NCBI RefSeq assembly: GCF_014279895.1
Contig: NZ_CP047954.1
Span: forward strand, 1,426,001 to 1,490,000
Length of the DNA: 64,000 bases
Direction: 5' to 3'
DNA from: Synechococcus sp. M16.1
Lineage (GTDB): Bacteria > Cyanobacteriota > Cyanobacteriia > PCC-6307 > Cyanobiaceae
Position 1 is the first letter of the stretch. The number at the start of each line of letters is the position of its first letter. Positions 1 through 64,000 of this stretch are shown here, piece by piece. The notes beneath the pieces were generated by a model that did no database searches, was not told the DNA's origin, and worked only from the letters and a program-made list of their open reading frames with translations. Both the position numbers and the translations under genes were made by a program.

Positions 1-9
1 ATGGACGCC

Positions 10-162
10 TCAGACACCTGGGTGCTCAAACAGAACCGTCGACAGGTCTGACTCGCTCAGCTCGGCAGCATCTTGCTTCTGAGGCTGCTCAAGCGGTGGA
101 GCGTCAGGAAACCGGAAGGCTTTTTCGAGATCTGTCTTGATGACACCAAAGGGGTAGGTCAT
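10..162 (-). CDS. Possible small hypothetical protein (50 aa)
   Basis: An open frame that can start at the ATG at 162 and encodes about 50 mostly polar residues, beginning MTYPFGVIKTDLEKAF and ending EHPGV. There is no signal peptide, membrane segment or motif I recognise. Upstream on the minus strand lies a T-run preceded by a weak purine-poor leader, so the ribosome binding site is not convincing. It may be a small conserved protein or a chance frame. No function can be given. Confidence 0.3.
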   Translation of the reverse strand: MTYPFGVIKTDLEKAFRFPDAPPLEQPQKQDAAELSESDLSTVLFEHPGV

Positions 163-258
163 AAAAAAAGAGGACCGCCCACAGCCCCCTCGGAACGACT
201 TGACGACGCAGTCCTGCGCCTCCGTTACATTAGTCAACAAAGTTTTGTAACGAGAGCC

Positions 259-360
259 GTGGCCTTCACCACCCAAGACCTGCTCATCGCCTTCGGCAGC
301 TTCGGCATGGCCCTCTTCGCCTTGAACCTCTACAAGCTGACCAAGCCGGCCAACGGCTGA
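259..360 (+). CDS. Small single-pass membrane protein (33 aa)
   Basis: A GTG start at 259 gives a 33-residue peptide: a short polar N-terminus, one hydrophobic stretch (about residues 8-24, LLIAFGSFGMALFALNL) and a basic tail, YKLTKPANG. The size and layout match the tiny single-helix subunits of thylakoid complexes, but the sequence does not match PetG, PetL, PetN, PetM, PsbX, PsbY or PsaI/J/M as I know them. The frame stays open further upstream, but the hydrophobic part is the only protein-like section. The function is unknown. Confidence 0.42.
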   Translation: MAFTTQDLLIAFGSFGMALFALNLYKLTKPANG

Positions 361-457
361 TAAGGCAGTGAAAAACGCTGTCTTCCGACGGGGTGATTTT
401 TTGTCGGGAGATGGATAGCGAAAACATCAGCACCCCGAGGCTGTCGACAATTCGATA

Positions 458-799
458 TCAGAACTTCCTCGGGTAAGGGGGTGTTCCTGCCATCTCAACG
501 TTGATCTCCCGGCAGATGTTCATCCATGCCCCCAATCCGAAGTTCACGCCATTGGGGCCATCGATGAATTCCTGGAATTCCTCTGCAGTGATTCCCTCGC
601 GGACTTCCCAGATGCAAAAGGCAGGGCCCTCAGGGCCAATGGGACAAAACGAATGGTTGTAGAAGCCCGCCTCCAGGTTTTTGGCTACAGCCTCATCCCA
701 GCCACCACCTGGCGCCATCGCCGCTTGTGCTGTCTCCCACCACTGCTGGGCTTTGCCAGCACGGAACTCATGATGAACGTGGAAAAATTTTGATGCCAT
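458..799 (-). CDS. Conserved hypothetical protein (113 aa)
   Basis: A soluble protein of 113 residues starting MASKFFHVHHEFRAG at a clear ATG. It is rich in Trp, Phe and His near the N-terminus (FFHVHHEF, QQWWETA) and has a mixed alpha/beta pattern that could suit a small ferredoxin-like (dimeric alpha-beta barrel) fold. That fold is inference only. It has no signal peptide or membrane segment. It lies 81 bases downstream of the cupin gene on the same strand and may be co-transcribed. I cannot assign a reaction. Confidence 0.7.
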   Translation of the reverse strand: MASKFFHVHHEFRAGKAQQWWETAQAAMAPGGGWDEAVAKNLEAGFYNHSFCPIGPEGPAFCIWEVREGITAEEFQEFIDGPNGVNFGLGAWMNICREINVEMAGTPPYPRKF

Positions 800-880
800 T
801 ACGGATAAAGCGTGGGAGTGGATGGAAGAGCGGCCATCAAAGGATCCGCCGCCCTTCTGAATGCGAGCACCGCTCGTTAA

Positions 881-1306
881 TCAACCAGCGATGTTGACCC
901 CTTCCTTGGTCACGATCTCGACAACCTTGCCCATATCACTGAGGTCCTTCTGGTTCGCCTTAAGGCTCTTGAAGACAGACTCAACGCCGCCAGGCTGGCC
1001 GACCATGACGTAACGGCAGAAGTCACCGTTGGGGGTGGGGGCATGGACCACACCGGCTTTGACCTGATAGCAACCGCCTGTTCCTACAACGGTTGGCTGG
1101 CCATTGATGTTGAGGTTCAACTCTCCTTCCAGCACCAGATAGGTTTCGTCCCAGGCATGGGTGTGGGGAGGCTGACCGACTCCGCCAGGGGTCGCGAACT
1201 CAGCAACGCTGTACTTCCCATCGGTTTGCTCAGCGGTGAGGCGCAGGGTGATGGAATCACCAAGAACGTTGCAGACCTCGGGCTTCTTCTGAAACAGACC
1301 AAACAT
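881..1306 (-). CDS. Cupin-domain protein
   Basis: A 141-residue single-domain cupin. The first cupin motif is visible as PPHTHAWDETYLVLEGEL, with H48, H50 and E54 as likely metal ligands. The second motif is around GVVHAPTPNG, with H88 as the fourth ligand. Small cupins bind a divalent metal and range from dioxygenases and isomerases to pure binding proteins, so the substrate cannot be read from the sequence. There is no signal peptide, so it is probably cytoplasmic. The ATG at 1306 fits the family N-terminus. Confidence 0.85.
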   Translation of the reverse strand: MFGLFQKKPEVCNVLGDSITLRLTAEQTDGKYSVAEFATPGGVGQPPHTHAWDETYLVLEGELNLNINGQPTVVGTGGCYQVKAGVVHAPTPNGDFCRYVMVGQPGGVESVFKSLKANQKDLSDMGKVVEIVTKEGVNIAG

Positions 1307-1479
1307 GGGATCAGCACAAATTCGTCGTCAGCTTCTCAGCTTTTTTCTACGAAGGGCGTTTTGCTGGCGACTGCTGACTGATTCTTTTGTTCTGCGCTGC
1401 CGACTGTCCGTGCGGCATCACTGTTCAATCTTTTGGTCATGGAGGTGCAGCGGGTTCAATCACCCTTGCCTGACCAACC

Positions 1480-1674
1480 TCAAACCGGACACTTGAAAAC
1501 CTTCAGCCGGCGCCCCTCATCGGTTTGAACGTGCCCTGACTGGACGCAACCCAGCTCTGCTGGCGGCAACCGCGAACCGATGTGGGTCGTGAAACGCTCG
1601 GTGCTCTTCTCTCCAGTCGCCAACACCAACGCACAAGCCGCGATTGAGAGGAGAACCGTGAGCAGCACTCGCAT
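1480..1674 (-). CDS. Small secreted hypothetical protein
   Basis: From the ATG at 1674 the frame gives 64 residues beginning MRVLLTVLLSIAACALVLAT. This is a good Sec signal peptide or membrane anchor, followed by a short polar region with two cysteines (GCVQSG and FKCPV near the end). A TTG at 1689 would add five residues. The two cysteines in an exported peptide suggest a disulfide, which is inference. Function unknown. Confidence 0.5.
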   Translation of the reverse strand: MRVLLTVLLSIAACALVLATGEKSTERFTTHIGSRLPPAELGCVQSGHVQTDEGRRLKVFKCPV

Positions 1675-1776
1675 CCGCAGGCAAGACAAGGAGTTCCAGT
1701 CTGCTCGGGTGAAACAGTCGGTGGGGGGCCGCGGAGAAGAAACGCCTCCTTAGGTTTGGCTGGGGAGAGCGAGCCG

Positions 1777-2220
1777 ATGGACAACACCAGAGAGCCGGTT
1801 GGTCATCTCAGCGCAATCATCGGGATCGGGCTCTTGCTGATTGGCCTCGTTGTCTTTGGATTGGACCAACAGAAAGCCTGGAGCCATCAAGCGGAACTCA
1901 CAAAGCGCTTTGAAGCATGCATGGAGGGCGCTCCCTTCAAACAGGCTCTAAAGGTGCCGCGGCCAGAGGCTGTGCTCACAAACGAGCAACTGCAAAGCCA
2001 CTTTGACGCCTTTGATCAGTTGCTCAAAGAAACAGGCTTGCCGCCGATCTGGAATGGCAAAACCTTGGTGCCCTGGAAGGACTACCACAAAAACTCGATT
2101 GAATTTGCAAGCCAATGCCATGGCCAGCTGGGCATCGATCAGCCTCAACGGCAATTGAAGGGCACCTACGCCAAACCCGTCTGGGATCCGAACTCTTCCA
2201 TCTGGCGGCAGGCTGATTGA
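1777..2220 (+). CDS. Membrane-anchored hypothetical protein
   Basis: A 147-residue protein starting at the ATG at 1777, which is preceded by a purine-rich GGGGAGAG ribosome site. An upstream TTG at 1756 would add seven residues. One transmembrane segment near the N-terminus (ISAIIGIGLLLIGLVVFGL-like, about residues 13-32) is followed by a soluble domain with two cysteines. Its stop overlaps the start of the next gene as TGATG, so the two are translationally coupled. I do not recognise the family. Confidence 0.65.
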   Translation: MDNTREPVGHLSAIIGIGLLLIGLVVFGLDQQKAWSHQAELTKRFEACMEGAPFKQALKVPRPEAVLTNEQLQSHFDAFDQLLKETGLPPIWNGKTLVPWKDYHKNSIEFASQCHGQLGIDQPQRQLKGTYAKPVWDPNSSIWRQAD

Positions 2221-2618
2221 TGAGCAAGCGTCGGTTCAAAGGGCTCTACCTGCAAGCCACCGGTGATCCCTGCTGCTTTTCTTTTGTGACCTACACACCA
2301 CAAAACAGAGAACAAATGCTGGCTTGTGGGGATCTGGATGAAAGCGAAGAATATTTCAATCCAGTGATTTTTGATTTCCTGTTGTTCGCCTCAGAGGCTG
2401 CCCTTGGAGCACCAGCTGGCAGCCCATTCCCCATCACCTACGACGACGTTTCAATCATCACATCAAGGCAAAGAGGCTCAGGCATTCAGCACGAATATCT
2501 GATCAGACTCTCAAACCACGACTGGAATGATGCAAAGCAGCTTGCGGTTGATCAACTCCAAGAGGTGTTATCGAGTGAGCGATGGAATGGAGCTCGGCTT
2601 AGGGATTGGCGCGATTGA
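2220..2618 (+). CDS. Conserved hypothetical protein (132 aa)
   Basis: A soluble protein beginning MSKRRFKGLYLQATG. Its ATG at 2220 shares a base with the stop of the upstream membrane protein (TGATG). It has an N-terminal basic start, a CCFSF patch and an acidic middle, with no membrane segment. The coupling suggests that it works with the membrane protein or is made in proportion to it, which is inference. No domain recognised. Confidence 0.65.
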   Translation: MSKRRFKGLYLQATGDPCCFSFVTYTPQNREQMLACGDLDESEEYFNPVIFDFLLFASEAALGAPAGSPFPITYDDVSIITSRQRGSGIQHEYLIRLSNHDWNDAKQLAVDQLQEVLSSERWNGARLRDWRD

Positions 2619-2784
2619 AACAGGATCAAACCGCCAAGGGACAGCCGAGTCCTTTAGCTTGCCGGCTTCAACAGCTCTTCCAATGATTCCAGAGCCCCAC
2701 GAGCCCTTTGACATCAACCGCAAGGAGGACTCAATCTTCCTGCTGGGTTCCATGTTTACGGTGATCTTCCTCTTCCTGCTCTAA
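2587..2784 (+). CDS. Small C-terminally anchored protein
   Basis: The ATG at 2587 gives 65 residues and overlaps the previous gene by 32 bases. An internal ATG at 2683 would give a 33-residue peptide with no overlap. Both end in one hydrophobic segment, DSIFLLGSMFTVIFLFLL, at the extreme C-terminus, the layout of a tail-anchored protein. A strong intrinsic terminator follows 29 bases after the stop, which supports this as the last gene of the 1.8-2.8 kb unit. Function unknown. Confidence 0.45.
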   Translation: MELGLGIGAIETGSNRQGTAESFSLPASTALPMIPEPHEPFDINRKEDSIFLLGSMFTVIFLFLL

Positions 2785-2813
2785 AGAGAAAAGACTCAAC
2801 CTCAGCATCAATC

Positions 2814-2849
2814 AAAAAGCACCTGCTCGAATCGAACAGGTGCTTTTTT
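2814..2849 (+). terminator. Intrinsic (rho-independent) terminator
   Basis: A 12-base arm AAAAAGCACCTG (2814-2825) pairs perfectly with CAGGTGCTTTTT (2837-2848) around an 11-base loop, and the distal arm runs into a T tract. It ends the plus-strand run of small genes. The A-run on the 5' side means it could also work in the opposite direction, towards the minus-strand gene ending at 2894. Confidence 0.9.
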
Positions 2850-2893
2850 GTGGTTAATTAAATATCAAAAAACCGTTGGTTGCTAGTTCAATC

Positions 2894-3223
2894 TCAGCGG
2901 CGCGGCAGGCTCACTTGATACATCGTGTCGTCAGCTGGTTTCCACTGAACAAGGTGGAGCCGGTCGATCTTGTTGTTATCCAAACAATCCCAAATTGTGG
3001 CTCCAGACAGTGTGGCCATCGACCACACATCGCCCTGACTCTTCATCTGCTTGCGGTTGCGATCTTTCCATTCCGTCCAGTTGATTTTTGGGTATGAGCC
3101 AACCTGCTCACTCAGAATCACAACCGTGAATTTCACCGAACGCGAACCAAAACCGGCCGGAACTCTAAGTTGCTCAACCGCAATTCCCTGGCTCAGCCCA
3201 CGGGTTTGCGCCAGATCCGCCAC
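2894..3223 (-). CDS. Hypothetical protein, last gene of a minus-strand run
   Basis: The frame encodes a basic, Lys/Arg/Trp-rich C-terminal region (SYPKINWTEWKDRNRKQ, IDRLHLVQWKPADD) that looks protein-like. The start is uncertain. A GTG at 3223 gives 109 residues and overlaps the upstream small membrane gene by about 30 bases, and the frame is open as far as 3298. Base use is more AT-rich than in upstream genes. No domain recognised. Confidence 0.45.
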   Translation of the reverse strand: MADLAQTRGLSQGIAVEQLRVPAGFGSRSVKFTVVILSEQVGSYPKINWTEWKDRNRKQMKSQGDVWSMATLSGATIWDCLDNNKIDRLHLVQWKPADDTMYQVSLPRR

Positions 3224-3390
3224 ACCAGCCAGCCCGTCACCCCGAGCCAGAGGAACGCCACAGCCGAAAGGATCGGCACGACGATCAGATAGCTCCACAC
3301 CCCCAGGGCCACCCAGGCGAGCAGAGACGTGATCAACGCCTTCTGAAAGTTGTTGGCCTTGGCGAGACGATGCTGCAAAAGAGATCTCAC
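3193..3390 (-). CDS. Small membrane protein (65 aa)
   Basis: From the GTG at 3390 the product is 65 residues beginning MRSLLQHRLAKANNFQKA. It has two adjacent hydrophobic stretches (about residues 19-36 and 38-58, containing WVALGVWSYLIVVPIL and LWLGVTGWLVW) and a basic end, RIWRKPVG. This is a helical-hairpin membrane protein with a positive-inside C-terminus. It lies 28 bases after the phosphopantetheinyl transferase gene on the same strand. Function unknown. Confidence 0.55.
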   Translation of the reverse strand: MRSLLQHRLAKANNFQKALITSLLAWVALGVWSYLIVVPILSAVAFLWLGVTGWLVWRIWRKPVG

Positions 3391-3418
3391 GCTGTTGCTC
3401 GATGCTCCATCCCTTCCT

Positions 3419-3988
3419 CTAGCCACGGATGCCCTCAGCGACCGCAACGCTGAAGCCCTCCTGGGTCCAGAGGCGGAGCGAATAAGGCGAACCATGCAGC
3501 CATGCCGCGGCCCCGTCCGAGGCGATCGTCACGTTCGCCAGTCCGCCGCCCAGCCCTAAACCCGCTGCCTTCAACACAGCCTCCTTCGCCGTCCAGGCCT
3601 GAATCAGCGTCCAATGCTCCAGGCAGTCCGTCGCTTCAGCGGCCGAGGCAAAGAGGCGCCGCGTCAGCAGGTCAGATGCCACACGCAACGGCCGGTCCAG
3701 CGCTTCCACATCGATGCCAATCGGATCTAGCCCCACCACGCCGATGCTGAGGGATCCGGTATTGGAAATGCTGTGGTGCAGCGGGGAATCTCGCAGCTGC
3801 GGCTTGCCGTAGATCGTGCGGCCGATGTCATCACCAGAAACCATCTGACCTGCATCGGCAAACAACCGGCAGGTGAGGCTGTCGCTCAAGGCCCGCTGCT
3901 CAGCGCGCGTTGGGGGCTGAGCGAGATGGGCCACCAACACCCGACGTTGCGTGCTGGGGATCGACCACCAGGACCAAACGGCATCCAA
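3419..3988 (-). CDS. 4'-phosphopantetheinyl transferase (Sfp/AcpS superfamily)
   Basis: Transfers the phosphopantetheine arm of coenzyme A to a carrier-protein serine. The family signature is present: GIDVE at residues 91-95, with the Mg-binding Asp and Glu, and WTAKEAVLKA from 132, with the catalytic-site Glu at 136 and the following Lys. At 189 residues it is of Sfp type (two fused half-domains) rather than the ~120-residue AcpS. No carrier-protein megasynthase is visible in the window, so its target is probably the fatty-acid acyl carrier protein or a gene elsewhere. It starts 3 bases after the stop of the preceding membrane-protein gene. Confidence 0.88.
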   Translation of the reverse strand: MDAVWSWWSIPSTQRRVLVAHLAQPPTRAEQRALSDSLTCRLFADAGQMVSGDDIGRTIYGKPQLRDSPLHHSISNTGSLSIGVVGLDPIGIDVEALDRPLRVASDLLTRRLFASAAEATDCLEHWTLIQAWTAKEAVLKAAGLGLGGGLANVTIASDGAAAWLHGSPYSLRLWTQEGFSVAVAEGIRG

Positions 3989-3991
3989 AGC

Positions 3992-5449
3992 TCAATCCTG
4001 AACAGCCGGCACGGGCACTGGCGGCAGAGGCGGCAGAGCTGGCCGCGGCACCACCGATGGGGCTGGCTGATCCAGCAGAACCTCGGCGGGGTTGAGCATC
4101 GGCTCATCGAGCACAATCGGCGGCGGAAGATCGGGGGGCAACGGCACAAACAGCTGCGGCTCTGTCCAGCTGTCATCGGAGCTGGCATCTGAGCTGTCAT
4201 CGGAACCGAGTTCAACCGGCTCCGCCCCCCGGATCACAGCCGGCGGCTCGCGCAACACCAAAGGATCCGCCGTGATCGGGGGTTCCCGCAGGGGCGCACG
4301 GTCCAGATCGACGCTGCGGTCGTCGGCATCCGCGGGCAAACCCGGCTTGGTGAGGGTGTTGGAGGGCCCCCAGATCATCCGGGCCAGGGGTTCCACGCCC
4401 TGTTCCATCACCCGGTTCAGTCCCGCCAGGGCGCGATCGGCGAGGTGATTGCCGAAAGACGACACACAGTCGAGCGGGCCATCGCAACCTTCATCCAGCG
4501 CCAGCTTGGGCGTCAGCGCCGCAATCAGATTGCCCTGCAGGGGGATCTGGCGGGGGCTCAACCGCAGCAGATAGGGCACATGCACAAAGCTGGTGGCACC
4601 GCCGCTGATCCAGTTGGCGTCTTCTTCGGTGAAGCCCTTCACCCCAGGGATGATCAAACGACTCTTCGAGGCATGGTCAGGCATGTAGGCCGCCAGATAG
4701 CCGCGGCGACGGGAGAGGTCTTTGGTCTGCTCGAGGGTGAGGCCATCACGGCTCATCAGCACCTCCATGTGGCCGTCCTGACGCAGGCCCATCACCATGC
4801 GGATCCGCGGCAGGTAGTAACGGATGCGCTGGCCCATGCTGATGCTGTAGGCCCCCTTGTAACTCGCCGGCGGAGCCTCGATGTCGTTGTAAAGGCTGTG
4901 CAGGCCGCCGATGAAGGTGTCGTAAGTGCGGCTGCGCTCATCGGTCAGCTCCCCGTAGCCGAAATCAATGCTGCCGTCGTGGCGGATGCCGACGAAGGCC
5001 CGTTGGCGTGAAGCCGAGCGGTTACGACCGCGCCAAACCTGCCTGCCGAATTTCAGATCCCCCAGGGGAACCGTGATCTCGCGGCCATCGTCGTCCACAT
5101 GGCGCTCGTACATCGGGCCGGACACGTAGGCCAGGGCAGCGCTGTCCTGGTAGGCGTCCTGCTCGCGATCCCAACCCTCCAGCAGCCCGAAGCGCACCCG
5201 CCGTGGATCGAGATCCAACGCGTAGACCTCATCGTCGGGGATGTAGCGGAACGGCTTGGCATCCCGGCCGCGCCGCTGGGCCGAACGAACAGCTTGATCC
5301 TGCAGCTCGGAGCGCTCGGGAGCCACAGGCGCCAAGGCGATGAGGCCGCCGAACACCACAAACGGCATGGCCAGCAAGAGCCAGCGTTTGCGCAGACGGA
5401 TCCTGCGCTTGGGCCGGGGCTTGGGTCGCGGCGCAACAGGCTGAGTCAC
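3992..5449 (-). CDS. Membrane-anchored protein of unknown function with Pro-rich tail
   Basis: A GTG at 5449 overlaps the pdeM stop as GTGA and gives 485 residues. The N-terminus is proline- and arginine-rich (RPKPRPKRRIRLRKRW), followed by one membrane helix (about 25-45, LLLAMPFVVFGGLIALAPV). A globular domain of about 330 residues comes next, then a long acidic and proline-rich C-terminal tail with Ser-Asp repeats and PPLPP-type runs. The globular part (GLRQDGHMEV, WISGGATSF) faintly recalls phosphodiester-glycosidase-like folds, but I would not assign it. The position between pdeM and the phosphopantetheinyl transferase, with coupled translation, suggests a shared transcript. Confidence 0.78.
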   Translation of the reverse strand: MTQPVAPRPKPRPKRRIRLRKRWLLLAMPFVVFGGLIALAPVAPERSELQDQAVRSAQRRGRDAKPFRYIPDDEVYALDLDPRRVRFGLLEGWDREQDAYQDSAALAYVSGPMYERHVDDDGREITVPLGDLKFGRQVWRGRNRSASRQRAFVGIRHDGSIDFGYGELTDERSRTYDTFIGGLHSLYNDIEAPPASYKGAYSISMGQRIRYYLPRIRMVMGLRQDGHMEVLMSRDGLTLEQTKDLSRRRGYLAAYMPDHASKSRLIIPGVKGFTEEDANWISGGATSFVHVPYLLRLSPRQIPLQGNLIAALTPKLALDEGCDGPLDCVSSFGNHLADRALAGLNRVMEQGVEPLARMIWGPSNTLTKPGLPADADDRSVDLDRAPLREPPITADPLVLREPPAVIRGAEPVELGSDDSSDASSDDSWTEPQLFVPLPPDLPPPIVLDEPMLNPAEVLLDQPAPSVVPRPALPPLPPVPVPAVQD

Positions 5450-6120
5450 GCGACCCTTCGCTCTCGGTTGTTGGGGGTTGGATCGAACCAAGGAACGATG
5501 GAGCCTTCGGCCACCAGCCATTGCTGGTAACGCTCGCCGCAGTCATGGCCTCCCGTCAACTGCCCGAACGAAGGAATCACCAGACGCGGGCCCTCCGGAT
5601 CAAAGGCGAAGCAGGGCAAACGCAACTGATCGGAACGGCTGCGGATCCGGGTGGTGGGGTGCAGGTGACCACACACGTTCAACAACCCCAGCTCCGGCAC
5701 CCTTTCGGGCATGTGGCTCAACCAGAGATGGCCCAGACGCTGAGAAGGCTGCTGGGGTAAGCCTTCAATCCAGCTGTCCTGGTCATGGTTGCCACCGATC
5801 AGGACCACCGGACAACCGCAGAGATCGGGCAGCGCCAGCAGGGTTTCGCGCAGGGGAGCGGTGATGCCGATCCGGGCATGCACGAGATCACCCAGCACGA
5901 ACAAGCGCTGCGGTGACCAGGCATGGCAGAGCTCCAGCAGCGGATTCAGGGTGCCTTGATCCCCATCGCTGGGCATGGGGATGCCGTGGGCCTGGAACAC
6001 CTCGGCCTTGCCGAGATGCAGATCGGCAACAAACAGCTCCCGCCCCTCAGCCCGCCACAGGGCCCGCTGGGGTAGGAACGTGAGTGGGCTGTCGCCCCAG
6101 GTCCACTCCAATGCGCTCAT
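5446..6120 (-). CDS. pdeM: Metallophosphoesterase, PdeM-like
   Basis: A calcineurin-like phosphoesterase of 224 residues. The metal-binding motifs appear in order: DLHLGK (33-38), GDLVH (77-81), GGNHD (109-113), an isolated His in LSHMPE (about 136) and GHLHP (151-155). The length and the DLHLGK start of motif I match the ligase-associated PdeM family. In many bacteria that family sits with a DNA ligase and an Lhr-type helicase; neither is present here, so the DNA-repair role is family knowledge rather than context. Its stop overlaps the next gene by four bases. Confidence 0.85.
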   Translation of the reverse strand: MSALEWTWGDSPLTFLPQRALWRAEGRELFVADLHLGKAEVFQAHGIPMPSDGDQGTLNPLLELCHAWSPQRLFVLGDLVHARIGITAPLRETLLALPDLCGCPVVLIGGNHDQDSWIEGLPQQPSQRLGHLWLSHMPERVPELGLLNVCGHLHPTTRIRSRSDQLRLPCFAFDPEGPRLVIPSFGQLTGGHDCGERYQQWLVAEGSIVPWFDPTPNNRERRVA

Positions 6121-6161
6121 GAACGGTGCAGATCGCAGATCTGTAGCGCTGGCTGCATTGG

Positions 6162-6389
6162 ATGGCTGACGTCGTGCCGCAAGCTTCGGAGGCCTCCAGA
6201 AAACTCATTGTGGCGCGGAGCAATGGCCTCCACCAGGTCGCGGGTTCAACCCTGCGCACGCTCGAACAACGCTTGAGCCTGCTGGAAGAGGAAGGACGTT
6301 TCGAATGTGCCTACGCCCTGAGAATGGAAGTGGCCGACTGGCTGCTTGGGGCGAGGGATGCCAACCTGAGCGCACCATCGTTGACCTGA
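6162..6389 (+). CDS. Small hypothetical protein (75 aa)
   Basis: Starts at the ATG at 6162, just 41 bases from the divergent pdeM start. The sequence is helical and charged (TLRTLEQRLSLLEEEGRFECAY), compatible with a short coiled coil or helical hairpin at residues 30-60, and contains one Cys. It is followed after 7 bases by a micropeptide frame and then by the K+ channel gene, so it may lead that transcript. No family recognised. Confidence 0.5.
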   Translation: MADVVPQASEASRKLIVARSNGLHQVAGSTLRTLEQRLSLLEEEGRFECAYALRMEVADWLLGARDANLSAPSLT

Positions 6390-6396
6390 CCCTTCC

Positions 6397-6477
6397 ATGA
6401 CCATTGCCCTGCTGATCGCGCTGGCGGGTTCCCTGGCGGCAATGGCCGTGATCGTGCGTCGTCTGGAACAGCGTTGA
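6397..6477 (+). CDS. Putative 26-residue membrane micropeptide coupled to the channel gene
   Basis: The ATG at 6397 opens a 26-codon frame, MTIALLIALAGSLAAMAVIV then RRLEQR: one hydrophobic helix with a basic tail. Its stop overlaps the ATG of the channel gene as TGATG, so ribosomes finishing it could restart on the channel. It could be a true single-helix partner or only a translational leader. No homologue is known to me. Confidence 0.42.
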   Translation: MTIALLIALAGSLAAMAVIVRRLEQR

Positions 6478-7550
6478 TGCGAGGGGTCCGGCGCTGGTCC
6501 GTCGTTCTCGCGCTGGCCTGCTTCGGCAACGCACTTCCCCTACAGGCCAATCAACTGAAGGTGGGGATCAGTGGATCGGCCCCCTTCGTAATCAAGAACG
6601 GCGATCAGCTCAGCGGCATCAGCCTCAACATCTGGCGCCGCGTCGCCGAAGACAACAACCTCAGCTACGAGCTGGTGGAGCAGCCATCCCCCAAAGCCGG
6701 GATTGAGGCGGTTGATGACGGTGAGATCGACGTGCTGGTGGGCCCGATCAGCATCACCTCACGCCGCCTGGCCATGCCGGGCATTGACTTCACCCAGCCC
6801 TACTACCTGGGCAAATCCGGGGTGTTGCTGCCGATGCGCCCGCCCTCGATCCTGAGCCGCGTGCAGGTGTTCTTCGGCTGGGCGGTGATCTCCTCGGTGC
6901 TGGTGCTGATCAGCGTTCTGCTGGTGGTGGGCAGCCTGATCTGGCTGGCGGAACGCAACCGCAACAGTGAGCAGTTTCCGCGGAACTGGCTACCGGGCAT
7001 CAGCAGCGGCATGTGGTTCGCCCTGGTGACCTTGACCACGGTGGGCTATGGCGACAAGGCGCCGATCACACGAACCGGCCGGGGCATCACCGGTGCCTGG
7101 ATGGTGATCTCCCTGATCGCGGTGTCGTCCCTCACCGCCAGCCTTGCCTCGGCATTCACCCTGTTCCTCTCCGGTGCCACCGAATCGGCCATCAGCGCTC
7201 CTGCACAACTGAACGGACGTCGGGTTGCTGTTGTGGAGGGCACCAGTGGCATGGAGCTGGCCCAACGCGGCGACATGCGGATCGTTAGCGCCACCAACCT
7301 CAGGAGCGCCGTTCAACTGTTGGTTGATCAGCAGGCCGATGCCTTGATCTTCGATCGACCAGCCATTCGCTACCACCTCAAAAACAATCCCGACCTCGCC
7401 CTGCGCCTCGCCCCCTTCACCCTTTCGGAAGAGACCTACGGCTTTGTGATCAAACCGAACAGCCCCCTGCGCACGCCCATGGACGTCTCCATCCTCAAAT
7501 TGCAACGGCAGGGGAAGGTTGCAGCCATTGCCAACCGGCTGCTGGATTGA
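6477..7550 (+). CDS. GluR0-like ligand-gated potassium channel
   Basis: The 357-residue product has the bacterial ionotropic glutamate receptor layout. A signal peptide (1-25) is followed by the first half of a periplasmic-binding-protein ligand domain (about 26-125, with ITSRR at 93-97 supplying the ligand Arg). Then come a membrane helix (about 131-157), a pore loop with the K+ filter TTVGYGD (187-193), a second helix (about 203-230) and the second ligand half (245-357, IFDRPA near 291). By analogy with Synechocystis GluR0, amino-acid binding would open a K+ pore. The ligand cannot be read from the sequence. The start is the ATG at 6477 that overlaps the micropeptide stop. Confidence 0.88.
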   Translation: MRGVRRWSVVLALACFGNALPLQANQLKVGISGSAPFVIKNGDQLSGISLNIWRRVAEDNNLSYELVEQPSPKAGIEAVDDGEIDVLVGPISITSRRLAMPGIDFTQPYYLGKSGVLLPMRPPSILSRVQVFFGWAVISSVLVLISVLLVVGSLIWLAERNRNSEQFPRNWLPGISSGMWFALVTLTTVGYGDKAPITRTGRGITGAWMVISLIAVSSLTASLASAFTLFLSGATESAISAPAQLNGRRVAVVEGTSGMELAQRGDMRIVSATNLRSAVQLLVDQQADALIFDRPAIRYHLKNNPDLALRLAPFTLSEETYGFVIKPNSPLRTPMDVSILKLQRQGKVAAIANRLLD

Positions 7551-7569
7551 ACCTGAAGCCTCAGCCCAC

Positions 7570-7806
7570 TCAGCCCAATGGGCGATGACGACGCAGGGCC
7601 TCTTCCAACAGATAAGCGGCCAGATTGCCGCAACTGCGCCCTTCAGCGAGGGCATGACGCTTGAGGTCATCCATCACCCCGCGGGGCAGGGTGACGTTGA
7701 TGCGCTCGGAACCAGCCGCATCCGCCACCGCAGCCGTGCTGGGAGCCGCGGCCTGGCCTTCAATCCGCTGCTGCAGCTCCTGAACCAGATCCTGAAGGAG
7801 AGACAC
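7570..7806 (-). CDS. Ribbon-helix-helix (CopG/Arc-type) DNA-binding protein
   Basis: A 78-residue protein. An N-terminal helical part (LLQDLVQELQQRIEG) and a short Ala-rich linker precede a ribbon-helix-helix from about residue 35: ERINVTLPRGVMDDLKRHA, a helix break at GRSCGN, then LAAYLLEEALRR. These proteins dimerise through the strand and bind palindromic DNA. The start is the GTG at 7806, embedded in a CACGA-TT-TCGTG palindrome. No toxin-like gene adjoins it, so it is more likely a stand-alone autoregulator than an antitoxin. Confidence 0.75.
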   Translation of the reverse strand: MSLLQDLVQELQQRIEGQAAAPSTAAVADAAGSERINVTLPRGVMDDLKRHALAEGRSCGNLAAYLLEEALRRHRPLG

Positions 7807-7871
7807 GATTTCGTGAAAATATACTCACATCAAATAAACGATATCGTGCTAGACAAGATTGCGTAATCTTG
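7804..7871. promoter_or_regulatory. Three inverted repeats in a divergent promoter region (candidate operators)
   Basis: Three dyads occupy the gap between the ribbon-helix-helix gene and the DUF296-glutaredoxin gene. CACGA-TT-TCGTG lies at 7804-7815, ACGATATCGT at 7838-7847, and CAAGATT-gcgt-AATCTTG at 7854-7871. The first two share CGATwTCGTG and their centres are 33 bases apart, close to three helical turns, as expected for cooperative binding of a ribbon-helix-helix dimer. The segment is far more AT-rich than its surroundings. The dyads are seen; the binding protein is inferred. Confidence 0.5.
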
Positions 7872-7891
7872 GACACACTTTTTGAGGCGCC

Positions 7892-8500
7892 ATGCAACCC
7901 CTGCCGCTGAAGCTTGCTCCCGGCAGTGATCTGCGCCTCAGCCTCGAAGAACTGGCCCAGCGGGACGGCATCAGCGGCTTTGTCCTTGGCGTGGTCGGCA
8001 ACCTGACCAAGGCGTCGTTCCAGTGCCCCGGCCAGGCAGAGCCCACCGTGCTGGAGGGCGATCTTGAGGTAATCACCCTCAATGGAACCTTTTCCCCCGA
8101 GGGCGTGCACCTGCACCTGAGCCTCTCGGATGGGGCCTGTCAGGTGTGGGGAGGCCACCTGGAGCCCGGCACGATCGTGCAGAAGGGCGTCGATCTGCTG
8201 ATTGGCGTGCTGGAGCAACGCGAAGGCCGCCCCGCGCGTCAAACTGCAGCAGCAACTCCAAGGATTGAGATCGCCGTGCTGCCGGGATGCCCCTGGTGCA
8301 GCCGCGCCCTGCGCATCCTGAGAACCCTGGATCTACCCCACAACGTCACCACCATCAACGACGACGCAGCCTTCCAGGCCGTGCAGCAGCGCAGTGGGAT
8401 GACCACCTTCCCCCAGGTGTTCATCGACGGATCAGTGATTGGTGGCTACGACGATCTCGCCGCCATGCAAGCCGCCGGTGAACTCGACGCCCTCCGCTGA
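7892..8500 (+). CDS. DUF296 (PPC) domain fused to glutaredoxin
   Basis: A 202-residue two-domain protein. Residues 1-115 form a DUF296/PPC domain: GVVGNLTKA (33-41) and the His cluster GVHLHLSLSD...GGHLEPG (71-93), whose His residues bind metal in family structures. After a short linker, residues 125-202 are a glutaredoxin with the redox motif CPWC (133-136), the cis-proline strand TFPQVFI (172-178) and the GGYDD glutathione-contact turn (184-188). Glutaredoxins reduce disulfides using glutathione. DUF296 proteins trimerise and are often linked to DNA binding, so a redox-linked role is inference. The gene diverges from the ribbon-helix-helix regulator. Confidence 0.85.
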   Translation: MQPLPLKLAPGSDLRLSLEELAQRDGISGFVLGVVGNLTKASFQCPGQAEPTVLEGDLEVITLNGTFSPEGVHLHLSLSDGACQVWGGHLEPGTIVQKGVDLLIGVLEQREGRPARQTAAATPRIEIAVLPGCPWCSRALRILRTLDLPHNVTTINDDAAFQAVQQRSGMTTFPQVFIDGSVIGGYDDLAAMQAAGELDALR

Positions 8501-8729
8501 TCAGCCGGAGCAGCCACCTCAGAAACAGCCTCCCTTCTGGTCGCTGAAACCCTGGTGGTGCCAGCCCTGGTCGATCATCTCCACGGGAATGCTGATGGTC
8601 GGCGGGTCCTGGGCGCTGCTGCACCGCCTCTGGATCAGCCTTCCCCTGAGCTTGGGCGTGCTGGCCTGGTGGCTTCTGTTTCTGGTGCTCGTGCCCGCCG
8701 CCTACCGGTCGGCCGCAGATCAGGCCTGA
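8478..8729 (+). CDS. Small two-helix membrane protein (DUF6737-like)
   Basis: The GTG at 8478 lies inside the 3' end of the glutaredoxin-fusion gene and gives 83 residues. A proline/glutamine-rich N-terminus contains WSLKPWWCQPWSI, followed by two hydrophobic segments (about 34-51 and 56-75). The KPWWCQPWSI-type start and hairpin resemble a small cyanobacterial membrane family, which I recall as DUF6737. Function unknown. Overlapping translation suggests co-expression with the upstream gene. Confidence 0.6.
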   Translation: MNSTPSADQPEQPPQKQPPFWSLKPWWCQPWSIISTGMLMVGGSWALLHRLWISLPLSLGVLAWWLLFLVLVPAAYRSAADQA

Positions 8730-8920
8730 CGTGAGGCTTCACGGGAGCGCTGCTTCTCATCCAGCAGTTCCCCTTCCAGTTGCTCGATCAAACGACTCAC
8801 CAACGCCTGAAATTCAGGCTGGCAACCACGAAACGCCGCTTTGTGACGGATCGGCTCGTTGCGCATGCGCAGATCCGTGAGCATCAGCTGCAGCGAATCG
8901 ATCCGGGCGTTGGAAGTCAT
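8720..8920 (-). CDS. Small hypothetical protein (66 aa)
   Basis: From the ATG at 8920, a charged, all-helical 66-residue protein (RIDSLQLMLTDLRMRNEP, ALVSRLIEQLEGELLDEKQR) with heptad-like spacing suggesting a coiled coil. It converges with and overlaps the last 10 bases of the small membrane gene. It lies 43 bases downstream of the carotenoid-isomerase-like gene on the same strand. No family recognised. Confidence 0.55.
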   Translation of the reverse strand: MTSNARIDSLQLMLTDLRMRNEPIRHKAAFRGCQPEFQALVSRLIEQLEGELLDEKQRSREASRQA

Positions 8921-8963
8921 GAACTGCGTCGGCGTTCCAGAACGAGGTTATGACGCAGCTGCT

Positions 8964-10499
8964 TCAAAGCTCCAGCTCCCGAAGCAGACTGTTTTGCGTC
9001 TCCCGGCCGAGGACGGCATGGGCCGCCATGGCACCACTCGCCGCAACGGGTGGAATGCCGATCCCGGGGAAGGTGCTGGCACCACAAAGCCAGAAATTGG
9101 CCAGGGGCGTCGTCACGCCCGGGAAGAGACCTTCCGCTGCTGAAAGGGCAGGGCCATAGCTGCCCTGATGAACATTGAGGAAATGGCTGTGGGTCAGCGG
9201 CGTTCCCTCCATGATCAGCTCACAGCGGTCGCGGATGTCGGGAATACGGCGTTCCAGCACCCGCCAGAACACAGCACATCGCTCCTGTTTTCTCTGCTGA
9301 TACGCCGCACTATCGCGCTCCAGATCAGCCCAGAGCTCCCAGGGTTCGCTGGCCGGTGTGTAGGCATGCAGCACATGGCGACCGGCCGGCGCCATCGAGG
9401 CATCCAACACCGACGGAATCGACAACACCACGGCATTGCGCTCGGCGTCGATCCCACGCTCCCAGTCATCCACCCAGACGGTGTGGATCGGCAGATCCTC
9501 CAGCCCCGTGGCATCGAAGCCCAGATGCAGATGCAGGAAGCCATTGCAGGCCGGCGTGGCCTGGCGCTGACGCTGCCACTTCGGCGCCACGGACTCCGGC
9601 AGCAGAGCAAGGGTGGACCAGATGTCGGCATTGCAGATCACCTGCCGCGCCGCAATCTGCGTTCCATCAGCCAGAGTCACACCCACCACACGATCCCCCT
9701 CCACCCGCAGCTGCTGCACCGCCTTGCCCATGTGCAGGCTGCCGCCGTGAGCTTTCAAGCCACGCACCAGGGCCTCAACCACCGCAGCACTGCCGCCAAC
9801 GGGATAGTCGAGATGGGCATCCGGCTCAAACCACTCGCCGAACAGCGTGGCCATGGCTGCGGCGTTGGTGTCTCCCATCGGCATGCCGCTGATCAGGAAG
9901 GAGAGCAGATCCACCCAATGGCGCAGGAAAGGATCGCTGAGGTGACGATCCACCAGGGGCCCAAAAGAACCGGAGAGGTGACGCATCGCCGCAAGATGCG
10001 GCAACAGACGTCCACCACGTTTCAGCAGTTGCGCCATGCCATCCACCCCAGGCCGCAGGGCCAACAAGGGCAAAGCATCGGCAGCGGCGGCAATCGGCTG
10101 GAGCGCCTCAACAAAACGCCGCCATTCAGCGGCCACCTCGGGGCCGCGCAGGCTGCGCACCACAGCCTCAAAGTCGTCGTGCCCAACGGCGATACGCAGA
10201 TCCCCTTCCGGCAACAGCACATCCCAGCTGCGATAGGGAATCACCTCCAGGGTCTGCCCCAGCGCGCGCAACACCTGGGCCAGGGGATTGCTGCTGGGCC
10301 AACGCCCCAGGCCACTCCAGAGGGATGGACCGGATTCGAAGTGGTACCCCTGGCGTTGAAAGCCATGGGCGGCTCCACCGGGTTGGTGATGGGCTTCCAG
10401 CACCAGCACCTCACGGCCGGCGCGGGCACACAAAGCTGCGGCACAGAGTCCGCCGATGCCGCTGCCGATCACCAGAACGTCGACGTCGCTTCTGATCAT
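8964..10499 (-). CDS. FAD-dependent oxidoreductase, carotenoid isomerase (CrtISO)-like
   Basis: 511 residues. The N-terminal Rossmann FAD motif reads VLVIGSGIGGLCAAALCARAG, followed by VLVLEAHHQPGGAAHGF. The C-terminal FAD-contact region includes NFWLCGASTFPGIGIPP (about 475-491). This layout belongs to the phytoene desaturase/carotenoid isomerase superfamily. The PGGAAHGF and STFPGIG signatures fit the CrtISO/CrtH-like branch better than CrtP or CrtQ, but a paralogue acting on another polyprenoid is possible. Carotenoid genes crtE and crtL occur elsewhere in the window. Confidence 0.78.
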   Translation of the reverse strand: MIRSDVDVLVIGSGIGGLCAAALCARAGREVLVLEAHHQPGGAAHGFQRQGYHFESGPSLWSGLGRWPSSNPLAQVLRALGQTLEVIPYRSWDVLLPEGDLRIAVGHDDFEAVVRSLRGPEVAAEWRRFVEALQPIAAAADALPLLALRPGVDGMAQLLKRGGRLLPHLAAMRHLSGSFGPLVDRHLSDPFLRHWVDLLSFLISGMPMGDTNAAAMATLFGEWFEPDAHLDYPVGGSAAVVEALVRGLKAHGGSLHMGKAVQQLRVEGDRVVGVTLADGTQIAARQVICNADIWSTLALLPESVAPKWQRQRQATPACNGFLHLHLGFDATGLEDLPIHTVWVDDWERGIDAERNAVVLSIPSVLDASMAPAGRHVLHAYTPASEPWELWADLERDSAAYQQRKQERCAVFWRVLERRIPDIRDRCELIMEGTPLTHSHFLNVHQGSYGPALSAAEGLFPGVTTPLANFWLCGASTFPGIGIPPVAASGAMAAHAVLGRETQNSLLRELEL

Positions 10500-10543
10500 C
10501 CGCTCAGCATCCGCGACATCATTGTGGTCATTGGCGCAAGACG

Positions 10544-11083
10544 ATGCGCACTCGACTGCTGCTTCCCCTGCTGCTCCTGGCCTTGGCCTGGGGGCAGGAG
10601 CTGATCGACCAACTGCTGTTTGCGGGGCAGTGGAACCTGCCGATGGGGCCGGATCAACCGTGGTGGGGGGTGATCACAGCGCCATTCAGCCATGCCGGCG
10701 TCGGCCACCTGATCTCCAACAGCCTGGCGTTTCTGCCCCTGAGCTGGCTGGTGCTCAGCCGGGGGATGCGCGATTACCTGAGCGTCTGGCTGTCGGTGCT
10801 GCTGATCAACATTCCAGTGGCCCTGTTCTGGCCCGCCCGCAGCCATGGACTCTCGGGCGTGGTGTACGGACTGCTGGGATACCTGCTGCTGATCGGCTGG
10901 CTGGAACGCCGCATCCTCTCCATCGCTCTGGGCCTCGTGGCGTTCTGGCTTTACGGCTCAGCCCTGATCGCCTTGATCCCCGGTGTCTCACCCGCGGGCG
11001 TCAGCTGGATCGGCCACAGCGCAGGGTTCATTGGCGGCCTGGTGGCGGCTCTTGCGGTGTATCGAGAGCCCACTGCCAGGTGA
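10544..11083 (+). CDS. Rhomboid-family intramembrane serine protease
   Basis: A 179-residue polytopic membrane protein of about six helices. The rhomboid active-site signature is intact: H55 and N59 in GVGHLISNS, the catalytic serine S104 in GLSGVVYG (102-109), and the partner H158 in WIGHSAGF. It would cleave transmembrane substrates within the bilayer. There is no cytosolic extension. It is divergently transcribed from the CrtISO-like gene 44 bases away. The ATG at 10544 opens directly into the first helix. Confidence 0.85.
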   Translation: MRTRLLLPLLLLALAWGQELIDQLLFAGQWNLPMGPDQPWWGVITAPFSHAGVGHLISNSLAFLPLSWLVLSRGMRDYLSVWLSVLLINIPVALFWPARSHGLSGVVYGLLGYLLLIGWLERRILSIALGLVAFWLYGSALIALIPGVSPAGVSWIGHSAGFIGGLVAALAVYREPTAR

Positions 11084-11126
11084 AGACAGCCATTGAAGAC
11101 AGCTGATTGAACACCTCCAGTTGAGC

Positions 11127-11858
11127 TCAGCCCTCGGCCAGAACCTCATCGAGAAACGCCAAGGGGCGTTCCATGGTGGCGGAGTAGCCGAGCAGGCTTT
11201 GATCGCGGTGGCAATAGATCACGCTGTCATCGGCGTCGAGCAACACGGTTGCGCCGCGCTGGGTGATGTAGTCGTCACAGGGCACGTAGGTGCGCCAGTT
11301 GCGGAGCACTTCATTCATGTTGCGCAAACGCTTGGTGGCGAGCTCAAACGGTCGCTGGAACCCAGCACCACCGGCCTGGCGGAACAGAGCCCCACGGAAG
11401 CGCGGCAGAGGAAAGGCTTCAACCCACTCTTGATCGTCGAAGATCTGGGCCGCCGAGCGATCTCCGGTGTAACCGCGCAGCACCTCGCGCAGGGTGCCCG
11501 GCGAACCCACGCCGGCGCACATCAGCAGAAAACCAGGCCAGGGCCCACCGGGGAGCTTCAAGCCGCTCTCCAACCCCAGGGCCTGATGCAACAGCGGCGA
11601 TGGATCGGCGATCAGCTGCTGCAGGGGAAAGCCGGTGAAGGCCGCGAAGCGCTCAGCACTGGCGGCGTTGCCGATGCCGAACAGCTGAACCTTGACACCA
11701 AGCGCCGCCAACTGGGGAAGCCTTGGCACCAGCGCCTGGGCGTATTCGATCGAGTCAAAATCCCCCAGCTGACCCTGCACAACAACAAGGCGCTTGCAGC
11801 CGCTCTCCATGCCGGCGACTCCGGCCAGCCGTTGCAGCAGTGGGTCCAGTGGAATCAT
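11127..11858 (-). CDS. AhpC/TSA-type peroxiredoxin-like protein
   Basis: A 243-residue protein with a thioredoxin-fold pattern: RLVVVQGQLGDFDSIEYA, then LFGIGNAASAERFAA, LIADPSPLLHQALGLE and, near the end, VLLDADDSVIYCHRD. The layout resembles the peroxiredoxin-like AhpC/TSA_2 family, which is abundant in cyanobacteria. The usual peroxidatic Thr-x-x-Cys is not evident at the expected N-terminal site, so peroxidase activity is doubtful. It has no signal peptide. It converges on the rhomboid gene. Confidence 0.6.
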   Translation of the reverse strand: MIPLDPLLQRLAGVAGMESGCKRLVVVQGQLGDFDSIEYAQALVPRLPQLAALGVKVQLFGIGNAASAERFAAFTGFPLQQLIADPSPLLHQALGLESGLKLPGGPWPGFLLMCAGVGSPGTLREVLRGYTGDRSAAQIFDDQEWVEAFPLPRFRGALFRQAGGAGFQRPFELATKRLRNMNEVLRNWRTYVPCDDYITQRGATVLLDADDSVIYCHRDQSLLGYSATMERPLAFLDEVLAEG

Positions 11859-11941
11859 GCCGACAGGCTGACATTTCGCCTCCGGAAACGTGGATGGCGC
11901 TTCGCACCGCCTGAGAGAATCAAATTAAAGGAAGGAAGCAG

Positions 11942-12340
11942 GTGGGCAAGAAATCTGGCTTCACAAGTGCTGAGATCGAAGAGATCAAGCGTCTGTATCT
12001 GCAGGAAGGGCGATCAATCCTGCAGATCCCCAAAATCCTGGGCAAAGGCAGTGAAAACTCCGTGCGCAACGCCCTGCACAAGGCCCGGGTGAAGCATGCG
12101 CCCGAGGAACGCACCAAGCTGGAGCGATTCAAGCCCGATCAAGTTTTTGGCAACGTCACCCTTTTAAAACGACTCAAAAAAGCGAAAAAACTGAAGTTCC
12201 ATGCCCGCTGCTCCTGTGGCTACGAATTTGACGTTGACCCATTCCGACTGACGCTGCCGGAACACCACAAAGACAGAATTGCTGCATGCCAGCGCTGCAG
12301 CAAAGCGCAAACAGAGGAGCGCTCCAAGCCTGAAGACTGA
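11942..12340 (+). CDS. Helix-turn-helix plus zinc-ribbon-like protein
   Basis: A GTG start gives a 132-residue basic protein. Residues 8-55 look like a homeodomain-like helix-turn-helix (FTSAEIEEIKRLYLQEGRS, ILQIPKILG, NSVRNALHKARV), close in shape to resolvase-type or mobile-element DNA-binding domains. After a Lys-rich linker (KRLKKAKKLKFH), C90-S-C92 and C116-Q-R-C119 could form a zinc site. It is probably a nucleic-acid-binding protein. The target and family are unknown to me, and no transposase or recombinase gene adjoins it. Confidence 0.68.
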   Translation: MGKKSGFTSAEIEEIKRLYLQEGRSILQIPKILGKGSENSVRNALHKARVKHAPEERTKLERFKPDQVFGNVTLLKRLKKAKKLKFHARCSCGYEFDVDPFRLTLPEHHKDRIAACQRCSKAQTEERSKPED

Positions 12341-12591
12341 GAGAATCAATCAAAACAAGCTCAACAGCGCACACAAAACCAACAAATATTTCAACGGCTT
12401 CACATCAATAAACACAAAATCCCACAAGTCGAATCAACCCTTTCTCCTGCCAGGACAGGGGTTAAGAGCAGAACTTGTATCAAGCTGACGCAGCCTTAAC
12501 AATGGCTAAAGAGCAAGGTATCAAGCGGAACCTTGCTGCATTCGGGCGACGACGTAGAACTCAAAAAGTTTTACTCATCCCTATTCACGCC

Positions 12592-12759
12592 ATGGAACTC
12601 ACTTTCTTGGGCAACAAATATGCAAAAGCTGAAGCAGTATCGACGCGGCCAACAATCCAACTGAAATACATGGGCAAAAGCTATCAGGCTGAGCAGATCA
12701 AATCCGTTCGCAATAGCGTTGCTCTCACCTACCGCGGCGTCTCCTACTTCAAAGTCTGA
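12592..12759 (+). CDS. DUF4278-type small protein
   Basis: From the ATG at 12592, 55 residues beginning MELTFLGNKYAK and ending LTYRGVSYFKV. The repeated pattern L-T-[FY]-x-G-x-x-Y, which also appears as LKYMGKSYQ, is the mark of the short cyanobacterial DUF4278 family. Here it seems to occur three times, as a tiny beta-repeat protein. An in-frame start at 12475 would add 39 less convincing residues. No function is known. The surrounding DNA is AT-richer than average. Confidence 0.6.
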   Translation: MELTFLGNKYAKAEAVSTRPTIQLKYMGKSYQAEQIKSVRNSVALTYRGVSYFKV

Positions 12760-12834
12760 AAAGGCCTTGAGGCAGGGCACTGAGAACGCAGCCGACGTGA
12801 CGGCATAACGCTGCAGGATCGGCACAATGGCGCG

Positions 12835-13071
12835 ATGAGACTTCTGATCACAGTCCTGATCGCGTCCAGTGCTTTGGCCTGGCCGGCAAAGAGTGCGGAA
12901 CCGATCCCCCTCGTGGTGGTTCCCTTCGATGCCGCATGGGGGTCGCGACGTCTTCCCGTTCAGCCCGCAGCGTTGTTGCCGCCACCTCCAATCCCTGGTC
13001 CGACTCCAGCCAGCGAAGCCAACGCTGCACCAAGGCCGCAACGCCAACGCTGGTGCCGGGGTGGCTGTTGA
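12835..13071 (+). CDS. Small secreted hypothetical protein
   Basis: A 78-residue product with a clear Sec signal peptide (MRLLITVLIASSALAWPAKSA) followed by a proline-rich mature part (LLPPPPIPGPTP) and a basic, cysteine-containing end (RQRWCRGGC). It is the first of three consecutive short genes encoding signal-peptide proteins on the plus strand. The mature part is short and low in complexity, so function is open. The frame might also be a decayed gene. Confidence 0.45.
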   Translation: MRLLITVLIASSALAWPAKSAEPIPLVVVPFDAAWGSRRLPVQPAALLPPPPIPGPTPASEANAAPRPQRQRWCRGGC

Positions 13072-13176
13072 ACGGGACTAGCTGCTGAGCGCGGCGGCTG
13101 TTGAACACAGGACGGCTGTCACCTGGAAGCGTTCTGTGTAAACCGAAAGGAGAAGCCCCCCCTTCCAGCCCTAACG

Positions 13177-13395
13177 ATGCGAAACGCGGCGCTGTTGATG
13201 GCGAGCCTCCTTCTGGGATCCATGGCTCTTGCCGGTGGCAAGCGGGCCACAGCCCAAGGGCCGTCCGAGCAGTTCGCCACCGCTGAGGCGATGCGGGTGA
13301 TCCCGAAGGGGGCAACGATCACCAACACCACTTGCAAGAGCATTGATGTGGGAGCCAGCAGCCGCTATCAGTGCACCATCACCTACAGCCCCTGA
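13177..13395 (+). CDS. Small secreted hypothetical protein
   Basis: A 72-residue protein with a signal peptide (MRNAALLMASLLLGSMALA, cleavage near AGG). The compact mature part has VIPKGATITNTTCKS and RYQCTITYSP. The two cysteines could form a disulfide in the periplasm. The stop is 8 bases before the next gene, so the two are probably co-transcribed. No family recognised. Confidence 0.6.
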   Translation: MRNAALLMASLLLGSMALAGGKRATAQGPSEQFATAEAMRVIPKGATITNTTCKSIDVGASSRYQCTITYSP

Positions 13396-13403
13396 GCTGA
13401 TCG

Positions 13404-13697
13404 ATGAAAGGCTGGCGTGCTGCGTGTTTGAGCCTGATCCTGCTGGGGATCCCGGCTGCGGGGCGCGCCGAATCTGATCAGTGTCGCTTGATCGATCAGG
13501 TGCTGAATCGCCTGGGCAACGCCATGGCCATCAACCGTTTGATCATTGCGGAAGGCAAGGACAGCACGGCTGTCGCTGCGGCGAGTGATGCTCTGGCCGA
13601 ACAGAACGAGAGCTACCGGCGCACCAAGCGCCAACGCGCCAAAGCGCCAAAGCCGGCTGCGATGGCTGGCAACGGGACTGACTGGCTGGCTGTATGA
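13404..13697 (+). CDS. Small secreted hypothetical protein
   Basis: A 97-residue protein with a signal peptide (MKGWRAACLSLILLGIPAAGRA). The mature region is helical (DQCRLIDQVLNRLGNAMAINR, AVAAASDALAEQNESYRR) and is followed by a very basic tail (KRQRAKAPKPAA). It is probably periplasmic, with a helical hairpin and a cationic tail. Together with the preceding gene it forms a two-gene secreted unit. Function unknown. Confidence 0.55.
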   Translation: MKGWRAACLSLILLGIPAAGRAESDQCRLIDQVLNRLGNAMAINRLIIAEGKDSTAVAAASDALAEQNESYRRTKRQRAKAPKPAAMAGNGTDWLAV

Positions 13698-13745
13698 CTC
13701 ACTGGCTCAGGCCAGGCAAGCTGGTGAAGCGCTGATCGAGAGACC

Positions 13746-13955
13746 TTGGCCGTCACCGTCTGCCAGAACTGCGGAAGCCGCCGGTTTCGTGCCGACCGAT
13801 CCATGGCCGGGCGGCTGGTCTGTCAGAACTGCGGCCTTGCGGCCGGTAGCCGAGCTGCACGGTCCACACCGGACATCAGGCGGCGCAGCAACGCAAAACG
13901 CTGGCTGGTGATCCTGCTGATCGCGGCGATCGTGCTGGTGGTGGTCACGTCGTAA
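13746..13955 (+). CDS. Zinc-ribbon membrane protein (69 aa)
   Basis: A TTG at 13746 gives MAVTVCQNCGSRRFRADRS and, after a short spacer, LVCQNCGLAAGSR: two CxxC knuckles that form a classic zinc ribbon. A basic linker and a C-terminal membrane helix follow (WLVILLIAAIVLVVVTS). This is the layout of small zinc-ribbon tail-anchored proteins. It converges with and overlaps pepN by 11 bases. Confidence 0.7.
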   Translation: MAVTVCQNCGSRRFRADRSMAGRLVCQNCGLAAGSRAARSTPDIRRRSNAKRWLVILLIAAIVLVVVTS

Positions 13956-16548
13956 GCAACTGCACCACCTCAGCGGTGTTCGCCGACAAAGGCTTGGCGG
14001 CCAGCTGGTCGATGGCCTGACGCATGACCATTTGACGCTCGGTGCCGTAACTGCCGCAGCGACTAAACACCTTGGCCATCCGTGATGCGGTGATCGGATT
14101 GCGGGAGTCGACCGCTGCGATCTGCTCCGCCATGAACCGGTAGCCACTGCCATCGATGGCGTGAAATGCCTGAACATTGGCGGTGAATCCACCGAGAACA
14201 GCGCGAAGGGAATTGGGCGCCAGGGGATCGAAGCGCGGGTGCTCCAGCAGCTGTTGAACCCGCTCCAACGCGTTGGACCTGAGGGCCGATGCCTCCATCG
14301 CGAACCAGGCATCCAGGATCACGGGCTTGTCTTGCCAACGCTCGTAGAACAGCGCCATCGCCTGCTCACGCTCGGCGCTTTCCTCCGGCAGCAAGGCCCG
14401 CAGGGCTCCCCGTGCCAGGGTCATCGAGGGGCCGGAAACAGCAGCCAATGCCTCCGCTTGAACCGTGGCATCACCAGCCGCGGCAAGCCAGCGCCAGGCC
14501 AAGGCGGTCAGGGCCCGGCCACCCTGACCCGCCGGCCAAGCCAGGGTCCAGTCAGCCCGGGCCAGCTCCAGCAGTCGACGCAGGGATGACTGCAATTGAA
14601 CGCCCATCTCATGGGTCCACGCCCGGAAGGCTTGATCCAGCGCCAGCGGATCCACCGAGGATTGCAACGCCTCCAGTTCCGCCATGCCCGGCAGCGCCAG
14701 CAGCGCCGCCAGATCCATGCCATCACCACCGTCGTAGGCACAGATCCGCTGATCGAGGGCCTGGATCAGCGCCGCTTCCACGGCAGGCTTCGGCTGGTTT
14801 TCAGCCCGCGCCAACAGCACCTGGCGTGCCAGGCGCTGGGCCGCATCCCAGCGGCAGAACGGGTCATCATCGGAAGCCAACAGCTGCAGGCACTCCTCCA
14901 GCGGCTGCTCGAGACGCACGTGCACCGGGGCCGAGAAGCGGCGCAGCACCGAAAGGGCAGGGGGGGTGTCGCCGGGCTCGCCCTGCAGGGTGATGCTGGC
15001 GCGCTCAGCCTCCATCACCAGAAGCTGCTCCTCACCAACACGGCCTTGCTCACCCACCAGGGCCATGGCAACCGGCAGCACCAGGGGCTGTTTGTCCGCC
15101 TGCCCCGGCGTCGGAGGCGTCGCCTGGTGCAACTCCACCGTGAGCTCACCCGATTCGGGGTTCCACTGCCGATCAATGCTGAGTTCCGGAGTTCCTGCCT
15201 GGTGGTACCAGCGCTTGAAGCGTTCCAGATCAAAGCCCAGCGGCTCGCCCTGCCTGGTGGCGCCATCGGCGATCGATTGAACGAAGTCTTCCGTCGTGGC
15301 GGCCGTGCCATCAAAACGTTGCACGTACACCTCCATTCCCTTCATGAACCGCTCGGGTCCCAGCAGGGTGCGCAGCATGCGGATCAATTCCGCACCTTTT
15401 TCATAGATGGTTGTTGTGTAGAAGTTGTCGATCGCCTGGTATTCCGCTGGCTTCACCGGGTGGGCCGTTGGGCCAGCATCCTCACGGAATTGGGTGTTGC
15501 GCAACATCGCCACATCCTCAATGCGCTTCACCGCCTCCGAATGGAGATCTGCGGTGAAGCACTGATCACGGAACACCGTCAGGCCTTCTTTGAGCGACAG
15601 CTGGAACCAATCCCGGCAGGTGATTCGATTTCCGCTCCAGTTGTGGAAGTATTCATGGGCAATCACACTTTCGATGCGTTCAAGTTCTGCATCGGTGGCC
15701 GTTTCCGCATCAGCCAGAACAAGCTTTGAGTTGAAAATATTCAGACTCTTGTTTTCCATCGCGCCCATGTTGAAATGTCGGACGGCTACGATGTTGTATT
15801 CATCCAGGTCGTATTCAAGGTTGTAAACCGATTCATCCCATTGCATGGATCGTTTCAACGAAGCCATGGCATGGGCTGTGAAGGGTTCATCCCCCTCCTC
15901 CACATGCAAGCGCAGGGTGACCTGCCGGCCCGACGCCGTTGTGTAGTGATCACGAATCTCCCTGAGGTCTCCGGCCACCAGGGCGAACAGATAGGAGGGC
16001 TTGGGGAAGGGGTCATCCCACGTGACCGCATGACGATCAGCGCCGACGGATTCCTCCTGAACCGCATTGCCATTGCTCAACAGCACAGGGCAGCTGCTGC
16101 GGCTGGCCTCAATCCGCACCTGCCAGCGGCTCAGCACATCCGGACGATCAGGGTGCAGGCTGATGCGCCGGAATCCCTCGGCCTCGCACTGGGTACTCAG
16201 CAGACCACCACTGGCGTACAAGCCTTCGAGCGAACTGTTGGAGTAGGGATCCAGACGGCAACGGGTTTCCAGCACAAACGGCTGGTCGGGCACGTTGGGG
16301 ATGGTGAGACGTCCGTCGGCAAAGCTGTATTCCTCTGGCGACAACGGCGCCTGGTCAATCACCAGGGATTCGATCGCCAGATCAACGCCGCACAGCACCA
16401 AGGGCTCTCCAGGCCGACGCGGTTCAAGGCTGAGCCTGGAGGCAACGACGACATGGTCGTCCTGGATGTTCACGTCCAGGACGATGGAAGGGAGTTCAAA
16501 GCCCCACGGCGTGTAGTCCGCCAGACGAATCGAAGCAGCTGCAGTCAT
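13945..16548 (-). CDS. pepN: Aminopeptidase N (M1 family)
   Basis: The 867-residue length is typical of bacterial PepN. It carries the substrate-binding GAMEN (262-266), the zinc motif HEYFH (298-302) and the second glutamate ligand E321 in LKEGLTVF. The N-terminal beta domain and C-terminal helical domain account for the rest. The enzyme removes N-terminal residues from peptides in the cytoplasm. There is no signal peptide. It stands alone, with an AT-rich block on its 5' side. Confidence 0.96.
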   Translation of the reverse strand: MTAAASIRLADYTPWGFELPSIVLDVNIQDDHVVVASRLSLEPRRPGEPLVLCGVDLAIESLVIDQAPLSPEEYSFADGRLTIPNVPDQPFVLETRCRLDPYSNSSLEGLYASGGLLSTQCEAEGFRRISLHPDRPDVLSRWQVRIEASRSSCPVLLSNGNAVQEESVGADRHAVTWDDPFPKPSYLFALVAGDLREIRDHYTTASGRQVTLRLHVEEGDEPFTAHAMASLKRSMQWDESVYNLEYDLDEYNIVAVRHFNMGAMENKSLNIFNSKLVLADAETATDAELERIESVIAHEYFHNWSGNRITCRDWFQLSLKEGLTVFRDQCFTADLHSEAVKRIEDVAMLRNTQFREDAGPTAHPVKPAEYQAIDNFYTTTIYEKGAELIRMLRTLLGPERFMKGMEVYVQRFDGTAATTEDFVQSIADGATRQGEPLGFDLERFKRWYHQAGTPELSIDRQWNPESGELTVELHQATPPTPGQADKQPLVLPVAMALVGEQGRVGEEQLLVMEAERASITLQGEPGDTPPALSVLRRFSAPVHVRLEQPLEECLQLLASDDDPFCRWDAAQRLARQVLLARAENQPKPAVEAALIQALDQRICAYDGGDGMDLAALLALPGMAELEALQSSVDPLALDQAFRAWTHEMGVQLQSSLRRLLELARADWTLAWPAGQGGRALTALAWRWLAAAGDATVQAEALAAVSGPSMTLARGALRALLPEESAEREQAMALFYERWQDKPVILDAWFAMEASALRSNALERVQQLLEHPRFDPLAPNSLRAVLGGFTANVQAFHAIDGSGYRFMAEQIAAVDSRNPITASRMAKVFSRCGSYGTERQMVMRQAIDQLAAKPLSANTAEVVQLLTT

Positions 16549-16790
16549 GGCCGAACCACGCGAGGACCGAACGATCCTGACGGATGAGCCTCAAAACCGG
16601 TGAGTATCAAATCAATAAAAGAGCCCTAAGCAACAAGTGACCTAATTATTTAAAGTAATTTCGAAAACACCAAGCGAAACAATGTACGAAAGGCTCAAAA
16701 AGCAAAATATTAAAAATTAAATACTACTAGAAACAAGACAATCAGCGATGCTTAGCCAAGCAGCAAACTCTCTCAAGCAAGCCATAAGCA

Positions 16791-17234
16791 TCACTTTTTC
16801 TTCATCTTTTCAAAGGCGCTCTTAACTTGTTTTTGCACATCCTCAGGAACGAACTCTGGACAGGTAGCCATCGCTCTCAAAAGAATCTGCTGCTCAGCAC
16901 CCATAACCAGCTCTTTATCGCTTAAAGGTTTTTTATTTTTCAGATCAGCTATTTTGCCATCATGAACATTCTTCAAAAGGCCTGCATAAACCTCAACTGG
17001 AATTGACAAAGAATTGGGCCACTCCACCCCTTTTGCAGAGGCCGTACAGAAAGTGGATACACCAATACTTGAATAAAGAAAAGTTTCTTTATTCGTTGCT
17101 GGAGCAGCAGCAACTTTCTGAGCTTGCGCAGCTCCATCGCAAACGGACAATAAAGAAAGAATTGCTGATGCAGCAGCAGCTTTGAGTGCTATGCGATTGA
17201 AAGCCAAGACGTCTGGGCTGATCTGTTCACACAT
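16791..17234 (-). CDS. Secreted hypothetical protein in an AT-rich block
   Basis: From the ATG at 17234 there are 147 residues (a TTG at 17258 would add eight). The N-terminal region contains a hydrophobic export signal (ALKAAAASAILSLLSV) ending near CDGAAQAQ. The mature part has two further cysteines (STFCTAS and ATCPEF) and a Lys-rich helical end (VQKQVKSAFEKMKKK). Base composition is visibly more AT-rich than flanking genes, suggesting recent arrival or weak constraint. Function unknown. Confidence 0.6.
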   Translation of the reverse strand: MCEQISPDVLAFNRIALKAAAASAILSLLSVCDGAAQAQKVAAAPATNKETFLYSSIGVSTFCTASAKGVEWPNSLSIPVEVYAGLLKNVHDGKIADLKNKKPLSDKELVMGAEQQILLRAMATCPEFVPEDVQKQVKSAFEKMKKK

Positions 17235-17258
17235 TTTTACCGAGGAAAGCAAGCTCAA

Positions 17259-17604
17259 GCTTGTGGGGTGGGCCAGTTAGAAAACTTTTATTACCTCAGC
17301 CGTGACGCACAAAATCACCTTTCGGCGCAGGAGAACCAAAAACCCGCACCACTTCGGAAGCAACAGCACAGGCTGCTGTCGGCCTCGAGCGTTGAATATC
17401 ACCACTAGGCCAATACAAGAGATAAAGGCCTGCTCAGAAAGTTAACGCGGAGGAGCCGACATCAAAAACGACTAACCCCGCTTGAGCCCATAGCAGATCA
17501 GAACAACTTCGACCACACCACTGCTCCCTAACTCAGTTGTCAACACCAAAAAGTGGCTAGAAGGTTTAGCCCCTATTGGGAAATTCAAATATCCAATACA
17601 CAGA
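17259..17604. other. Intergenic stretch, no gene seen
   Basis: About 350 bases between the AT-rich secreted-protein gene and the lyase-like gene. Both strands lack a convincing frame, tRNA-like T-loop or strong terminator. It presumably holds the promoter of the minus-strand gene ending at 16791. A short CAAGCTTG palindrome lies near its left end. I see nothing else in it. Confidence 0.5.
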
Positions 17605-18192
17605 TCAGTCGTCCTCGATCAGTGGCAGGGGATCGGACATTCGAATCTCATGGTGGTGCTCAACGATCGAGAGATCACCGTTCTCCCAGCTGTAGATGGC
17701 GCGGTAGCGGTAGCGATCCTGATCGACAAGGCGAATGTGCTCAAGGATGTCCCACTGCTGGTAGTGGGATTCCAGGATGGTTTCGTGCTCGTCCACCTGA
17801 CGCAGCCGTGTACGCACCGGGTCTCCCGTCAAATAACCACGACTTCTCTGGAGTTGATGGCCCCACAACGTGGCTTCCATCACGCCACTGCGTTCAAACC
17901 AGGGCTTGCGGGCAAAGAATTCGTCGGAATGCTGGTCCTCCTGGTCAGACCACCAGCTGAAGCGGTAGCGGCTCTCACCCACCTCAGGGTGTGCGAACGC
18001 CTCCATTTTCAGGTTCATGTCCAAGTGGAGAACCTGGTCGTCACTGAAGGTGTATTGCCGCCGGGAACGCCACAACCCCAGATTGCGGCTGAACCAGCGG
18101 CGCAGGTTGCTATCCACCTGAATCGAAGGCTGGGCAGCCACTCCGCCGGGAACGGTCAGAGGAACACGGTTTTGCGCAGAAAAAAGCGACAT
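17605..18192 (-). CDS. Calycin-like protein, possibly a CpcS/CpeS-type phycobilin lyase relative
   Basis: Starts at the ATG at 18192 (195 residues). It is rich in Arg, Trp, Tyr and His with alternating strands (WRSRRQYTFSDDQVLHLDM, SRYRFSWWSDQ, RYRYRAIYSWENGDLSIVEH), as expected for a beta-barrel of the lipocalin type used by chromophore lyases. The resemblance is in pattern only, and I cannot point to a diagnostic residue. If it is a lyase it would attach phycobilins to phycobiliproteins. It diverges from sasA. Confidence 0.5.
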   Translation of the reverse strand: MSLFSAQNRVPLTVPGGVAAQPSIQVDSNLRRWFSRNLGLWRSRRQYTFSDDQVLHLDMNLKMEAFAHPEVGESRYRFSWWSDQEDQHSDEFFARKPWFERSGVMEATLWGHQLQRSRGYLTGDPVRTRLRQVDEHETILESHYQQWDILEHIRLVDQDRYRYRAIYSWENGDLSIVEHHHEIRMSDPLPLIEDD

Positions 18193-18299
18193 GGACCGCG
18201 TCAATGACGCAACGGAGTGTTCCTGTTCGTCTTAGCGCTGCTGGCGGCGCAGTCAAAAACCCATAAGGTGAGCGTCGGTTTTGCTGTCTTGCAGTCCGC

Positions 18300-19451
18300 G
18301 TGGTCAAGGACGCTCCCAAGACACGGCAAACCCTGAAGCTGTTGCTGGTGGCTGCTCGACATCACCTGTCGGGTCAGGACCTCCGATCGCTGGTGCAGTT
18401 CCTGGAACGGGAGGACCTGGGCTTCGAAGTCACCCTGCAAGTAGCCGATCCCGCCCAGCAACCCGAACTGCTTGAGCTGCATCGCCTCGTGGTGACGCCA
18501 GCGCTGATCAAATTGGCGCCCAACCCCAAGCAGGTGTTCGCGGGAAGCAACATCCTTCAGCAACTCAAAGGATGGGTGCCCCGCTGGAAACAGGATGGGG
18601 TGGTGAGCGGCCTTGGCCTCAGCCTCAGGCCCACCGAACTTGATGGCAGTCGCACCCAGAAGGAACTCCAGCTGGAGGATCAGCTGCTGGTGCTACGCCA
18701 GGAGAACGAAACGCTGATCGATCGCGTCAGCGCCCAGGAACGACTGTTGCGCATGGTGGCCCACGAACTGCGCACCCCACTCACCGCAGCGGCCTTGGCC
18801 CTGCAAAGCCAGAAGCTGGGCCAGATCGACATGGATCGCTTTCAGGATGTGATCACCCGCCGCCTGCAGGAGATGGAGGCGCTGTCGAAGGATTTGCTGG
18901 AGGTGGGCACCACCCGTTGGGAAACCCTGTTCAACCCTCAACGGCTTGACCTCGCCAGCGTTTCAGCCGAAGTGATCCTCGAGCTCGAAAAATTGTGGTT
19001 GGGGCGCAACGTCGAAATCAAAACCGACATTCCCGCTGACCTGCCCAAGGTTTTCGCTGATCAGCGCCGCATGCGCCAGGTGCTGCTGAATCTGCTCGAA
19101 AACGCCCTGAAATACACCAACGACGGCGGGCACATCTCGCTCACGATGCTGCACCGCACCAGCCAGCGTGTGGAGGTGAGCGTTTGTGACAGCGGCCCGG
19201 GCATTCCGGAAACGGAACAGCAGCGAATTTTTCTGGATCGGGTGCGGCTGCCGCAAACCTCCGACCAAACCACCGGTTACGGCGTGGGGCTGTCGGTCTG
19301 CCGCCGCATCGTTGAAGTGCACGGCGGCAAGATCTGGGTGGTGTCGGACCCTGGCGAAGGCGCCTGCTTCACCTTCACGGTGCCGATCTGGCAAGGACAA
19401 GGTGTCGAATGGGGTCAAGCTGTCTTGACGGAGGGTCCGACCAAGCCCTAG
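18300..19451 (+). CDS. sasA: Circadian output histidine kinase SasA
   Basis: A GTG start gives 383 residues. The N-terminal ~100 residues ([38 protein letters not shown]) are the KaiB-like thioredoxin-fold sensor that binds KaiC. A linker helix follows, then the phosphoacceptor H155 in [11 protein letters not shown]. The ATPase motifs come next: N box [10 protein letters not shown]1 DSGPGIP and G2 GYGVGLSV. SasA autophosphorylates on KaiC and passes phosphate to RpaA. It is monocistronic, followed by a tRNA gene. Confidence 0.94.
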
Positions 19452-19498
19452 TGTTCACAAGTGATCAGGAGCACAGACCGCTCGCTGATTACGGCCTC

Positions 19499-19571
19499 GC
19501 CCCCATCGTCTAGAGGCCTAGGACACCTCCCTTTCACGGAGGCGACAGGGGTTCGAATCCCCTTGGGGGTA
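19499..19571 (+). tRNA. trnE: tRNA-Glu (UUC)
   Basis: A 73-nt cloverleaf. The acceptor stem GCCCCCA pairs with TGGGGGT, ending in discriminator A. The anticodon arm CCTCC-CTTTCAC-GGAGG has anticodon TTC, and the T arm is AGGGG-TTCGAAT-CCCCT. CCA is not encoded. In cyanobacteria this tRNA also feeds glutamate into tetrapyrrole synthesis via glutamyl-tRNA reductase. Confidence 0.97.
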
Positions 19572-19696
19572 TGACGTCATCATCAGACTTGTTTTGGTGA
19601 TGAATTGAGTACAAATTCAAGTTTTTGATGCTGCCTTCAGGCCCAGGATCACTGGGTCATCAAAGGCTCCCAAACTGCTGCGCCCTCGCTGCTCGT

Positions 19697-20218
19697 TCAG
19701 CTGTTTCTGCGGTGGGCTTCCTGCACAACGGCGTTGAGGTTGCTGGAGAGATCGTCCCGCAGCCGCTCCTCGATCAGACCGATCGGCATGCCAAGACAGC
19801 CTTGAACCGTCAGCTCATAGAGCAGTGAGCTGCCATCGGGACGCTGACGGATCTGCCAGGACCCTTCAAAACGTCGAAAATCCCCTTTCACCATGCGGAA
19901 CTGCAGCAGTCCGTCCTGGCGGTATTCCGTCAGCTCCAGCTGAACCTGGGCCGAGAAGCGAAGACCCAACAGCTGCTGGCTGCCCACCTGTTGAAGGCGC
20001 ACCGTCTGACCCTGGCGCTGAATCAGCTCACTGGTGCTGAGATTGGGAATGAAACGAGACAGATTCTCGTAGTCCGTCAGCACATCCCAGAGCAGCTGAA
20101 CAGGCAATGGAGATTTGAGTTCAGCGGCCAGACGCCGGGTCCCCTGGGGCAGCCGCTCCATGGTCTGCTCGATCGCAGTCCCTGAATCTGCGGAGGTTTC
20201 AAGCCCTCGTCCAAACAT
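19697..20218 (-). CDS. SRPBCC (START/cyclase-like) family protein
   Basis: From the ATG at 20218, 173 residues. The helix-grip pattern is clear: LPVQLLWDVLTDYENLSRFIPNL (the standard DYExxxxFIPN stretch), then alternating strands (VRLQQVGSQQ, LRFSAQVQLELTEY, LQFRMVKGDFRRFEGSW) and a long C-terminal helix (IEERLRDDLSSNLNAV). Members bind hydrophobic ligands in a deep cavity. The ligand is not predictable here. It diverges from petH. Confidence 0.8.
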   Translation of the reverse strand: MFGRGLETSADSGTAIEQTMERLPQGTRRLAAELKSPLPVQLLWDVLTDYENLSRFIPNLSTSELIQRQGQTVRLQQVGSQQLLGLRFSAQVQLELTEYRQDGLLQFRMVKGDFRRFEGSWQIRQRPDGSSLLYELTVQGCLGMPIGLIEERLRDDLSSNLNAVVQEAHRRNS

Positions 20219-20323
20219 TGTCTGGGGGAAAACCAAAAGAGACGCCGAGATGAGGGGCCGAACCCGAGGATCTTAATGAGGTCGCCTGGATCACATCAGA
20301 TTCTGTTCCGAACAGCAACCTTT

Positions 20324-21570
<1,247 letters not shown>

Positions 21571-21607
21571 TCGATCAAACGCTGATCCATCAGCCAACCC
21601 GTTTTCA

Positions 21608-21635
21608 GTCCACCCCTCGGGGTGGACTTTTTTTT
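21608..21635 (+). terminator. Intrinsic terminator after petH
   Basis: GTCCACCC-ctcg-GGGTGGAC (21608-21627) is a perfect 8-bp GC-rich stem with a tetraloop, followed by eight T residues. It separates petH from zwf. Confidence 0.93.
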
Positions 21636-21736
21636 GGGTTGGCAACAAAGGCTGACACCAACACGGAAACAAAGCGGCGAGTCCATGTCTGTTGCCGGTT
21701 CCGTGCCTAAACCATCGTCAGAAGCCTGGACACTCC

Positions 21737-23260
21737 ATGGTTGCCACGATGACGAACCCCCTCAGGGTTGGACTGCGTCAGGAGCGCGTGATCGCGCCGC
21801 AGTGTCTGGTGATCTTCGGCGCCAGTGGTGATCTGACCCACCGCAAGCTGGTGCCAGCCCTGTTTGAACTGTTCAAGCAACGGCGTCTGCCCAGTGAGTT
21901 CGCCCTGCTGGGCTGTGCGCGACGGCCGTGGAGTGACGAGGAGTTCCGCGGAAAGATGGCGGAGGCACTGGCCAGCACGATCGAGGACGATCCCCAGGCC
22001 TGGGAGCAGTTCGTGGGCAAGTTGTTCTACGAGCCGGTCGACCTACAGAACACCGATCACATGCTGAGCCTGCACACCAGGCTCGAGCAGATCGATCAAC
22101 AGTGCGCCACCCGCGGCAACCGCACCTTTTATCTATCCGTCTCCCCCAAGTTCTATGGCAGTGGCTGCCGTTCACTGGCCGACGCTGGCCTGTTGAAGGA
22201 CCCCAAACGCAGCCGGGTGGTGATCGAAAAGCCCTTCGGACGCGACTACGGCAGTGCCCAGGCCCTCAATCGCGTGGTGCAGGCTTGCGGTCAGGAGAAC
22301 CAGATCTTTCGCATCGACCATTACCTGGGCAAGGAAACCGTCCAGAACATCATGGTTCTGCGCTTTGCCAACACGATCTTCGAGCCCATCTGGAACCGCA
22401 ATTACATCTCCAGTGTTCAAATCACCGCCGCTGAAACGGTTGGAGTGGAGGAAAGGGCCGGGTACTACGAATCGGCCGGTGCCCTGCGGGACATGGTGCA
22501 GAACCACCTGACCCAGATGCTGGCGATCACCGCCATGGAACCTCCCGGGCGCTTTGACCCGGAGGCCATCCGCAACGAAAAGGCCAAGGTGCTCCAGGCT
22601 GCCCGCCTGGCCGATGAGCTCGAACCCTGGAACTGCTGCATCCGTGGCCAGTACGGACCCGGTGGTTCCGCGGAATCGCCCCTGGCCGGATACCGCCATG
22701 AACCCGGCGTGGATCCCAACAGCACCACCGAGACCTACGTGGCGATGAAGCTGTTCATCGACAACTGGCGCTGGCAGGGGGTTCCGTTCTATGTGCGCAC
22801 CGGCAAACGGCTGGCCAAGCGCACCAGTGAGGTGGTGCTCACCTTCCGTGAAGCACCGGTGCATCTGTTTGATGCAGCCACCGGAGGCCCCACGGCCAAT
22901 CAGCTGATCCTGCGCATCCAACCGGATGAGGGGGCCGAATTCCGCTTCGAGGTGAAGTCACCCGGATCTGGCATGCGCAGCCGCCCGATCGACATGGAGT
23001 TCTCCTACGACGAATCCTTCGGGGAACCCTCCGATGAGGGCTATGTGCGGCTCCTGGCTGACGCCATGCTCAGCGACCCCACCCTGTTCACCCGCAGCGA
23101 TGAGGTGGAAGCGGCATGGCGGCTCTACACCCCGCTGCTGGAACTGATTGAAGACAGCCCCTGGCAGCTGCCGGTTCATCCCTACGAATCCCGCACCTGG
23201 GGACCGGCCGCCGCGGATGCCCTGCTGGCGAAGGACGGACTGCTCTGGCGACGCCCCTGA
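21737..23260 (+). CDS. zwf: Glucose-6-phosphate 1-dehydrogenase
   Basis: Oxidises glucose-6-phosphate to 6-phosphogluconolactone with NADP+, the entry step of the oxidative pentose phosphate pathway used by cyanobacteria in the dark. The NADP-binding motif GASGDLTHRKL is near the N-terminus, and the active-site signature IDHYLGKE contains the catalytic His region. The ATG at 21737 gives 507 residues beginning MVATMTNPLRVGLRQERV, as in other cyanobacterial Zwf. A cluster with opcA follows. Confidence 0.97.
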   Translation: MVATMTNPLRVGLRQERVIAPQCLVIFGASGDLTHRKLVPALFELFKQRRLPSEFALLGCARRPWSDEEFRGKMAEALASTIEDDPQAWEQFVGKLFYEPVDLQNTDHMLSLHTRLEQIDQQCATRGNRTFYLSVSPKFYGSGCRSLADAGLLKDPKRSRVVIEKPFGRDYGSAQALNRVVQACGQENQIFRIDHYLGKETVQNIMVLRFANTIFEPIWNRNYISSVQITAAETVGVEERAGYYESAGALRDMVQNHLTQMLAITAMEPPGRFDPEAIRNEKAKVLQAARLADELEPWNCCIRGQYGPGGSAESPLAGYRHEPGVDPNSTTETYVAMKLFIDNWRWQGVPFYVRTGKRLAKRTSEVVLTFREAPVHLFDAATGGPTANQLILRIQPDEGAEFRFEVKSPGSGMRSRPIDMEFSYDESFGEPSDEGYVRLLADAMLSDPTLFTRSDEVEAAWRLYTPLLELIEDSPWQLPVHPYESRTWGPAAADALLAKDGLLWRRP

Positions 23261-23316
23261 CCGCGCACGTTCACAGCCCTGTTTCTCAGCTCTCCACGTC
23301 TCGTTTATCCGTCAGC

Positions 23317-24603
23317 ATGTCCCCTCAGCTCACCCTGCAAACCCCGCTCGAACTGGCACCGGCGGAGGTACCCCACTACCTCGAACAGCTCTGGTCCCCC
23401 GAGCAGCAGGGCAGCACGGGCACGGGGGCCAACACCTTCTGCCTGCTGATCTGGCAACCCGCCTGGGCCGAGCAGCAATTGATCCGCAGTGGTCGTTTAT
23501 CAGGCCCCATCACGGGCCAGCAGTCCGCCCCCTTGATTGCTGCGGGACGTCAGGCGGTGCTGGATGCAGACCTCCCGCTGAGCACGCCGCCCCTGGATGG
23601 GGCTGTGGTGAAGGCGGTGGCTGATTTGGAAGGGCAAGCCAACGCCGAAGACCTGCGTGGGCAGTACATCGACCCAGCCCTGAGTGCACTGATGCCCCGG
23701 CGCCTGATCACCCTGGCGCCCACCATCGATGCGGCCCAGCCCCTGGAAACACTCGTGGCCGCCTACTGCCCGCTGCCTGAAGAAGGCGGTGGTACGGCCG
23801 CCTGCGGCGATGTGGTGGTGCTGCGGGGCGGCCATGGCGCCCTGCATGAGGGCTTTTCGATTCTCGACCCCCTGCTGCCGGAATCGATGCCGGCCTGGGT
23901 CTGGTGGAACGGCTGCATCGACGAAGCACCGGAGCTGATGCAACGGCTCACCAGCGCACCACGGCGCCTGATCATCGACACCGCGCTGGGGGATCCACAT
24001 CAGTGCCTTGAGCTTCTACGTCACCGCGTGGAGAGCGGCCAGGCGGTGAACGATCTCAACTGGCTGCGCCTGCGCAGCTGGCGCGAGACCCTGGCCATGG
24101 TGTTCGACCCGCCGCAACGGCGTGATGCCCTGAGCCACATCACCCGTCTCGACATCGACGTTGAGGGCCATCACCCTGCCCAGGGGCTGCTGCTGGCCGC
24201 CTGGATCGCCGATCGACTTGGCTGGACGCTGCTCTCGACCGCTGCGGTCGAAAACGGAACCACCGCCCAGTTCAAGCGCTCCGATGGCACCGAGGTGCGC
24301 TTCCAACTGATGGCCGTGCCAGTCGCTCAGCCCAACGTGCACGCCGGCCAGATGGTGGGGCTGCGGCTGATCGCTGAACCGGAGAACGGCCAGGGCGTGT
24401 GCGTGATTCTCTGCGCTGAATCCGGGGGCTGCATGCGTTTGGAGGGAGGAGGCATGGCCAATCTCGAGCTGCATGAGGAAGTGGTTCCCGTGCAGCACGA
24501 CACCCCTGAAATGGATGTGGCCCGTCTGCTGGGCGGCGGTCACGACAGCACCAATCCCCTGCTGGCCGCTGCGGCTCCGCTGGCTGCCAGGCTGCTGGGC
24601 TGA
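23317..24603 (+). CDS. opcA: Glucose-6-phosphate dehydrogenase assembly/activator protein OpcA
   Basis: 428 residues, 56 bases after zwf on the same strand. OpcA is the allosteric partner needed for active Zwf oligomers in cyanobacteria. Recognition rests on overall sequence (TGTGANTFCLLIWQPAWAEQQL, YIDPALSALMPRRLITLAPT) and on the zwf-opcA pairing. The C-terminal region carries several cysteines (GVCVILCAESGGCMRL), consistent with reported redox control of this complex. Confidence 0.93.
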   Translation: MSPQLTLQTPLELAPAEVPHYLEQLWSPEQQGSTGTGANTFCLLIWQPAWAEQQLIRSGRLSGPITGQQSAPLIAAGRQAVLDADLPLSTPPLDGAVVKAVADLEGQANAEDLRGQYIDPALSALMPRRLITLAPTIDAAQPLETLVAAYCPLPEEGGGTAACGDVVVLRGGHGALHEGFSILDPLLPESMPAWVWWNGCIDEAPELMQRLTSAPRRLIIDTALGDPHQCLELLRHRVESGQAVNDLNWLRLRSWRETLAMVFDPPQRRDALSHITRLDIDVEGHHPAQGLLLAAWIADRLGWTLLSTAAVENGTTAQFKRSDGTEVRFQLMAVPVAQPNVHAGQMVGLRLIAEPENGQGVCVILCAESGGCMRLEGGGMANLELHEEVVPVQHDTPEMDVARLLGGGHDSTNPLLAAAAPLAARLLG

Positions 24604-24617
24604 TCCGCATCTGAGCC

Positions 24618-26045
24618 ATGGCCGCTGTCATCGCTGCACCAGCCAGTGGCAGCGGCAAAACCCTGTTGAGCCTGGCGCTGCTGAGCTGGGCCCAGCAGAA
24701 CGGACGCCGGATCCAGGCCTTCAAGGTGGGACCGGACTATCTCGATGCCCAGCTGCTCAGCCAGGCCTCGGGGCAGGCCTGTCGCAACCTCGATCTCAAT
24801 CTCTGCGGAGAAACCTGGGTTCGCCAGGCCTTTCACGGTTACGGCGGTGCCTCTGAGCTGACCCTCGTGGAAGGGGTGATGGGGCTCTTCGATGGCATCG
24901 GCAGCAGTACAACCGGAAGCACGGCCGACGTGGCCCGCCTGCTGGACCTGCCGGTGGTGCTGGTGCTGGATGCCGGTGGTCAGGCCGCCTCCCTCGGCGC
25001 CATCGTGCGCGGATTCCGCGATCACGATCCCCAGCTGCGCATTGCCGGCGTGGTGCTCAACAAGGTCAGCAGCCCCAGGCACCGGGAGCTGCTGGCCGAC
25101 GTGCTGGAGCGCATGGAGGTGCCATTGCTGGGCTGCCTGCCGCGCAGCGAAGCCCTGGCCCTGCCGGGCCGGCATCTCGGCTTGGCCCCGGCCCATGAAT
25201 TGGAGGCCCCCGAGCAGCGACGCCAGGCCTGGGCCGCTCTGGCCAGCCAGCACCTGAACCTGGAACGCCTAGTCCCCCTGCTGCAGGCGCCCCGCCCCGG
25301 GCCGCATCCCCTGGCCAGCATCCCCGTGGAGCAGGGCCAGCCCCTGCCGGTGGCTTTGGCCAGTGATGCCGCCTTTCATTTCCGCTACCAGGAAACCAGT
25401 GAACTGCTGGAGCACATGGGCATGCCCGTGCTCCGCTGGAGCCCCCTAGCCGATGAGGCCATCCCTGCAGACGCCAAGGGCCTGATCTTGCCGGGCGGTT
25501 TCCCCGAACAGCACGCTGCCCAGCTCAGCAACTGCACGCGAAGCCTGGGCTCGCTGCGGGCGTTCGTGCAGCAGCGACCGCTCTACGCCGAATGCGGCGG
25601 GATGCTTGTGCTCGGAGAGCAGCTGACCGACCTCGATGGCACCAGCCACCGCATGGCGGGCCTGCTTCCCTTCACAGCCAAGCGCGGCCCGCTGCAGGTG
25701 GGCTATCGCCGCCTGCAGGCGCGGCGGGACAGCCCTGTGGTGGAGAGCGGTCAGCAGCTGGTGGGCCATGAATTTCACCGCTGGGAACTGCACACCAACC
25801 GGCCGTCCTCCGATAGGTCAGTGCTGTGGGACATTGAGGGATGGAAAGTCCATCGACATTCGGAAGGATGGGTCGATCAGACGGTTCACGCGAGCTGGGT
25901 TCACCTGCACTGGGCAAGCTCTACGACGATCTGCTCCCGATGGCGCGCCGCGCTCGAATCCGGGGAGAGAAGATCGCCAAACGCTTCGTCAGCCGCCAGC
26001 AGCCCCCGCGGGTCCAACCCTTCTCCGAACGCTGGCGCTGGGTGA
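24618..26045 (+). CDS. cobB: Cobyrinate a,c-diamide synthase
   Basis: Amidates the a and c side chains of cobyrinate using glutamine and ATP, in (pseudo)cobalamin synthesis. The P-loop-like ATP site is APASGSGKT at about residues 7-15. The C-terminal type-1 glutamine amidotransferase domain shows LPGGFPEQHAAQL and the nucleophile Cys in YAECGGMLVLG. The normal C-terminal HASWVHLHWAS motif is present. The frame then runs on about 36 residues in a Ser/Pro-rich tail that overlaps acyP by 106 bases. The tail has poor third-position GC, so it is probably unconstrained. Confidence 0.93.
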   Translation: MAAVIAAPASGSGKTLLSLALLSWAQQNGRRIQAFKVGPDYLDAQLLSQASGQACRNLDLNLCGETWVRQAFHGYGGASELTLVEGVMGLFDGIGSSTTGSTADVARLLDLPVVLVLDAGGQAASLGAIVRGFRDHDPQLRIAGVVLNKVSSPRHRELLADVLERMEVPLLGCLPRSEALALPGRHLGLAPAHELEAPEQRRQAWAALASQHLNLERLVPLLQAPRPGPHPLASIPVEQGQPLPVALASDAAFHFRYQETSELLEHMGMPVLRWSPLADEAIPADAKGLILPGGFPEQHAAQLSNCTRSLGSLRAFVQQRPLYAECGGMLVLGEQLTDLDGTSHRMAGLLPFTAKRGPLQVGYRRLQARRDSPVVESGQQLVGHEFHRWELHTNRPSSDRSVLWDIEGWKVHRHSEGWVDQTVHASWVHLHWASSTTICSRWRAALESGERRSPNASSAASSPRGSNPSPNAGAG

Positions 26046-26293
26046 TCGAAGGTCGCGTTCAGCGGGTGGGGTTCCGCGCCAGCTGCAATCGGCGCGCCCT
26101 CGATCTCGGCATCAGCGGCTGGGTGCGCAACCTGAGTGATGGCCGTGTGGAAGTGCAGGCCGAAGGCCCACCGCTGGCCTTGTCTGAACTGCGGGCCTGG
26201 TGCGAAGTCGGGCCGCCGGGCGCCCGGGTGGTTCGGGTTACCCCCAGCCAGCTCCCGATCACGGGCGACGACTGGTTCGAAGTGCGCTACTGA
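25940..26293 (+). CDS. acyP: Acylphosphatase
   Basis: The domain pattern GRVQRVGFRASCNRRA...GISGWVRNLSDGRVEV contains the phosphate-binding Arg (in GFR) and catalytic Asn (in VRN) of acylphosphatase, which hydrolyses acyl phosphates. The usual GxVQGVGF has Arg in place of the second Gly. The ATG at 25940 gives 117 residues with a basic extension of about 30. A GTG at 26042, overlapping the cobB stop as GTGA, would give 83 residues but cut the first beta strand. Third-position GC stays high from 25940, which favours the longer form. Confidence 0.8.
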   Translation: MARRARIRGEKIAKRFVSRQQPPRVQPFSERWRWVIEGRVQRVGFRASCNRRALDLGISGWVRNLSDGRVEVQAEGPPLALSELRAWCEVGPPGARVVRVTPSQLPITGDDWFEVRY

Positions 26294-26378
26294 GACACGC
26301 AAGCGAAAACATTGGGAAGGAGGTCTCCACGCTCCGCCCATCTCGCTACGGCTGAAGCAGGACCTTCGCGCCTGCCGC

Positions 26379-26753
26379 ATGCTCCGCTTTGGATTTGCCC
26401 TGTTGATCACTGCGCTGCCCCTGCTCGGCATGGAGGCCATGAGCACGCGACGGGAAACCACCAAGCAGGTGTTCGATTCCGCGGCAGAAGCCCTCAACGC
26501 CTGTCAGAGCTGGCGACTCAGGGAAGGACAGTTTTCGGCCCTGATTCCCGCCGCTGCACCGGTGTCAACACAGGCGCGGCCTGTGCAGACCGACATCCGC
26601 AGCTGCGAGGCCGATCTGGACCATGCGCTGGTGCTGGGGCGCCGTTACAGCGTGGTGCCCGGCATGCACTACAACAAAACACTGCGGTCGCTAAACCGCC
26701 CGATCCATCGCAACTTTCCTTACCTGCTGCCAGATGGCACAACTGGCGAATAA
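26379..26753 (+). CDS. Secreted hypothetical protein (124 aa)
   Basis: The ATG at 26379 begins MLRFGFALLITALPLLGMEA, a good signal peptide. A soluble region follows with two cysteines (NACQSWRL and RSCEADLD) and a basic, aromatic C-terminus (MHYNKTLRSLNRPIHRNFPY). It is probably a periplasmic or anchored protein with a disulfide. The frame is open further upstream, but that part is not protein-like. Family unknown. Confidence 0.6.
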   Translation: MLRFGFALLITALPLLGMEAMSTRRETTKQVFDSAAEALNACQSWRLREGQFSALIPAAAPVSTQARPVQTDIRSCEADLDHALVLGRRYSVVPGMHYNKTLRSLNRPIHRNFPYLLPDGTTGE

Positions 26754-26768
26754 AGCCCCAGGCATGTC

Positions 26769-26876
26769 TTGAGCAACTTCCTCGACACCAAAGACAAAGC
26801 CTTCTGGAGAGCCCTGCTCGGCGTTGTGAGTTTGGGGGTGAGCATTGGCCTGGCGGCCCTGATCCTGCGCCTCTGA
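26769..26876 (+). CDS. Small membrane protein (35 aa)
   Basis: A TTG at 26769 opens a 35-residue frame, MSNFLDTKDKAFWRALLG, followed by a hydrophobic helix (VVSLGVSIGLAALILRL). It has a single membrane segment with a charged N-terminus, just 15 bases after the previous gene. The composition is convincing for a small membrane protein, though the start codon is weak. Function unknown. Confidence 0.45.
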   Translation: MSNFLDTKDKAFWRALLGVVSLGVSIGLAALILRL

Positions 26877-26892
26877 GCGCTGATCCTCGGAT

Positions 26893-28344
26893 TCACTCGG
26901 AATCCCGCGTGGTGTCGAATTGGCGCTGCCAGGTAGCGCGCAGATCAGGCGACGTCTCGCCGCCGAGCAACCAAACCCCCGTGCGGGCACGGGACACGGC
27001 CACGTAACAGAGCTGCTGGCGGATGGCTGGATCGGCCCGGAACACATCCGGCGCCACGAAGACATCCCCGAAACTGCTGCCCTGACTGCGATGCACCGTG
27101 AGCACTGCCGCAGGCCCCAGGGAAGCGAAGGCATCGCGAATCAGGAAGTACTGCCGCCAGATCGCGCGACCGTTTTTCTTGCCGGCATCACGGGCCTGCT
27201 TGCGCAGCCGCTGCATCACCGCATCAAGCTCCTGACGACCTGGGCTGCCAATCGGCGGCTGCAAGCGCAGGGTGAGCTCCAGGTCCCCCGCATTCACCGA
27301 TGCGGAGAGGGTCTCGATCACCGGCACGGGCACATCGGCGGAGGAGAGGCCGAAATCCGCCAGGTCACAGGCCTCAGGCTTGACGTCCCGCACCGTGACT
27401 TCGCGGTTGGAGCCGAGCACCATGTCGGGTTCTTCACCCGCCTCTTCTCCGTCCCTTGAGGCCGGGGCCATCACCGCGGTGCGACTGATCAACACCTCAC
27501 CGGGCAGCACCGGCATCTGATCAGCCATTTCCCCATGGATGGCCCGGCGCGCATGGGGCACCAGACGATCCAGGGTGCGGTTCGTGTAGCAGAGGATGCG
27601 TGCTGCATCGGGGTTGTCTTGCACCGAGGCGTCGCGCAATGCACGCCTGGCCTGATCCAGCCACTCCCGTTGCACCAGGCTGCGCACCTGCCCCTGCGGG
27701 GAACGAATCGCCGGCAGCAGCGGCGGCATCTGGCAGGGCAGGCGCCCCTCCCGCAGCCCCGCCGCCAACTGCAGCACCGGGCCTTGATGCCGCACCACCT
27801 GGGTCAAGCTGGCGGAACAGGACCGTTGCATCGCAAACACGGGGCTGTTCGGCTCACCCACCGGAGGCAACTGGGCGGGGTCGCCGACGAACACCAGACG
27901 GGTCTTGAACGGATGGGCGCACTGGAGGGCAATGCCTAACAGGGTGCTGTCCACCATCGAGGCTTCATCAATCAGCACCAGGCCCAGGTTCTCCAGGGCC
28001 ATGGCCGTCTGCTCGGTGGGTTCACAGAGTTCAGCGTCGGCGGAGCGCTTGAGCTTCAGCCGCAGCAAGCGATGAATGGTGGAGGGGTACCAGGTGGGTT
28101 GGAGACCCTCCAACTCCAACGCCTGGCGCAGAACGCCCACCGCTTTATGGGTCGGTGCCACGACGGTCCAACACAAACCGCTGGCCTCCACCTGGCGCAG
28201 CAGGCGCATGGAGAGGAAGGTTTTGCCGCTGCCGGCAAAACCACTGAGCACGAAAGGCGTGCCATCCACGGGCTGCTTGAGCCAGGCCGCAAAGGCGTCC
28301 GCCGCTGCCTGCTGATCAGCGGTGAGGTCCGCAGCAGCGGTCAC
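26893..28344 (-). CDS. SF1B helicase, RecD/Dda-like
   Basis: A 483-residue DNA helicase. Walker A is GFAGSGKTFLS (about 35-45); motif Ia includes VVAPTHKAV; motif II is LVLIDEASMVD; motif III is FVGDPAQLPPVG. The late motifs are LTVHRSQGSSF (motif V) and YVAVSRAR (motif VI). The size and single-chain form match stand-alone RecD2/Dda-type enzymes rather than a RecBCD subunit. The GTG start overlaps the stop of the PAP2 gene (GTGA), so it is the last gene of the folD-crtE run. Confidence 0.9.
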   Translation of the reverse strand: MTAAADLTADQQAAADAFAAWLKQPVDGTPFVLSGFAGSGKTFLSMRLLRQVEASGLCWTVVAPTHKAVGVLRQALELEGLQPTWYPSTIHRLLRLKLKRSADAELCEPTEQTAMALENLGLVLIDEASMVDSTLLGIALQCAHPFKTRLVFVGDPAQLPPVGEPNSPVFAMQRSCSASLTQVVRHQGPVLQLAAGLREGRLPCQMPPLLPAIRSPQGQVRSLVQREWLDQARRALRDASVQDNPDAARILCYTNRTLDRLVPHARRAIHGEMADQMPVLPGEVLISRTAVMAPASRDGEEAGEEPDMVLGSNREVTVRDVKPEACDLADFGLSSADVPVPVIETLSASVNAGDLELTLRLQPPIGSPGRQELDAVMQRLRKQARDAGKKNGRAIWRQYFLIRDAFASLGPAAVLTVHRSQGSSFGDVFVAPDVFRADPAIRQQLCYVAVSRARTGVWLLGGETSPDLRATWQRQFDTTRDSE

Positions 28345-28853
28345 CCCAGCCCAGCTCCAAGACCCGACAGCAGATGCAGCGGGGACCCCACAAATTCCAA
28401 ACCGGGCAGAGCAACGGCCGGACCCATCAGGCTGCCCACCAGCACCTGCAGCCGGCTGTGGCCAAGGCTTTCCTTGAGGGGTTTCTCCGGAGCGTCCGGC
28501 CAGAGCGAATCAGGCAGACCATTGACCCGTTCAGCCGTCAGCCCGGCGGCGCGACGAATGCCACTGGCGTCGTACATGACGACGAACGCCACCATCGCCG
28601 CAAGGGCGAAGAGGGGGTGATCAAAGCCAAGAGTCCAGCCCACACAGGCCGCCGTGCCGGTGACCAGAGCGGAGTGGCTCGACGGCATGCCGCCGGTTTC
28701 GATCAGCACCGCCGGACGCCAACGGCGATGCAGGAGCAACTCAAGGAACAATTTCGAGAGCTGGGCGACGCCACAGGCCATCAGGCCCCAGGTGAGCGAA
28801 CTGTTGTCGAAGAGCTCCCGCAGCACCGCATGGGAGGGCGTGGCGTCGATCAT
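28341..28853 (-). CDS. Divergent PAP2 (DUF212) family membrane protein
   Basis: A 170-residue polytopic protein. Recognisable features are [18 protein letters not shown] (PAP2-like SxxH centre), [14 protein letters not shown] and [18 protein letters not shown], which together define the divergent PAP2 family. Such proteins may dephosphorylate lipid pyrophosphates. Its position directly after crtE (ATGA overlap) makes a prenyl-phosphate link plausible, but that is inference. Confidence 0.86.
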
Positions 28854-29740
28854 CGGTCGCGGCTGGTGATGAAGTCGGCCAAGGCCAGCAGGGGAATCGC
28901 CTTCTCAGCCCAGGGTTGAAGTGCCTCTTTCGCTTCATTGACCAACGCATCGGCCCGACGGCGGGACTCGTCGAGCCCGAGAAGCTTGGGATAGGTGGTC
29001 TTGTCGGCGATGAGGTCCTTTCCGGCGGTTTTGCCGAGCACCTCGCTGCTGGCGGTGATGTCGAGGATGTCGTCGATGATCTGGAAGGCGAGGCCGATCC
29101 CCCTGGCGTAGGTGCGCAGGGCCTTGATCAGCGCCTCATCGGCGCCGCCGATCATCGCCCCGGTGATCACACAGGCACTCAACAGGGCTCCGGTTTTGTG
29201 GAGGTGGATGTACTCGAGGGTTTCAAGATCCACCTCCTGGCCTTCGCTTTCCAGATCCACCACCTGGCCGCCCACCAGGCCAGGGGCGCCGGCCACCAAC
29301 GACAGTTCTCCCACCACCTTGAGCAAACGCTCAGCCGGCACATCCGGACTGCGCAGCGCCACCATTTCGAAGGCGCGGGTCAGCAGGGCATCACCGGCAA
29401 GGATGGCCACGGCTTCGCCGTACACCTTGTGGTTGGTGGGACGACCACGGCGCAGGTCGTCGTCATCCATGGCCGGCAGGTCGTCATGGATCAACGACAT
29501 GGTGTGGATCATTTCCAGCGCCACCGCCGTGGGCAGGGCCTGCGTCGCTTCCCCGCCCGCCAGCTCGCAGGCGGCAAGGCAGAGAATCGGGCGCAGGCGC
29601 TTGCCACCGGCAAGCAGCGAATAGCGCATCGCTTCCCTGAGGGACTCCGGACGCTCCGGACCGAGCGATCCATCGAGGGCCGCTTCCACCCGCTCTTTGG
29701 CCTTGCCGAGATAGGCCTTGAAATCGAACTCGGCGCTCAT
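28850..29740 (-). CDS. crtE: Geranylgeranyl diphosphate synthase
   Basis: Makes C20 geranylgeranyl-PP for carotenoids, chlorophyll phytyl chains and quinones. The 296-residue protein has the GGKRLRPIL start of the prenyltransferase core, the first Asp-rich motif [17 protein letters not shown] and the second motif FQIIDDILD. The length is standard. It belongs to the minus-strand run downstream of folD, and its stop overlaps the PAP2 gene. Confidence 0.95.
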
Positions 29741-29780
29741 GGGTGGACCCTGGCTGGCGGGATTCTCTCAGGCCGAGCCC

Positions 29781-30458
29781 TTAGCTGCCGAGGGGAACCC
29801 AATCCATCGGATGGGGTGTTCGCATCTCGCGTCCCTTGCCCGGCGCCGTGGTGATGGCCAGGTCGTAGGACACCGAATAGCGGGGGCTGCTTCCCTCATA
29901 GGGGAGCACCCGATGGCGCAGGTCCGAAGGGAACAGCAGAAGACGGTGGGGTAACGGCGCAAACACACCACCGGAAACCGCCGCATCGCGGTAGGGAATC
30001 GCCATCACATGGCTGAAGTAATCGTCGGGCGCCTCAAATTCCAGCTCCCCGCTCTCGTTCGCAGGATCCATCAACACGTAGAACACCGCGCTCAACTGGG
30101 CGTTGCGGTGGCTGTGCAGATCCACCGTTCCGCCATTCCTCGCACACACCACAGGCCAGGCCTTCTGGATGTGGGCCACAAGACCGTGCTCCGGGCCCAA
30201 CAGCGCATGGAGATAGGCCGAAACGTGCTCAGCCAACTACCCGTTCAGCCACTGAAACGCATCCATGCGATGCAACTGATCCAGGCCGGCATGGCCCAGC
30301 AGATCTCCGGTGAGGTTGTTGCGATCGCTGAACTCAGGGTGCTGATACACCTGGGCATCGAACTGCTCCAGCTGCTGCTGCATGGCTGCGGCTGTTGCGG
30401 CATCCGGCTCAAGGTCCACCTGCAGAACGGGGGTGGGGAACAGCCAGTGCAGCGCCAT
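29781..30458 (-). pseudogene. 2OG-Fe(II) oxygenase-like gene interrupted by an in-frame TAG
   Basis: A single reading frame of about 225 codons is broken at 30237-30239 by TAG: ...FQWLNG-stop-LAEHVSAYLHALLG.... The N-terminal 73 residues (ALHWLFPTPVLQVDLEP) and C-terminal 151 residues (VDLHSHRNAQLSAVFYVL, DDYFSHVMAIPYR, LLFPSDLRHRVLPYEG, RYSVSYDLAI) make one protein of the family containing HSH and HRV iron ligands and a 2-oxoglutarate Arg. No frame change occurs, so a single base change (TGG, CAG or TAC/T to TAG) explains it. It could be a pseudogene, a sequence error or readthrough. It sits between folD and crtE. Confidence 0.72.
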
Positions 30459-30466
30459 GGAACCGA

Positions 30467-31348
30467 TCAGGGCACGAGATCGTCCAAATCATGGTCAAGG
30501 TTGTGGCGTCTGCACCAAGCCACAACGGTGTTCACCAGAAGCATCGTCACCGTCATCGGTCCCACACCGCCGGGGACGGGCGAGAGCGCAGCAGCGATGG
30601 ACTCGACTTCAGCCGCACGAACATCCCCGCACAGTCCGCCTTCCGGCTTGCGGTGGATGCCCACATCCACCACCGCAGCTCCCGGCCGCACGTGCTCGGC
30701 CCCGATGAACTCAGGACGGCCTGCTGCCACCACGAGGATGTCGGCTTCGCGGGTGTGGGCCGCCAGATCGGCCGTGCGGGAGTGGGCGATGGTGACGGTG
30801 GCGTTGGCGGCCTGCAGCATCAAGGCCATCGGCTGCCCCACGAGAATGCTGCGGCCGATCACCACGGCGCGCTTGCCCGCAGGATCGATGCCATTGCTGC
30901 GCAGCATCGCCATCACCCCGGCGGGGGTGCAGCTGCGCGGGCCCGGCTCCCCCTTGAGCAGCCGTCCGAGATTGAGGGTGTGCAGACCATCGGCATCCTT
31001 TTCAGGATCAATGGCCATCAGCAGCGGCCCCTCATCGAGGCCAGCAGGAAGAGGCAGCTGCAGGAGGATCCCGTCCACTGCAGGGTTGGCATTCAGCCGT
31101 TCAATCGTCTGAAGCACCTGCGCTGGAGGCGTGTCGCCGGGGAGGTGATCACCAAAGCTGGCCACCCCGATCCGAGCACAGGCTTTTTCCTTGTTGGCGA
31201 CGTAAACGGCGCTGGCGGGATCATCACCAACCCGCAGCACCGCCAAGCCCGGCGGTCGCCCCGCCTCGGCCAGACGTCGTTCGATCAGGGTTTGAAGACG
31301 ATGCTCCACATCCCTTGCCAGCACCTTGCCGTCCAAACGCAGGGCCAT
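30467..31348 (-). CDS. folD: Methylenetetrahydrofolate dehydrogenase/cyclohydrolase
   Basis: A bifunctional enzyme of one-carbon metabolism interconverting methylene-, methenyl- and formyl-tetrahydrofolate. Signatures seen are the catalytic-Lys region [13 protein letters not shown] and the NADP-binding stretch [16 protein letters not shown], with [13 protein letters not shown] near the end. The ATG at 31348 gives 293 residues ([15 protein letters not shown]), the usual start. An ATG nine codons upstream is possible. It heads the run leading to crtE. Confidence 0.95.
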
Positions 31349-31418
31349 GGCATTCCCATGCACTCCCTCCAGCATGCCCTCTGAGGAGAGCTAGCGTTAA
31401 GCCGCTACAGGGTCCTTT

Positions 31419-33509
31419 TTGGTTCGTGTTCCACGGCTGAGCAGCCTTTGGCGGAACTGGGTGCGGCTCGAAGGCCCAGGGCGACGCCTGCTGCGCTGGA
31501 CGCGACTGCAGACCTTTGTTGTGCTGTTGCTGTGCCTTTCCGTGGCCGCAGCCTCAAGCCTGCCCTGGCTGATCAAGCCGAAACTTCAACCCGGATCACT
31601 GGCCCCGTTTGAAGCCATCGCTCCAAAGGATGCTTTGGTGCAGGACAGCACCGCCCTCGAGCAGCAGCGGGCCTCGCTAGTGGCGCGATCGGTGGTGCAG
31701 GTGATCGATCAGGAGCAGACCCAAGCACTCAAACAACGGCTCGAGCAGCAACTGCTGCAACTGCAGGAGGTCACCAACACCGGATCTGGAGACCGGATCG
31801 GGCCGGTGAACCTTTCTGATCAAGAGAAAAGGTGGCTGGAACGACGCAGCGAATGGGAGCATCTGGCCTGGGATAAAGCGGTGCGCAGCACCGCTGATCG
31901 CATGCTCAGCCAAGGGCTGGTGAGCAACCTGGCCATTGAGCAATTGCGCAAGGCCGCCGACCAGCAACTCAAGGCGGTTGCCCTACAGCCAGAGGCGGCG
32001 CGCACCCTGGCCGGAAAGGTGCTCACCAGCGCCATGCGCGGCAGCAGCAACCTGCGCACGGACCCGAACCTGAGCAAACAGCTGATCGAGGAACAGCTGA
32101 CCAAACAGGCCATCCCCACCATCGAGGTGCGCAAGGGAGATCTGATCACCCGCAAGGGCGAGCTGATCAGTCCCCAGGCCTACGACGTACTGGATTATTT
32201 CGGCCGCGTGCGCCGCGAACCCCAACCGTTGATCTGGTTCCAACGGTTCGTTGAAGCCGCTGCAGCCTGTGCCGTGATGCTGCTGGTGATGCGGCGTGAA
32301 CGGCCTGGCCTGGAGGTGCGCCACGCGCTGCTGGCGGTTGGCCTGCTGTTGCTGGTGCAGGGAGCCAAGCTCTGGTTTAAAAGCTCCGTGAGCCCTCTGG
32401 CCGTGCTGGTGGCGCCCACCCTGGTGCTGACGGAAGGCCTCGGCACCGGCTGCGGGTTGGTCTGGATGGGGGTGGCCGCTCTGCTCTGGCCAGAACCCGT
32501 CCAGGGGTTAGGAGACGGTCGCCTGATTGTGGCGGCAACGGTGGCCGCCGCTGGGGCCGTGATCGCAGGCCGTCAGCGCAGCCGCGGCCAGCTGCTGCAA
32601 CTCACGGTGCTGCTGCCGATCGGCGCCTTTGTGGGGCAGTGGCTGCTGCTGCAGCTGCAACCGGTCACCGGCCTGCGGCTCTGGGGAAATCTGAACCCAA
32701 GCCTGGATGAACTGGCCACCGATTCCTTTGTGCTCGGTGTGCTGCTGATGTTCAGCCTGCTGCTGATCCCGATGCTCGAGGGCTCCTTTGGCCTGCTCAC
32801 CCGGGCGCGGCTACTGGAACTGGCGGATCAGGAGCGCCCCCTGCTGCGCCGCCTCTCCTGTGAAGCCCCGGGAACCTTTGAACACACCCTGATGATCTGC
32901 GGCCTGGCAGAAGAAGGGGCGCGGGCGATTGGTGCGGATGTGGATCTAATCCGGACCGGTTCGCTGTATCACGACGTGGGCAAGCTGCATGCGCCGGACT
33001 GGTTCATCGAGAACCAGAAGGACGGTCCCAATCCCCACGACGCGCTGGATGACCCCCAGGCGAGTGCGGCGGTGCTTCAAGCCCATGTGGATGAGGGGCT
33101 GAAGCTGGCGCGGCGCCACCGCCTGCCCCGGCCCATCGCCGATTTCATCCCTGAGCACCAGGGCACCTTGAAAATGGGCTACTTCCTGCACAAGGCCCAG
33201 GAGCGTGGCGGGGTGGTTGAGGAACGCCGCTTCCGTTACAGGGGCCCGGAACCCCGCACCAAAGAAACGGCGATCCTGATGCTTGCCGACGGCTGTGAGG
33301 CGGCGCTTCGATCCCTCCCCCCCGACACCTCCGATGCCCAGGCGGTGGACACAGTGCGGCGGATTGTGGAAGCGCGGCAGCGGGATGGACAACTGCGCAA
33401 AAGCAGCCTCAACCGCAGCGAAGTGGAACTGGTGATTCGTGCCTTCGTGCAGGTATGGCGGCGGATGCGCCACCGCCGCATTCCCTACCCAATCCCCGCC
33501 CGACGCTGA
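31419..33509 (+). CDS. 7TM-HD family phosphohydrolase (PgpH-like)
   Basis: Up to 696 residues from a TTG at 31419 (a GTG at 31461 would give 682). The order is one N-terminal helix, a long extracytoplasmic helical domain (about 55-270), a bundle of hydrophobic helices (about 275-460) and a cytosolic HD domain with LYHDVGKLHAPDWF and later IPEHQGT and ADGCEAA. This is the architecture of PgpH, a c-di-AMP phosphodiesterase. The nucleotide assignment follows from the family. Confidence 0.88.
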   Translation: MVRVPRLSSLWRNWVRLEGPGRRLLRWTRLQTFVVLLLCLSVAAASSLPWLIKPKLQPGSLAPFEAIAPKDALVQDSTALEQQRASLVARSVVQVIDQEQTQALKQRLEQQLLQLQEVTNTGSGDRIGPVNLSDQEKRWLERRSEWEHLAWDKAVRSTADRMLSQGLVSNLAIEQLRKAADQQLKAVALQPEAARTLAGKVLTSAMRGSSNLRTDPNLSKQLIEEQLTKQAIPTIEVRKGDLITRKGELISPQAYDVLDYFGRVRREPQPLIWFQRFVEAAAACAVMLLVMRRERPGLEVRHALLAVGLLLLVQGAKLWFKSSVSPLAVLVAPTLVLTEGLGTGCGLVWMGVAALLWPEPVQGLGDGRLIVAATVAAAGAVIAGRQRSRGQLLQLTVLLPIGAFVGQWLLLQLQPVTGLRLWGNLNPSLDELATDSFVLGVLLMFSLLLIPMLEGSFGLLTRARLLELADQERPLLRRLSCEAPGTFEHTLMICGLAEEGARAIGADVDLIRTGSLYHDVGKLHAPDWFIENQKDGPNPHDALDDPQASAAVLQAHVDEGLKLARRHRLPRPIADFIPEHQGTLKMGYFLHKAQERGGVVEERRFRYRGPEPRTKETAILMLADGCEAALRSLPPDTSDAQAVDTVRRIVEARQRDGQLRKSSLNRSEVELVIRAFVQVWRRMRHRRIPYPIPARR

Positions 33510-33519
33510 TCGCAGCGTC
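33502..33519. terminator. Hairpin between convergent genes
   Basis: GACGCTG-atcg-CAGCGTC forms a perfect 7-bp stem that includes the stop codon of the HD phosphohydrolase gene. There is no long T tract. Its place between two converging genes suggests a bidirectional terminator or 3'-end stabiliser. Confidence 0.45.
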
Positions 33520-33538
33520 TAGTTCAGCACTCACGAGT

Positions 33539-34156
33539 TCAGCACTCAGTGGCAAAGGGAACCTCCTGCGCGATCAAACGGACGCGCTCCTGGGTGAAGG
33601 GATGGCAAAAGCTCAGGGCCAGGGCATGCAGATGCAAGCGGCAGGACCGGCCGGCATCCCCGTAAATGGGATCGCCCACGATGGGATGGCCCAATTCAGC
33701 CAGATGGGCCCGCAGCTGATGGGAGCGCCCCGTGAGCGGACGCAGCCAGAGCCGCGTGCTGCGGGCACCAGCGGCGCGGGCTCTCCAGATCGTCAGCGCC
33801 AGACGTCCCTCCGGGTGGCTGCCGTAGCGCGGCGGTTGGCGCGACAGGCGCGCCAAAGGGCTGGCGATGCAACCGCGGCCATGGAGCTCCCCCTCCACAT
33901 CCGCCTGATACAGCTTGTTGATCCGCCGTTCAGCAAACAGGGCACTCAGGCGGCGCAGGGCGTCAGCGCTTCGGGCCAAGAGCAGCACCCCCGAGGTGTC
34001 GCGGTCCAGGCGGTGAACCAGGCGCAGGCTTTGGTCCTGCTGCTGCAGGCGGGTGATCACGGAATCGCTTTGCTCGGGCCCCAGGCCCGGTTGGCTCAGC
34101 AGGCCGGCGGGCTTGTCGACCGCCATCAGCCACGGGTCCCGCATCAGCAGCTTCAA
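33539..34156 (-). CDS. RluA-family RNA pseudouridine synthase
   Basis: 205 residues with the active-site motif HRLDRDTSGVLLLA, in which the Asp attacks the uridine, and supporting family segments (MAVDKPAGLLSQPG, LTGRSHQLRAHL, HPIVGDPIYG). There is no S4 domain, so it is of the shorter RluA/TruC type. The RNA target (23S rRNA or tRNA) cannot be decided here. The ATG overlaps the stop of the upstream secreted metallopeptidase-like gene (ATGA). Confidence 0.9.
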   Translation of the reverse strand: MKLLMRDPWLMAVDKPAGLLSQPGLGPEQSDSVITRLQQQDQSLRLVHRLDRDTSGVLLLARSADALRRLSALFAERRINKLYQADVEGELHGRGCIASPLARLSRQPPRYGSHPEGRLALTIWRARAAGARSTRLWLRPLTGRSHQLRAHLAELGHPIVGDPIYGDAGRSCRLHLHALALSFCHPFTQERVRLIAQEVPFATEC

Positions 34157-34641
34157 GGGGAGAGCCGCTGGGCGCAGTGTTTTTCAAACAAGGCCACCAC
34201 CTGCTCCGCGGGCAGGGCCTGAATGAGCCGGGCTTCCGCCTCAACGTGATGCTGGCTGGAGTGATACAGCTGCAACTCGTGAAAAGGATTGGGCTCCTGC
34301 TGGCGGGCCACCTCCACCTCACGGCTGAGCAAGGCCGTCGGCATCAGGTTGCCGCCGTTACACGACTGCATCACATGGGCTGATTCATGGGCCAGCACCA
34401 CCCAAACCACGGCGGGATCGTCGGGCAGGTTGTTGCCGCACATCAACAGGGCCTGCTTGCCCTCATGGAAAGCACCCAGCAAGCCCAAAGGACAGTCGGG
34501 CGCCACCAGGGCCTTCACGCCCGCCCGCTGCAGCAGCCGCAGGTAACTGGCGATGCGATCCCAGGTTGAGGCTTGAACAGCACTGCCCGTGAGCTGCAAC
34601 ACCAGCAGAGCCAACAGCACAGCCCTGAAACGGCGACCCAT
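34153..34641 (-). CDS. Secreted protein with HExxH zinc-peptidase motif
   Basis: The ATG at 34641 opens a signal peptide (MGRRFRAVLLALLVLQLTGSAVQA); a GTG at 34656 is also possible. The mature domain holds VVLAHESAHVMQSC, an HExxH zinc motif, plus conserved-looking cysteines (APDCPLG, MCGNNL, EKHCAQ). It resembles the catalytic helix of small metallopeptidases, but I cannot name a family, and a third ligand is not certain. It is coupled to the pseudouridine synthase gene by a 4-base overlap. Confidence 0.72.
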   Translation of the reverse strand: MGRRFRAVLLALLVLQLTGSAVQASTWDRIASYLRLLQRAGVKALVAPDCPLGLLGAFHEGKQALLMCGNNLPDDPAVVWVVLAHESAHVMQSCNGGNLMPTALLSREVEVARQQEPNPFHELQLYHSSQHHVEAEARLIQALPAEQVVALFEKHCAQRLSP

Positions 34642-34723
34642 CAAGCCAGGGACCACAGAACAATCTCATTGGTCTCAAGATCGGCTCAAGCCGGCTTGAT
34701 TCCCACCGAAGTTCTAAAGATTT

Positions 34724-35026
34724 TCAGTCGTCAAGCAGCTGTTCCACGGAAGTGACCTTCTCAGCAAACGACTGCTGCCGATCGGTGCGGGTGTTGAGCT
34801 TGAGCGTTGTGTAGAGACGCGGGGCGCCCATGCCGTGCAACTCGGCATGACACGCGCGCACACAGTCCATCACCTCGTCCCACGGGCCTTCGATCGCTGT
34901 GCCATTGGGCCCCAGCTGATGGGTCAGCCCCGTGGCGGCGATCACCCGCTCACAGGCGGCGATGTAGGGCGAAAGACTGACGCCCACACCGATCGGCACC
35001 ACGCAGAGATCAACACTGACCCACAT
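34724..35026 (-). CDS. MTH1187/YkoF-type thiamine-binding family protein
   Basis: The ATG at 35026 gives 100 residues beginning MWVSVDLCVVPIGVGVSLSPYIAACERV and including THQLGPNGTAIEGPWDEVMDCVRACH. This is the DUF77/UPF0045 ferredoxin-like fold that binds thiamine-like ligands and forms tetramers. The ATG shares a base with the upstream stop (TGATG). The biological ligand in this organism is unproven. Confidence 0.85.
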   Translation of the reverse strand: MWVSVDLCVVPIGVGVSLSPYIAACERVIAATGLTHQLGPNGTAIEGPWDEVMDCVRACHAELHGMGAPRLYTTLKLNTRTDRQQSFAEKVTSVEQLLDD

Positions 35027-35274
35027 CAGCCCTGCATCGAACTGGATCGGCTCAAGCAACTGACGGGGTAGTCGATGGTGCGCCAACTGCCGCTGTCGGT
35101 TCGCACTTCAACCGCAATGCCCTGCTGACCCATGGAACAGCGGGACCCTTGTCCCGTGCACCAATCACTGGCATCAGCGAGGGCCAGTTCCAACGTGTCG
35201 TAGGGGGCGTCGAGCACCGGATGCGGCTGACCGTCGAGGCCAACCAACCGGTAGCGGGAGCGATGCTTGGCCAT
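35026..35274 (-). CDS. Conserved hypothetical protein (82 aa)
   Basis: A soluble 82-residue protein beginning MAKHRSRYRLVGLDGQPHPV, with a Trp/Cys/Gly-rich middle (DWCTGQGSRCSMGQQGIAVEVRT). It looks like a small beta-rich domain. It is coupled through TGATG to the thiamine-binding-type gene. No motif assigned. Confidence 0.6.
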   Translation of the reverse strand: MAKHRSRYRLVGLDGQPHPVLDAPYDTLELALADASDWCTGQGSRCSMGQQGIAVEVRTDSGSWRTIDYPVSCLSRSSSMQG

Positions 35275-35364
35275 CGCAGTCCAATCCCGGAAGTGTCACC
35301 ATCTTCCCATGGTCCCGACCCAGCGGCATTCCCACACTGGAGCCAGCAACGGGACGCAAAGGGC

Positions 35365-35811
35365 ATGAGTGATCAGCTGCAGCAGGCCTACAACGCCTTG
35401 ATGGCGAAGGCTCCGGGGGCAGCGTTTCAAAAAGCACGGGCCCTGTATCTCAACAAATATCCACTTCCCCAGGCCGATGGCAGTGCTCCGCTGCGGCTCT
35501 ACGTCTGCGACGAGCAGCTGGAGGAATCGATTCAGCCCGCCAACGACGGCGATCCGAATCACCGTCTGGCGATTCTCCGCGCACGGCCCGGGCAGTTGGC
35601 CTTGGTGCACTGGCAACAGGCCGATCCGCCGGAACCCGAGCAACTGCGCCGCTACCTGCAGGACACCTGGTCGCTCAACCCGGACGAACTGGAGATCGAG
35701 GCCCTCAGCACCCCATGGTTCCGGGAGGGCGGGCATCAAAGCCGCTTTGCCGCACCGATGGGGTTGGGCTGGCAACAACAAACCCTCTTAACCCTCAAGG
35801 AAGAAAACTAA
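35365..35811 (+). CDS. Conserved hypothetical protein (148 aa)
   Basis: The ATG at 35365 follows a GGACGCAAAGGG leader and gives MSDQLQQAYNALMAKAPGAAF. The protein is soluble, with a mixed alpha/beta pattern, and the C-terminal half is acidic (DTWSLNPDELEIEALSTPWF). There is no motif, signal or membrane segment. The frame is open upstream into the divergent gene but is not needed. Function unknown. Confidence 0.65.
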   Translation: MSDQLQQAYNALMAKAPGAAFQKARALYLNKYPLPQADGSAPLRLYVCDEQLEESIQPANDGDPNHRLAILRARPGQLALVHWQQADPPEPEQLRRYLQDTWSLNPDELEIEALSTPWFREGGHQSRFAAPMGLGWQQQTLLTLKEEN

Positions 35812-35881
35812 AAGCAATTCCGCAGAACGACGACAGCCGCGCAACGGCATCGCTAGCGAGAAGAAATAGCCCTCTCAGCCA

Positions 35882-36091
35882 ATGTTCACCAAGTACGCCG
35901 AACGCTATGTGCTGAGGTCCTGCTCGGAGGGCGGCTATCTCAGCATTAATGCGGTGAACCAGCGCATCGAAAGCCAACCTTCCCTCGACAAAGCCTGGAT
36001 CTTTCACAGCCACGATGGCGCTGTTAACCACGCCCTTTCGATCGGCGAGGTGCACGGGGAAACACCGGACGTGATGAAGCTGGATCAATGA
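35882..36091 (+). CDS. Small hypothetical protein (69 aa)
   Basis: A 69-residue product beginning MFTKYAERYVLRSCSEGGYLS, soluble, with several His (FHSHDGAVNHALS, GEVHGE). The base composition is somewhat AT-richer than its neighbours. An inverted repeat immediately follows the stop. No family recognised. Confidence 0.5.
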   Translation: MFTKYAERYVLRSCSEGGYLSINAVNQRIESQPSLDKAWIFHSHDGAVNHALSIGEVHGETPDVMKLDQ

Positions 36092-36094
36092 CTG

Positions 36095-36110
36095 GATCTG
36101 TGGACAGATC
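36095..36110. terminator. Small inverted repeat between convergent genes
   Basis: GATCTGT-gg-ACAGATC sits 4 bases after one stop and 24 bases before the stop of the opposing Nif11-like gene. It has a 7-bp perfect arm and no T tract, so it is a weak candidate for a bidirectional terminator. Confidence 0.3.
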
Positions 36111-36133
36111 TGTGAACTGAAACGTGGTGGTGA

Positions 36134-36379
36134 TCAGCCGTGGATGAAATTGCGCAGGCGGCGTGATTCGGCGGCTTGATCCTGCTGAAGCTCAGCTGCC
36201 GTTCGCGCATGGTGTTCACGCTGCTGTCCCGCGAAGACATCCGCCTCACTCAGGGCAAAGCCGTGCTCGGCTGCGAGCCCGAGAAACCGCTCAAGATCCA
36301 TGGGCTGCGGGAGGGCCTTGGCCAGATCAGGGTCGCTGTCGCGAAGCGTGAGAAACCGATCCAGATCCTCGAGAGACAT
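36134..36379 (-). CDS. Nif11-like domain protein
   Basis: 81 residues beginning MSLEDLDRFLTLRDSDPDLAKAL, then LERFLGLAAEHGFALSEADVF: the helical Nif11 pattern also used in leader peptides of some ribosomally made natural products. The usual double-glycine cleavage site and Cys/Ser/Thr-rich core are absent; the tail is polar and ends RRLRNFIHG. It is therefore more likely a stand-alone Nif11 protein than a precursor. No modification enzyme is nearby. Confidence 0.65.
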   Translation of the reverse strand: MSLEDLDRFLTLRDSDPDLAKALPQPMDLERFLGLAAEHGFALSEADVFAGQQREHHARTAAELQQDQAAESRRLRNFIHG

Positions 36380-36440
36380 CCCTGCACCACTTGTTGCGTG
36401 CCCCCATTCAAGTCAGCATCAGCCCAAGTGGGGAGGTTGC

Positions 36441-36755
36441 ATGCTGTTGAAACTGATCAGCTGCGGCAGCCTGGCGCTGGTGAGTGTTCTGGTGGTGACC
36501 CTGCTGCAGGGTTTGCGGCAGCACAACCACCGCATCCATGCGCTGCAGGAGCGGATCGATCAACTGGAGGAGCGCACACCGAACCGCGCCCACAGTGAGC
36601 TGCTCAGCCAACAGATGGGTGTGATGCAGGAACGCATGGATGCCTTCTCGGCCATGCGCACCTCGGCCGCTTCATCCCTTCACCGCATCCCCGCTGGCAT
36701 TGGGCAGGATGAAGCGCTGCAAGAGAACGAACACGACCAACACCGGCAGGATTGA
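36441..36755 (+). CDS. Membrane-anchored coiled-coil protein (104 aa)
   Basis: The ATG at 36441 is preceded by GGGAGG. A single N-terminal membrane helix (LKLISCGSLALVSVLVVTLL) leads into a heptad-patterned helix (HRIHALQERIDQLEERT) and a polar tail. The last 84 bases converge into the 3' end of the sugar-permease gene, so the true C-terminus might be less constrained. Function unknown. Confidence 0.55.
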   Translation: MLLKLISCGSLALVSVLVVTLLQGLRQHNHRIHALQERIDQLEERTPNRAHSELLSQQMGVMQERMDAFSAMRTSAASSLHRIPAGIGQDEALQENEHDQHRQD

Positions 36756-37496
36756 GACCACCGAGCCGGCGGCAACGATCCGCCAATCCAGCGAAAAGCT
36801 GCTGGAGAGCTGCTGCAACCCCAGAGGCAAGGTGTAGAGGGACGGGTCGTCGAGGATCACCAGCGGCCAGAGGAAATCACTCCAGGTGCCGATGAACACG
36901 AACATCGCCAGGGTGATGAGATCGGCTTTTGCGGCGGGAATCATCACGTTCCACCATTCCCCCAGGCGGCTGCAGCCATCGATGCGTGCCGCCTCCTCCA
37001 GCTCCTTGGGGACACCCAGGAAGCTCTGGCGCAGCAGATAAAGGCCAAAGGCTGTGGCCGCCTGAGGAATCACCAGGGCCAGCAGGGTGTTGCGCAGCCC
37101 CAGCTGCACCATCAGCAGATACAGCGGAATCATCACCACCTGAAACGGGATCAGGATCGTGGCCACCACCAGAGCCAGCACCAGGCCCCGGCCGGCGAAG
37201 CGCAGCCGGGCCAGGGGGTAGGCGGCCAGGGAGCAGAACAGCAGGTTGGCCAGCACCGCCAGGCCACTCACCACGGTGCTGTTGAACAGATAGGTGGTGA
37301 GGGGATTGTCCTGAAACAGCCGCACGTAGGCATCGAGGCTCGGCTGGGCGGGCAGCAACGCCGGTGGACTGCTGAAGATGTCTTCCGCCGGGCCCTTGAG
37401 CGAGGTGCTCACCAACCAGAGCAAGGGCGTGAACACCAGCAGCGCTAGAAGAATCAGCAGCACCAGCTGAACAACCCGGGCGGTGGAGGTGCGCAT
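36672..37496 (-). CDS. Carbohydrate ABC transporter permease (MalG/GgtD-like)
   Basis: The ATG at 37496 gives 274 residues with six predicted membrane helices. The EAA loop that docks the ATPase is clear: EEAARIDGCSRLGEWWNVMIP. It belongs to the MalG side of sugar importers, a group that includes GgtD for glucosylglycerol and sucrose. No ATPase, substrate-binding protein or second permease is in the window, so partners lie elsewhere. It lies 10 bases downstream of leuA. Confidence 0.86.
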   Translation of the reverse strand: MRTSTARVVQLVLLILLALLVFTPLLWLVSTSLKGPAEDIFSSPPALLPAQPSLDAYVRLFQDNPLTTYLFNSTVVSGLAVLANLLFCSLAAYPLARLRFAGRGLVLALVVATILIPFQVVMIPLYLLMVQLGLRNTLLALVIPQAATAFGLYLLRQSFLGVPKELEEAARIDGCSRLGEWWNVMIPAAKADLITLAMFVFIGTWSDFLWPLVILDDPSLYTLPLGLQQLSSSFSLDWRIVAAGSVVSILPVLVVFVLLQRFILPNASGDAVKG

Positions 37497-37506
37497 GGCG
37501 TCGGCT

Positions 37507-39129
37507 CTAGAGCGTCGGTCGGGTCTCCAGAACAACAGGATCCTTCTGGGGATGCAATGACTGGCGCTCCTCACCGGCCACCAGGCGATTGAGGGCGTTC
37601 ACGAAGGCCATGGCCGCCGCCACCACCACATCGGTGTCGGCAGCGTGACCGGAATAGAGCGCTCCGTTGCGGCGCAGGCGAATGGTCACATCGCCCATGG
37701 CATCGATGCCCTCGGTGACCGACTTCACCGAAAACTCGATCAACTCATTGGGCACACCCGCCAGATCATTCAAGGCACGGCAGACGGCATCCACCGGACC
37801 GGTGCCCACTGCCGAGCCCGTGGTTTCACTGCCCTCTTCATCCGAAAGGGTGACGGTGGCGGTGGGGCGCAGGCTGCTGCCGCAGCTGACCTGCACCAGC
37901 TTGAGCTGGAAACGGGCTTCCGGCTGCTGCACCTGTTCGCTGACGATCGCCTCCAGATCACGGTCGGTGATCTCGCGCTTGCGATCAGCGAGTTCCTTGA
38001 AGCGGGCAAAGGCCTCATCGAGATCCTCACGGGTGAGGTCGTAGCCCAGCTCCTCCAGTCGAGCGCGAACGGCACTGCGGCCGCTCAGCTTGCCAAGGGA
38101 GATGCGGTTGTCGGACAAGCCCACCGTCTGGGCGTCGATGATTTCGTAGGTGAGCCGATTCTTGAGAACGCCGTCCTGGTGGATGCCGGATTCATGGGCG
38201 AAGGCATTGGCACCAACGATGGCCTTGTTGGGCTGCACCACCATGCCGGTGAGATTGGAGACCAGCCGTGAGGTCTTGGTGATCTCTTCGGTGCGCACAG
38301 CCGTGAGTGGCGTGGGGCTGTCCTCCTCCCGGCCAAAGAAGGGGTTGTAGTAACGACGCCTAACGTGCAGCGCCATCACCAACTCCTCGAGGGAGGCATT
38401 GCCGGCCCGTTCGCCGATGCCGTTGATCGTGCATTCGAGCTGACGGGCGCCGTTCTTGACGGCCTCGAGGAAATTGGCCACGGCCAGGCCGAGATCGTTG
38501 TGGCCGTGCACCGAGATCACGGCATCGCCGATGTTGGGCACGTGCTGATTGATGCCAGCGATCAGCGCACCGAACTCCGAGGGGGTGGTGTAGCCAACGG
38601 TGTCGGGAATGTTGATCGTGGTGGCACCCGCGGCAATCGCCGCCTCAATCACCTCGTAAAGGAACTCCGGATCGCTGCGGCCGGCGTCTTCACAGGAGAA
38701 CTCAACATCCTCCACAAGAGAGCGGGCGTAGCTCACCATCTCGGGGACGATGCCGAGCACATCGGCACGGCTCTTGCGCAGTTTGTGCTCGAGGTGGATG
38801 TCGCTGGTGGCGATGAAGGTGTGAATGCGGCGACGCGGGGCTGGCGCCACGGCATCGGCGCAGGCCTTGATGTCGGCCCTTGAGGCACGGGCCAGACCAC
38901 AGATGATCGGGCCGTTGTCGCCACCCACCTGCTGGGCGATCCGCTGCACGGCAGCGAAATCCCCGGGGCTGGCGAAGGGGAACCCCGCCTCGATCACATC
39001 CACACCGAGCCGGGCCAGCTGCTGGGCAATGGCCAGCTTTTCCTCCAGGTTGAGGCTCGCCCCGGGCGACTGCTCACCATCCCGCAGGGTGGTGTCAAAA
39101 ATCAGGACGCGACCGGGGTCCTTGGCCAT
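37507..39129 (-). CDS. leuA: 2-isopropylmalate synthase
   Basis: Condenses acetyl-CoA with 2-ketoisovalerate, the first step of leucine synthesis. The 540 residues include [15 protein letters not shown] (metal and substrate site), the [18 protein letters not shown] barrel segment and a C-terminal regulatory domain ([13 protein letters not shown]...[15 protein letters not shown]) for leucine feedback. The ATG at 39129 gives the usual N-terminus. A sugar permease follows closely on the same strand. Confidence 0.96.
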
Positions 39130-39238
39130 GGAAGGGGCTCCAGCGGAGGTCTTAGTCGGAATGACTATGAGTTAACCCATCTTAGTTCAGCCCCCGAGGG
39201 GGAATCGGATTAAATTCAGCCACCGTTTGGGCTTGTTC

Positions 39239-40834
39239 GTGACCAAAGGCGCTGTCGCCCTGGTGTTGCATGCCCATCTGCCCTACGTGCGGTCGGCACA
39301 ACCTGGCTCCCTGGAGGAGGACTGGTTTTTCCAGGCCCTGATCGAGTGTTATCTGCCGCTGCTGGAAACGCTGGAGCTGGCCAGCGCCGACCCCCACCAG
39401 CAACCCAAGCTCACCATCGGCCTATCGCCGACGCTGCTTTCTCTGCTGAGCGATCAAGACCTCAAGCAGCGCTTTCCCGCCTGGCTGAACGAACGGCTTG
39501 ATCTGCTGCCAAAGGCTGACCCGTCCCTGCGCGCAGGCGCCGAACACCTGGCGGCCACGATCGAGCGGCACCGGCGGGCCTGGCAGAGCTGCGACGGCGA
39601 TCTGATCCAGCGCTTCGCCGCCCTGCAACGCCAGGGGGTGGTGGACCTGCTCACCTGCGGCGCCACCCACGGCTATTTGCCCCTGCTGCGCCATCACCCG
39701 GAAGCGGTGCGCGGGCAACTGCGCACGGCGGTGCGGGAACACCAACGCCTCGTGGGCGAACGCCCCTTGGGGATCTGGTTGCCGGAATGCGCCTATTACG
39801 AGGGCCTGGATCGCTGGATGCGCGATGCGGGGCTGCGCTACGCCGTGCTGGATGGCCATGGGTTGCTGCACGGCCGGCCCAGACCCCGCTATGGGGTGTA
39901 CGCCCCGATCTGCAGCCGCAATGGGGTGGCCTTCTTCGGGCGCGACAGTGACGCCACGCTGCCGGTGTGGTCGGCCAAGGACGGCTACCCCGGCGATCCC
40001 CACTACCGGGAGTTCCACCGGGATCTGGGTTGGGATCTGCCGATCGAAGAGCTCAAACCCCTGGGGCTCGACCAGCCACGACCGCTCGGTTTGAAGCTGC
40101 ATCGGGTCACCGACCACAGCGCGCCGTTGGATCGCAAATACCCCTACGAACCGGGGGTGGCGGCTGAACGGGTGAAAGAGCACGCCGCCGATTACCTGCA
40201 GGGCCGCCGGCGGCAACTGGATCAGCTCGCCAGTGCCATGGACGTTTCGCCCCTGCTGGTGGCCCCCTTCGATGCCGAACTGTTTGGCCACTGGTGGTTT
40301 GAAGGCCCGGCTTTTCTCAGCCAGCTGTTCCAGCAGGCACCTCAGGAAGGGGTGAGCTTCACCCGCCTGCGCGATGTGCTGAACAACGTTGGCCAGCTTC
40401 AGCTCTGCGATCCCTGCCCCTCCAGCTGGGGGCAAGGGGGCTATCACGACTACTGGCTGAACGACAGCAACGCCTGGATCATCCCGGAGTGGGAAAAGGC
40501 CAGCGCCGCGATGGTGCAGCGCTGCAGCCGCGGCGTGGGCAGCGAGCAGGCGATGCAGTGGCTGCAGCAGGCGGCGCGGGAGCTGTTGCTGGCGCAGTCG
40601 TCGGATTGGAGCTTCATCCTGCGGGCCGGCACCACAACCGAACTGGCCAAAGAACGGGTGCAACGCCACCTGGGCCGCTTCTGGCAGTTGATGCAGGCGA
40701 TCGACGGAACCAGCGAACTACCGGAGGGCTGGCTTGAGGAGGTGCAGGCGGACGACCGCCTGTTCCCGCTGATTCAGCCGTTGGACTGGGCTCCGCTGCA
40801 GCCCGCTGCTCAGCCTTCTGCGCCGCGCGCATAG
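39239..40834 (+). CDS. GH57 family 1,4-alpha-glucan branching enzyme-like
   Basis: A GTG at 39239 gives 531 residues starting MTKGAVALVLHAHLPYVR, the conserved GH57 strand with the HAH motif. The probable catalytic nucleophile is the Glu in IWLPECAYYEG, and the acid/base Asp lies in VAPFDAELFGHWWFEGP. The length and motifs fit the AmyC/DUF1957 branch that includes GH57 branching enzymes. It would act on glycogen in the cytoplasm, but an alpha-amylase-type activity is not excluded. Confidence 0.88.
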   Translation: MTKGAVALVLHAHLPYVRSAQPGSLEEDWFFQALIECYLPLLETLELASADPHQQPKLTIGLSPTLLSLLSDQDLKQRFPAWLNERLDLLPKADPSLRAGAEHLAATIERHRRAWQSCDGDLIQRFAALQRQGVVDLLTCGATHGYLPLLRHHPEAVRGQLRTAVREHQRLVGERPLGIWLPECAYYEGLDRWMRDAGLRYAVLDGHGLLHGRPRPRYGVYAPICSRNGVAFFGRDSDATLPVWSAKDGYPGDPHYREFHRDLGWDLPIEELKPLGLDQPRPLGLKLHRVTDHSAPLDRKYPYEPGVAAERVKEHAADYLQGRRRQLDQLASAMDVSPLLVAPFDAELFGHWWFEGPAFLSQLFQQAPQEGVSFTRLRDVLNNVGQLQLCDPCPSSWGQGGYHDYWLNDSNAWIIPEWEKASAAMVQRCSRGVGSEQAMQWLQQAARELLLAQSSDWSFILRAGTTTELAKERVQRHLGRFWQLMQAIDGTSELPEGWLEEVQADDRLFPLIQPLDWAPLQPAAQPSAPRA

Positions 40835-40838
40835 ACAA

Positions 40839-40864
40839 ACGCCTCCCTCATCTGAGGGAGGCGT
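40839..40864. terminator. Perfect palindrome between convergent genes
   Basis: ACGCCTCCCTCA-tc-TGAGGGAGGCGT: 12 perfectly paired bases with a minimal loop, lying just after the GH57 stop. A second, smaller TCCCTCA/TGAGGGA repeat follows at about 40879-40894. There is no T tract. It probably serves both converging transcripts. Confidence 0.6.
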
Positions 40865-40915
40865 GGATGTTCATCGCTCCCTCAACTGAGGGATCGGGTC
40901 TTTCCCGAAACGATC

Positions 40916-42154
40916 TCAAAAACGCGGCGCCTGATCCTTCGCCGCCCCCAGCACCAATCCCCGCCGCAATTCCCAGGGGGATAAGGCAAACAAACGCAGC
41001 ATCACCCACATCAAGCGCGGCAACGGCAGGGTGTTGGTGAGGAAGCCAAACCACTCCTCCCGCGGCAATGAGAAGAAGGTGGCGAAGTGGGTGCGCAGCA
41101 GCGCTTCGTTGAAGCCCATCAAACGGCCCAAACCGAATTGATAGAGCTGATGGCGCAGCACCAATTCGATTGGCCACAGCGCTTGCCAACCCCGATGGGC
41201 CAAGGCCGCTGAACCAAGGCTTGGATTAGCGAGGGCTTCGGAGATGGCCTGGGCCAGATCCGGACCCCGCCGCAGCAGCGATCCCACCATGTAGCCCGAG
41301 GCCGGGTGCACCATGCTCGCGGCACCACCAAAGGCCAGCACCGGCTGGCTGCGATCCGGCAGCGGCAGGTTCATCGGGAAGAGGCAGAACTCCTCGTGAA
41401 TCACCTCGGTGATCTCCACGCCGCGCCGATCCAGGCGCTGCTGCAGCCGTTGCTTGAGCACGTCGTAGGGGACCCCTGGCGCCAAGGCGAGTGAGGTTTC
41501 CTCCACGAAGAACACCCCATCGCCCAGATCCATCGCATACAAAAACGTGGGCGGTTCGCTGCGCTGCTCCTCGCTGAGGTGATCACAGCGGTAGTCCATC
41601 AACACAAACCGGCCCGGCTCAATCGGCGGTTTGGAGAAACGCCCAACCACGCCGTAAGCCGCCTGGCCCGCCACCGGCCCCTGATCCGGCCGGCGAATAT
41701 GGGGCGTGCGCGAGCCGGAGGCATCAATCACCAAGCGCGCCTGCAGGGTGGTTCCTGATGCGCAATACACGTTGGTGGTTGCACCATTCACGTCTACCCG
41801 CTGAACGGTGTCTTGATGAAAGACCACACCCTCAGCCCGCTCTAGCCAATAGCGCTGCAGGGCCGCCCGATCGAACAGGCCGTAGTCGATCCCGTGGGCA
41901 TGGCTCTGATCTTGAGCCGTTGAGCCACCTTCGCCGAAGTAACTGACGGTGTTGCTCCAGCGGTGCTCCAGCAGCTGCTCAAGCCCCACCGCTTTAAGTT
42001 CATCGGCCCAGATGCCGTAGGTGTTCGGCCAGGGATCGTCGACCGGATCCGGGGCAATGGCCGCAACAGCCACACCCCGTTGGTTCAGTTCCGAAGTGAT
42101 GCAGAGGGCAGCAGGACCGCCCCCCAGCACCAGCACATCCACCGGCTCAGCCAA
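40916..42154 (-). CDS. crtL: Lycopene beta-cyclase
   Basis: Closes the beta-ionone rings of lycopene to make beta-carotene. A TTG start gives 412 residues with the dinucleotide-binding motif VDVLVLGGGPAALCI. The plant/cyanobacterial cyclase segments follow: NTYGIWADEL, LVIDASGSRTPHI, FLYAMDLGDGVFFVEETSLA and MVHPASGYMVG. I cannot exclude the epsilon or bifunctional type by eye. It starts 2 bases after gyrA on the same strand. Confidence 0.93.
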   Translation of the reverse strand: MAEPVDVLVLGGGPAALCITSELNQRGVAVAAIAPDPVDDPWPNTYGIWADELKAVGLEQLLEHRWSNTVSYFGEGGSTAQDQSHAHGIDYGLFDRAALQRYWLERAEGVVFHQDTVQRVDVNGATTNVYCASGTTLQARLVIDASGSRTPHIRRPDQGPVAGQAAYGVVGRFSKPPIEPGRFVLMDYRCDHLSEEQRSEPPTFLYAMDLGDGVFFVEETSLALAPGVPYDVLKQRLQQRLDRRGVEITEVIHEEFCLFPMNLPLPDRSQPVLAFGGAASMVHPASGYMVGSLLRRGPDLAQAISEALANPSLGSAALAHRGWQALWPIELVLRHQLYQFGLGRLMGFNEALLRTHFATFFSLPREEWFGFLTNTLPLPRLMWVMLRLFALSPWELRRGLVLGAAKDQAPRF

Positions 42155-42156
42155 GG

Positions 42157-44754
<2,598 letters not shown>

Positions 44755-44845
44755 ACGTGCATCAGACGTCCTTTGTCAGTCTATCTCGGACAGTGGAAGC
44801 AACAGAAAAATCTGGATAAACTGCCGAACGCTTTCCACTGACGTG

Positions 44846-45376
44846 ATGGGTCCTGTCGACGAGCCGCGCCCTGAAGCCGAAACCCCAGGCAGCGACCCCA
44901 CCCCCACGCCAGCCCCAACGCCGGAACCTGAGCCGACTCCGGAACCTGAGCCAGCCCCAATGCCGGCGCCCACTCCGGCACCGACCCCCGCTCCAACAGC
45001 AGACCCGGTGATCGCCTCCACCGTTTCGATCCCTGCTCAGGAGAGCTCCGATGGGGATGGCGGCGAATGGGAGCTGCTGGTGGGCAAGGTGAAGGACTGG
45101 CTCGAGCAGAACGATCTGGCTGAGCTCTGGACCAAAGCCCAGCTGCCGCTGCGGGTGGTGGGCGGCCTGATCGTGTTCAGCCTGGTGGCGACGGTTTACT
45201 CCGGCGTGCTCAGCACCATCAACAGCATCCCTCTGGTGCCAGGCCTGCTGGAGCTGGCCGGCGTGATCTGGCTGGTGAACTTCGCCCTGCGCAACCTGAT
45301 CCGCAACAGCGATCGGGACAACTTCATCAAGAGCGCCCGCTCCACCTGGACCCGCGTGACGGGCCGATCGAGCTGA
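44846..45376 (+). CDS. CAAD-domain (CURT1-like) thylakoid membrane protein
   Basis: The ATG at 44846 gives 176 residues. Positions about 15-55 are a low-complexity Pro/Thr/Glu/Ala repeat (PTPAPTPEPEP units). The C-terminal ~95 residues form the CAAD domain: an amphipathic helix (LVGKVKDWLEQNDLAEL), two membrane helices (LRVVGGLIVFSLVATVYSG and VPGLLELAGVIWLVNFALR) and a final amphipathic helix. CURT1-type proteins bend thylakoid membranes; the same domain is appended to some cyanobacterial aminoacyl-tRNA synthetases. It diverges from gyrA. Confidence 0.88.
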   Translation: MGPVDEPRPEAETPGSDPTPTPAPTPEPEPTPEPEPAPMPAPTPAPTPAPTADPVIASTVSIPAQESSDGDGGEWELLVGKVKDWLEQNDLAELWTKAQLPLRVVGGLIVFSLVATVYSGVLSTINSIPLVPGLLELAGVIWLVNFALRNLIRNSDRDNFIKSARSTWTRVTGRSS

Positions 45377-45439
45377 CCCGGTCAAGCTGAGCCGATCATC
45401 CCGATTGGTAGCTTGATCTGACTTTATTGAAGTCGCGCG

Positions 45440-46603
45440 GTGGACATTCAGCTCGGACGCTCCAAGACCGTTCGCCGGGCCTACGGAATCGATGAAATCG
45501 CTCTGGTGCCTGGGGGTCGCACGGTGGATCCCGAGGTCACCGATACCCGTTGGACCCTGGGCGGCATCGAGCGCGAGATCCCGATCATCGCCAGCGCCAT
45601 GGACGGCGTGGTGGACGTGGGCATGGCCGTTCGCCTGTCCCAACTGGGCGCCCTCGGCGTGTTGAACCTTGAGGGTGTTCAGACCCGCTACGAAGACCCC
45701 AACCAGGTGCTGGATCGCATCGCCGCCGTCGGCAAGGACGAGTTCGTCCCGCTGATGCAGGAGATCTACAGCCAGCCGGTTCAGGAGGCGCTGATCCGCA
45801 AACGCATCCAGGACATCAAGGCCCAGGGCGGCATTGCAGCCGTCAGTGGCACTCCGGTGGCAGCCATGCGTTTCGGCAAGGCCATCGCCGAAGCCGGAGC
45901 CGACCTCTTCTTCGTGCAGGCCACCGTGGTCTCAACGGATCACACCGGTCCTGCAGGCCAGGAGACTCTGGATCTGGAAGCCCTATGCCGCGACATGGGC
46001 GTTCCCGTGGTGATCGGCAACTGCGTCACCTACGACGTGGCCCTGCAGCTGATGCGGGCTGGTGCCGCCGGCGTGATGGTGGGCATCGGCCCCGGTGCCG
46101 CCTGCACCTCCCGTGGCGTTCTCGGCGTGGGCATTCCCCAGGCCACCGCAGTGGCCGACTGTGCTGCCGCCCGGGCCGACTACGAAAAGGAAAGCGGTCG
46201 CTACGTGCCGATCGTTGCCGACGGTGGCATCGTCACCGGCGGTGACATCTGCAAGTGCATCGCCTGTGGCGCCGACGCCGTGATGATCGGTTCTCCCATC
46301 GCCCGTGCTGAGGAAGCTCCCGGCCGTGGCTTCCACTGGGGCATGGCCACCCCAAGCCCTGTACTGCCCCGCGGCACCCGCATCAATGTGGGCAACACCG
46401 GCAGCATCGAACGCATCCTGCGCGGCCCGGCCAAGTTGGACGACGGCACCCACAACCTGCTGGGCTGCCTGAAGACATCCATGGGCACCCTGGGCGCCCA
46501 AACCATCAAAGAGATGCAGCAAGTGGAGGTGGTCGTGGCACCCTCCCTGCTGACGGAAGGCAAGGTCTACCAAAAGGCCCAGCACCTCGGAATGGGCAAG
46601 TAA
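45440..46603 (+). CDS. guaB3: GuaB3-family IMP dehydrogenase-like protein
   Basis: 387 residues from a GTG start, shorter than GuaB (~490) because the CBS-domain insert is missing. The IMPDH/GMP-reductase barrel motifs are present: [11 protein letters not shown], the catalytic-Cys loop [15 protein letters not shown] and [28 protein letters not shown]. Members of this cyanobacterial/actinobacterial group have IMPDH-type chemistry (IMP to XMP, NAD+). Substrate specificity here is from family knowledge. It is followed by the Yfr1 sRNA and trxA. Confidence 0.92.
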
Positions 46604-46621
46604 GGCAGGGCTAAATTGGAG

Positions 46622-46684
46622 CTGTGCGGGCTTCGGCCCACACACTCCTCACACCCCCCGGCCCGGCGCGATCGGGCTTTCACT
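46622..46684 (+). ncRNA. yfr1: Yfr1 small regulatory RNA
   Basis: The gap between guaB3 and trxA holds all Yfr1 parts in order. A 5' hairpin GTGCGGGC-TTCG-GCCCACAC (46624-46643) has one mismatch. The ultraconserved single-stranded motif ACTCCTCACAC follows at 46644-46654 and then a C-run. A terminator hairpin GCCCG/CGGGC (46661-46677) leads into a T-rich end. The location beside trxA is the known one in picocyanobacteria. Yfr1 uses its unpaired motif to repress target mRNAs, including outer-membrane porins. Exact ends are estimated. Confidence 0.9.
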
Positions 46685-46783
46685 CTTTGTGGAGAGCGAC
46701 TGTCACAGTTCCCTTCTCAGCAGGGAAGAGCTGTGTTTTCGCTCGAAACCGTTGCTAAATTCTCCCTAAATTCCCCTGCTCAT

Positions 46784-47107
46784 ATGTCCAGCGCTGCTGC
46801 TGTCACCGACGCATCCTTCGAGCAGGACGTGCTCCAGAGCGATGTGCCGGTTCTCGTGGACTTCTGGGCACCCTGGTGCGGACCCTGCCGCATGGTGGCT
46901 CCGATCGTGGAAGAGATCGCCAAAGAATTTGACGGCCAGATCAAGGTGTTCAAGCTCAACACCGACGAAAACCCCAACGTGGCCAGCCAGTACGGCATCC
47001 GCAGCATCCCGACGCTGATGGTGTTCAAGGGCGGCCAGAAGGTTGACACCGTCGTGGGTGCTGTTCCCAAGGCAACCCTGTCAGGCACCATTTCCAAGTA
47101 CCTCTGA
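46784..47107 (+). CDS. trxA: Thioredoxin (m-type)
   Basis: 107 residues from the ATG at 46784, with the redox motif [10 protein letters not shown] and the cis-proline region [12 protein letters not shown]. It reduces disulfides in Calvin-cycle and other enzymes using electrons from thioredoxin reductases. Upstream in-frame codons run through the Yfr1 locus and are not part of the protein. hisH starts 26 bases downstream. Confidence 0.96.
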
Positions 47108-47133
47108 ATCCGTCTTCAGAACGGATCAACCGG

Positions 47134-47775
47134 TTGAGTCTGAACCTCGGGTTAATCGATTACGGCATGGGCAATCTCCACTCGGTGGAGAAATGCCTCG
47201 AGCGGCTGGATCAAGGCTGCTCGTTGATCCATAACGCCGATGATCTGGAGGGCGTCGATGCGCTGATCCTGCCCGGGGTCGGCGCCTTCGACCCGGCCAT
47301 GGCCAACCTCAGGGCCACCGGACTTGTGCCCCACCTGCTGCGCTGGGGCCAGAAGGATCGCCCCCTACTCGGCATCTGCCTCGGCCTGCAACTGCTGTTC
47401 GAGCAGAGCGATGAAGGCAGCGATCCAGGCCTCGGGCTCTTGGGCGGACGGGTGAGCCGCCTGCCCAGCAACAGCGGCGAACGCATCCCCCACATGGGCT
47501 GGGCACCGTTGAAGCATCACGGCAGCTGCCCACTGCTCAGCAGCGATGCCCCATCGGAATGGGTTTATTTCGTGCACAGCTACGCCGCTGTTCCCAGCGA
47601 TCGAAATGACCTCAAAGCCTCGGCCCCCTTCGGCGATCAGGAGGTGACCGCTGTGGTCTGGCGGGGCCGCGTCGGCGCTTGCCAGTTCCATCCGGAGAAG
47701 TCGTCCGATGCCGGAGAAGAGATGCTCAAGCGCTGGTTGACCTGGCTGCGCAACGGGGCTGAACCCTGCCCATGA
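47134..47775 (+). CDS. hisH: Imidazole glycerol phosphate synthase, glutaminase subunit HisH
   Basis: Supplies ammonia from glutamine to HisF in histidine synthesis. A TTG start gives 213 residues beginning MSLNLGLIDYGMGNLHSVEKCLE. It has the amidotransferase nucleophile Cys in LGICLGLQLLF and the His/Glu pair in CQFHPEKSSDAG. The stop overlaps rsmD as ATGA. Confidence 0.95.
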   Translation: MSLNLGLIDYGMGNLHSVEKCLERLDQGCSLIHNADDLEGVDALILPGVGAFDPAMANLRATGLVPHLLRWGQKDRPLLGICLGLQLLFEQSDEGSDPGLGLLGGRVSRLPSNSGERIPHMGWAPLKHHGSCPLLSSDAPSEWVYFVHSYAAVPSDRNDLKASAPFGDQEVTAVVWRGRVGACQFHPEKSSDAGEEMLKRWLTWLRNGAEPCP

Positions 47776-48392
47776 GCGGTGGCGGGCAACTGCGCCTCAG
47801 CGGGGGGCGACGGCTGCTGAGCCCCGGGGGTCGCACGGCTCGGCCCACCACCTCCAGGGTGCGCGAAGCGGTGATGAACATCATTGCCCCGCACCTGCAG
47901 GACTGCCGCTGGCTCGACCTCTGCAGCGGCAGCGGCGTGATGGGCTGTGAGGCCCTGCAGCGGGGGGCGCGCTGTGTGGTGGCCGTTGATCAAGACCCGC
48001 AGTGCATCCGCGTCAGCCGCAGCAACCTCAGTGTCGTGGCGGCAAGCCGTTCACCGGCTCCGGAGATCCGCACCGAACGGCGGGAACTGATCTCGTGGCT
48101 GCGCAAGGGCTGGAGCCAGGAGCCCTTCGACATCGTCTATTTCGACCCTCCCTACGACCAGGGCCTCTACGAACCCTGCCTGATCGCCCTCGCCGAGGGG
48201 AATTGGCTTCACCAGGATTCTCTGGTGGTGTGTGAACACCGCTCCAACCTGAACCCAGAACCGGGCTCAGATTGGACAGTGGTGGATCAACGCCGCTACG
48301 GCATCAGCAGCGTGATGCTGCTCAGCCCCCCAGAGCGCTGCCACCACGGCGGTACTGGTTCCATGCCGCCACGAACAGACCCATCAGCGTGA
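47772..48392 (+). CDS. rsmD: 16S rRNA (guanine-966-N2)-methyltransferase RsmD
   Basis: 206 residues. N-terminal family signature [17 protein letters not shown]-binding region [20 protein letters not shown]; catalytic motif [11 protein letters not shown]. The normal C-terminal strand [13 protein letters not shown] ends near residue 183. The frame then continues about 23 residues through DNA that on the other strand encodes petG, so this tail is probably a by-product of the overlap. Confidence 0.92.
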
Positions 48393-48438
48393 CGGGGATC
48401 AGACCCAGAACGATGCCGCAGAGCAGAGGTTCGATCAT
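48322..48438 (-). CDS. petG: Cytochrome b6f complex subunit PetG
   Basis: A 38-residue single-helix protein, [20 protein letters not shown] then [13 protein letters not shown] and a short end. The sequence is the textbook PetG pattern. It stabilises the cytochrome b6f complex in thylakoid membranes. It overlaps the 3' end of rsmD antisense by 71 bases and diverges from the cytochrome cM gene 56 bases away. Confidence 0.95.
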
Positions 48439-48494
48439 CGCGTCGCGTCAGCAATCAGAATTAGGGAGAATTCTCTCATTGGAACTCCGGGTCT

Positions 48495-48908
48495 GTGGTC
48501 CAGCCGTCACGAATTGCGGCCGAATCGGCATCAGCTGATGCAAATGATTCGAGCGATCGGGGTCGCGGCCTGATCGCCGCGCTCGTGGTGTCGGCTGCCA
48601 CGGCCTGCGTGGTGCTGGTGCTCTGGGTACTGGGCAGCGCCCAACAGGACCCCTACATCAAGGCCAGCCTTGAGCTGCAGGGGGCCGTTGACCACGGCGG
48701 CCAGCTGTTCCGAATCAATTGCGCCGGCTGCCATGGCCTTGCCGGCCAGGGGTTGGTGGGCCCTCAACTTCAGGGCGTCAGCAACCAACTCAAAGACCCC
48801 GTTCTGGTGCACCAGATCATCAGTGGCGAAACTCCCCCCATGCCGAGCTTTGAGATGGAACCGCAATCGATGGCCGACCTGCTGGCCTACCTGCACACCC
48901 TCAGCTGA
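48495..48908 (+). CDS. cytM: Cytochrome cM-like c-type cytochrome
   Basis: A GTG start gives 137 residues. A single N-terminal membrane anchor (LIAALVVSAATACVVLVLWVLG, about 24-45) precedes a small mono-heme domain with the attachment site NCAGCHGLAGQG and the axial Met in TPPMPSFEMEP. Size, anchor and motif match cyanobacterial CytM, which has been linked to respiration and photosynthesis control. It sits divergently from petG. Confidence 0.88.
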   Translation: MVQPSRIAAESASADANDSSDRGRGLIAALVVSAATACVVLVLWVLGSAQQDPYIKASLELQGAVDHGGQLFRINCAGCHGLAGQGLVGPQLQGVSNQLKDPVLVHQIISGETPPMPSFEMEPQSMADLLAYLHTLS

Positions 48909-48917
48909 GCCGCTGCC

Positions 48918-49664
48918 TTGAATGCCGTTGTCGTGCTGGTGGAGCCGGCCGGCCCCCTAAACATCGGAAGCGTGGCCAGGCTCTGCGCCAATTTCGGGGT
49001 GAGCGAGTTGCGGCTGGTGGCCCCCCGCTGTGACCACCTCAGCGAGGAGGCCATGCTGATGGCCGTGCACGGCCAGGCGCTGCTTCAGGGCGCCGTGGTG
49101 GTTCCCGACCTGCTGACGGCCATCCATGACTGCCGCCGCACCGTGGGCAGTTGCGGACGCCTGGACCATGGCGAGATCCCCCTGCAAACACCCGAGCAGG
49201 CCCTGGGTTGGTTGCTGGCCGGCGATGGCAGCAGCTCCAACTCAGACGCCCCCGTGGCCTTGGTGTTTGGACGGGAAGACCGCGGCCTCAGCAACAGTGA
49301 GCTGCGGCTCTGCCAGAGGGTTCTCTGCCTGCAGAGCGGGGAGGCCTATCCCTCGCTGAATCTCTCCCACGCCGTGGCGGTGGTGCTGCATGAGTTGGCC
49401 CGCCTCAACAGCGGGACCACGGAAACCCGCTGCATCGAGCCCCCATCGCCGGACCCGGCAGCCGCCAAGGCGCTTTCAGCCTGTCTTGACGACGCCACTG
49501 ACCTGCTGCTGGAGGCCGGTTTCCTGCTGGAGCACACCGCCGCCGCCCGCATGGCCAAGGTGCGGGATCTGCTGCAACGCGCCACGGTGCGCGCCGAGGA
49601 GGTGGCTCTGCTGCGGGGAATGGTGCGCCAACTGCGCTGGGCCATCCGCGCCAAGCGCCCCTAA
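48918..49664 (+). CDS. TrmH/SpoU-family RNA methyltransferase, TrmJ-like
   Basis: A TTG start 9 bases after cytM gives 248 residues. SPOUT trefoil-knot motifs are present: LVEPAGPLNIGSVARLCANFG (motif 1), VALVFGREDRGLSNSEL (motif 2) and YPSLNLSHAVAVVLHEL (motif 3). The N-terminal position of the catalytic domain and a C-terminal helical extension match TrmJ/TrmXL-type tRNA position-32 2'-O-methyltransferases. The exact target is inferred. Confidence 0.88.
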   Translation: MNAVVVLVEPAGPLNIGSVARLCANFGVSELRLVAPRCDHLSEEAMLMAVHGQALLQGAVVVPDLLTAIHDCRRTVGSCGRLDHGEIPLQTPEQALGWLLAGDGSSSNSDAPVALVFGREDRGLSNSELRLCQRVLCLQSGEAYPSLNLSHAVAVVLHELARLNSGTTETRCIEPPSPDPAAAKALSACLDDATDLLLEAGFLLEHTAAARMAKVRDLLQRATVRAEEVALLRGMVRQLRWAIRAKRP

Positions 49665-49692
49665 TCTCTGCCGAACAGTCACGGCTGAAAGG

Positions 49693-50838
49693 TTGAGCAG
49701 CAGTCGTTCGTCACGTCGCTCCGCCGGCTGGAAAGGTCCGGCCCAGCTCATTCTGCGGCTGGTGTTGATGGGGGTGGGTCTTGGACTGCTCACCGGCAGC
49801 GGCCTACGGCTGCTGGCGCCCCGCGTTCAGCAACAGGAGATCGCGCTGCCCAACTGGCTGGCCGATCAAGCGCTGATCACCACGGTGCTCGGTGACGCCG
49901 TGGAGCCGCCCAGCACTGAAAATGCCTCAGGGAAGAAAACTGCTCCTGTCGTGGCAAAGGGCCTGAAGCAGGCACGCTTCGCCCCCAGGCAGGAAATCAG
50001 GGCGCTGAGTGAGCGCTGGCTGGAGCTGGCCGCGCAACAGAGCGATCTGCAGGCCAGCGCCTACATGCTGATCCTCGACGACGGACGCTTTGCAGCCATG
50101 CAGGCCGAACGGCCGATGGCTGCCGCCAGCTCGATCAAGACGCCGATCCTGCTCGCAGTGCTGGAACTGCTGGATCAGGGAACACTGCAGTGGAACGAAC
50201 CGCTCACGCTCACCGAAAAGCTGGTGGGGGGAGGCGCCGGATGGATGGCCTCCCGGCCCCTGGGCAGTCGCTTCCCCACCCATGAGGTGGCCACGGAAAT
50301 GATCCGGGTGAGCGACAACTCCGCCACCAACCTCATAATTGCCCGGGCGGGCGGAATGGATGCGATCAACGCCCGCTTTCAGGAGCTGGACCTGCCCTCC
50401 ACCGTGGTGAACAACTGGCTGCCGGATCTCGACGGAACCAACACCACCAGTGCCAGAGATCTCAGCCGGGCCATCGCCTTGGTTGACAGCGGTGAGCTGC
50501 TGGCTCCCCGCAGCCGGGATCTGTTTCGCGAGGTGATGGGCACTTCGATCACCAACACGCTGCTGCCCAGGGGCTTGATGCGCGGCCTCGGTGGCGCCCA
50601 GGGCGAACCGGACGCAAGCCTGGCCCGCAAGGGATACCGCGTCTACAACAAAACAGGTGACATCGGCATCGCCTACGCCGATGCCGGGCTGATCGAACTC
50701 CCCGACGGACGACGCGCTGTGGCGGGATTTCTGGTGGAGGGCCCCTTCAACGACCCCCGATCCACCGAACTGATCCGTCGGCTCGCCGCTGCCATGGCAC
50801 CGCACCTCAAACCCGTCCCTGTTCCGCCCAAGCCATGA
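49693..50838 (+). CDS. Class A beta-lactamase-like serine hydrolase
   Basis: A TTG at 49693 (after GAAAGG) gives 381 residues: a basic start, one membrane helix (about 17-37) and a penicillin-binding fold. The active-site triad motifs are complete: SSIK (SxxK), VSDNSAT (SDN) and YNKTGD (KTG). It is anchored and periplasmic, and may act on peptidoglycan rather than antibiotics. The stop overlaps the next gene by 4 bases. Resistance should not be assumed from motifs alone. Confidence 0.86.
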   Translation: MSSSRSSRRSAGWKGPAQLILRLVLMGVGLGLLTGSGLRLLAPRVQQQEIALPNWLADQALITTVLGDAVEPPSTENASGKKTAPVVAKGLKQARFAPRQEIRALSERWLELAAQQSDLQASAYMLILDDGRFAAMQAERPMAAASSIKTPILLAVLELLDQGTLQWNEPLTLTEKLVGGGAGWMASRPLGSRFPTHEVATEMIRVSDNSATNLIIARAGGMDAINARFQELDLPSTVVNNWLPDLDGTNTTSARDLSRAIALVDSGELLAPRSRDLFREVMGTSITNTLLPRGLMRGLGGAQGEPDASLARKGYRVYNKTGDIGIAYADAGLIELPDGRRAVAGFLVEGPFNDPRSTELIRRLAAAMAPHLKPVPVPPKP

Positions 50839-52187
50839 AGCTCGCTCCGCTGTTGTCTGCTGCCTGGCTGGCTGTTGCAGCCATGCCCGGCGCTGCGGAG
50901 GTGATTGAGCGTCAGCAGAGCGTTCGCCCCCTGCCGGGAGGCCTCGACAGCGTGTTGATGGTGAACGACAACAACCCCGAACTGATTGATGACGACGGCA
51001 TCCTAATTTCGACCTTCCCCGATGGGGAGGCGGCGTCGGTTCCGGTGGTGCTCAACGGACGCTTTGACCTGTTCAGCCACCACGTGTATGCCGGTGATGC
51101 GGAGGGCAGCCCCAGCTCAACCCTGTGGCTGGCGGTGCTGGCGGCTCCGCTGGGGAATGCTCCTGTGACCCTGCAGCTGCTCGCAGGCAGCACCTCGCTC
51201 TCGCAGGCCACAGGGCCCGGCCAGACCCAGGCCCCTTTCCTGCCCTTGCCGAGCCTGATGCCGGAAACCACCGAGGTGGTGGCGGCAGGACCCGGCAGCC
51301 GTGTGGCCGGAGATCTGTTGGCCGGCCGCCGCGCAGCGGAACTCAGCAACCGCCGCTGGACACTGGCTCCCGGCGCACCAACACAGCTGCTGCTGTTGCC
51401 CATTCCCGTGGCCGGTCTTGATCCCCTGCTGAACGGCCGCAACCTGCAACTGCGCTTCCACAGCTCCGGCCCTGTGGCGCTGGCCACCCTGGCCGCTCAC
51501 GGTGAAGACGGAAAGGCTCCAAGCGAGGAGCGATGGCTGCAGCTGCTCAAGGACCAACGCATGAGCAGCAAGGAGCATCAACCCACCCCACGGGGCAGCA
51601 AGGGCAAGATCATTTATTCCCGGGTGAGCGGTGTTCAGATCGGCAGCAGCTGGCGGGCGCGCATCACCGACCCGGGCAGCCCGGTGCTGGCCGCACCCAC
51701 GGCCCCCATCTCCTGGCCGATCAGCAGCCTGGAGCGCGGCACCCTGGCCACCAACCAGGTGCAAACCGCGGAACTCAAAAACTTTTATCCCGGCACCGCC
51801 TGGGCCGCCCATGGCAACTACGGAGTCGAGTACGACCTCACCCTGCCCCTGCAAAACACCGGCTCAGACGCGGTGACGCTGCAACTGTCGCTGGATTCGC
51901 CCCTCAAAGGCAACAGCACCACCTCCTTGCTGCGCTTCCGCGATGACCTCAACGGTCCGGTGATGTTCCGCGGGCCCGTGCAGACCACGGGTCTGGAGGA
52001 TCCAGAGGGAGTTTCCCAGGGACGCCAGACCCAGCACCTGGTGCTACGCCAGGGGCAGCAGGGGCCGTCCCTGGGACAGCTGATGCTCAAGCCAGGGGAG
52101 GCCAAGCAGGTGCGCGTTCGCCTGGTCTATCCCGCTGATGCCACGCCACCGCAGGTCATCACCGTGCAGCCTGTGAAACAATCCTGA
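50835..52187 (+). CDS. DUF3370 family secreted protein
   Basis: 450 residues with a signal peptide (MKLAPLLSAAWLAVAAMPGAA). The family start QQSVRPLPGGLDSVLMVNDNNPEL is followed by STFPDGEAA...GRFDLFSHHVYAG. This is the cyanobacterial DUF3370 group, exported beta-rich proteins of unknown role. It is translationally coupled (ATGA) to the beta-lactamase-like gene, hinting at a shared cell-envelope function. Confidence 0.85.
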   Translation: MKLAPLLSAAWLAVAAMPGAAEVIERQQSVRPLPGGLDSVLMVNDNNPELIDDDGILISTFPDGEAASVPVVLNGRFDLFSHHVYAGDAEGSPSSTLWLAVLAAPLGNAPVTLQLLAGSTSLSQATGPGQTQAPFLPLPSLMPETTEVVAAGPGSRVAGDLLAGRRAAELSNRRWTLAPGAPTQLLLLPIPVAGLDPLLNGRNLQLRFHSSGPVALATLAAHGEDGKAPSEERWLQLLKDQRMSSKEHQPTPRGSKGKIIYSRVSGVQIGSSWRARITDPGSPVLAAPTAPISWPISSLERGTLATNQVQTAELKNFYPGTAWAAHGNYGVEYDLTLPLQNTGSDAVTLQLSLDSPLKGNSTTSLLRFRDDLNGPVMFRGPVQTTGLEDPEGVSQGRQTQHLVLRQGQQGPSLGQLMLKPGEAKQVRVRLVYPADATPPQVITVQPVKQS

Positions 52188-52207
52188 GCACGCCTAGAGA
52201 ATTGCTC

Positions 52208-53296
52208 GTGACTGCACCCCGGAAGCGCAGGGTCTTCCCCTTCACTGCGGTGATCGGTCAAGAGGAGATGAAGCTGGCCCTGCTTCTCAACGTGATCGAT
52301 CCGCGCATCGGCGGCGTGATGATCATGGGAGACCGTGGCACCGGCAAATCCACCACGATCCGTGCCCTGGCCGATCTGCTGCCGGACATCGACGTTGTCG
52401 CCGGCGATCCCTACAACAGCTCGGCCAGCGATCCCGACCTGCAGAGCAGTGAGGTGCGCGAGCGGATGCAGCAGGGGGAAACCCTGAGCACCGAACCGCG
52501 GCAGGTGCCGATGGTGGACCTGCCCCTCGGCGCAACGGAAGACCGCCTCTGCGGCACCATCGACATCGAGAAAGCCCTGAGCGAAGGCGTGCGCGCCTTT
52601 GAGCCCGGCCTGCTGGCCAAGGCCAACCGCGGCCTGCTCTACGTGGATGAGGTGAATCTGCTCGACGACCACCTCGTCGACGTGCTGCTCGACTCCGCCG
52701 CCTCCGGCTGGAACACCGTGGAACGGGAAGGCGTCTCCGTGCGTCACCCCGCGCGTTTCGTGTTGATCGGTTCCGGCAATCCCGAGGAAGGCGAACTCCG
52801 CCCCCAGCTGCTCGACCGTTTCGGCATGAGCGTGGAAGTGCGCACCGTGCGTGATCCGGAACTGCGGGTGCAGGTGGTGGACCAGCGCACCGCTTTCGAC
52901 AGCGATCCCGATGGCTTCAGCACCGCCGTGGAGGGCAACCAAAACGCCCTGCAACAGCGGGTGGTGGAGGCTCAGCAACGCCTCGGTCAGGTCACCATCG
53001 ATGAGGATCTGCGCCTGCGCATCTCCGCCGTCTGCGGCGAGCTGGATGTGGATGGTCTGCGGGGTGACATCGTCACCAACCGTGCCGCCCGTGCCCTGGC
53101 CGCCTTCGAAGGACGCACGGAAGTGAGCGAGGAAGACGTGGCCCGCGTGGCCTCCTGCTGCCTGCGCCACCGCCTGCGCAAAGACCCCCTCGAGCAGGTG
53201 GATTCCGGCGACCGCGTGGTGAAGGTGTTCTGCAAGGTGTTTGAGCGCAGCGAGAGCAGCGACCGCGCTGATTTCGAACTGGCCCTCGCCGCCTGA
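52208..53296 (+). CDS. chlI: Magnesium chelatase ATPase subunit I
   Basis: The AAA+ motor of Mg-chelatase, inserting Mg2+ into protoporphyrin IX at the start of the chlorophyll branch. A GTG at 52208 gives 362 residues, the usual length. Walker A is MGDRGTGKSTTIRAL; Walker B is LLYVDEVNLLDD; the sensor region is VLIGSGNPEEGELRPQLLDRFG. It forms a close run with ruvC, the folate cyclo-ligase gene and sufE. Confidence 0.97.
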   Translation: MTAPRKRRVFPFTAVIGQEEMKLALLLNVIDPRIGGVMIMGDRGTGKSTTIRALADLLPDIDVVAGDPYNSSASDPDLQSSEVRERMQQGETLSTEPRQVPMVDLPLGATEDRLCGTIDIEKALSEGVRAFEPGLLAKANRGLLYVDEVNLLDDHLVDVLLDSAASGWNTVEREGVSVRHPARFVLIGSGNPEEGELRPQLLDRFGMSVEVRTVRDPELRVQVVDQRTAFDSDPDGFSTAVEGNQNALQQRVVEAQQRLGQVTIDEDLRLRISAVCGELDVDGLRGDIVTNRAARALAAFEGRTEVSEEDVARVASCCLRHRLRKDPLEQVDSGDRVVKVFCKVFERSESSDRADFELALAA

Positions 53297-53314
53297 TCCC
53301 CCCACAATCAGCCC

Positions 53315-53779
53315 ATGCGGATCCTCGGCATCGACCCGGGCCTCGCCCGGGTGGGCTACGGGGTGATCGACATCCAGGACGGATGCCAGCGCATGCTCGA
53401 TTGCGGCATCATCCAGACCGATTCCGATCGCTCCGACGGTGATCGCATGGTTGAGATTGCGGGCGACCTGCGGCAGCTGATCCGGATCTGGCGCCCGGAA
53501 CTGGCGGCCGTGGAGAAGTTTTTCTTCTACCGATCCAGCAACACCATCAACGTGGTGCAGGCGCGTGGCGTGGTGGTGATGACCCTGGCCCGCTTCAAGA
53601 TCCCGATGGTGGAGTTCCCTCCCATGCAGATCAAACTCGCCGTGGCGGGGTTCGGCCATGCCGAGAAGGATGAAGTGCTGGAGGCGGTGATGCGGGAGTT
53701 GAACCTGGAGCAACCGCCCCGGCCGGATGATGCGGCCGATGCCCTGGCGGTGGCGCTGACGGCCTGGTTGCAGCGATGA
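53315..53779 (+). CDS. ruvC: Holliday junction resolvase RuvC
   Basis: 154 residues beginning [19 protein letters not shown], which holds the first catalytic Asp. The Glu region [14 protein letters not shown] and the C-terminal acidic pair in [13 protein letters not shown] complete the active site. It cuts four-way junctions made by RuvAB and RecA. 18 bases after chlI; the stop overlaps the next gene (ATGA). Confidence 0.96.
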
Positions 53780-54324
53780 ACAGCAAGCCAACCCTGCGCC
53801 GTCACTTCAAAGCCCAGCGTCATCTGGGGGAGGCGGCCACGCGATCCATCCAGGACGCCGTGGCGGCGCTGATCGACCAGTCCAACTGCGGCAACCGCCA
53901 TGTGGGGATCTACTGGCCCCTTCCAGGGGAGGTGGATATACGGCCGCTGCGGGATGGTCCCCATCCGCCCTTGGCCTTGCCGGTGGCCGATGGCAACGGC
54001 CGGCTCATCTACCGGAGCTGGGGTGAGGACCCGCTTCAGCCCGATGGCTGCGGCATTCCCGCTCCTGCCACAGGAGATGCACTGAACCCCGATCAACTGG
54101 CGCTGCTGCTGGTGCCGGCGCTTGCGGTGGACGGCGCGGGAATCCGCCTGGGCTACGGCGGTGGGTATTACGACCGGCTCAGGGCTGATCCCGCCTGGGC
54201 TGCCGTGCCGGCCTGGGTGGTTCTCCCCTCAACCTGCCTTGCGGCCGAAGCGTTGCCTCGAGAGTCCTGGGATGTTCCGTTCACCGGCTGGATCACGGAA
54301 CAGGGTGCTGGTCGGCCCGCCTGA
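53776..54324 (+). CDS. 5-formyltetrahydrofolate cyclo-ligase
   Basis: 182 residues. N-terminal basic region ([12 protein letters not shown]) and the substrate motif [13 protein letters not shown]; the ATP-binding signature [14 protein letters not shown] is near the C-terminus. It converts 5-formyl-THF to 5,10-methenyl-THF with ATP. It lies in the chlI-ruvC run, coupled by a 4-base overlap. Confidence 0.93.
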
Positions 54325-54335
54325 GGGGCCGCATC

Positions 54336-54779
54336 ATGGGCACCATTGATCGCCCTTCCATGCTGCGTCTGCTGGCTCCACTGCTTCTGCTCGGCTCAGT
54401 GCTGCAGGGCGCGCTGCTGGCCCCTGCCAAAGCCCATCAGATCGAAAGTGCTCTGCAGTATCTCGATGGCGATCTGCAATTGAGCAGCAGCTTTTCAAAC
54501 GGTGAGCCCACCCAGGGGGCCGTTGTTCGCCTGCTCAATGCCGATGGCACGCCAGGGCAGGAACTGGGCCGCACCGATGCCGAGGGACGCCTCAGCCTCG
54601 ATCTCAGCAGCGTGGGCAACGGCACCGTTGATCTCCAGGTGGACGGTGGTCCAGGCCACCGCGACTACCTCGAACTTCCCGTTCAAGACGGCGAAGTGGA
54701 TCTGAACGAGGTGGTCATGTTCCCCTTCAGCCTGGTGATGGTGGGGCTGCTGGTTAGCGTGCGACGTCGAAACGACTGA
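54336..54779 (+). CDS. Exported protein with carboxypeptidase-regulatory-like fold
   Basis: The ATG at 54336 follows a GAGGGG site and gives 147 residues. It has a signal peptide (MLRLLAPLLLLGSVLQGALL, from the internal Met at 54360), a short beta-sandwich domain (GAVVRLLNADGTPGQELGRTDAEGRLSLDL) and a C-terminal membrane helix (VVMFPFSLVMVGLLVSV). The middle resembles the transthyretin-like domain that often accompanies metal uptake or surface proteins. Role unknown. Confidence 0.68.
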   Translation: MGTIDRPSMLRLLAPLLLLGSVLQGALLAPAKAHQIESALQYLDGDLQLSSSFSNGEPTQGAVVRLLNADGTPGQELGRTDAEGRLSLDLSSVGNGTVDLQVDGGPGHRDYLELPVQDGEVDLNEVVMFPFSLVMVGLLVSVRRRND

Positions 54780-54786
54780 GCCCCGA

Positions 54787-55209
54787 ATGGCCACCAGCAC
54801 CGGCAGTGATGCCCTCGACCGGATGGTGGAGCGCCTGGGCGGCACCGCCGATCCAAAACGCCGCTACGAATACGTGCTCTGGTTGGCCAAGAAGCTCGCA
54901 CCCATGCCGGCCGAGGAGCAGACCGACGACATCAAGGTGAAGGGATGTGTGTCGCAGGTGTTTGTGCGGGGTGCCCTCGATGAGGGAGTGATGCGCTGGC
55001 AGGGCGACTCCGATGCGCTGATCACCAAGGGACTGCTCGCATTGTTGATCCAGGGGCTGGATGGATTGACGCCGGCCCAGGTGCAGGCGGTGGACCCGGC
55101 CTTCATTGCAGCAACAGGCCTGCAGGCCAGCCTGACGCCCTCACGCGCCAATGGCTTCCTCAACATCCTCCTGGCCATGCAGGAGCAGGCCCGTCAACTG
55201 GACAGCTGA
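54787..55209 (+). CDS. sufE: Cysteine desulfuration protein SufE
   Basis: 140 residues with the SufE core LDRMVERLGGTADPKRRYEYVLWLAKKL and the sulfur-accepting Cys in IKVKGCVSQVFVR. The enzyme takes persulfide from SufS for iron-sulfur cluster assembly. It is placed 7 bases after the preceding gene as the last member of the chlI run. Confidence 0.93.
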   Translation: MATSTGSDALDRMVERLGGTADPKRRYEYVLWLAKKLAPMPAEEQTDDIKVKGCVSQVFVRGALDEGVMRWQGDSDALITKGLLALLIQGLDGLTPAQVQAVDPAFIAATGLQASLTPSRANGFLNILLAMQEQARQLDS

Positions 55210-55308
55210 CCCAAGCGCTGATCAGGACAGGGACAGAGACAGGAACAGAAGCCGAATCACGTCAATACATAGAGTCGCTCGCAAACGTTCCAACACGGAT
55301 CACAGGGG

Positions 55309-56616
55309 ATGGCAGCAAAGGTCGGCGTGGGTCTGCTGGGACTGGGCACGGTTGGCGGTGGAGTGGCATCGATCCTCCAGAACCCCAGCGAACGTCACCC
55401 GCTGGTGGGTGAACTGGAGCTGATCCGTGTTGCCGTCCGCGATCTGAACCGCCCCCGGCCCGTTGCTCTGGACGAAAGCCTGCTGACCACCGACCCATCG
55501 GCGGTGATTCAGGACCCAGCCGTGGACGTGGTGGTGGAGGTGATCGGTGGTCTAGAGCCGGCCCGGAGCCTGATTCTCCAGGCGATTGAAGCCGGCAAAT
55601 CCGTGGTGACCGCCAACAAGGCCGTGATCGCACGCCACGGTCAGGAAATCGCTGAAGCCGCGGCCGCCGCCGGGGTGTACGTGCTGATCGAGGCCGCCGT
55701 GGGTGGCGGCATTCCCATCATTGAGCCGCTGAAGCAGTCCCTGGGGGGCAACCGCATCAACCGCGTCAGCGGCATCATCAACGGCACCACCAACTACATC
55801 CTCACCCGCATGGCTGAGGAGGGGGCCGCCTATGACGCGGTGCTCAAGGATGCCCAGGAGCTGGGCTACGCCGAAGCCGATCCGGCAGCGGATGTGGACG
55901 GTCTTGATGCGGCCGACAAGATCGCGATCCTTGCGACTCTGGCCTTCGGCGGCAGCGTGGATCGCGCTGCCGTTCCCACCGACGGCGTCAGTGGCCTGCA
56001 GGGCGTGGATGTGGATTACGCCAATCAACTGGGCTACGGCGTGAAGCTGCTGGCGGTGGCCGAGCGCATGGCGGAAAGCGGCGATCCCCTGCCCCTCTCC
56101 CTGCGGGTGCAGCCCACGCTGGTGCCCAAGGACCACCCCTTGGCCGGCGTGAACGGCGTCAACAACGCCATCCTTGTGGAAGGTGACCCCATCGGCCGGG
56201 TGATGTTCTACGGCCCCGGTGCGGGAGCCGGCCCGACCGCCTCTGCGGTGGTGGCCGACATCCTCAACATCGCTGGCATCCGCCAGGCCAGTGAAGGTCC
56301 CGGGAACGTGGATCCCCTGCTGGCCGCCAGCAGCTGGCGACCCTGCGCTCTGGTCGACTCAGGCGACATTCGCCAACGCCACTATGTGCGTTTCAAGACA
56401 AAAGACGCCCCCGGCGTGATCGGCAAGGTGGGTGGCTGCTTCGGCGAACGCAACGTGTCGATCCAGTCGATCGTGCAGTTCAATGCCAGCGACGCCGGCG
56501 CCGAGATCGTTGTGATCACCCATGAAGTGAGCCAACGCCAGATGAATGAAGCCCTGGACGCCATCCAGGCTTTGCCGGAGGTGTCTGGTCTCGCTGCTCA
56601 CCTCGGCTGCCTCTAA
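55309..56616 (+). CDS. hom: Homoserine dehydrogenase
   Basis: Reduces aspartate semialdehyde to homoserine for threonine and methionine synthesis. The 435-residue protein has the NAD(P) motif VGVGLLGLGTVGGGVASIL, the catalytic segment IINGTTNYILTRMAEEGAAYD...ELGYAEADPAADVDG, and a C-terminal ACT domain (VRFKTKDAPGVIGKVGGCF) for feedback control by threonine. The ATG at 55309 fits. Confidence 0.96.
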   Translation: MAAKVGVGLLGLGTVGGGVASILQNPSERHPLVGELELIRVAVRDLNRPRPVALDESLLTTDPSAVIQDPAVDVVVEVIGGLEPARSLILQAIEAGKSVVTANKAVIARHGQEIAEAAAAAGVYVLIEAAVGGGIPIIEPLKQSLGGNRINRVSGIINGTTNYILTRMAEEGAAYDAVLKDAQELGYAEADPAADVDGLDAADKIAILATLAFGGSVDRAAVPTDGVSGLQGVDVDYANQLGYGVKLLAVAERMAESGDPLPLSLRVQPTLVPKDHPLAGVNGVNNAILVEGDPIGRVMFYGPGAGAGPTASAVVADILNIAGIRQASEGPGNVDPLLAASSWRPCALVDSGDIRQRHYVRFKTKDAPGVIGKVGGCFGERNVSIQSIVQFNASDAGAEIVVITHEVSQRQMNEALDAIQALPEVSGLAAHLGCL

Positions 56617-56780
56617 GGAGAGCTTCCGCCCTGGCGAATGCCCCCTGGCGTGCGTCAGAGTGTCAAGAACTTTCACGGCACAGGCCTGAATCCTCAGATC
56701 TGTGCTCGAAACGGTTCATGCAGAACCTCACCTGTTCGAGTCCCGGTCAAGGCTGCCCCCTAGAGGAGGGGGTGAATCCG

Positions 56781-56954
56781 ATGACGGTGCACCAGGGAGA
56801 TTGCGTCAATCTCGACAGTGACAACGACACCTATCAAGTGATCGGCGTGGATGGTGACCACGACCGCTGCTGGGTGCGCCGCTGGCCCCTGCAGAGCAAC
56901 GAGGGCTCACCGGTGTTCGAAATCTCGTTGGAAAGGATTCGCCAGGTCGGGTAA
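56781..56954 (+). CDS. Small conserved hypothetical protein (57 aa)
   Basis: The ATG at 56781 is preceded by GGAGGGGGTG and gives MTVHQGDCVNLDSDNDTYQV and a Trp/Arg-rich end (CWVRRWPLQ, EISLERIRQV). It is a compact SH3-like beta pattern of about 57 residues. An in-frame ATG at 56718 would add 21 residues containing further cysteines. Function unknown. Confidence 0.6.
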   Translation: MTVHQGDCVNLDSDNDTYQVIGVDGDHDRCWVRRWPLQSNEGSPVFEISLERIRQVG

Positions 56955-56994
56955 GTCCCTGTTGAATAGGCCGACCCGTGTTGATTGAGGCCCG

Positions 56995-58617
56995 TTGAAG
57001 CGCACCGATCGCCCCACGAGATGGACGTGTGGTGGCGCGCTGATGGCCATAGCCCTGACCATCACCCAGATGGGGTGTCAGGCCCCGCCCTCCACCAGCC
57101 GCATCACGGTGGCCTCAGCGGGCCGCATCAGCTCCCTGGATCCAGCCCAGGCCAGCACCCTCGGCGCCACGCAGCTGATCAGCGCCCTGGGGGATCCGCT
57201 CTATCGCCTCAGGCGGGATGGCTCCCTAGAACCCCGCCTGGCAGCCTCGGCCCCGGTTCTGAGTGATGGCGGTCGCACCGTCACGGTTCCCCTGCGCACC
57301 GATGTGCGATTCCACGATGGAACGCCGTTCGATGCCGCAGCCATGGCCTTCAGCCTGCGGCGCTTCCTCGAGATCGGAACCCTCAGCTATGTGGTGGGCG
57401 ACCGGATTGCGGCGGTGGAGGAAGCCGACAGCCACACCCTGCGGCTGCGCCTCAGTCGCCCCTCCACATCCCTGCAGGGTCTGCTGACGTCGATCAACCT
57501 CACCCCGATTTCACCAACGGCCTACAGCAACCATCAGGACCGTTTTCTACACGACCGCTTTGTGGGGACAGGCCCCTACAAACTGACCCGCTTCAGCGAA
57601 CATCAGCAACGACTGGAGCCCTTCGCCCAGTACTGGGGTGAGGCGCCGCGCAACAACGGCCTCGATCTGATAACGCTGAGCAACTCCACGGCGCTCTACG
57701 GGGCATTGCGCAGTGGCGAGGTGGATCTGCTGCTCTCCGCCTCGATCGACGAAGACCAGCGCCACACCCTGCATGAACGGGCCAGCGCGGGGGAGCTGCA
57801 CGAGTCAGTGGGGCCGGCGATGGAGATCGGCTACATCACCCTGCTGAGCAACCGGGAGCCATTCCAAGACCCCAACCTCAGACGGGCCCTGGCCGTCAGC
57901 CTGAACCGAAGCGAGATCAGTGAACGGGTGAGCTACGGGCTGCGCCGTCCACTGCGGGCACTGGTTCCCCCCAGCCTGGCCGGCGGCGCCATGGCCCCTT
58001 GGCCCGAACACAACCCCGAGCAGGCCCGCGAGCTGCTGCAGGCGGCGGGCTACTGCAACGGCAGCACCCTGCGCTTTCCGCTCACCTTCCGCTCCAATGT
58101 GCCCGCCGACAAATTGCTGGCCCTCACCTGGCAGGCCCAGGTGCAACGGGACCTCTCGGATTGCCTGGTGTTGGATCTCGATGGAGTCGAATCCACCACC
58201 ATCTACCGCCAGCTGGGGGAAGGTGCCTTCAAAGCCGTGATGCTGGATTGGCGCGGCAGCTACCCCGATCCGGAGGCCTATCTGACGCCGCTGTTGAGCT
58301 GCACCTCGGTGGAGGGCAACATCTGCATGGAAGGAGAAGCAGTCATCAGCGGCAGCTTCTGGAGTGCCCCCGGATTGCAGACCGCCCTGCTGAAATCCGA
58401 CACGCTGACGGGCGATGACCGCCGCACCGCCCTGGATCGTGTGGACCATCTCTCCGCCGACGGTGCCGCCTACATCCCCGTCTGGCTGGATTCACCTCGG
58501 GCCTGGGCCCAGCTGAACCTCAACCCTCCACGATTTGATGGCAGTGGTCAGCTGATGCTCGCTGAGCTGGAGCGCCGGCAGGACGGAGCATCAAAGAAAG
58601 GAGCGACGAACAACTGA
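56995..58617 (+). CDS. Peptide/nickel-type ABC transporter substrate-binding protein
   Basis: A TTG start gives 540 residues. The N-terminal hydrophobic signal ends in QMGCQAPP, a possible though weak lipobox. The family-5 binding-protein features are SAGRISSLDPAQASTLGATQLI, VRFHDGTPFDAAAMAFSLRR and YLTPLLSCTS. It delivers peptides or similar solutes to an inner-membrane permease. The stop overlaps the permease start (TGATG). The substrate is not predictable. Confidence 0.88.
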   Translation: MKRTDRPTRWTCGGALMAIALTITQMGCQAPPSTSRITVASAGRISSLDPAQASTLGATQLISALGDPLYRLRRDGSLEPRLAASAPVLSDGGRTVTVPLRTDVRFHDGTPFDAAAMAFSLRRFLEIGTLSYVVGDRIAAVEEADSHTLRLRLSRPSTSLQGLLTSINLTPISPTAYSNHQDRFLHDRFVGTGPYKLTRFSEHQQRLEPFAQYWGEAPRNNGLDLITLSNSTALYGALRSGEVDLLLSASIDEDQRHTLHERASAGELHESVGPAMEIGYITLLSNREPFQDPNLRRALAVSLNRSEISERVSYGLRRPLRALVPPSLAGGAMAPWPEHNPEQARELLQAAGYCNGSTLRFPLTFRSNVPADKLLALTWQAQVQRDLSDCLVLDLDGVESTTIYRQLGEGAFKAVMLDWRGSYPDPEAYLTPLLSCTSVEGNICMEGEAVISGSFWSAPGLQTALLKSDTLTGDDRRTALDRVDHLSADGAAYIPVWLDSPRAWAQLNLNPPRFDGSGQLMLAELERRQDGASKKGATNN

Positions 58618-59636
58618 TGGGACGCGCCCGAGACCTCGCCCGCTACAGCGCCACCCGCCTCGCCCTGGCGCCATTGATGTTGTGGCTGATCGCCAGCCTG
58701 GTGTTCCTGTTGCTGCGCGTCGCCCCAGGGGATCCCGTGGATGCGGTGCTCGGCAGCCGTGCCCCCGCCGCTGCCAAAGCAGCCATGCGAGCTCGGCTTG
58801 GCCTGGATCAATCGTTGCTGGATCAATACCTTAGCTATCTCAATGGATTGATCCACGGCGATCTGGGGCAGGCCCTGATCAACCAGGAGCCGGTGCGAGC
58901 CATCATCGGCAAAACCCTGCCCGCCAGCCTGGAGCTGAGCGTGATCGCCCTGGTGTTGGCTGCTGTGGTGGGGCTGAGCATTGGCTTCAGCGGTATTGCC
59001 CGGCCCGAGGGAAAGATTGACCTGGGCGGACGCCTCTATGGATTGGGCACCTATGCCCTGCCGCCCTTCTGGGTGGCCATGCTGGTGCAGCTGGTGTTCG
59101 CCGTCAGCCTGGGCTGGTTGCCGGTGGGCGGGCGCTTCCCCCCCAGCCTTCTCCCCCCCGAGGGCAGCGGCTTTTTCCTGCTGGACAGCGCTCTGCAGAA
59201 CAACTGGGCCGCTTTCCGAGGCACCGTGCGTCACCTGATCCTGCCCGCGGGGACCCTGGCTCTGCTGCTCAGCGGCACCTTCACGACCGCCCTGCGACTG
59301 AACCTGCGACGCACCCTGCGCGGCGACTACGTGGAAGCGGCGCGCAGCCGCGGCCTCAGTGAGCGGCAGGTGATCCTGCGCCACGGACTGCCCAATGCCT
59401 TGCTGCCGGTGCTCACCATTGCTGGCATCACCGTGGCCTCCTTGATTGGTGGAGCCCTGCTGATTGAAGTGACCTTCTCCTGGCCAGGCATTGCCTTGCG
59501 GCTGCAGGAAGCCATCAACCAGAGGGACTACCCCGTCGTTCAGGGGATCGTGGTGGTGATCGCCGCCCTTGTGGTGTTGGTGAGTGTTGCCGTTGACCTG
59601 CTGGTGGCCAGCCTCGATCCGCGGGTGCGCTACTGA
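58617..59636 (+). CDS. ABC transporter permease (DppB-like)
   Basis: 339 residues with about six membrane helices. The DppB-type start (ARYSATRLALAPLMLWLIASLVFLLLRVAPGDP) and the EAA loop (YVEAARSRGLSERQVILRHGLPNALLPV) are clear. It forms half of a peptide-type importer with the binding protein. The second permease (DppC) and ATPases are not adjacent, because the next gene is convergent. Confidence 0.92.
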   Translation: MGRARDLARYSATRLALAPLMLWLIASLVFLLLRVAPGDPVDAVLGSRAPAAAKAAMRARLGLDQSLLDQYLSYLNGLIHGDLGQALINQEPVRAIIGKTLPASLELSVIALVLAAVVGLSIGFSGIARPEGKIDLGGRLYGLGTYALPPFWVAMLVQLVFAVSLGWLPVGGRFPPSLLPPEGSGFFLLDSALQNNWAAFRGTVRHLILPAGTLALLLSGTFTTALRLNLRRTLRGDYVEAARSRGLSERQVILRHGLPNALLPVLTIAGITVASLIGGALLIEVTFSWPGIALRLQEAINQRDYPVVQGIVVVIAALVVLVSVAVDLLVASLDPRVRY

Positions 59637-61276
59637 TCCAGCAGCTGCTGGGCCCTGCGACGGCCCAAGCGATGCCAGCGTGTCTTGGAGCTGGCGTCCA
59701 TCAGGTGAACGGCATCGTTGCGGGATGACGTGGAGCTCAGGGAATCGAGGAAACGGATGACCTCATGGGCAATCACCCGCTGAACGCTGAGGGGATTGAC
59801 GCCCACCAACTCTTCGCCGAGCCGGAAGATGTCGTCCCCCTCTGACGCCATTCCCTGGCCATCCACACGAATCGGCGAAAAGTGACTGGCCCCCTCAACC
59901 ACCACCACCTGGCTGGCGGGATGCTCCGCCAATCCAGCCAAAAGAGCCAGCTGCTCATCCAGAGGAGGGGTGATCAGATCGAGGGTGCCACCAACCATCA
60001 ACAGCGGAATCGGCAACGCCCGACTGGCGCGGTGCGGCCAGATCAACCCGCCAAAGCTGTTGAGCCCCACCACCGCCCGGGGCGGCGGGTCCATCGCTTT
60101 GCTCTCGAGCACACGGCCTGCCGCCAGTTCACACTGAAGCAATTCCGACAGGTTGGTGAGGGGCAAGCCCGCCAGGGCCGCTTCACAGCGCTGGGCCATA
60201 CCGGGCACCAGCTCCGCCCCACTGGCCAGGAGAGCCGTTAGGGCACCCAGGGAATGCCCCATCAGCACCACCTCGGTTCCGGGGATGTTCAGATCGCCCC
60301 GTTGCTGCGCCTCAACCACCGCCGCCAGGTCAGCCAAGCGATCACGAAGTGCTGCGGCACCATCGAACGACTGCCGCCCCTCGAGCAAACCCTGAACAGC
60401 CGCGGCATCGCTGCCGGGATGCTCAAGCACCACCACGGGCCAGCCCGCCTGCATCAGCGAACGCGCCAGCCAGTGGAAGTGGTTGGGGTCCCCGCCCAGC
60501 CCCGGCATCATCAAAACCCAGGTCCGGTCCGCACGAGGCGACTGGGGAATCCAACGTTCCAGCCGCAATGGCCGCGAAAGATGGCCCACCGCAAGCGTTG
60601 CGTGACGGGGCGCATCAGCCGTGGCAGAACGCTCCCTGCCCTGCAGGGGCTGCAGCCGAGCCTCCTCCTCAGCCAAAGCCCACATTAGGGACTGATGACG
60701 CTTCAATTCCAGCCGCCAGCGGTTGGCAGCAGCCACCAACGCATCCAGATCAAGACGCAACTGCGGGGTGGGCAACGCCTCCAACACATCCAGCGTTGAA
60801 ACGGTTTCCTGCCGTTCGAGCAGCTGCTCCAGCGTGGAGAGCACCAGCGAACGGTTGATGCGCCGTCCGTCCTCCACGCGAATCAATTCCCCCAGGGCAT
60901 CCAGTAGCGGCCCCGCTCCCCAGCTGCTGAGCAGCTGACGCCCGAGGCTGCGGCGGGTGAGCACCGGAGCCTGGAGCAGACGGATCAGCCCCTCGCGACT
61001 CTCGGGTGCGAGAAGCCCCATCCAGGTGGACAACTCCGATCGCGAGAGCTGCGGTGGATCAGCCGTCGGCGAGCGCACAAAGGATCCGAGTTCCTCCACC
61101 GAAACCGGAAGAACCACGCCGTCGATCTTGACCTCCACACGTTCTGTGGAGCCAACAGGCCACGATCCGCACGTGCTGAGCAGCAGACTGCCCATCAAGC
61201 CCATCGCGATGCATCGTCCTGTTAAGCGTCCGCGCAGCAACGCCTGACCCTCTGCGGTGGTGGAACCAGTTTCCAT
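59630..61276 (-). CDS. Alpha/beta hydrolase with N-terminal DUF1400-like region
   Basis: 548 residues from the ATG at 61276. A signal or lipoprotein-like start (MGLMGSLLLSTCGSWPVGS) is followed by a cyanobacterial helical N-terminal region of about 180 residues (LGSFVRSPTADPPQLSRSELS). An alpha/beta hydrolase domain follows: oxyanion region LMMPGLGGDPNHFHW, nucleophile elbow VVLMGHSLGALTAL, later acid LMVGGTLDLITPP and base His in VVVEGASHFSPIR. It is probably an exported esterase or lipase. Its 3' end overlaps the permease by 7 bases. Confidence 0.85.
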   Translation of the reverse strand: METGSTTAEGQALLRGRLTGRCIAMGLMGSLLLSTCGSWPVGSTERVEVKIDGVVLPVSVEELGSFVRSPTADPPQLSRSELSTWMGLLAPESREGLIRLLQAPVLTRRSLGRQLLSSWGAGPLLDALGELIRVEDGRRINRSLVLSTLEQLLERQETVSTLDVLEALPTPQLRLDLDALVAAANRWRLELKRHQSLMWALAEEEARLQPLQGRERSATADAPRHATLAVGHLSRPLRLERWIPQSPRADRTWVLMMPGLGGDPNHFHWLARSLMQAGWPVVVLEHPGSDAAAVQGLLEGRQSFDGAAALRDRLADLAAVVEAQQRGDLNIPGTEVVLMGHSLGALTALLASGAELVPGMAQRCEAALAGLPLTNLSELLQCELAAGRVLESKAMDPPPRAVVGLNSFGGLIWPHRASRALPIPLLMVGGTLDLITPPLDEQLALLAGLAEHPASQVVVVEGASHFSPIRVDGQGMASEGDDIFRLGEELVGVNPLSVQRVIAHEVIRFLDSLSSTSSRNDAVHLMDASSKTRWHRLGRRRAQQLLDQ

Positions 61277-61332
61277 CACCCCTGAGAAATGTCACCCGAC
61301 TGAGGTTCCTGGCGTCCATCGGTGCCGGCGGG

Positions 61333-62565
61333 GTGATGTTCATGACGCCGCTGATCTTTCATGCCATCGACTTCTCAGCGCGTGAAGTGGGAAGCGGCCT
61401 GGCCGTCTCTGCCCTGATCGGCACGGTGGTGCGCCTGCTGAGCGGTGCACTGCTTGATCGCGGCATCCGCTGCTCCTGGCCGGTGAGGGGCACAACCCTT
61501 TTGGCCATTGCAGCTGATCTGATCCTGCTGCAGGCCGACAACTACAACAGCTACTTGCTCGGACAGCTGCTGCTGGGCTGTGCGGCGGGTCTGTACTGGC
61601 CTGCCATCGAATTGGCCGTTCCCCTCAGTTGCGGCAACCTTCCCTCAGGGCGGGGCTACGCCCTGGTCCGCAGCGCCGATGCCCTCGGCATCGGCATCGG
61701 GACGCTGATCGGAACCGCTGCCGCCACCCTTGGAATCCTGCGGACGGTGTACGTCGTTGAAGCGGTGTGCATGGGCGCTGTGTTGGTGCTGATCAGCCTT
61801 GTTCCGCTCCAGGACGGTCCGCCCTACCGCAACCTCAGCAGCAACAGCCCAGCGCCGGTTGGTCAACGGCCACGGCCAACAACCCGACTGCCCTGGCTGC
61901 TTCCCCTGCTGCCGGTGCTGCTGATCAGTGTGGTGGCCACCGGGATCCTGGCCCTTCAACAAAGTGCGCTTCCCCTCGATCTGGTGCGCGGCGGGCTGGT
62001 GCGACCGGCCCTGAGCGAAAGCCACAGCAGTGCCCTGATCGCCCTTCAGTTGACCTTGCTGGTGAGCCTGCAGTGGCCGGTGGGCCGATGGCTGGCGGAG
62101 CGCAGCGTTGCCTTCGGCCTCGGCCTGAGCCTGGCGGGATTCAGCCTTGGCTGCAGCCTGATTGCCCTGTCCTCCTTGTTCGAGAACGGAACGATCCTGG
62201 TGCTGGCAGCCCTGCTGCCAATGGCCTTCGCCCAGGCCGCTTTCCTGCCCACGGCCACAGAAGCCGTTATTGAAGGGACACCACCAGAACACTGTGGCTT
62301 GGCGATGGCGCTGTTTTCCCAGTGCTTCGCCATCAGCGCCATTGTGGCCCCCCTCGCTGGTGGAGCCCTGCTGGACTTTCAAAACAATGGCCTGCTGCTC
62401 TGGCTGCTGATGGGTGGGGCCTGCCTGGTCGTGCTCCCTACCCTGCGCAGCCTCAAGCCGCGCTACGGGGTGACAGAAACAGGCCAGGACATCGCCCCGC
62501 CAGAACAACAACGCTTTGATGCTCTGGCACAGGCAGTTCAGGTCAACAACATCGTTGAGAGCTGA
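61333..62565 (+). CDS. Major facilitator superfamily transporter
   Basis: At least 410 residues, with twelve or nearly twelve membrane helices, the loop motif LLDRGIRC after helix 2 and a long central loop (about 165-190). The coding pattern continues upstream of the ATG at 61333 (LRNVTRLRFLASIGAGG), completing helix 1. That stretch offers no ATG; its candidates are GTG 61330 and non-canonical CTG 61282. The substrate is unknown. It diverges from the alpha/beta hydrolase gene. Confidence 0.82.
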   Translation: MMFMTPLIFHAIDFSAREVGSGLAVSALIGTVVRLLSGALLDRGIRCSWPVRGTTLLAIAADLILLQADNYNSYLLGQLLLGCAAGLYWPAIELAVPLSCGNLPSGRGYALVRSADALGIGIGTLIGTAAATLGILRTVYVVEAVCMGAVLVLISLVPLQDGPPYRNLSSNSPAPVGQRPRPTTRLPWLLPLLPVLLISVVATGILALQQSALPLDLVRGGLVRPALSESHSSALIALQLTLLVSLQWPVGRWLAERSVAFGLGLSLAGFSLGCSLIALSSLFENGTILVLAALLPMAFAQAAFLPTATEAVIEGTPPEHCGLAMALFSQCFAISAIVAPLAGGALLDFQNNGLLLWLLMGGACLVVLPTLRSLKPRYGVTETGQDIAPPEQQRFDALAQAVQVNNIVES

Positions 62566-62779
62566 CGGCAGAGGATGAAGACCATCCGAGGACCAAGAGA
62601 AAGCCATCTCTCAGTTAGATGCTGACTATAAATACTGAAGAAGACCTGACTCCTCTTTTTGCCCTAAAAATTGATCTCAACCAGAGAACAGATGTTCATG
62701 CTCTATGGACGTACAAAGAATTGATCAGCAGCCAAACTGTGTTGACCACAACACCGCAAAAGCAAGATCAGATCGCTCA

Positions 62780-63040
62780 ATGAAATGGTTCACTGCGATG
62801 CTGCTCACCGTCATATTTTCTCCGCTTGCCAGTGCCACTCAGCACGATGGACGGGCACTGGTGGCTCACGGAGAGCGCAAGAAAGCGGCTTACCTGGTTC
62901 TAAGCACAATCACCCAGGAGATCGAACTCATTCCAGTTGAATCCCTGAATCAATGCGAGACAATTGGAAGTGAGATCATGAAGGGTGGAAAGTTGAGCAA
63001 GTTCCTCAAGGGATACAAATGCATTCCGGGCTTGCTCTAG
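62780..63040 (+). CDS. Small secreted hypothetical protein (86 aa)
   Basis: The ATG at 62780 opens a signal peptide (MKWFTAMLLTVIFSPLASA). The mature part is basic and helical (GERKKAAYLVLSTITQEI, KGGKLSKFLKGYKC) with two cysteines (LNQCETI and YKCIPG) that could pair. It is AT-rich relative to its neighbours, and the preceding ~210 bases carry no gene. Function unknown. Confidence 0.58.
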   Translation: MKWFTAMLLTVIFSPLASATQHDGRALVAHGERKKAAYLVLSTITQEIELIPVESLNQCETIGSEIMKGGKLSKFLKGYKCIPGLL

Positions 63041-63136
63041 GCGAACCAACTAGAGATCACTGATATTCCCCCAATCAAGCACTCTTGAAAAGTCAAAGAG
63101 CGCTAGAGGGAATATCTAGGGAATCAAATGCTTTGA

Positions 63137-64000
63137 CTAAACGTTAAACAAAAACTCCATCACATCGCCTTCATCCACCACATACTCCTTTCCTTCACTG
63201 CGCAGCCAGCCTTTGTTGCGGGCTTCTGCCAGTGAGCCGGCCTCCAGCAGCTTCTCCCAACCGATGGTCTGAGCGCGGATGAAGCCCCGCTCGAAATCGG
63301 TGTGAATCACACCGGCAGCCTGGGGAGCTGTCATCCCGGCTTTGAAAGTCCAGGCCCTTGTTTCCTTTTCACCGGTGGTGAAGTAGGTGCGCAGCCCGAG
63401 CAATCGATAGGTGGCCCGAATCAGGCTTTGCAGTCCACCTTCCGTTACCCCGAGACCTTCCAGATAGTCCGCGGTTTCCTCATCTCCCAGTTCCACCAGC
63501 TCCGCTTCCACCTGGGCAGAGATCCGCACCGTTTCGGCACCTTCCTTGGCGGCCAGTTCAACCACCTCGCTGCAGAAGGCATTGCCCCCAGCCAGATCGT
63601 CTTCACTCACATTGGTGGCGTAGATGATCGGCTTGGCGGTCAACAACCCCAAGGGCTTGATCATCGCCGCTTCTTCCTCGTTCAGCTCGACGCTGCGAGC
63701 CGCACCACCGTTCTCGAGCACCGCCTGAATCCGTTCAAGAGCAGCGTCTTCCACCTGCGCTTCTTTGCTGGTGCGCATCTGCTTCTTGAGACGCTCCCGG
63801 CGCTTCTCAATCTGAGCCAGATCCGCCAGACCCAGCTCAAGATTGATCACCTCCGCATCCCGGGAGGGACCAACTGACCCTGAAACGTGAATGACGTCAT
63901 CGTCCTCGAAGCAGCGGATCACGTGAACAATCGCGTCCACCTCACGGATGTTGGCCAGAAACTTGTTGCCCAGACCTTCGCCCTGGCTGGCGCCTTTCAC
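63137..64000 (-). CDS. ychF: Redox-regulated ATPase YchF/OLA1 (partial, N-terminus outside window)
   Basis: 287 codons are present, reaching the window edge; the family length is about 363, so roughly 75 N-terminal residues, including the P-loop, lie beyond 64000. Visible parts are GASQGEGLGNKFLANIREVDAIVHVIRCF (the switch region of this Obg-related GTPase fold), the coiled-coil insert (KRRERLKKQMRTSKEAQVE) and the C-terminal TGS domain (FTTGEKETRAWTFKAGMTAPQAAGVIHTDFERGFIRA). YchF hydrolyses ATP and binds ribosomes. Confidence 0.95.
   Translation of the reverse strand: MKGASQGEGLGNKFLANIREVDAIVHVIRCFEDDDVIHVSGSVGPSRDAEVINLELGLADLAQIEKRRERLKKQMRTSKEAQVEDAALERIQAVLENGGAARSVELNEEEAAMIKPLGLLTAKPIIYATNVSEDDLAGGNAFCSEVVELAAKEGAETVRISAQVEAELVELGDEETADYLEGLGVTEGGLQSLIRATYRLLGLRTYFTTGEKETRAWTFKAGMTAPQAAGVIHTDFERGFIRAQTIGWEKLLEAGSLAEARNKGWLRSEGKEYVVDEGDVMEFLFNV

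Follow-up and report, generated by a model that had tools for sequence, protein, structure and literature searches.

The gene described here lies in a stretch of 64,000 nt of contig NZ_CP047954.1 from Synechococcus sp. M16.1 (hereafter the window; all positions are window positions) and joins a PPC domain to a glutaredoxin in one protein of 202 amino acids. The open reading frame (7892–8500, plus strand) begins with ATG and runs uninterrupted through 202 codons to a stop. It encodes a PPC (PCC/DUF296) domain (residues 1–108; 7892–8215), a flexible linker (residues 109–122; 8216–8257) and a glutaredoxin domain (residues 123–202; 8258–8497), all on the plus strand. Searches of Pfam with hmmscan placed PF03479 (PCC, the current name of DUF296/PPC) at residues 3–108 (E 1.3e-20; 74.2 bits, gathering cut-off 25) and PF00462 (Glutaredoxin) at residues 125–183 (E 8.8e-14; 51.9 bits, gathering cut-off 22.9), each well above its threshold. 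A fusion of the two domains had been proposed in a sequence-only reading of the window. It is real and conserved: full-length homologues without an intervening stop occur across the Cyanobiaceae, and in M16.1 the fusion gene is the sole match to PF03479 in the whole 2.11-Mb genome. Two separate genes, or a frameshift artefact, are ruled out by the frame, which is unbroken in the window and in its relatives.

Divergent from the fusion gene lies a gene for a ribbon-helix-helix (RHH; CopG-like, RHH_5) protein of 78 amino acids (7570–7806, minus strand; PF07878, E 1.1e-17). The promoter shared by the two genes contains an inverted repeat CACGAT...ATCGTG (7804–7848; arms 7804–7814 and 7838–7848, 11 nt at 91%) and a second one (7854–7860 and 7865–7871, 7 nt at 100%). 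Both the divergent DNA-binding protein and the palindrome-rich promoter are therefore present as the sequence-only reading had described them. Among the 24 same-genus sequences in an upstream alignment made from 31 selected fusion loci, the CACGAT and ATCGTG arms are both exact in about 15, as judged by eye, and the shorter repeat (CAAGATT/AATCTTG) is kept in near relatives only. Since the left arm of the longer repeat runs into the start codon of the RHH gene, conservation of this repeat does not independently prove an operator. The next gene downstream of the fusion is a small DUF6737 gene (8439–8729, plus strand; PF20522, E 5.2e-20), whose start codon is uncertain. Beyond the RHH gene, a gene at 6474–7547 (plus strand) encodes family-3 solute-binding and ion-channel domains (PF00497, PF07885, PF00060) and presumably resembles prokaryotic glutamate-receptor channels.

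The neighbours were counted at 111 distinct fusion loci with at least 600 bases on each side (two of 113 were dropped as too short), using tblastn (E 1e-3) with the window's own neighbours as queries, so that diverged neighbours may escape these counts. A divergent RHH gene accompanies 45 of the 111 loci and a downstream DUF6737 gene 64; 37 loci have both and 39 neither, and the homologue of the 6474–7547 gene is upstream at 43. By these counts, neither the RHH nor the DUF6737 gene is a constant operon partner. Many of the loci with neither neighbour are titled Cyanobium or lake MAGs, and they include marine Synechococcus RCC307 and a Prochlorococcus. The fusion thus stands alone in many genomes, and the small regulatory module suggested for this locus is found locally and in some lineages, not as a general feature. 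The DUF6737 gene is present in all 12 Cyanobiaceae genomes searched, adjoining the fusion in four and lying elsewhere in seven; in the remaining one (G078), all PPC loci that were read are unfused. The DUF6737 domain also occurs in 7 of 13 searched genomes of other cyanobacterial families.

A full-length, unbroken homologue of the fusion is present in 29 of 34 same-genus genomes (the M16.1 genome included), and the five genomes without one are 57–87% complete. The fusion also occurs in both genomes sampled from two other Cyanobiaceae genera, and no full-length homologue is among the matches listed for 23 genomes of other families. In the larger sample, 209 of 251 Cyanobiaceae genomes match at E <= 1e-14; for the 168 good ones (completeness at least 90%, by rounded values, and contamination at most 5%) the number is 152. 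Twelve of the 209 match only weakly (best E 3.4e-15 to 4.6e-26). A search of these twelve with the PPC half found PPC in 11 and none in the other (G217), and every PPC locus read was unfused, with three further PPC matches in two genomes left out. Subtraction of the weak matches leaves the fusion in about 197 of the 251 genomes and 144 of the 168 good ones. Among the matches listed, Cyanobiaceae alignments down to E 2.7e-58 cover both domains, and so do weaker ones to 2.1e-38 (G140, residues 9–198). A sample of 386 cyanobacterial genomes contains 13 from outside the Cyanobiaceae that match at E <= 1e-13, none with an alignment past query residue 140; the two likeliest fusion candidates among them (L045 and L046) contain no glutaredoxin on reading. 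A contig scan yielded 498 confirmed relatives, the best 80 of which all span at least query residues 1–190 and group with picocyanobacterial sequences on the tree.

Two of these 80 lie on contigs titled Phycisphaerae (L095) and Bifidobacterium breve (L104), which bear picocyanobacterial fusion genes and are probably mis-binned or mislabelled MAG contigs. A phage or plasmid origin was considered and rejected: 28 phage and 157 plasmid records match, none covers at least 80% of the query, and the matches listed (20 and 15, respectively) hit one half or the other over at most 66% of it. Unfused PPC genes, one to four per genome, occur in some Cyanobiaceae genomes, part of which have no fusion (L154–L174); the fusion is therefore not indispensable everywhere. 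As a separate observation, two genomes of another cyanobacterial family have a PPC match in an open frame of 648 codons (L045, G038:C1:2724500-2729500; and G565:C56:43176-43589). In L045, PPC stands in frame behind what we take to be a GlmU-like protein; this may be another PPC fusion, unrelated to the first, or a pair of genes that share a frame and are not separated by a stop.

The fusion had been called unusual in the sequence-only reading, but it is neither rare nor new, being the common form in the Cyanobiaceae and in print since 2009. A bacteria-specific 'DUF296-GRX' architecture with a glutaredoxin of the CPYC class is listed by Alves et al. (2009; PMC2679010), who suggest DNA binding and gene regulation for it. 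The M16.1 protein has the same arrangement, DUF296 followed by a CPYC-class glutaredoxin in one bacterial protein, and probably belongs to the same family, as far as the available part of that account describes it.

AlphaFold predicts two well-folded halves for the whole protein (mean pLDDT 92.9, pTM 0.56) and low confidence in the linker (pLDDT under 50 at residues 112–118); high pLDDT together with this pTM means that the domains are sure and their relative placement is unsure. Across 114 distinct fusions, drawn from 136 loci, the linker has a median length of 14 amino acids (range 7–50) and is rich in Ala, Pro, Ser and Gln. The PPC half, modelled alone as a monomer, reached a pLDDT of 95.5 and a pTM of 0.86. 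In fold it agrees best with PPC proteins of known structure, such as 2nmu (Foldseek E 5.9e-11, TMq 0.90), 2hx0, 2p6y (VIA Z 19.8, rmsd 1.4 over 109 residues) and 2h6l; a 'metal-containing protein AF0104' is among these best matches. Acetolactate decarboxylases rank next in Foldseek (best 6j92, E 5.8e-4), with VIA Z of 6.7 to 9.5 and rmsd 4.3–4.5 over 104–105 residues (6j92: Z 9.5, rmsd 4.5 over 105), and PTD012 (1xcr) was matched with a Foldseek E of 0.10 and VIA Z of 4.6 (rmsd 4.1 over 103). The decarboxylase matches surfaced only with the PPC-alone model; the VIA list of the whole model was filled by glutaredoxin and PPC chains. Fold matches of the glutaredoxin half include GrxA of Synechocystis and Grx3 of E. 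coli (1fov: VIA Z 14.3, rmsd 1.3 over 80). Among the structural matches of the whole model is Prx5 (1nm3), a peroxiredoxin-glutaredoxin hybrid, in which the fused glutaredoxin serves its own protein. Other PPC proteins of prokaryotes have been described as trimers (PMC4209074), and by analogy the PPC core of the fusion is probably homotrimeric.

The fused PPC domain carries two cysteines, C45 (codon 8024–8026, plus strand) and C83 (codon 8138–8140, plus strand), that come with the fusion. Among 174 loci with a PPC match, both are present in all 145 fused loci, a count of loci and not of independent genes (several are the same gene fetched twice), and in none of the 29 unfused cyanobacterial ones; because the fused proteins share descent, 145 of 145 amounts to far fewer independent observations than it appears. 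The unfused loci have Gly at position 83 in 29 of 29 cases and Leu or Phe at position 45 in 25. Both cysteines are also missing from five solved unfused PPC proteins, those with an alignment listed among the seven found. In the AlphaFold model, C45 follows one strand (28–44) and C83 lies in a turn (80–84); the distance between them may be too great for an intramolecular disulfide. By the strand order, and given a simple antiparallel meander, both would lie at the same edge where the linker exits after strand 95–107. The two cysteines could be structural. We found no earlier report of this fusion-specific pair in the literature searched, and its presence makes the fusion more interesting.

The residues of a metal-type site, H73, H75 and H89, are intact in the window protein and, as residues, invariant in all 114 distinct fusions, as are E59, D80, E91, C45, C83 and C133. 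The three histidines (H-x-H...H) are also kept in 28 of the 29 unfused loci. The DUF296 protein LmiA from E. coli O157, which binds a promoter (EMSA, ChIP-qPCR and footprinting), has histidines at 85/87/101, a spacing identical to that in the fusion (PMC7667037); functional data on a bacterial PPC protein were met in the literature searched for LmiA alone. Other positions differ between fused and unfused proteins. Glu at position 91 occurs in only one of the 29 unfused loci, where Cys is found in 18 (GGHLC), and when 31 fused PPC domains are aligned with 16 unfused ones, the fused proteins have Asn or Asp instead of Ser at position 37, Pro instead of Ala at 46, and mostly Lys-Gly instead of Thr-Thr at 98–99. 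The C-terminal stretch around D-x-x-T-G-x-x-E-L, present in most unfused PPC proteins, is absent from the fusion.

The glutaredoxin half of the window protein shows the motifs of a class I dithiol glutaredoxin, C133-P-W-C136, P174 and G184-G185. We take Pro174 to be the cis-Pro position and the CPxC motif, Pro174 and the glycine pair to fill the active-site and glutathione-site roles. C133, Pro134, Pro174 and the glycine pair are the same in every one of the 114 distinct fusions. The second active-site position, 136, is Ser in 71 of them (active sites CPWS in 44, CPWC in 43, CPFS in 18 and CPYS in 9), and the CPWC site named in the sequence-only reading is thus a property of the window protein and not a family trait. 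On a tree built by a quick method with that column removed, the residue changed between Cys and Ser at least seven times, two changes being forced by the starred branches alone; this number is a lower limit, read from an uncertain tree that has 52 open inner branches out of 111 as well as several long ones and does not fix the direction of change. C136 is dispensable in this family, and glutathionylation chemistry is reported to require only the first glutaredoxin cysteine (PMC10295655). Three of the 114 fusions (L056, L058 and L059) have lost 12–13 residues around the second helix and keep the active Cys, Pro174 and the glycine pair, with Ser at 136 in all three; some members of the family may thus be losing the function of their glutaredoxin.

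In 112 of 113 comparisons with the window protein, the PPC half was closer than the glutaredoxin half. The fused glutaredoxin scores 60 bits against TIGR02181, the glutaredoxin 3 equivalog, below the NCBIfam cut-off of 90. The M16.1 genome has six matches to PF00462, of which three are strong (the fusion and two further glutaredoxins, one CPFC and one CGFS) and three are weak (22.1–24.6 bits, cut-off 22.9). Since separate CPFC and CGFS glutaredoxins are present, the fused one need not do general duty. A role as Fe-S carrier was considered and is disfavoured because Pro134 is invariant, and a Pro after the first cysteine is reported to abolish Fe-S ligation in other glutaredoxins (PMC10295655).

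We propose that C45 and C83 are kept in equilibrium with GSH/GSSG by the protein's own tethered glutaredoxin, which would give the PPC domain a built-in redox switch; we favour this reading tentatively, at somewhat less than an even chance. The fusion would then be a cytosolic, probably homotrimeric PPC protein, by analogy with its relatives, with a metal bound at the three-histidine site. Its predicted flexible linker would tether PPC permanently to a glutathione-dependent glutaredoxin working mainly in the monothiol mode, by glutathionylation and deglutathionylation. This glutaredoxin would equilibrate C45 and C83, its putative target, with the cellular glutathione pool, and oxidation would alter the output of PPC, be it DNA or protein binding, metal occupancy or catalysis. 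Three features together lead us to suggest that the glutaredoxin acts on its own PPC domain and through glutathione chemistry: the cysteines come with the fusion, the family is indifferent to C136, and PPC is strongly conserved. The greater closeness of the PPC half is likewise expected if PPC is the output and the glutaredoxin its servant. Against the switch weigh the shared descent of the fused sequences, the shortened glutaredoxin of three fusions, the genomes that lack the fusion and a possibly wide separation of C45 and C83. By analogy with LmiA the output could be DNA binding or, by analogy with the acetolactate decarboxylases, metal-site chemistry. The redox-responsive sensor of the sequence-only reading is plausible in the light of the fused-only cysteines and of promoter binding by LmiA (PMC7667037), and its mechanism would be the one given above. 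With the cysteine pair, what was a loosely defined 'domain of unknown function plus glutaredoxin' becomes a definite redox hypothesis, one that can be tested with a few point mutants, and the fusion could give a new handle on the roles of bacterial PPC domains.

Three rival explanations were weighed. A redox-responsive DNA-binding regulator, in which the PPC trimer binds DNA, perhaps the promoter shared with the RHH gene, and the glutaredoxin reports the glutathione state, corresponds to the sequence-only reading; Alves et al. (2009; PMC2679010) came near it in proposing gene regulation for DUF296-GRX. The inverted repeats in that promoter and the LmiA precedent, with its matching histidine spacing (PMC7667037), speak for it. 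Yet Pfam finds no DNA-binding domain in the fusion protein, and the RHH gene, divergent at fewer than half of the loci, is a simpler owner of the inverted repeat. The fused PPC domains are also acidic (pI 4.51–6.82, net charge -9 to 0, median -6 in 114 fusions), which is weak counter-evidence, as a net negative charge is also found in 14 of 16 unfused cyanobacterial PPC rows. On balance we consider such a regulator rather unlikely. A metal-dependent enzyme related to acetolactate decarboxylase and PTD012, for which the glutaredoxin would supply glutathione or keep the site reduced, appears somewhat less probable again. The Foldseek rank of the acetolactate decarboxylases just after the PPC structures, the weaker structural match to PTD012, which binds Zn via three His and was recently assigned as a beta-ketogulonate decarboxylase (PMC12435205), and the invariance of E59, D80 and E91 would fit an enzyme, but an rmsd above 4 A and 16% identity indicate a common fold at best. 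The window PPC has no match to the acetolactate decarboxylase family PF03306, found in one of 47 PPC rows at E 0.13, E91 and Lys-Gly 98–99 deviate from the unfused PPC pattern, no substrate is known, and none of the four tallied neighbours is constant or clearly metabolic.

If PPC were a mere trimeric scaffold presenting three glutaredoxins to outside clients, C45 and C83 would be structural. The trimers reported for prokaryotic PPC proteins (PMC4209074) and the variable linker with its low predicted confidence would suit this arrangement; against it, the PPC half is the one closer to the window protein in all but one comparison, and the invariant metal-site residues would be needless in a mere scaffold. 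We regard a scaffold as improbable, more so than the regulator or the enzyme.

The switch in cis can be set beside several known systems. DUF296-GRX (PMC2679010) has the same two domains in one bacterial protein, with a Pro-containing glutaredoxin that is not of the CGFS type; the portion of that account available to us is silent on the cysteine pair and on the frequent loss of the second active-site Cys. Alves et al. (2009) was the only relevant result of a literature search for DUF296 in cyanobacteria (the others concerned rice and Bacteroidetes, by title), and a search on glutaredoxin with DUF296/PPC and picocyanobacteria, which covered few subscription journals, returned no functional study of the fusion among the results listed. 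LmiA shares the histidine spacing of the fusion and has been shown to bind DNA, an activity that is hypothetical for the fusion; a glutaredoxin is not mentioned in the available part of the LmiA report (PMC7667037). Acetolactate decarboxylase and PTD012 may share a fold with the PPC half, but the PPC half is much smaller and has no sequence-level family match to them.

Closer parallels to the proposed switch are found among tethered glutaredoxins. In the Prx5 hybrid (1nm3) and in Grx-NrdB (PMC6187632), natural precedents for a fused glutaredoxin serving its own protein, the glutaredoxin is joined to its own redox client, as we propose for the fusion, but their client is a known enzyme and that of the fusion would be a PPC domain without an assigned activity. 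The engineered fusion roGFP2-Grx provides a further precedent (PMC10897161): there a two-cysteine partner is equilibrated by a tethered glutaredoxin through a monothiol mechanism, as suggested here. With slightly more reserve than for the switch itself, we consider it possible that the PPC fusion is a natural counterpart of Grx-roGFP2, a metal-binding PPC trimer with fusion-borne cysteines whose attached, essentially monothiol glutaredoxin would read the glutathione redox state directly. If true, such a glutathione-reading PPC-glutaredoxin switch would be carried by an entire family of highly abundant phototrophs. roGFP2-Grx is engineered (PMC10897161), whereas the fusion is natural and its PPC cysteines are a candidate redox pair.
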